From a virus: a DNA stretch of 20,428 bases. The DNA is taken from the IMG/VR virus record IMGVR_UViG_3300034418_004100, positions 1-20,428 of that record. One strand, 5' to 3'. The stretch's first letter is position 1. The number at the start of each line of letters is the position of its first letter. The notes beneath the pieces were generated by a model, which was given only the letters and a program-made list of their open reading frames with translations, was not told the origin of the DNA and ran no database searches. Shown here in pieces: positions 1 to 20,428 of this stretch. A program made the translations under genes and the position numbers.

Positions 1-1268
1 AACTTATGTACTTGCATTTCTTCATCTGTACCTAAACTATCACTTATGTATTTTAATATAACAGTTTTTCCATTTATAAAAGAACCAAAGTGTATATTGC
101 CTCTTATTTCATCAATAAAAAAAGTACCATTGTCTTGAGCGTGTTGAGGGTCTATACCATATCTTTGACCTTCAACAAAATCATAATCTCTATCATCATA
201 ATCTCTTAAATCTCTATTAGAAGTTTCTATTTCTTTAAACCTGTCTCTTGTAGTTGAGGTTCTTGGGTCTATTTTTAAACTATCAACTGCACCGTCAAAC
301 TCAACTGAAATATCATCTATAGTGTTAGTTTGTTGAGTATCGGTTCCACTAGTACCAAGAGCACTCCATATTGTTCTCATTTGAACTACTACATATAAAG
401 TGTCGTAAGCAGAAACATCTATGTTTGTTAATTCTTTATCAGTCGCCGTGGCGTTACCGTCGTTCCACTCAATAAAAGCAACGTCAGGGTTTGTAACATT
501 AATTTGGTGACTAGCGTTATAAGGATTATAAGGGTTTGTAAAGTTACTACCTGGCACAGTGCTTAAACCTAGTTTTATAATACCATTACCGTGTATTGTT
601 CCAGCGGCAGCAGAAGTTGCTGTTGCAGATATACTAACAGTATTGTAATTTGAAACATCTATTTCTTGCCATACTGAATAAGCTCTACTAGCTGGAGCAC
701 TTAAATATTCAAAATTATTTGTAGTTATAGACAATTTACCACTAGCAACTTCTATTTTATCTGGCACAGTATTACCACTTAAATCAACATGATTACTTTT
801 TACAGTACTATAATTCCAAGGTGAATCTTGTAGTAACGAAGCAAAATCACCATTTACTACTAAATTTTCATCTGATTGAAATATATAGGAGCCATCACTG
901 CTTTGATCTATTTTTTGTGGATTAGAAGTTTTACTTGTAGGTATTAATACGTGTTCTATACCAGAGCTATCTATAGAAACTAATTTTACATAGTTAACAT
1001 AGTCATGAGGTAAAGGCATTGTTAAAGAAGGTGGTACAACTATTTCTTGAGACTTTATAGATTTTAACGTATCAAAAGACAGTTGTTGTAAAGCTCTCAT
1101 ACCGTGAAACTGTACATCAACTTTTCTAGCTTTAGTTATTAATTTATCTTCACCAACATAAACTACCATAAATTGGTTTATAATATCTTCTAAACTTACA
1201 AACTGATAGTTACCATAATTATTAGGACTTTCGTAATATTGCTTTTGTGTTTTATTTAATAAACCCAT
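1..1268 (-). CDS. Virion head-tail/tail structural protein, 3' part outside the window
   Basis: At least 422 residues are visible from the ATG at 1268; the reading frame is open to the left edge, so the C-terminus is missing. The N-terminal 120 residues (start MGLLNKTQKQYYESPNN) form a mixed alpha/beta region. Residues about 135-310 look like an inserted beta-sandwich of the galactose-binding/CBM4 type: it begins with the typical NLVVNGDF followed by a Trp, and continues with alternating beta strands and Asn/Thr-rich turns. An Asp/Arg-rich stretch (RDLRDYDDRDYDF) follows. The gene lies 4 bp after the probable connector gene and ends the visible head module, so a tail-tube, ring or muzzle-type virion role is likely. 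The resemblance to marine phage structural proteins is from memory. The exact role is unknown. Confidence 0.75.
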   Translation of the reverse strand, partial: MGLLNKTQKQYYESPNNYGNYQFVSLEDIINQFMVVYVGEDKLITKARKVDVQFHGMRALQQLSFDTLKSIKSQEIVVPPSLTMPLPHDYVNYVKLVSIDSSGIEHVLIPTSKTSNPQKIDQSSDGSYIFQSDENLVVNGDFASLLQDSPWNYSTVKSNHVDLSGNTVPDKIEVASGKLSITTNNFEYLSAPASRAYSVWQEIDVSNYNTVSISATATSAAAGTIHGNGIIKLGLSTVPGSNFTNPYNPYNASHQINVTNPDVAFIEWNDGNATATDKELTNIDVSAYDTLYVVVQMRTIWSALGTSGTDTQQTNTIDDISVEFDGAVDSLKIDPRTSTTRDRFKEIETSNRDLRDYDDRDYDFVEGQRYGIDPQHAQDNGTFFIDEIRGNIHFGSFINGKTVILKYISDSLGTDEEMQVHK

Positions 1269-1272
1269 TTAT

Positions 1273-2049
1273 TTAAGATTTTTCTTGTTGTATATTTTTT
1301 ATTTCTTCTTGAGCAGCTATTTGATATAAATTAAGATCCATAGTTATACCCGCTAGTTGTAATATTTTAAATATTAAATTATTTTCTTCAGACTTGTGTA
1401 ATTCAAAATCAACTGCGCTTGTTGAATCGTATAATGCTTGTTCATTTACTACAACGTAACTCCAATTAGGTTTTTTTGGTTTTCTTATATAGTCAGCAAA
1501 AACTTGTTGTCTTCCACTTTGTATTTCTAAATCTTTTAGCCCTATGTAAGGAGATATTTTAATTCTATCTTTTGCATTACCTAAAGTTGATTCATCATAG
1601 TACCTTATGTATTTAGGATAAAGCTCTGTAGGTTCTAATAGCTTGCTAGCAGTTATTTGTCTATATTCTTCTAAAGAACTTATAGGATCTGCTGTTTTTA
1701 AACTTCCATTTTTATATCTTCTATAAATAGTACCAAGTTTAAACATATCAAATATATAGTCGTTTAAATGTATGTCTCCAAAATCATTAAATAAAGTTAA
1801 AGGCCTTTGTCTTCTTTTGAAAAAACTTATTTTTTCTTCTAAGCCAGACAATGGATCAGAGAAATCAGTTTGATTACCAGGTACTCTATTAAATTGATTT
1901 ATGTCAAAAAAATATTGTTCAAATATATTCATTTGCGCTTGGTCTGCAAATAAATTAAATTCTTGAGGCGTTATATAACCTCTTTGTTCTTTATTAGCTA
2001 TTGCTAAAACTTTTTGATATACTTTATCTATATTTATTCCGAAATCCAT
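1273..2049 (-). CDS. Probable connector/ring (head-tail adaptor) protein
   Basis: This is a 258-aa soluble protein with no signal peptide or membrane segment. The N-terminal half is helical and carries a recognisable segment (KEQRGYITPQEFNLFADQAQ, about residues 20-39). From memory this is widespread in uncultured marine phages and in crAss-like ring/stabilisation proteins placed downstream of the capsid gene. A Gln/Arg-rich turn (FFKRRQRP) is near residue 77. Position after MCP and the 270-aa gene, and before the large structural protein, supports a role in joining the portal to the tail, as P22 gp4-like proteins do. That role is inferred from order and length. A strong intergenic hairpin lies just before its start. 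Confidence 0.65.
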   Translation of the reverse strand: MDFGINIDKVYQKVLAIANKEQRGYITPQEFNLFADQAQMNIFEQYFFDINQFNRVPGNQTDFSDPLSGLEEKISFFKRRQRPLTLFNDFGDIHLNDYIFDMFKLGTIYRRYKNGSLKTADPISSLEEYRQITASKLLEPTELYPKYIRYYDESTLGNAKDRIKISPYIGLKDLEIQSGRQQVFADYIRKPKKPNWSYVVVNEQALYDSTSAVDFELHKSEENNLIFKILQLAGITMDLNLYQIAAQEEIKNIQQEKS

Positions 2050-2059
2050 ATTTTTTTAT

Positions 2060-2098
2060 TGTAGTTTGCGATCGCCCCGTAGAGCGACCGCTTCTACA
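2060..2098 (-). promoter_or_regulatory. GC-rich intergenic hairpin with an alternative fold
   Basis: On the minus strand, GCGGTCGC (2091-2084) pairs with GCGATCGC (2075-2068), giving 8 bp with one G-T and an 8-nt loop. An outer TGTAG/CTACA helix (2098-2094 with 2064-2060) extends it. The same 5' arm can instead pair locally as GTAG-A-AGC with GCT-CTAC, so two exclusive folds exist. No U-tract follows on either strand, so it is not a standard intrinsic terminator. It fills the gap between two structural genes and ends 11 nt before the next ATG. RNA processing, stabilisation or translational control are possible. Confidence 0.5.
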
Positions 2099-2104
2099 GT
2101 TTGA

Positions 2105-2917
2105 TTAATTTAATCTTTTTTCTATATTTGCATATATTTCCATACCTTCATCAGTTTTAAACCAATGTGCTAAAGCAGTGTATGGATGCTCATCAAATGG
2201 AACTGTCATTATAGGTCTATTATTTGATCCCCATAAAAAGTTTCTTTGATCATTGCTTAATTTAATAATACCAAGCTCTGTAGCTTTAATACCAAAGTTT
2301 CTAAGCTGAACATTATCATCAGTAGCTAACTCTAAGAACAAAGTAGGATTATTACGAGCAAACACTAGTAAATCTCTTCTAAGTTCTTTAGAACTCATCT
2401 TAGACACGTTAGAACCTTTTTCTACTCTCATAATAGCTTCTGCCATTTCAATATCCATATCTCTAGCTACAACTATTGCATCAGCTTCTAACTCTAATAT
2501 TTCTATTTCTTCTGCAGCTTCTTGTGCAGGTTGATATTCTGTATATATAGAATTTTTATGTGGGTGATATAAAGACAAAAGCTTTTGTAAAACTGTTTTT
2601 TCTTTTTCTACAAACAAGCTTCCGTTTCTAAAAATAATATGAGCTAATCTTTGATCACCTTTCATTTCGTCAACAAATGGTGTTCTTTGATTTTCGCAAT
2701 ATTTTAATTCTCTTTCGTAACCTTTTTCCGCGTCAAAATAATAAATTCCAGAACCTCTTAACATATAAGATAAAGGTCTTTTATTGCCTTTTAAATTATA
2801 AACTCTATCTTTTATTTCCCACTTTGGTTCAGCAGGTTTAACTTTTTTAGGTTTTGGTGTTTCAACAATCGGTGTTTCAACAACAGGTACCTCTACCTTT
2901 TCTTGTTTTTTTGCCAT
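2105..2917 (-). CDS. Virion-associated protein downstream of the capsid gene
   Basis: This 270-aa protein has no assigned function. The first 35 residues are a low-complexity Lys/Pro/Val/Glu tail with an internal repeat (PVVETP, PIVETP). A folded beta-rich part follows (about 36-110), then a Glu-rich helix (about 128-165) and a helical C-terminal part with an LRNFGIKA segment. The start is set by ATG-GCA-AAA after an A/T-only leader nearly the same as that of the scaffold gene. It is separated from MCP by a strong terminator, so it may be made at a different level from the capsid protein. Its place between MCP and the connector suggests a head-completion or minor capsid role; this is inference only. 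Confidence 0.6.
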   Translation of the reverse strand: MAKKQEKVEVPVVETPIVETPKPKKVKPAEPKWEIKDRVYNLKGNKRPLSYMLRGSGIYYFDAEKGYERELKYCENQRTPFVDEMKGDQRLAHIIFRNGSLFVEKEKTVLQKLLSLYHPHKNSIYTEYQPAQEAAEEIEILELEADAIVVARDMDIEMAEAIMRVEKGSNVSKMSSKELRRDLLVFARNNPTLFLELATDDNVQLRNFGIKATELGIIKLSNDQRNFLWGSNNRPIMTVPFDEHPYTALAHWFKTDEGMEIYANIEKRLN

Positions 2918-2940
2918 AATATAATATATAATAAAATTAA

Positions 2941-2974
2941 TAAAAAGAAAGGGTCGAGGCCGAAGCCTCGATCC
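2941..2974 (-). terminator. Intrinsic terminator with UUCG tetraloop after the capsid gene
   Basis: Read leftward, GGATCGAGGC (2974-2965), loop TTCG and GCCTCGACCC (2960-2951) form a 10-bp stem with a single A-C mismatch. It is closed by the very stable C(UUCG)G tetraloop and followed by TTTCTTTTTA. It lies 11 bp after the stop of the capsid gene. The opposite strand lacks a U-tract, so it acts leftward. Confidence 0.85.
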
Positions 2975-2984
2975 TTAAAATAGT

Positions 2985-4490
2985 TTACTTCAATAACATA
3001 AAGTTGTTAGCACCTTGAGTGATTAAACATCTTTCAGTTAAGAAATGTAGTTGCATTGCATCTAAAGCAGATGTAGCAGCGCCAACAGAACCAGTAACCC
3101 AAGTCTTCATTCTTCGGTCATCAGTTTGTGAAGCTCTATATCTTACGTGTAAGAAAGGACGCTTCATGCTTTGTCCAACAGTTTGGTCATAAACTGAAGA
3201 AGTACCAGCAGGAATTAAAACCCCTCTAATCGCAGAACCAGCAGCAGCAGCATCATTAATACCACCTCTTGTAGCTTTGTCATTTAAGTATCTGAAGTCA
3301 GACTTGTAGAAGTCATAAGAACCTCTTCTGAAACCAGAGAAACCTAAATTTAACGCCATGTCTTCAGAGTTGTTGAATACTCCGTACGAAGTACCACCAG
3401 CTCCGTAAGAGTTCATTGAAGCTAACATGTCGTCAATAGCTAGGCTAGTTGATCTGTTAACAAACATCATGTACTCTTCGATAGCTCCTTGCTTGTCAAA
3501 CTCAGCAAGTATCGCATCAAACTCAGCTAAATCAGTAGCAGCGTTAACACCGTTAATACCAGTAGCTACGTTACCTCTTGACTCAACAGCTGCAAATAAA
3601 CCTTCAGTACCTACGTTTCCAGCACCAGCAGCAGATCCAGTAATTGTAGTTCCATCAGCAACAGAACCAACAACGTTTAATTCACTTTCTAACATTGCCA
3701 TTTCAATGTAGTCAGTAAATCTTGATCTAGTGTCAGCTTCAGCTTTTAGGTACCATAAGTAACCTGATTGCCCGTTTTCAGCAGATATTTCAACCCAACC
3801 AACTCTTGAAGTGTCAGAACCAGATATTTCGTAGTAATCTTTCATAATAATCGGCTTATTAGAAAAAGATTTGAAAGTTGGTTCGTTAGCACCTCTTTGA
3901 TCTGAAGTGTTAGTAGTACCAGCAGGTAAAGTATAGTTCATACCTTTTCCAAACTCAGAACCATAAACTAGTATAGTAGTACCATCAGTTGTAGTATTAG
4001 CAGATAAGTTAGCTTGTCCATAAGGAGCAACATCGATAACTTCGTCAGCAACTAAAGTTACTAAACATTTGAAAACACCATCAGAGTTAGAAACAATAAT
4101 AGTATCGTTAACTCTAATACCGTGGTTAGCAGCAGTAAAACCTGAAGTACCATCAATATCGTTTTCAATTGTAATTTGTGAAGTAGCACCACCACCAGCG
4201 TTAGCACCACCTGCAGCAGATGATACATTACCTGTATATGAAAGGTGTAGTCTTGACTGCTCAGACCAAACAACTTGATCAGAAGTCATAGACTCTTCAG
4301 CTCCAACTTGTGATAAGAAACCTGAAATAGTTCTCGGTCCAAAAACTTCAGCTTCTTTCTCCATTAGGTCTGGTAAATATTGTTGCGCCCAGTCATTATC
4401 ACCAGACGTAAAATCTAAATAGTTTGTTGCAAGTGTTTGCTTTTGTGAAGCAGGTACACTGTTTAACAACAACCCGTTTTGAATACTCAT
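2985..4490 (-). CDS. Major capsid protein
   Basis: This 501-aa protein is the likely HK97-fold shell subunit. Support comes from its position after TerL, portal and a scaffold-like gene, its length, its Gly/Ala/Ser/Thr-rich composition and its segments. The N-terminal arm is helical (residues 1-60). The core contains KDYYEISGSDTSRVGW and NGQSGYLWYLKAEADTRSRF near residues 217-258, typical in my memory of crAss-like and marine phage capsid proteins. The C-terminal part ends LTERCLITQGANNFMLLK. An Ala/Gly/Thr-rich stretch (about 90-200) could be a surface insertion. The gene is visibly less AT-rich than its neighbours and is followed by a strong terminator, both in keeping with very high expression. 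No N-terminal protease-processing site is obvious. Confidence 0.85.
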   Translation of the reverse strand: MSIQNGLLLNSVPASQKQTLATNYLDFTSGDNDWAQQYLPDLMEKEAEVFGPRTISGFLSQVGAEESMTSDQVVWSEQSRLHLSYTGNVSSAAGGANAGGGATSQITIENDIDGTSGFTAANHGIRVNDTIIVSNSDGVFKCLVTLVADEVIDVAPYGQANLSANTTTDGTTILVYGSEFGKGMNYTLPAGTTNTSDQRGANEPTFKSFSNKPIIMKDYYEISGSDTSRVGWVEISAENGQSGYLWYLKAEADTRSRFTDYIEMAMLESELNVVGSVADGTTITGSAAGAGNVGTEGLFAAVESRGNVATGINGVNAATDLAEFDAILAEFDKQGAIEEYMMFVNRSTSLAIDDMLASMNSYGAGGTSYGVFNNSEDMALNLGFSGFRRGSYDFYKSDFRYLNDKATRGGINDAAAAGSAIRGVLIPAGTSSVYDQTVGQSMKRPFLHVRYRASQTDDRRMKTWVTGSVGAATSALDAMQLHFLTERCLITQGANNFMLLK

Positions 4491-4513
4491 AATTATTTAT
4501 TTTAAATTAGTTA

Positions 4514-5722
4514 TTATTTATTTTTAATTTTAAACTTAAAAGTAGGAGAAGTATCATCGTTAAGCACTCTAACTTTAGGACCGCTTGTGTTGTCGTTTGA
4601 AAATGCTTGCCTTGGGTCCATGTTTATATTTTTGGCCTTAGCAACACTTTCTTTCATAGCATCAGCTTTACCTTGCTCATAAAAGTGCTTAGCAATAGCG
4701 TCGGGATTCATTGCTGTATATAGAGATTTATGATAACCTTTAGCATCTGACATTTCATTATTTTCATTCAAGAACTTCTTGACAAAATTATTAATGTCGC
4801 TTTGAGTTTCTTTTACCTCACCAGCGTTCTTCACGTTAAACCGATATTTTTTATCACCGACGTTATATTCAAAACCTTTGAATTTATCGTTAAAAACTTG
4901 TTGTGTTTTTAATTTAAAAGTATTAGTTTGTTTTTCCGCTATTTTTTTGTTCTCTTCGCTTTCTTTGTTGTACCTATTAAAAAAGTTAATTGCTTTTTGC
5001 TGCTCACTCGTGAGCTTGCTTCCAGCTTTAACTTCTTCATAGTATCTGGACTTTTGCCCGTCCAAGTGGCTTTTAGCGTTGGCAACTTGCTCTTTTAACG
5101 CTATTTTCTTTTTTCTTATTTCTCTATCGTCGTCTTCTTCTTCATCATAAGAAAATGAATCTTCAATTAAGAAAGTTATTTCATCATCTGTAAGATGTTT
5201 TTTAGTTTGTTTATAATACTCTCTTAATATTGTCATATCGTCGTAACTAGAATAATCTTGATTAAGACGCACGTAATCTTCTAGTGTACCACCAGTTTCT
5301 TCCATAAAATCTACAACTTTTTGTAAATTTTCAGGTATTGCCTTACCAGTTTCTCGAGCTTCAGCTACAGCCTCTTCAACTTGTTCAGTTAATTCTTCTG
5401 TTTGTTCTTTAACTTCTTCTTCTGTTACTTCTTCAAGAACGGGTGCTTCATCTTGAACGGTATCGGGTTTTTCCTCTCCGGCAGGTTCTTCATTTGTTTC
5501 TTCGACGATTTCTTCGACCACTTTTTCGCTAGTTTCGGATTTGTCGCGTACAGGAACCTCATCTGTGCTTTGCTCTGGAACGGCATCTGTTTCTGGTTTT
5601 TTAGTTAAATCTACTTTGATGACATTGTCATCTTCCTGTTTGTTTTGTTTTTTAAGATCAACTTTTACAACGTTGTCTTCAGTAGCCTTTTCGACTACTT
5701 CTTCTTTTTTCTTTTTTGCCAT
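4514..5722 (-). CDS. Probable scaffolding/prohead core protein
   Basis: This 402-aa, highly charged protein sits between portal and major capsid genes, the classical place for a scaffold. Residues 1-125 are disordered and Glu/Asp/Val/Thr-rich, with a duplicated motif: DNVVKVDLKK at about 17-26 and DNVIKVDLTKK about 15 residues later. Residues 125-270 are predominantly helical and include an acidic patch (SYDEEEDDDREIRKKK). The C-terminal third is Lys-rich and ends with a basic KFKIKNK tail, the type of end that contacts capsid subunits in other phages. No protease motif (Ser/His catalytic set) is visible, so a self-cleaving protease is not indicated. The function is inferred from synteny and composition. 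Confidence 0.65.
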   Translation of the reverse strand: MAKKKKEEVVEKATEDNVVKVDLKKQNKQEDDNVIKVDLTKKPETDAVPEQSTDEVPVRDKSETSEKVVEEIVEETNEEPAGEEKPDTVQDEAPVLEEVTEEEVKEQTEELTEQVEEAVAEARETGKAIPENLQKVVDFMEETGGTLEDYVRLNQDYSSYDDMTILREYYKQTKKHLTDDEITFLIEDSFSYDEEEDDDREIRKKKIALKEQVANAKSHLDGQKSRYYEEVKAGSKLTSEQQKAINFFNRYNKESEENKKIAEKQTNTFKLKTQQVFNDKFKGFEYNVGDKKYRFNVKNAGEVKETQSDINNFVKKFLNENNEMSDAKGYHKSLYTAMNPDAIAKHFYEQGKADAMKESVAKAKNINMDPRQAFSNDNTSGPKVRVLNDDTSPTFKFKIKNK

Positions 5723-5750
5723 AATATAATATAATAATAATTAATAATTT

Positions 5751-8162
5751 TTATCTAGGATCAAAGCTTCCTAAATTAAATCCTCCTCCTAGTATATCAT
5801 TACCTGCAGACTCGAAGTTTTTAGGTGCTTTATCACTTTTTCTTTGATCTATAAGCTCACTTTGTTGTGTAGCCTGTATTCTAGTTCTTTCGTCTTTACG
5901 ATCTTCTTTTTCTTTTTCTTTTGATTTTTGAGCTTCAACTTCAGCGCTTTTTAACTGCATGTTCATCTGAAATTCTAATTGCATTAATTCTTTTTTATGC
6001 TGAACTTCTTGTTGCATTTTTTGAAATTCAAGTCTAGCTTTAACTTGTTCTAATTGTGCTTCTGCTTGTGCTTTAATTTGGTTTTTTTGTATTTCGGCTT
6101 GAGCTGCTACTTGTTGAGTTTGTGCGTTAGCTTGCGCTTGAGCCTGTATATTTTGTTGTGCTATTTGTTGATCTTTAGCAATTTTCTTTTGTCTTCTTAA
6201 TTTTAAAAGTTGATTTGCTAATTTCACATTTTTTATTTCTCTAATATCAATAGCATCTTCAATGTCTATAGTATTTTGAGATAAAGCAATTTGTATGTTA
6301 TTTTCAAGCTTTGCTTTTTCTTCTTCGTCAGGTTGTAATTCTATAAATATACCAAAATCATATAGGTAAAGATCACTTATTTCTTCAAGTGTAGCTAAAT
6401 TATGACCGCCTATTTTTTGTAAAAACGCGTCTTTTGTTGGAGAATATTCTAGTATATCAGATATTCTTAAAGATAAGCACTCGGCTATTTGAGAAGTTAA
6501 ATATAAACCAGACTGTAATATATGTCTTGTCGCTGTATTAGAATTAGCAGCAGCTAATTTTTGCACACCAACTAAAGCGTTTGGATCTGGAGTACTGCCG
6601 TCTCTAGCTTCATTTAGCCCGGTAGTGTCTCTAATCATTTGTAAATAATAATTGTAATTAGTTATAAGAGCTTGTATTTTATTACCACCGCTACCACTAG
6701 TTATTTCTTGTATAGGTACTTTGCCGGGATTCATATCGCCTTCACTTGTAAACGATCTACCGATCACAGACCCTGTTTGGAAAAACATGTTTAAAGCTTC
6801 TTGTGGATTATAATTTGTTCCGTTGCCTAAATCTATTTCAGCTAAACCATCAGCATCAAGATAAACACCATCTGGAACCATTCTAGACATTATTTGTTGC
6901 AGCTTTAAGTGTGTTAACTGTATCATATCTGCAAAACCAGTAATACGTTGTACTAATGACTCTATACGACCTTTATACATACGTGGAGCTACAATAGCAT
7001 AATTCATTTTAACTTTAGTAAAATCACTTTTAGGCCTCATCATATTTCTAGCCATTTCCCACTTAAGTAGTTTATCTGTACCTAATATTAACGCGCCGTC
7101 GTATAAACACTCTATTGATCTATGTAGTTTGCCAAAATTATCAGAATCTTCTGGTGGATTAAAAGTATCATCTTTTGCTAATATTTTTTCAGCGCCAGTG
7201 CCAGTTTCTTTTACTTTATAAACTTCATTCATATAAGTTTTATAATTAAAATATAAAACTTGAACTTTATTATTGTCTTCTTCTTTAGAATTATAAGCGT
7301 TATTATGATAATTAGCTTGTTGATAGCTTTTGCTTTTGATTATGCTATCAAGCTCTTCGTGGTCTAAATGTGGAAATTGTTTTACAAGTTCGTTAATAGG
7401 TATATTTTTTACTTCACCAACATAATATATATCATCAAAATATGGCGATTCAGTATATGAATAAACTAAATCGGCAGGATCAACATATTCAATAACAACA
7501 CCTTCAGAAGTATTAAATGATGTTTTTACTGCCCCAGTACCCAACACAGTAAGATCGTAGTAGAAACGCTTTCTTATTAAATCAAAATTACTACCTTCCA
7601 TTAAAACGTTTAAAGCTTGTTCTTCTGCAAGCTCAACACTTTGTTTATAAGTTAATTGCATATGCAACTGTAGCTCTTCTTCAGTTTCAGGAAGCTGTTC
7701 TGTTCTTGTTTTAGTTAAATTTATTCCTATACTATTTCTAATAAAATCATCTAAATCTCTAGCCATCATATCATCAAGAATATCTTGCATGTATTGAGTT
7801 CGCTTTTCAACTCCGTATGGATCTTGAGAATATGCCTTTATGTCATATAAACGATCAGACAAACCATTTACAACTATATCTACAAACTTAGGTATAATAG
7901 GCACTGGTTTCCAGTCTAAATTTAAATAAGATAAATCACCATTTATAGATAATTCATCTTTATATTTTTGTATTGATTGTTCACCTCTTGCGTATAATCT
8001 AAGGTTATGAAAGTTGTTGTGGTTTGTTTTATATCTATTAGTACCTCGCTCAGTATGAAACCACTCAGCTTCAATAGCTTTAGCTACTTTTAAACCATAG
8101 TCGTAACTCATTTTTTCAACATCACTTACAACTTGAGATGGGAAATAACTTCTTATAGCCAT
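5751..8162 (-). CDS. Portal protein
   Basis: This 803-aa protein is expected to form the dodecameric DNA channel at one capsid vertex, where TerL docks. It directly follows terL (2 bp gap), as portals do. The first 640 residues contain the usual wing and stem regions, including FVDIVVNGLSDRLYDI near residue 92 and a DTTGLNEARDGS segment near 515. The C-terminal 150 residues are unusual: a long Gln/Ala/Lys-rich coiled coil (about 655-775, for example QIAQQNIQAQAQANAQTQQ), then a short tail ending NLGSFDPR. Large portals of this size with a C-terminal helical barrel fit podoviruses, including crAss-like phages. The start ATG follows an A/T leader. Confidence 0.9.
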   Translation of the reverse strand: MAIRSYFPSQVVSDVEKMSYDYGLKVAKAIEAEWFHTERGTNRYKTNHNNFHNLRLYARGEQSIQKYKDELSINGDLSYLNLDWKPVPIIPKFVDIVVNGLSDRLYDIKAYSQDPYGVEKRTQYMQDILDDMMARDLDDFIRNSIGINLTKTRTEQLPETEEELQLHMQLTYKQSVELAEEQALNVLMEGSNFDLIRKRFYYDLTVLGTGAVKTSFNTSEGVVIEYVDPADLVYSYTESPYFDDIYYVGEVKNIPINELVKQFPHLDHEELDSIIKSKSYQQANYHNNAYNSKEEDNNKVQVLYFNYKTYMNEVYKVKETGTGAEKILAKDDTFNPPEDSDNFGKLHRSIECLYDGALILGTDKLLKWEMARNMMRPKSDFTKVKMNYAIVAPRMYKGRIESLVQRITGFADMIQLTHLKLQQIMSRMVPDGVYLDADGLAEIDLGNGTNYNPQEALNMFFQTGSVIGRSFTSEGDMNPGKVPIQEITSGSGGNKIQALITNYNYYLQMIRDTTGLNEARDGSTPDPNALVGVQKLAAANSNTATRHILQSGLYLTSQIAECLSLRISDILEYSPTKDAFLQKIGGHNLATLEEISDLYLYDFGIFIELQPDEEEKAKLENNIQIALSQNTIDIEDAIDIREIKNVKLANQLLKLRRQKKIAKDQQIAQQNIQAQAQANAQTQQVAAQAEIQKNQIKAQAEAQLEQVKARLEFQKMQQEVQHKKELMQLEFQMNMQLKSAEVEAQKSKEKEKEDRKDERTRIQATQQSELIDQRKSDKAPKNFESAGNDILGGGFNLGSFDPR

Positions 8163-8164
8163 AT

Positions 8165-10381
8165 TTATTTTTTAATTATTTTTGACATATTACCTTTGTT
8201 TGAATATTTAGCAATACTTATGTTTAGTTTTGGTTTTTCTACTGTAGCGTTTGGTCTATATAAATGCCTATTACAAGCCATTATTGCAAGACCAGAACTA
8301 ATAGAAGCATCGTGTTTTGTTCTTTTGTTTATATCAAATTTAGCCCAGTCATTTAACAACTCATTAAAATAACAATTACCAAATTGACCTTCAGCGTTCA
8401 TACCCACGTGGCTTTGTATATACATTTCAATAGCTGCGGCATGCGCTTGTTTAATGTCTTCACTAGAGTTTGGTATACCACCTATTTCTTTTTCAGCTGT
8501 AGATAATTTGTTCCAAACTTTATCAGGCCTATTCATACTAAAACCTCTGTAACCACGTCTTCTTAAATAATACAATAGACGAGGTTTGTTGTTTTCTGCA
8601 AGTAAAGGCATCCCGTAAAATACTAATGCCATTAGAACGTCTTCAAAAAACATCTCTGCAGTCTGAGGTCTAGCTATGTATTCTAGAAAAAACTGATTAG
8701 CAGGCGCATCTTCCATGCTAAACTTAGTTAAACCGTGTAAAGCTCCCTTAGAGCCTTTACCATCTACAGTTCCTGATATGTCATATGAGTCACAACCAAA
8801 AGCGCCCATATGTTCATTACCAGGATATTTTATACCATTTTTAATTACAATTTTATTTTGTATATTTGTTGGTGGTACCCAACTTACTTTAAATCTACCT
8901 TGTGGATCTGGATAAAATATAACACTTGTGTCTTTTACACCGTTAACCCACTGAAAACTACCTGTTGAAATACCTAACGTTCTTGACATTTCTTCATTGT
9001 AGTCTATTTGCTCGTATATTTTTACTAAATTAAATATACTATTTTTAGTTTCATCTCTAAACGCGTGTTCTTCAGTTCTTGGAAACTGTCTGTAAAACTC
9101 GTTTAACGCGTCTTGATCTCCTTTTAAACCATCAGCTTCATTTTGCCAGTGGTCTATTACACCTACATCTATTAACTCTCCATGGGGGTCAAAGACGTCA
9201 TCACTCGGAGTATTGAAGACTGGGCTTCCGTGCTCATCAATAAATCCTTCGTAGTTCCACTCCATTGGGATAAAAAGAGAATATAAACCAGACGCTGTCT
9301 GTCCATTTCTGTTTCGCTTAGTGACGTCGGATGCGCTATATAATCTTTTGAAGTTTTCTCCACCTTTATCTAATGAGTTTGATGTCGAGCCCATCATACA
9401 TTTACCTATAATCCTACTACCTAATCGTAAACATGTTTTTGTAACTCTCCAGTTATTTAATATATTATCGGGTCTTTCCCATTTACCGCTTTCATCGTGC
9501 ACTAACAGAGCAAGTTTTTCTCCGTCATAACTGTTATCGCCTGTATTTTTCCAGTCAATAGTAGTATCAAGTCCAACCAAGTCTTCCTGCTGTTCGTTTG
9601 CAGTAATCTTTTTACGCGTGAATTTACTTGCAGGAACCCTATAAGCAAGCTCAGACTTAGGTCTATCCATACCGTCCTGAATCGGTTTGAAAAAGAACGG
9701 GTAGTTAATACTAATTGGGACAACTTTATCTGTAAACATTTTTTTAGCATCTGCACCTGTTTTAGAGAGTATACCAAATCTACTATCACTTGCTAATGTA
9801 GCTTGGTTAACTGTTTCTGCTGAAGACATGAAAGAAAATCCAGACCTACGATTTTTAAGGTAGCACATCCCGTAACATCTTTTGTCGGCTTTACAAGCTT
9901 CCCAGAATATAAAAAATAGTCGATTTGCTTCTCTAAAATCAGGCGCACCTACATCTATTTTACTCCATTGCAAGTACATATAGTGTGTACCTGTTATGTA
10001 TGTTGGTGTACCGTTGTTATTAAACCAGAAACCTTCTTCACGTCTTTTAAACTCTTCGTCTATATAATCATACCACTGCGCTTTCTTTTCTTCAGGGTAT
10101 GTTCTCCAGTCAAATATATTTTTAAGTCTTGCTAGTTCTTTTGGGTATTCAAATTGTTGCCACTTTTTTAGCTCATTAGAGAACACTTGCACTGGTTCTT
10201 TTGGCAGCGCGATTCGCAGATTTTGTATCTCAAGTATTTTACCGATTTTACCAGTTTTTGATATAACGACAATATCGTGTTCTTTATTATATCCATATTC
10301 CCATTTTTTACTTTTATTAAGCCTTTTAATTGTATTAATCTTAACTGGCTCAACTACACTAACTAAATTTTGTTCGTACAT
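8165..10381 (-). CDS. terL: Terminase large subunit (packaging ATPase/nuclease)
   Basis: This 738-aa protein is the motor that pumps DNA into the procapsid and cuts the concatemer. In the ATPase domain there is a divergent Walker A-like KNRRSGFS (about 176-183), Walker B LLVHDE (292-297) and a coupling C-motif GSTSN (331-335). The RNase H-like nuclease domain has an acidic residue in FGCDSYD (D531/D534), acidic residues in MFFEDVLMAL (E580/D581) and a third in KHDASISSGLAI (D691). It overlaps the preceding small gene by one base (TAATG) and is followed 2 bp later by portal. Nothing is truncated. The Walker A lacks the standard GxxxxGK[ST] form, as in several distant terminase groups. Confidence 0.95.
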   Translation of the reverse strand: MYEQNLVSVVEPVKINTIKRLNKSKKWEYGYNKEHDIVVISKTGKIGKILEIQNLRIALPKEPVQVFSNELKKWQQFEYPKELARLKNIFDWRTYPEEKKAQWYDYIDEEFKRREEGFWFNNNGTPTYITGTHYMYLQWSKIDVGAPDFREANRLFFIFWEACKADKRCYGMCYLKNRRSGFSFMSSAETVNQATLASDSRFGILSKTGADAKKMFTDKVVPISINYPFFFKPIQDGMDRPKSELAYRVPASKFTRKKITANEQQEDLVGLDTTIDWKNTGDNSYDGEKLALLVHDESGKWERPDNILNNWRVTKTCLRLGSRIIGKCMMGSTSNSLDKGGENFKRLYSASDVTKRNRNGQTASGLYSLFIPMEWNYEGFIDEHGSPVFNTPSDDVFDPHGELIDVGVIDHWQNEADGLKGDQDALNEFYRQFPRTEEHAFRDETKNSIFNLVKIYEQIDYNEEMSRTLGISTGSFQWVNGVKDTSVIFYPDPQGRFKVSWVPPTNIQNKIVIKNGIKYPGNEHMGAFGCDSYDISGTVDGKGSKGALHGLTKFSMEDAPANQFFLEYIARPQTAEMFFEDVLMALVFYGMPLLAENNKPRLLYYLRRRGYRGFSMNRPDKVWNKLSTAEKEIGGIPNSSEDIKQAHAAAIEMYIQSHVGMNAEGQFGNCYFNELLNDWAKFDINKRTKHDASISSGLAIMACNRHLYRPNATVEKPKLNISIAKYSNKGNMSKIIKK

Positions 10382-10653
10382 TACTTTGACCTACCTTCAG
10401 CAAATCCTTTAAATACTTTTACTTTATCTTCAGGTTCTTTACCTTCTAATAAATTTTCTTCTTCTTGGATCCTGTTTAATATTTCAAACGCATCAAATAT
10501 TGCTAGCTTTTTTGTAGCAGCAGCATTTTTTAATCTATCAGCAGATATATCATCATCAGAGTCTACAATTGGCTCTTTAGCAACTTTGATTAATTCATCA
10601 ACTGCTTTCTGCCCAGCCTGGATTATATTCTTCTTCGTCTCCTTGATATTCAT
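10381..10653 (-). CDS. Small helical protein before TerL, candidate small terminase subunit
   Basis: This 90-aa acidic and mainly helical protein has a DDDISADRLKNAAATKK segment in the middle and ends KVFKGFAEGRSK. It lies directly upstream of terL and shares one base with it, the usual place of the small terminase subunit. No helix-turn-helix can be pointed to with confidence, and terS sequences diverge too much for recognition by eye, so the assignment rests on synteny and size. Its start overlaps the end of the 203-aa gene by 56 bp, more than elsewhere in the operon. No later ATG exists in the frame. Confidence 0.6.
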   Translation of the reverse strand: MNIKETKKNIIQAGQKAVDELIKVAKEPIVDSDDDISADRLKNAAATKKLAIFDAFEILNRIQEEENLLEGKEPEDKVKVFKGFAEGRSK

Positions 10654-11209
10654 ATTTAATTGTAATAAATTTTGATAGTAGTCTATATAACTTTTTACCG
10701 TCTATAATAAACTCATATTCTGAGCTTGGTCTAAACCCTATTAAATCACCTTCGTTAACCGTACCGTCAGTATATTTAACAACACCCATTAAAGGCTGTT
10801 CTTTGTCTGAACTTAATTTATCTGTTGATTTTATAGGCGCAACAAAACAATAACCTTTAATTGCTTGCCATTTTCTATTGTGATAACTAAATATAGCTTT
10901 TGGCTTGTATAAAAATATTTGATCTGGTTGTACTAGATAAGTGTCTTCATCAATATAAGCTCTACTGTTTTTTTCTATACCGTGTTGGTTGTGCCATCTT
11001 CTAAAAACATTATGATGTACAATTACAGTATCACCAACTTTAATATCTGTTTCACCTACAGTTGGTATTGCTTTTACTATAGCTTCTCTGCTAACATATT
11101 GATGATTAAATATTTCAGTGTTTACTATCAGTTCTTTACCACCTATATCTTTTGTGTTGTTGTATCTTGATTTTACAGGTTGTACAACAAAGTTGTAAAC
11201 CGCTTTCAT
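10598..11209 (-). CDS. Unknown 203-aa protein with possible GroES-like beta-barrel
   Basis: The protein has no signal peptide or membrane segment and is beta-rich. A central stretch runs VGDTVIVHHNVFRRWHNQHG, then DEDTYLVQPDQIFLY. The pattern (x)VGD-x-V-hhh, a loop, then YxV-x-x-x-QIhhY is like the strand order of Cpn10/GroES barrels. A second GD turn (NEGDLIGFRPSSEYEFIIDGKKLYRL) closes the protein. From memory, homologues are common in marine phages as hypothetical proteins. Given the phage-encoded GroEL/GroES elsewhere in the operon, a second co-chaperonin-like or capsid-associated role is conceivable but unproven. It overlaps the upstream gene by one base (TAATG). Confidence 0.6.
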   Translation of the reverse strand: MKAVYNFVVQPVKSRYNNTKDIGGKELIVNTEIFNHQYVSREAIVKAIPTVGETDIKVGDTVIVHHNVFRRWHNQHGIEKNSRAYIDEDTYLVQPDQIFLYKPKAIFSYHNRKWQAIKGYCFVAPIKSTDKLSSDKEQPLMGVVKYTDGTVNEGDLIGFRPSSEYEFIIDGKKLYRLLSKFITIKYEYQGDEEEYNPGWAESS

Positions 11210-11430
11210 TAATACTGTAAGTTGTATTCTACAGATACAGCCATATTTTTATTAAAATCTTTCCAAGGTAAAACATCTTTACCTTTTCTAATATAAACAC
11301 TGTACTTATCTTCTTCCTCTAGTATATCACATATAGTATGACCACCATACACTTCTTGCCCAACGGCATAGTGCATAGCGTCATTTTTATAATCTTTACC
11401 TATACTAATCTTCCTTATTAGCTTCGACAT
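11209..11430 (-). CDS. Small conserved-looking protein of unknown function
   Basis: This 73-aa protein is beta-rich and soluble: an N-terminal basic strand (MSKLIRKISIGKDYKNDAMH), a GGHTICDI turn, then KYSVYIRKGKD and a C-terminal SVEYNLQY. It overlaps the gene before it by 22 bp and the gene after it by 1 bp, so it is firmly part of the leftward operon. No catalytic motif is seen. I recall similar short proteins next to terminase genes in uncultured marine phages, without function. Confidence 0.6.
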   Translation of the reverse strand: MSKLIRKISIGKDYKNDAMHYAVGQEVYGGHTICDILEEEDKYSVYIRKGKDVLPWKDFNKNMAVSVEYNLQY

Positions 11431-11671
11431 CGTCTTGGTACTTTATCTCACCAGTTTCTATATTAACATTTACAGTACCATACTCTTCTTTTAGCTCATC
11501 TTGCATAGCGTTTAAAGCCTCTTGAGTTACAGTAGCTTGATGTAATATAGCGTGTTTTCTAGTTTCAATTCTACCTATTTCTAGATTAAATTGATTTATA
11601 TTTGAAACAATTGATTGTATTTTTTCTAATTGTTCTTTTGTTATATTTGTTGCTTTTTCTTTTTTTGCCAT
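11405..11671 (-). CDS. Small coiled-coil protein of unknown function
   Basis: This 88-aa protein is a nearly continuous helix with heptad-like spacing from residue 12 to 65 (KEQLEKIQSIVSNINQFNLE, then LHQATVTQEALNAMQDEL). It ends in an acidic tail that includes a short beta hairpin (VNVNIETGEIKY). It starts at ATG-GCA-AAA after an A/T leader. Such small coiled coils are common between structural genes in marine phages; a virion chaperone or linker role is possible, but nothing in the sequence decides it. Confidence 0.6.
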   Translation of the reverse strand: MAKKEKATNITKEQLEKIQSIVSNINQFNLEIGRIETRKHAILHQATVTQEALNAMQDELKEEYGTVNVNIETGEIKYQDDVEANKED

Positions 11672-11697
11672 TTTATTTAATTTAAGTTAATTTTAAT

Positions 11698-12420
11698 TTA
11701 TAATCCGTGAATTCCTTGTAAGTAACTGTTCACGTCAGCTATTTCTTGTGCATTTAATCCTTTACTCCAAAATGCTAATTCTAATATTTTACCATCGAAA
11801 AATTGTGATGTACCAGCTCTAGATCCAAGAACATTAATATCAAAACCAAAAGGGTTTTCACCTTCAGCTTCATTAGACGAAGTGTCTGTGTCAAATGTTA
11901 GTTGTGTACCATTTTTAAAAAATGTAAATCTGTTACTAACACCAGCACTTTTATTTACTAGTATTAACATTTTAGGACCAGCAGCAAGCACAGCGCCATC
12001 AGTAAACTTCATACTAGTTGTTGTTTGAGTAGGATCATTTGTAACAATTGTAAAAGTATTTTGATCAGCAATTCTAATTTGATCGTTTGAATCTTTACTT
12101 AATATGGTATTGTCACTAGCTGATTCTTGATCTACAACTACTGCCATACAAAAACCTTGGTTTTCAGCTATTGTTATTGTGCTCGTTAAATCATAGTGTG
12201 CAGAATCAGTTTCTTCAAAATCTAAACCACCATTAGATACTGTAGCTTGATTTATTTCAGTAGCTTGTGTTGCATGATTATTGTTACCAGATGAATCATC
12301 CCATTTAGCAGCTGTTACACCTACACCGTTTTTAAGCCATAATTCTAAATCAGTAGTTGCATCTTTTAAGTCCATAGACACATAACTAGATCCTGAAACG
12401 CTATTTGCTAACCCTAACAT
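11698..12420 (-). CDS. LamG/concanavalin-like virion protein (capsid fibre or receptor-binding)
   Basis: This 240-aa protein is all-beta. The pattern is that of a LamG/concanavalin A-like lectin domain: LELWLKNG, then KWDDSSGNNNHATQ, FTFFKNGTQL, and a final FFDGKILELAFWSKGLNAQE near the C-terminus. The last motif is very typical of laminin-G-like phage proteins. The ATG at 12420 is chosen because it overlaps the preceding stop by one base (TAATG), as other junctions here do. An ATG 24 bp earlier would add eight residues but intrude into the upstream gene. An AGGAG sits just before the chosen start, unusual for this genome. A role in glycan binding at the virion surface is inferred from the fold. 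Confidence 0.7.
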   Translation of the reverse strand: MLGLANSVSGSSYVSMDLKDATTDLELWLKNGVGVTAAKWDDSSGNNNHATQATEINQATVSNGGLDFEETDSAHYDLTSTITIAENQGFCMAVVVDQESASDNTILSKDSNDQIRIADQNTFTIVTNDPTQTTTSMKFTDGAVLAAGPKMLILVNKSAGVSNRFTFFKNGTQLTFDTDTSSNEAEGENPFGFDINVLGSRAGTSQFFDGKILELAFWSKGLNAQEIADVNSYLQGIHGL

Positions 12421-12788
12421 TAGTCTCCTATATAAGCTATACAAGTGCCAGAAGCTGGATCTATTTCAGTCCATCTACCATATATAGTCACGCCTTTTGG
12501 AAAAGTATTACTAACATCTACTTGTAAACCACCACCACCTGATGATGTAGTTTCTGAACCTACTGATAGGTTGTGAGCAGCAGCTTCTGTACCTATGTAC
12601 TCTAGCCCTGCACCAGCAGAATCATTGTCAGCTTTTAAACCACCACTTGAATCAAAAGTGCAGTCTGTTAACATTGTTATTGCAACAAACACTTTGTTTG
12701 TAGGAGGTGTCATTGCGGCAGTACCATCATTAAACATACTACCCATCTGCCCAAAGCCATAAGCTACTTCTGTTGAATTTATTCCCAT
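12420..12788 (-). CDS. Possible capsid decoration or head-fibre protein
   Basis: This 122-aa protein is Gly/Ser/Thr/Ala-rich with low charge and predicted beta structure, as in virion surface proteins. It begins with EVAYGFGQMGSMF, contains a Gly run (SSGGGGLQVDVSN) and ends with a WTEIDPASGTCIAYIGD strand. It sits between the holin and the LamG-like gene, each junction overlapping by one base. I recall similar short proteins near capsid genes of marine phages. A decoration or fibre-base role is a guess from composition and neighbours. Confidence 0.6.
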   Translation of the reverse strand: MGINSTEVAYGFGQMGSMFNDGTAAMTPPTNKVFVAITMLTDCTFDSSGGLKADNDSAGAGLEYIGTEAAAHNLSVGSETTSSGGGGLQVDVSNTFPKGVTIYGRWTEIDPASGTCIAYIGD

Positions 12789-13180
12789 TATTTTTTTACT
12801 TTTTCTAGTGATCGTCCGCCAAAGTAAGCACCGATCACAGTTATTAATACTAATTGTAAAAGATCTACATACGAGTCTTTTACATTGAAATTTATTTTAC
12901 CCGCGTCTATAAATATAAGTAACATTGTACATACTACTAAAAATATTAATACTAACGGTCTTATATTTTTACTTAGCCACGAGTCTGAGTTCATGTCTAA
13001 CTTCCATCTTTCAGTCACTTGTTTTTGCATCTCAGCTTCGTAACCTAATATCATATCTTTTATTTGCTTTTCTGCAGCTGCTTTTTCTTCAGCTGATGTA
13101 TGTAAATTATCTATTACACCACCAACTTTATTTATTAATTCACCAGCACCTGCTGAAAACACTTTACTTAATATACTCAT
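12788..13180 (-). CDS. Probable holin (GTA/3TM holin type)
   Basis: This 130-aa membrane protein is expected to open the inner membrane at lysis. After an N-terminal helical part and a charged coil (about 30-60), the segment ERWKLDMNSDSWLSKNIRP leads into a hydrophobic helix (about 74-92, LVLIFLVVCTMLLIFI). A short loop and a second helix (about 103-120, YVDLLQLVLITVIGAYFGG) follow, ending in GRSLEKVKK. This arrangement matches the holin family described for gene-transfer-agent release (PF11351 type), as I remember it. The ATG at 13180 is preferred because it forms an ATGA overlap with the stop of the metallopeptidase-like gene. A start 21 bp earlier is possible. Confidence 0.72.
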   Translation of the reverse strand: MSILSKVFSAGAGELINKVGGVIDNLHTSAEEKAAAEKQIKDMILGYEAEMQKQVTERWKLDMNSDSWLSKNIRPLVLIFLVVCTMLLIFIDAGKINFNVKDSYVDLLQLVLITVIGAYFGGRSLEKVKK

Positions 13181-13581
13181 ATATTTGCTTGTTTTTCCCA
13201 AGGAAAGTTATCTTCACCAGCTTCTTTCCACTGTCCATCAACTTTAATCATATCTTTTCTATTAATAGTTTCTCTTGGGTATGTTACACCATCATATTTT
13301 ACAAAGTCATCGCCGTAAGATAATTTACCAAGCTTCATATCTGTAGCATGTCTCATCTCGTGTAATAACACTTGTTTTTCCATTGGGCTATTAGGTTGTA
13401 CTTTATCGCTTATAAATATACTACCATCCATATTAGCTTCGCCTAATATACCTTCATCTAATTTTTTTCTTATAACAGGATTACCAGGTATAGAAGCGTC
13501 GTCAGCTTTAAAACTTAATTTCTTTTTTAAGTTGCCTTGATGTGCAATAGCTTCTCTTTGTTTACCTAGTTTAAATCCCAT
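13177..13581 (-). CDS. HExxH zinc-metallopeptidase-like protein
   Basis: This 134-aa protein contains LLHEMRHATD at residues 72-81, an HExxH zinc site (H74, E75, H78) followed by Asp81 as a possible third ligand (HExxHxxD). The chain is short, with a basic N-terminus and no signal peptide. It lies between small basic genes and the holin, linked by an ATGA overlap on the holin side. It could be a virion maturation protease, a peptidoglycan-cutting enzyme acting with the holin, or a virion-borne peptidase. The motif is clear; the substrate is not known. No lysozyme, amidase or other endolysin is recognisable in the window. Confidence 0.65.
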   Translation of the reverse strand: MGFKLGKQREAIAHQGNLKKKLSFKADDASIPGNPVIRKKLDEGILGEANMDGSIFISDKVQPNSPMEKQVLLHEMRHATDMKLGKLSYGDDFVKYDGVTYPRETINRKDMIKVDGQWKEAGEDNFPWEKQANI

Positions 13582-13712
13582 TATTTTTTCTTTTTACGTA
13601 CGCAATTAGGCACTGTTTTTCCGCCTTTCTTTTTAGTACCATACGCAACGTAACCTTTCCAACAAGGGTTTTTCATTTTTTTCTTTTTAAACGCACTTTT
13701 AAAATCCATCAT
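13581..13712 (-). CDS. Small Lys-rich Cys-containing protein
   Basis: The frame encodes 43 aa. After MMDFKSAFKKKKM it contains NPCWKGYVAYGTKKKGG and ends VPNCVRKKKK. The pair of cysteines around a GY-x-x-x-G core is, from memory, a frequent small-protein motif of marine phages (NPCW-x-GY ... VPNCV). It overlaps the upstream gene by ATGA and the downstream gene by one base (TAATG), and both overlaps support translation. Role unknown; the charge suggests DNA or RNA contact. Confidence 0.7.
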   Translation of the reverse strand: MMDFKSAFKKKKMKNPCWKGYVAYGTKKKGGKTVPNCVRKKKK

Positions 13713-13828
13713 TTTTTTCTCATTTTAGTGACAGACTTTTTCATCATCTTCATTGTAGATCGTTTTTTACTATCTTTTTTAGGTGGTCTACCTTTTTTTG
13801 ACCCGTATGTTCCTTTTCCTTGTGGCAT
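13709..13828 (-). CDS. Small basic protein of MPxGKGTYGS type
   Basis: The frame encodes 39 aa starting MPQGKGTYGSKKGRPPKK and ending in a Lys/Met-rich helix (MKMMKKSVTKMRKK). I recall this N-terminus from many marine phages, always as a short protein without known function. The start ATG follows a pure A/T leader, and the stop overlaps the next gene by four bases. It is strongly basic, so nucleic-acid binding or packaging with DNA is plausible. Confidence 0.7.
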   Translation of the reverse strand: MPQGKGTYGSKKGRPPKKDSKKRSTMKMMKKSVTKMRKK

Positions 13829-13879
13829 AATTTTTATTTTTAATTTATTAGTTATATAGTTACACTTACTTATCGTAAT

Positions 13880-14260
13880 TTAGCATTTCCATCTGCGCCT
13901 AGCAGCACATATTCTTTTTTTAGGTGTCTTACTGCAATTTATATTATGCATCTTCATTTGCCCAGCAGATCTAGCACAATATGATTTTTTACGTTTACCA
14001 CCACCTGGTTGTGGTGCTTTTAAATTACCACCTGTTTCTCTGTTGTAAGCTCTTCTACCCGCAGCTGTCATACCTGCACCTTCTTCAGCTGAAAGAAAAT
14101 GCCTACCTTTACCTTTTGTAGTTTTTCTTAGTTTATTTAATGGTGAACCTGTATTTCTACGTCTACCACAACTAGTAACTTTAAGAGGATTACCTTTCTG
14201 CTTAAAAGCAGATATAGGTGATGATTCAAACATATTGTTTTGTCTTTCTGATCCTGGCAT
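13880..14260 (-). CDS. Basic Cys-containing protein, possible DUF6321-like domain
   Basis: This 126-aa protein is rich in Arg, Lys and Gly. The C-terminal half runs TAAGRRAYNRETGGNLKAPQ, then GGGKRKKSYCARSAGQMK, and ends with RICAARRRWKC. From memory this matches a small domain of unknown function common in cyanophages and other marine phages (probably DUF6321). The N-terminal half is low-complexity and basic. The gene begins 1 bp after the stop of the winged-helix-like gene. A DNA-binding or virion-internal role is suggested by charge only. Confidence 0.65.
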   Translation of the reverse strand: MPGSERQNNMFESSPISAFKQKGNPLKVTSCGRRRNTGSPLNKLRKTTKGKGRHFLSAEEGAGMTAAGRRAYNRETGGNLKAPQPGGGKRKKSYCARSAGQMKMHNINCSKTPKKRICAARRRWKC

Positions 14261-14261
14261 A

Positions 14262-14702
14262 TTATCTATTTTTATCTTTGATCATATCGTCTATAGCTTT
14301 ATTATAAACTTTATCTGTATATGATTTGTTGTTGTAGAATATGCTTCGCTCTGATGTAGGCATGTCCTCTTCGCCTAATAGTATACGATATATTCTATTT
14401 ATTAATTGTTTACATCTATACGATGTTTTATACACACTATACTTTATAGTAGTACGATTTCTATGTCTCCATACATCTATCCACCCTTGTTGTCTAAGCC
14501 TGTCCCATCTTGCTTTATCCCAAGAAAATGTATAAACTCCGTCCATGAAATCTTTTCGTGTGAATCTTCCTTCACAATCTAAATAAAATAAAAGTTCTAA
14601 GTCTGCGTCTAATATCCCGTAAGTTTTACAAGCCCACTTACGTGTGAGCCTGTAATACTTAAGGATATTCATTTCACGCAAATCTTGCGCGGTTAGTCTC
14701 AA
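14262..14702 (-). CDS. Winged-helix (MarR-like) DNA-binding protein
   Basis: This 146-aa basic protein has the helix pattern of a winged helix-turn-helix: an N-terminal helix (LREMNILKYYRLTRKWACK), a second (DADLELLFYLDCEGRFTRKD), then a recognition-like unit WDKARWDRLRQQGWIDVWRH. A basic wing (RNRTTIKYSVYKTS) and a C-terminal helix for dimerisation (YRCKQLINRIYRILLG) follow. The pattern resembles the MarR class, as I recall for similar marine phage genes. It could control leftward late transcription, but its position inside the operon also allows a structural role. It starts 6 bp after the stop of the 101-aa gene. Confidence 0.55.
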   Translation of the reverse strand: MRLTAQDLREMNILKYYRLTRKWACKTYGILDADLELLFYLDCEGRFTRKDFMDGVYTFSWDKARWDRLRQQGWIDVWRHRNRTTIKYSVYKTSYRCKQLINRIYRILLGEEDMPTSERSIFYNNKSYTDKVYNKAIDDMIKDKNR

Positions 14703-14708
14703 TTGCTA

Positions 14709-15014
14709 TTAAGAACCAGCAGTGTAAGCTACAGTAGTAACATCAGCAAAAGGAGCTGTTGCAGCAATTACTTTAAGCACACCACCATACTGAACTTGGC
14801 TTGCACCAATTTCTTGAGCTAATCTTAAAGCTACTTCATCAGACTTGCCAGTACTAGTAGTTAAAGTAATTATTTCTGAAGAAATATCACTATCACCATT
14901 GTTAAACTGTAATACAACCGAAGTATTAGAAGCTACTTTAATTTGAACGCAGTTTTTAGCAGGAAAAAAGTTTTCATCAGTACCTGCAGCGTCTACAAAA
15001 TGTAACATTTTCAT
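14709..15014 (-). CDS. Possible small virion protein
   Basis: This 101-aa, mostly beta protein is low in charge and rich in Val/Ala/Thr/Ser: a start MKMLHFVDAAGTDENFFPA, repeated strands (VQIKVASNTSVVLQF) and a C-terminal VTTVAYTAGS. Base composition is less AT-rich than in neighbours, similar to the capsid gene, which often marks abundant virion proteins. It is the first gene after a 76-bp intergenic gap with tandem repeats, so it may begin a separate transcript. A decoration protein is one possibility. Function unknown. Confidence 0.6.
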   Translation of the reverse strand: MKMLHFVDAAGTDENFFPAKNCVQIKVASNTSVVLQFNNGDSDISSEIITLTTSTGKSDEVALRLAQEIGASQVQYGGVLKVIAATAPFADVTTVAYTAGS

Positions 15015-15057
15015 AATTGTAATTTTTATTTGTTAATAATTAGGTTAATTTACGATT

Positions 15058-15083
15058 TTAAGTTTTTGGCTTAAGGTTTTTGG
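15058..15083. repeat. 13-bp tandem duplication in the groES to 101-aa gene gap
   Basis: TTAAGTTTTTGGC (15058-15070) is followed directly by TTAAGGTTTTTGG (15071-15083). The copies differ mainly by one inserted G. They lie in the 76-bp gap upstream (for leftward transcription) of the 101-aa gene. They could be operator half-sites or part of a promoter, or simply a slippage product. Confidence 0.6.
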
Positions 15084-15090
15084 TTTGTGT

Positions 15091-15348
15091 CTAATCTATC
15101 AATACCACATCCATTGATCGGATTACGTGGTAAAGAGTTTCTTTGTACTGAACACCATGTCCAGCATGTTTATCATAATAAACGATGTCTTTTTCGTTTA
15201 TTCCTTCTACAAGATTACCAGTTGATATTACTTTGGCCTTTATATACCTATTGTCCGCATCTACGTCTTCAGTTAATATAAGCCCACCAACTTTCTTTGG
15301 CCCTTGTTTTATTTTTTCCACTATTATATAATTATTGACTGCTCGCAT
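15091..15348 (-). CDS. groES: GroES/Cpn10 co-chaperonin
   Basis: This 85-aa protein is close to a minimal GroES (E. coli 97 aa). The N-terminal strand (MRAVNNYIIVEKI) is followed by the flexible mobile loop (PKKVGGLILTED, residues 17-28), whose hydrophobic LIL at 23-25 would bind the apical domain of GroEL. The barrel (YIKAKVISTGN) and the closing VKSGD-like turn (VEGINEKDIVYY) are present. It forms the lid of the folding chamber. It lies downstream of groEL and overlaps it by 17 bp, the reverse of the normal bacterial order. The roof-loop region is shorter than in bacterial proteins. Confidence 0.95.
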   Translation of the reverse strand: MRAVNNYIIVEKIKQGPKKVGGLILTEDVDADNRYIKAKVISTGNLVEGINEKDIVYYDKHAGHGVQYKETLYHVIRSMDVVLID

Positions 15349-16900
15349 CTCCTCTCATATTTGAAATTATACAATCAGCGGATATAATAGTAGTTACAAC
15401 ACTTACCGCATTTTTAAGTGCTGACTTAGTAACAAGTACTGGATCTATAATACCTTCTTGTATCATATCAGTTTTTGTACCGTTATTTACGTTTATACCT
15501 TCACCACCTGTAGGTTCTGCCACTTCTAATATACCAGCATTGTCTAATATAGTGTTATATGGTGCTTTTATAGCATTAAGCAGTATTTTTTCAGTATCGT
15601 TATTAGGTGTTAGCTCTTGGGCTGCGTTTAACAGTGCAATACCACCGCCTGGTACAATACCTTCTTTCAAAGCGGCTTTAGTAGCGTAAATAGCATCTTC
15701 AACTCTATCTTTCTTTTCCTTTAATTCTACTTTAGATGCTGCACCTACCTTAACAACCCCTACTTTACCTGACAGCATAGCCAAACGATCTTGGTGTTTT
15801 TTCTTTAAAAACGGGTTTTTTTCGCTTTTTATTACTTTTTTAACATTTTCGATGCGATCTTGTAAATCTACACCTAAATCTATAGTAGTAATTACAGTAT
15901 TTTTATCGTTTGTAACAGCTTTTTTAGCTTTTCCAAGACAATCAACAGTAATAAGATCCATATCGTCACCTAATTCTTCATTTATTACCGTTGCACCGGT
16001 TAAAAACGCTAAATCTTGCACTGTATCTTGCTTAGTTGGGCCAAAACCTGGTAAATCAATGATATTTACTTTAATATTACCCTTAACTTTGTTCATCATA
16101 AGGGCTGATTTTAGCTGTTGTTCAACTTGCGCCACTATAAGTAGCTCTTTTTTGTTCTTTATAACATGCTCTAGTATCGGTTGTATCTTACGTATGTTAG
16201 GTATTTCACTACCAACGATCAAAACTAGTGGTTCTTCAAGCACAGCCTCATGTTTTTCAGTGTCTGTAACAAAATGTGGTGATGTTATACCACAATCAAA
16301 CTGTACACCATCAACAATATCAGCATATGTTTTTTCAGTTTCTGATGTTTCCATAAAAACTACACCATCTTCACCTACTTTTTCGTAAGCTTCTGCTATA
16401 ATTATACCTAAATCACGGTCATTATTACAACTTATGCTACTTACATCTTCTAACATACCGCCTTTTACATCAATCGCCTTGTCAGATAAGTAATTTGTAA
16501 CCCTGTCAAAAGCAGAGTTTATACCGTTTTTAATATCTCTTATAGAAATATCTTTATACTCTTCTTTATTTACTTCTTTTATTAGTGCTTCAGCAAGGAC
16601 GGTGGCTGTTGTAGTACCGTCACCTGCTTCTTTCACTGTATTTTGCGCTGCTTGCTTAATAAGCGTAGCACCTAGGTTTTCAACCGGGTCATATAAGACA
16701 ACAGATTCAGCTACTGTTACTCCGTCTTTTGTAATGACCGGGTTGCCACGTGCATCTTCATAGATCACACATTTCCCAGAAGCGCCAAGGGTTGACTTAA
16801 CAGCTTGTGCAAGCTTGTCAACTCCTGCTATTATTTTGTCTTTAGCTTGCTGACCAAAGTTTAACTCTTTAATCAACTCACTAGGGTGATTATATTCCAT
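15332..16900 (-). CDS. groEL: GroEL/Cpn60 chaperonin (phage-encoded)
   Basis: This 522-aa ATP-driven folding machine is complete in the equatorial, intermediate and apical domains. ATP-site residues are kept: D59 in ITKDG, GDGTTT at 93-98 (D94) and D402 in RVEDA. The GGG turn is at 418-420. In the apical domain, the site that binds substrate and GroES is altered: the E. coli Tyr199/Tyr203/Phe204 region reads GITSPHF here, so only the Phe is kept. The chain ends NMRGDASSQ and lacks the Gly-Gly-Met repeat tail of bacterial GroEL. It precedes groES. The probable clients are the phage's own capsid or tail proteins; this is inferred. The gene starts after four TTAAT units and has no Shine-Dalgarno. 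Confidence 0.97.
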   Translation of the reverse strand: MEYNHPSELIKELNFGQQAKDKIIAGVDKLAQAVKSTLGASGKCVIYEDARGNPVITKDGVTVAESVVLYDPVENLGATLIKQAAQNTVKEAGDGTTTATVLAEALIKEVNKEEYKDISIRDIKNGINSAFDRVTNYLSDKAIDVKGGMLEDVSSISCNNDRDLGIIIAEAYEKVGEDGVVFMETSETEKTYADIVDGVQFDCGITSPHFVTDTEKHEAVLEEPLVLIVGSEIPNIRKIQPILEHVIKNKKELLIVAQVEQQLKSALMMNKVKGNIKVNIIDLPGFGPTKQDTVQDLAFLTGATVINEELGDDMDLITVDCLGKAKKAVTNDKNTVITTIDLGVDLQDRIENVKKVIKSEKNPFLKKKHQDRLAMLSGKVGVVKVGAASKVELKEKKDRVEDAIYATKAALKEGIVPGGGIALLNAAQELTPNNDTEKILLNAIKAPYNTILDNAGILEVAEPTGGEGINVNNGTKTDMIQEGIIDPVLVTKSALKNAVSVVTTIISADCIISNMRGDASSQ

Positions 16901-16920
16901 TTAATTTAATTTAATTTAAT
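16901..16920. repeat. (TTAAT)4 pentanucleotide tract abutting the groEL start
   Basis: Four perfect TTAAT copies lie directly before the groEL ATG; on the coding strand they read ATTAA repeated. Bacteroidota-type start regions are A/T-only, so this tract may serve as the ribosome-loading leader. The copy number could change by slippage. Confidence 0.8.
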
Positions 16921-17030
16921 TATTTAAACAATAAAAACAAAGGCGCTATAGCTATATAGTAAAGTATTATAGTTGTTATTATACTAATCCATCCTAAAGC
17001 TATAAACCCGATTTTTTTTAATGTATTCAC
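16920..17030 (-). CDS. 36-aa single-helix membrane peptide (GTG start)
   Basis: The frame opens with GTG, whose G is the last base of the preceding TAG stop (TAGTG). It encodes NTLKKIGFIALGWISIITT, then IILYYIAIAPLFLLFK. A short Lys-containing N-terminus followed by about 28 hydrophobic residues gives one membrane helix with the N-terminus inside. The stop lies next to the groEL leader. It could be a small lysis regulator, an inner-membrane effector, or a non-functional frame. The coupled start and clean hydrophobic profile favour a real gene. Confidence 0.5.
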   Translation of the reverse strand: MNTLKKIGFIALGWISIITTIILYYIAIAPLFLLFK

Positions 17031-17320
17031 TATTTGAATGTTTTAACTACTTTAGGTCCTGCTGCTGCTTCGATCTTCTTTTGGAAATGATCGATGCTAC
17101 CATCTATTGCGTTCTCAGCACCTTCTATAGTTTCACGCCTAGTAACATCATGCCATGTATTTTCTTCTACATGTTTGCATTCTGTTTGAAAATATCCATT
17201 AGGTAATTGGGTAATCCTCCAGTTTTTCTTATCTGCAAGATGAGTCCATTGCTCTATAGTTTTTTCACTTGGTTTTTGGCCGTACGTTGCCGTACTTGTT
17301 TTGTAATATAAATAAGTCAT
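17030..17320 (-). CDS. Unknown 96-aa soluble protein
   Basis: The protein starts MTYLYYKTSTATYGQKPSEK and contains NWRITQLPNGYFQTECK, then WHDVTRRETIEGAENAIDG and a C-terminal KKIEAAAGPKVVKTFK. It has an alpha/beta profile with one Cys and no membrane segment. From memory, similar C-terminal ends (IDGSIDHF... GPKVVKTFK) occur in uncultured marine phages with no function assigned. It is the second gene of the leftward arm, after an A-rich leader, and its stop is shared with the GTG of the small membrane peptide. Confidence 0.6.
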   Translation of the reverse strand: MTYLYYKTSTATYGQKPSEKTIEQWTHLADKKNWRITQLPNGYFQTECKHVEENTWHDVTRRETIEGAENAIDGSIDHFQKKIEAAAGPKVVKTFK

Positions 17321-17371
17321 TTTTTTTTGGTTTTTATTTGGTTAATATTCGACTTGGTTTAGGGTGTCTCC

Positions 17372-17635
17372 CTATTTTCTTTTTTCTTTTTTAGTTCCTT
17401 TTCCATCATTACCTCTGTTAGCCTTGATAGACTTAAATCTCCTGTCTTTGTGATCGTAGTCTTTTCCACTAATATTTTTACCAGCTTTGATAGCAGCTCG
17501 TCTTTCACGCTGATTCTCTGCTTTTTTGTCTTTACGGTCTTTACGTTTAGCACGTTCAAGATCACGTTTAGCTTTTGCAGCTTTTGCTTTTTTACTTAGC
17601 TTTTGTTTTGTTAGTGTTAATGGTGATGATTTCAT
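17372..17635 (-). CDS. Very basic Lys/Arg-rich protein, first gene of the leftward arm
   Basis: The protein is 87 aa with more than one third Lys and Arg. It begins MKSSPLTLTKQKLSKKAK, passes through an extended charged helix (RDLERAKRKDRKDKKAENQ) and ends in a flexible GNDGKGTKKEKRK tail. Such composition fits a nucleic-acid-binding or DNA-condensing protein, but no fold can be named. The ATG at 17635 is chosen because the 96 bp before it in the same frame contain a terminator-like hairpin and encode a segment of different composition. An earlier ATG at 17731 would give 119 aa. Confidence 0.6.
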   Translation of the reverse strand: MKSSPLTLTKQKLSKKAKAAKAKRDLERAKRKDRKDKKAENQRERRAAIKAGKNISGKDYDHKDRRFKSIKANRGNDGKGTKKEKRK

Positions 17636-17673
17636 AGTAGATATAATTACATAGTAAAATGAATATTTAAAAA

Positions 17674-17721
17674 GTGGACAATAGGCCCTTACTAAGACTA
17701 CTATAACAGGCTTATGTCCAC
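17674..17721 (-). terminator. Attenuator-like hairpin in the leftward leader
   Basis: GTGGACA (17674-17680), one unpaired A, then TAGGCC (17682-17687) pair with GGCTTA (17709-17714) and TGTCCAC (17715-17721). This gives 13 bp with one G-T and a 21-nt loop. Read leftward, it is followed directly by TTTTT. No leftward gene lies upstream of it, so it would stop or pause transcripts that have just left the control region, which points to attenuation or antitermination rather than operon end. Confidence 0.6.
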
Positions 17722-17815
17722 GTTTTGACATTACAAATATTGGGGTAGGGTGTTGCCCCCCTATACTCCTCGCATTTGCTCTGTAGAAAAATCCATTTTA
17801 AAAACCGGGCCCCAC

Positions 17816-17863
17816 CACGTTTATTCACGTTTACGCAGAATTTTTCACGTTTTTGCGAAAATT
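17816..17863. repeat. CACGTTT repeats spaced by 10 and 20 bp
   Basis: CACGTTT begins at 17816, 17826 and 17846. The last two lie in a 20-bp tandem duplication (17824-17843 and 17844-17863, 15 of 20 bases identical). A fourth CACGTTT lies at 17719. Spacing of one and two helical turns places the copies on one face of the DNA, as operators or activator sites often are. Confidence 0.65.
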
Positions 17864-17926
17864 ACATATATTATTTTTAAAAAACTACTTTTTATTTTAC
17901 ACATTATTTATATATTTTTACACACT

Positions 17927-17952
17927 AAATACGAAACATTTTGGATAATATA
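17927..17952 (+). promoter_or_regulatory. Early-promoter motif, copy 1
   Basis: AAATACGA at 17927-17934, 8 bp, GGATAATATA at 17943-17952. It is followed by AA and a start-stop pair (ATG-TAA, 17954-17959). It is the first copy in the right arm and faces the 50-aa gene at 17985. Confidence 0.75.
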
Positions 17953-17984
17953 AATGTAAGAAATATAAATAATAAAATTACACA

Positions 17985-18137
17985 ATGAGAAATAAATTAA
18001 CAAACAAATACATTCAACATTATTACAATGCCGTACTATCTGGTCTAATAACAATGGATGAATTCTGGGAATTATCAATGATATTACCAACAACTAATTT
18101 ATACACTAGAAATAGTCAAATATTAAATATACTATAA
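17985..18137 (+). CDS. 50-aa protein, first gene of the rightward arm
   Basis: The frame begins MRNKLTNKYIQHYYNAVLSG and continues LITMDEFWELSMILPTTN to a hydrophobic-polar end (NSQILNIL). It is predicted helical, with no signal peptide or Cys. The start ATG is preceded by an A-rich leader 32 bp after promoter copy 1. Nothing identifies a function. First place after the earliest promoter suits an early host-takeover or anti-defence protein, but that is only a guess from position. Confidence 0.55.
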   Translation: MRNKLTNKYIQHYYNAVLSGLITMDEFWELSMILPTTNLYTRNSQILNIL

Positions 18138-18153
18138 TAAAAATAATTATACA

Positions 18154-18195
18154 ATGAGAAAAGTCGCGCAATGTATACAAAGTAAAATTAACTAA
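18154..18195 (+). CDS. 13-codon micro-ORF (doubtful)
   Basis: MRKVAQCIQSKIN follows an ACA-ATG-AGA-AA start context like that of the 50-aa gene and ends just before promoter copy 2. It might be a decayed duplicate start or a leader peptide. The length alone gives no support for function. Confidence 0.2.
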   Translation: MRKVAQCIQSKIN

Positions 18196-18222
18196 CAAAT
18201 AATAATACTACTTTTACAATGT

Positions 18223-18248
18223 AAATACGAACTCAAATGGATAATATA
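18223..18248 (+). promoter_or_regulatory. Early-promoter motif, copy 2
   Basis: AAATACGA at 18223-18230, 8 bp, GGATAATATA at 18239-18248. AA and an ATG follow at once, opening an 8-codon frame (MKIKVKLK, 18250-18276), before the 75-aa gene at 18283. Spacing equals that of the other three copies. Confidence 0.75.
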
Positions 18249-18282
18249 AATGAAAATAAAAGTTAAATTAAAATAAAATAAA

Positions 18283-18510
18283 ATGAATATATTAAAGTCA
18301 AAAAGATTTGTAGTAAGAAAATCATTAATCGGTAAAAATCAAGTAATAGAATTTACAAATAAAAAAGGTGATACATATACTTATAATCACGATAAAGTGT
18401 GGGAAATTATGAAAGATAAACTAGCAGAAATGCCATGTTGGTTAAAGTACAAAAGTTATACTGCTACTAATAATATTCCACTAGTGTGTAGAAATGTAGA
18501 ATTAGTATAG
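18283..18510 (+). CDS. Unknown 75-aa early protein
   Basis: A basic beta-rich N-terminal half (KSKRFVVRKSLIGKNQVIEF, then KKGDTYTYNHDKVWEIM) is followed by MPCWLKYKSYTATNN and a hydrophobic end NVELV. It carries two Cys residues and has no membrane segment. It lies 34 bp after promoter copy 2, behind an 8-codon frame. Its TAG stop shares the G with a GTG that opens a hydrophobic 19-residue peptide. A small effector is likely, function unknown. Confidence 0.6.
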   Translation: MNILKSKRFVVRKSLIGKNQVIEFTNKKGDTYTYNHDKVWEIMKDKLAEMPCWLKYKSYTATNNIPLVCRNVELV

Positions 18511-18569
18511 TGATATACTACATACTAATAGCAGTAATAATCTGTATACTTATAGACGTAGTTGAGTAA
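18510..18569 (+). CDS. 19-aa hydrophobic peptide (GTG start)
   Basis: GTG overlaps the previous TAG by one base (TAGTG). The frame reads (M)IYYILIAVIICILIDVVE: one membrane-spanning stretch ending in Asp/Glu. The same junction type is used for the 36-aa membrane peptide in the other arm. The size makes chance possible, but hydrophobicity, the coupled start and lack of any other gene here favour translation. Confidence 0.35.
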   Translation: MIYYILIAVIICILIDVVE

Positions 18570-18594
18570 CATTTAGCGTCTCTAAATAATACGA

Positions 18595-18646
18595 ATGACA
18601 TAAGTAGTCATGGTGCCGAGGTGTGTTCGATTCACACGCTACTACT
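18595..18646 (+). ncRNA. tRNA-like element with a canonical T-arm
   Basis: GTGTG (18621-18625), TTCGATT and CACAC (18633-18637) form a perfect tRNA T-arm with a consensus T-loop, including the closing G-C. It is preceded by a 5-bp hairpin ATGAC-ATAAGTA-GTCAT (18595-18611) with a 7-nt loop that has T in the U33 position, like an anticodon arm. Alternatively AGTAGT (18603-18608) pairs with GCTACT (18638-18643) directly after the T-arm to give a minihelix. No D-arm with GG and no good acceptor stem or CCA end are present, so it is not a normal tRNA gene. Confidence 0.45.
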
Positions 18647-18662
18647 AAAACAAAGTAATAAT

Positions 18663-18788
18663 ATGATAATAAGAAAAATAAAGAATATTTTTATAGTGCA
18701 ACAAAAGCACTCACAACAAATTGTGTTCTCACACAAGAATATTAACGAGTGCTATGAGTACATTTTTAAAACAGTAAATTATGCATAA
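18663..18788 (+). CDS. Unknown 41-aa protein
   Basis: The frame begins MIIRKIKNIFIVQQKHSQQ and ends NINECYEYIFKTVNYA. It is basic and probably helical, with one Cys and no membrane helix. It overlaps the lipoprotein gene by 8 bp (ATGCATAA), indicating translational coupling. It follows the tRNA-like element with a short A-rich leader. No function can be suggested. Confidence 0.5.
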   Translation: MIIRKIKNIFIVQQKHSQQIVFSHKNINECYEYIFKTVNYA

Positions 18789-18948
18789 AGTAAGAGATAA
18801 CTATTTAGCAGAAATAATAATTGTAGCAGTAGTAGCATTAATGTTACTAACTTCTTGCGGAAGTACTAAAAAGTGTTGTATAAAAACTGCAAATGAAGTA
18901 TACAAGTATGAAGGTATGTACGCTAATCAAGAGTGGGACAAAGAGTAA
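18781..18948 (+). CDS. Small phage lipoprotein (signal peptide II)
   Basis: The precursor is 55 aa. After a charged N-terminus (MHKVRDNYLAE) comes a hydrophobic helix (IIIVAVVALMLLTS) and the lipobox LTSC with Gly next, so lipidation is expected at Cys26. The mature part is about 30 residues (CGSTKKCC... ending NQEWDKE), too small for an enzyme. In a Bacteroidota host it would anchor in the inner or outer membrane. Phage lipoproteins often cause superinfection exclusion; here that is inference from class and early position. The gene is coupled to the 41-aa gene and ends 8 bp before promoter copy 3. Confidence 0.7.
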   Translation: MHKVRDNYLAEIIIVAVVALMLLTSCGSTKKCCIKTANEVYKYEGMYANQEWDKE

Positions 18949-18956
18949 TACAAAAC

Positions 18957-18982
18957 AAATACGAACAAAGTTGGATAATATA
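18957..18982 (+). promoter_or_regulatory. Early-promoter motif, copy 3
   Basis: AAATACGA at 18957-18964, 8 bp, GGATAATATA at 18973-18982. It lies just after the lipoprotein stop, with the next gene starting 14 bp downstream (ATG at 18996). It heads a five-gene overlapping group. Confidence 0.75.
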
Positions 18983-18995
18983 ATAAATTATAAAT

Positions 18996-19184
18996 ATGAA
19001 ATTAACACATAGCAATAGTAAGAAAAAGATTATACTAAACGGTACAGTTTATGTACCTTACGAAGTACACGAGTTGCCAAAGAACTTTGGTTTTCACGAT
19101 GCAGAACCAGTGGCAGGTATGCGCGAGAAAGAAGCAATAACAGAGTGGTTTAACTACAAAGGATTAACTTATGTCGCAGAGTAA
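18996..19184 (+). CDS. Unknown 62-aa early protein
   Basis: A basic N-terminus (MKLTHSNSKKKIILNGTVY) leads into VPYEVHELPKNFGFHDAEPV and a C-terminal helix and strand (REKEAITEWFNYKGLTYVAE). It is predicted to be a small soluble alpha/beta protein, with no Cys and no signal. It is the first gene after promoter copy 3 and overlaps the next gene by 14 bp. No known family is recognised. Confidence 0.6.
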   Translation: MKLTHSNSKKKIILNGTVYVPYEVHELPKNFGFHDAEPVAGMREKEAITEWFNYKGLTYVAE

Positions 19185-19431
19185 ACTACAACTAACAATA
19201 GAAAAAGCACATGGTAATATGTGGCGAGTAGAAATGCGTGATCACCATTGCAATTATACCTGTGTGTATGAACCAAGTATGGTAATGGCAATGAGTTATG
19301 CTCTAGACTGGTTTAAAAAAGCAGACGAGCGTGAACAAGCAAATCAAATGCGTGGCAAAGCAATACAAGAAATGATAGCAATTGATCGCAAAGCAGGCAT
19401 AACTACAAATATGAGTGACGGATTAGATTAA
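19171..19431 (+). CDS. Unknown 86-aa early protein
   Basis: The N-terminal half is beta-like with a Cys/His cluster (MRDHHCNYTCVYEP). A helix follows (MVMAMSYALDWFKKADEREQ), then a charged helix that ends in an acidic tail (MSDGLD). HHC and C three residues later could bind metal, but only one such group is present. The start lies inside the previous gene by 14 bp, which points to translational coupling. Function unknown. Confidence 0.6.
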   Translation: MSQSKLQLTIEKAHGNMWRVEMRDHHCNYTCVYEPSMVMAMSYALDWFKKADEREQANQMRGKAIQEMIAIDRKAGITTNMSDGLD

Positions 19432-19443
19432 AATTAAGTAAAT

Positions 19444-19962
19444 ATGAAAACAATATATAAAGGCGATAGCAGATACGAGAAAGTATTTGAGCAGATGCAA
19501 CTACTTGGTATTCAAGATGTTAGCACAAAACAACAAGTAAAAAATGGTACAATAGTATGGCAACTACCAATACTATCAAGAGCAAGAGGTAAGTACATTA
19601 AGTATGCTTCATTCGCAAGTGGCTATGTACGTAATCAAGGTGTTGACTGTCGTAGTAATTGGCAATGTAACAAAAGAGTTGAAAGTGAACCACAATATTA
19701 CGAGTTACCAAATGGTGATTATAGAAAATTTACTACTCGTACTTGTGAACTAATACCAATAGAAATCGATAGACTTGAGTATATGATGAAGTATATTATC
19801 AAAAACGAGTATATTAAGCGCGCAAATACAGTGCAGCAAGGTAATTTTGTACCGAAGTGGCAGTACGATAATTTAAGAGAAACAGTAATAGAACATGGCA
19901 TTGATAATCAAGTGCCAGATGTGAAAGTAATAATTAATGGACATAGATATAATATAATATGA
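19444..19962 (+). CDS. Unknown 172-aa early protein
   Basis: The largest gene of the right arm has an N-terminal alpha/beta part (YEKVFEQMQLLGIQDVSTKQ), a central Tyr/Arg/Cys-containing region (YVRNQGVDCRSNWQCNKRVE, and CELIPIEIDRLEYMMKYIIK), and a C-terminal helix and strand ending VKVIINGHRYNII. Three Cys residues lie between about residues 69 and 107. No catalytic motif, membrane helix or signal is visible. It is followed with an ATGA overlap by a membrane protein. Family not recognised. Confidence 0.6.
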   Translation: MKTIYKGDSRYEKVFEQMQLLGIQDVSTKQQVKNGTIVWQLPILSRARGKYIKYASFASGYVRNQGVDCRSNWQCNKRVESEPQYYELPNGDYRKFTTRTCELIPIEIDRLEYMMKYIIKNEYIKRANTVQQGNFVPKWQYDNLRETVIEHGIDNQVPDVKVIINGHRYNII

Positions 19963-20096
19963 TAAAAAAATATAAAGCACACATAATGGTGGCGACAGGC
20001 GCTTCAATACTAATACTAGATTTACTAGGAATAAATGGAGCAGTAACGTTCGCTATAGGTATAATATTAATGATTGAAGGGGTAAGTAGACTATGA
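19959..20096 (+). CDS. 45-aa two-helix membrane protein
   Basis: A basic start MIKKYKAH is followed by a first hydrophobic helix (IMVATGASILILDLLG), a short INGA turn and a second helix (VTFAIGIILMIEGV) ending SRL. Both ends would face the cytoplasm. It overlaps both neighbours by four bases (ATGA), so translation in one block is very likely. It could be a small inner-membrane effector, antiholin-like or exclusion protein; no family is recognised. Confidence 0.65.
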   Translation: MIKKYKAHIMVATGASILILDLLGINGAVTFAIGIILMIEGVSRL

Positions 20097-20269
20097 AAAA
20101 GAGAAAATTAAACAGTAAAAATCCAAAGTATATGGACAAAAGCCAGCTAACTGAACGCGAGGTGGCTAGAAAAGAGTTAATATGTGAAGTACCAATGAGA
20201 AATATCAAAGGTAAATTAACTAAAAGAAATAATAAAGCTAAAGTAAACGCTATTTGGTTTACAAACTAA
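20093..20269 (+). CDS. Unknown 58-aa basic protein
   Basis: The protein is Lys/Arg/Asn-rich: MKKRKLNSKNPKYMDKSQLT, then EREVARKELICEVPM and a basic C-terminus (KGKLTKRNNKAKVNAIWFTN). It may contact nucleic acid. The gene starts inside the stop of the membrane protein gene (ATGA) and its own TAA overlaps the first bases of promoter copy 4. Function unknown. Confidence 0.6.
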   Translation: MKKRKLNSKNPKYMDKSQLTEREVARKELICEVPMRNIKGKLTKRNNKAKVNAIWFTN

Positions 20270-20293
20270 ATACGATTACTATTGGATAATATA
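20268..20293 (+). promoter_or_regulatory. Early-promoter motif, copy 4
   Basis: AAATACGA at 20268-20275, 8 bp, GGATAATATA at 20284-20293. The first two bases lie in the stop codon of the 58-aa gene. An ATG follows 16 bp downstream at 20309. Confidence 0.75.
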
Positions 20294-20308
20294 TATAAAT
20301 AAAAATAT

Positions 20309-20428
20309 ATGATTTGTAAATGTAATAATATAATACCTTCTGGCAGAGTTAAACTTGGCTTTAGTGTATGTGTACAGTGTTCAAACGTAGAAGCATATGG
20401 CTGTGCACCACTAATAAACCACAAAACC
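20309..20428 (+). CDS. Zinc-ribbon-like protein, 3' part outside the window
   Basis: Forty residues are visible. They start MICKCNN and continue to FSVCVQCSNVEAYGCAP and INHKT at the right edge. C-x-C near the N-terminus and C-x2-C about 17 residues later can form one zinc site. The C-x2-CS...YG...NHKT pattern recalls a small zinc-finger protein frequent in marine phages, from memory only. It is the first gene after promoter copy 4. Such proteins may bind nucleic acid or RNA polymerase, but the role is not known and the end is missing. Confidence 0.65.
   Translation, partial: MICKCNNIIPSGRVKLGFSVCVQCSNVEAYGCAPLINHKT

Follow-up and report, generated by a model that had tools for sequence, protein, structure and literature searches.

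The groEL and groES genes of a viral DNA fragment of 20,428 nt (IMG/VR virus record IMGVR_UViG_3300034418_004100; hereafter, the window) stand in the reverse of the bacterial order, and the question they raise is whether this pair was borrowed from a host or belongs to a chaperonin system of the phage's own and, in the latter case, which proteins such a system would serve. The phage was placed by its terminase large subunit (cf. Table 1), whose relatives were found only in phages of Flavobacterium, Cellulophaga, Tenacibaculum and Maribacter and in MW202828, an uncultured podovirus genome. The window terminase is 65% identical to that of MW202828, 45% identical to those of the elemo phages, and about 38% identical to those of Pervagoviridae and Pachyviridae. 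Relatives of the capsid-type protein came only from phages of Flavobacterium, Cellulophaga and Maribacter and from MW202828, Tenacibaculum being represented among the terminase matches alone. Since the relatives of both proteins reside in phages of Flavobacteriia, the host would most likely be a marine flavobacterium.

Table 1 Coordinates of the window features considered in this work, with the basis of each assignment
Feature	Position	Strand	Basis
Major capsid-type virion structural protein, 501 aa, candidate client	2985..4490	(-)	phrog_13704, 7.9e-99
Terminase large subunit	8165..10381	(-)	phrog_6681; used for placing the phage
Second co-chaperonin-like gene, 203 aa, tandem GroES-like domains	10598..11209	(-)	phrog_13932, AlphaFold2 model
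146-aa phrog_17028 gene (g146), after groES	14262..14702	(-)	PHROG match
groES, 85 aa, single-domain co-chaperonin with short roof loop	15091..15348	(-)	PF00166, AlphaFold2 model
GroES shortened roof loop	15190..15216	(-)	sequence comparison and model
GroES mobile-loop motif GGLILT (predicted GroEL-binding tripeptide)	15271..15288	(-)	alignment
Overlap of groEL end and groES start, 17 bp	15332..15348	(-)	ORF coordinates
groEL, 522 aa, group I chaperonin	15332..16900	(-)	PF00118, phrog_5725
GroEL ring-ring contact region 2 (E. coli helix Q, 456-478)	15500..15532	(-)	alignment, 83/83
GroEL ring-ring contact region 1 (E. coli 424-440)	15593..15613	(-)	alignment, 83/83
GroEL apical segment GITSPHF (E. 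coli 198-204)	16271..16291	(-)	residue alignment

The identity of both proteins was established by profile comparison. The window GroEL scored 182.2 bits against Pfam Cpn60 PF00118 (curated cut-off 34.3, E 2e-53), matched the PHROG groEL family phrog_5725 (8e-131) and lay above the cut-off of NF000592 (471 bits, cut-off 397), while its score of 463 bits against the NCBI GroEL equivalog TIGR02348 fell below the cut-off of 582.1, which makes it a divergent member of the family and no ordinary bacterial GroEL. Its partner was recognized by Pfam Cpn10 PF00166 (32.0 bits, curated cut-off 21.1, E 1.2e-7) and by the PHROG GroES profile (5.5e-12). The original prediction, made from the letters of the DNA, described a groEL that precedes groES and overlaps it by 17 bp, and the coordinates confirmed this arrangement. 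A search of viral contigs returned 80 IMG/VR relatives with 67-99% identity, 79 of them with both genes; groEL comes first in 79/79, and the two genes overlap in 78/79 (by 17 nt in 40 loci, by 14 nt in 34, and by 1 or 4 nt in four). The sole locus that has no overlap, L058 (groES at 3667-3921), shows a 427-nt gap between groEL and groES. The short GroES of 85 aa, likewise predicted, recurs at this length in 72/79 relatives. The isolated elemo phages and the MW202828 and Panino types have groEL first too, whereas groES lies directly upstream of groEL in 78/80 bacterial loci that we fetched, as had been assumed for bacterial operons. Because the groEL-first order is stable in phage relatives and bacterial loci are arranged the other way round, this order is a trait of the phage lineage.

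The residues of GroEL were then read from an alignment of 83 viral rows in E. coli numbering. All 83 rows carry the ATP residues K51, D52, D87 and D398, and the GDGTTT and GGG motifs are present in GroEL of the window lineage; thus, the statement that all ATP-site residues are kept proved right, as did the one that the protein lacks the GGM tail. The reading of the apical segment GITSPHF, in which only Phe was said to be kept, was too strong, since among the nine classic groove residues S201 (83/83), F204 (81/83) and L237 are all retained. The changed groove positions are Y199 (to I or L), Y203 (mostly to H or N), V263 (to M or L), L234 (to Q, 83/83), V264 (to M, 83/83) and L259 (to K in 80/83, and to K or R in 82/83). 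The R197-E386 inter-subunit bridge is lost (C, S or V at 197 and K at 386), while the charges of the equatorial-apical bridge D83-K327 are swapped to K/R83-D327 in 61/83 rows, which suggests that this switch is maintained through compensation. Both segments of the ring-ring contact are shortened in 83/83 rows: region 1 comprises 9-12 residues versus 17, i.e. it is 5-8 residues shorter and the E434 position is absent, and region 2 comprises 17-19 residues versus 23, i.e. it is 4-6 residues shorter. Given these deletions in every row and the fact that R452 is not conserved across the viral GroELs, it is a fair prediction that the window GroEL works as one ring or as a double ring that splits readily. 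In the chaperonin of phage EL, the main differences from GroEL are likewise at the ring-ring interface; that protein comes apart into single rings, and both R197-E386 and D83-K327 are unconserved in it (PMC7185714).

The mobile loop of GroES is intact, with G22, L23 and T26 invariant in 55 aligned GroES sequences. An AlphaFold2 model of the window protein (pLDDT 86.5) adopts the GroES fold, with a VIA Z of 12.2 to 1wnr_G and of 10.1 to T4 gp31 in 2cgt_O, and its residues 43-55 run with no intervening strand. The roof loop, counted as the residues between strands, amounts to about 9 in the window protein, compared with 11 in T4 gp31, 13 in flavobacterial hosts and 18 in E. coli, so that, judged by the standard applied to gp31-like proteins, the window GroES has no roof loops. 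Their absence from gp31 is considered to give the capsid protein gp23 a wider entrance (PMC6318259). Since the roof of flavobacterial host GroES is already partly shortened, the short roof is a viral trait only in part.

A third component escaped the original prediction. Directly upstream of a 90-aa gene, which is followed by the gene for the terminase large subunit, lies a gene whose product matched phrog_13932 ('co-chaperonin GroES') at 8.7e-20. The top match of its AlphaFold2 model (pLDDT 76.6) was 7ekq_R (Foldseek 7.7e-5; VIA Z 9.2 over 156 residues), and the halves 1-103 and 113-188 each match GroES with Z of about 8. The entry 7ekq is a chloroplast ClpP complex, and its chains P-R we take to be the Cpn11/20/23 co-chaperonins. 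Pfam Cpn10 gave no hit for the tandem protein of either the window or MW202828; its relatives in phi18:3 and phi38:1 exceed the Pfam Cpn10 cut-off through domain 2. The loop of domain 1 in the window protein reads IGG-KELIV (GG-hydrophobic), and in its domain 2 no mobile loop could be recognized, as against KKPSLIYIPED in phi18:3. A direct profile comparison of the single and tandem GroES gave a weak match (probability 36%, E 4e-4). Relatives of the tandem protein are encoded in more than 580 IMG/VR stretches, and the gene stands just upstream of the terminase genes wherever we viewed it (phi18:3, phi38:1, Panino, MW202828). In phi18:3, it carries no 'MS/MS structural protein' note, which the adjoining gene at the portal position has, and this speaks weakly against the tandem protein as a part of the virion. 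A 'chaperonin cpn10' is listed as a core protein of Pervagoviridae (PMC8776804). Judged by its sequence and model, the tandem protein is a candidate second lid.

We consider it rather probable that these genes constitute a phage-dedicated group I chaperonin system for the phage's own proteins, probably those of the capsid, in which groEL was added to a resident groES. The sequences show three conserved parts: a GroEL with the residues of a competent ATPase, a GroES whose roof is short and whose mobile loop is intact, and the tandem GroES-like protein encoded near the terminase genes. The phage GroEL, whose rings may be single or come apart readily, would bind newly made phage proteins and would then be capped by the short-roof GroES and/or the tandem lid; the resulting cage, slightly larger or open-topped, may fold virion proteins. 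By analogy with T4 gp31, which serves the capsid protein together with host GroEL, virion proteins are plausible clients, and the likeliest of them would be the capsid protein. A more specific version, namely a stepwise-built, capsid-dedicated system of three parts, with a probably single-ring GroEL and two lids (the short-roof GroES and the Cpn20-like tandem protein), is put forward tentatively, as we doubt that it would hold in full. The phage GroEL of phi38:1 is produced in infected cells (PMC13288928). The location of the pair in a head operon, noted in the original prediction, applies to the window lineage only, where the pair lies on the same strand, upstream of the lysis genes and then of the tandem GroES-terminase unit; elemo, phi38:1 and Panino carry the pair elsewhere, and its position outside the head genes in related phages argues against the dedicated system. 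Similarly, of the idea of a self-contained pair with matched interface changes, the complete and conserved pair stood, and the matching found no support. The correlation of distances was 0.62 for GroEL and GroES and 0.72 for GroEL and the tandem GroES, and in L058 a GroEL that is 85-90% like its kin is accompanied by a GroES only about 53% like theirs, which looks like a replacement that was tolerated. The swap in L058 and the lack of any extra correlation between the distances of the two proteins argue against a tightly matched pair, and tight co-evolution of GroEL and GroES was rejected as unsupported.

Two other functions were weighed against a system dedicated to virion proteins. The genes might act as a general booster that has no specific virion client, either by providing more folding capacity for the burst of late proteins or by substituting for host GroEL under stress or cold; the canonical mobile loop and ATP site agree with this, as do the lone GroELs of different origin that many unrelated phages carry, but we regard it as unlikely, because the groove is altered in a fixed manner at L234 and L259 and the tandem lid beside the terminase genes is a better fit to a specialized role. 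More improbable still is that the protein works as a holdase, which would prevent aggregation with no encapsulation, as phage EL gp146 does, or as a virion-associated chaperonin. The ring contacts and the R197-E386 bridge are indeed lost as in phage EL, and a methylated peptide of the phi38:1 GroEL was detected in free-virion samples (PMC13288928), although such samples may contain lysate proteins. In contrast to phage EL, this lineage has a GroES of its own, whose mobile loop is intact and whose gene adjoins groEL in all 79 loci; the charge swap also preserves the D83-K327 bridge. Both points speak against a holdase.

The distribution of the three genes bears on how the dedicated system could have been assembled. 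GroEL, single GroES and tandem GroES occur together in elemo, MW202828, Panino, phi38:1 and Calle_3; the Pachyviridae phi18:3, phi13:2, phi19:3 and phi46:3 have the single and the tandem GroES and no GroEL, and Gundel has none of the three. IMG/VR contigs with a tandem GroES and no GroEL were considered as counter-examples and rejected, since they are explained by truncation: in the longer ones, the tandem gene lies about 0.6-4.8 kb from the contig end, and groEL is normally found several kb further upstream. The order conserved in the window lineage is EL-ES-g146-...-tandem ES-TerL. A phrog_17028 gene is found downstream of groES in 70/70 loci of this lineage, in elemo and in MW202828, and in phi18:3, which has no groEL, it is one small gene further from groES. 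Outside the window lineage, the groEL-first order was counted in 13 loci of the elemo type and in at least 62 of the MW202828 type, and in some of these, unrelated genes separate groEL from the groES-phrog_17028 unit; in phi38:1-type phages, groEL is second, with one gene between. No GroES was found within 600 nt in 27 MW202828-type loci, nine of which have one 624-883 nt downstream, and the Panino GroEL had no relative in the viral scan. On the simplest account, the single groES would be the resident gene and groEL a movable newcomer, which became joined to its upstream side in some lineages and to its downstream side in another. An ancestral phage group may have used the single and tandem GroES to cap host GroEL, which would be the state of Pachyviridae, with groEL inserted upstream of the resident groES afterwards; its probable addition beside a phage groES would explain the groEL-first order, since the pair would then not descend from a captured host groES-groEL operon. 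The alternative to a gain of groEL elsewhere is its loss from Pachyviridae.

Some neighboring genes deserve a remark of their own. The phrog_17028 family adjoins phage groES with or without groEL and in either orientation, and the MW202828 member is distantly similar to a family of phage transcriptional regulators, which suggests that the protein is a putative regulator. In the interval from the lysis genes to the tandem GroES, the window encodes a LamG/concanavalin-like virion protein (11698-12444, minus strand) that is present in 10/70 related loci and is a variable accessory or host-range gene. The C-terminal 65 residues encoded at 13880-14260 (minus strand) match the extreme C-termini of five PHROGs ranging from 99 to 928 aa, as would a portable Lys/Arg/Cys-rich module borne by otherwise different phage proteins.

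The age of the pair was assessed from phylogeny. Among the matches listed, the window GroEL is at most 43% identical to bacterial GroELs, and the closest cellular one is from the flavobacterium Lutibacter (43%). In a 70-row GroEL tree, whose long branches limit the placement of the window lineage, this lineage formed one clade (support 100), whose stem measures 2.14 substitutions per site, compared with 0.18 for the flavobacterial stem, and fell outside a clade (support 98) of all bacteria together with the GroELs of phage DAC16 and of a 735-kb phage. Grouping of the lineage with flavobacteria was not rejected by the AU test (p-AU 0.46); a p of 0.035 for Bacteroidota plus the window lineage was set aside, because that grouping left out the phage GroELs nested in Bacteroidota. 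An ancient flavobacterial donor of groEL is possible. All three genes, i.e. groEL, groES and the tandem gene, are under purifying selection (dN/dS of about 0.1-0.2). That a host groES-groEL operon was captured recently and rearranged afterwards is very improbable and was rejected, as the flavobacterial best match and the unrejected flavobacterial grouping are opposed by the low identity, the long stem and the reversed order in all sisters. The original prediction, too, had regarded the pair as the phage's own and had named a phylogeny of very recent host capture with a host-like order in sister phages as the result that would speak against this; no such result was obtained, since the phage has long kept the pair and groEL-first is stable in its sisters. 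In the same tree, the GroELs of Bacteroides phage DAC16 and of the 735-kb phage LR756503 nest in Bacteroidota and resemble later host captures, and DAC16 retains the host-like groES-groEL order. In CAKLQH020000021 ('Acinetobacter phage MD-2021a'), a groES-groEL operon that encodes an Acinetobacter-like protein stands amid chromosomal genes (lipid kinase, dgkA), and it is probably bacterial sequence inside a phage record.

Neither phage GroEL/ES nor the groEL-first order is new. GroEL/ES genes are annotated in flavophages, and Marine et al. in 2017 reportedly found that, in virioplankton, the arrangement of the genes for the two chaperonin subunits, large and small, follows GroEL phylogeny; the marine viral GroELs there are, as in the window, divergent from those of bacteria. 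The closest parallels are the elemo phages of Flavobacterium sp. BAL314 (e.g. MT497078) and MW202828, which share with the window the groEL-first order with an end-to-start overlap, a short GroES, a GroEL devoid of the GGM tail, the phrog_17028 neighbor downstream and the tandem GroES upstream of the terminase. Their GroELs are 38-39% identical to that of the window; moreover, the elemo pair lies on the strand opposite to the head genes, and the ring-contact segments of MW202828 are of normal length. T4 gp31 resembles the window GroES in its fold, its lack of a roof loop and its phage late-protein setting, but T4 has no GroEL, whereas the window phage has one together with two co-chaperonin-like genes. 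Pseudomonas phages EL and OBP likewise have an altered ring-ring interface and a lost R197-E386 bridge; their chaperonins are described as acting with no co-chaperonin, whereas the window lineage always has groES near groEL, and D83-K327 is simply lost in them instead of being charge-swapped. The tandem protein shares two head-to-tail GroES-like domains with the chloroplast Cpn20 type, to which its closest solved chain (7ekq_R) belongs, and differs from it in its phage origin and in a domain 2 devoid of a recognizable mobile loop, as known from sequence and model. While phage chaperonins as such were already known (PMC5934643, PMC7185714), we found no description, in the literature searched, of a tandem GroES in phages, and what is new here is a conserved GroEL with two distinct GroES-type proteins, the tandem lid itself, and the relatives that have lids only.

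The conservation of the set across a whole group of related viruses marks it as a long-standing and useful possession of these viruses and not as something lately taken from a host. Cultured phages provide a natural series, from no set through lids only to lids plus chamber, in which the conditions that make a lid of its own necessary to a virus can be told from those that call for a chamber of its own. The system also bears on whether a seven-fold ring can be served by tandem GroES lids outside plastids and on whether a lid can still act on a GroEL with reduced ring contacts.
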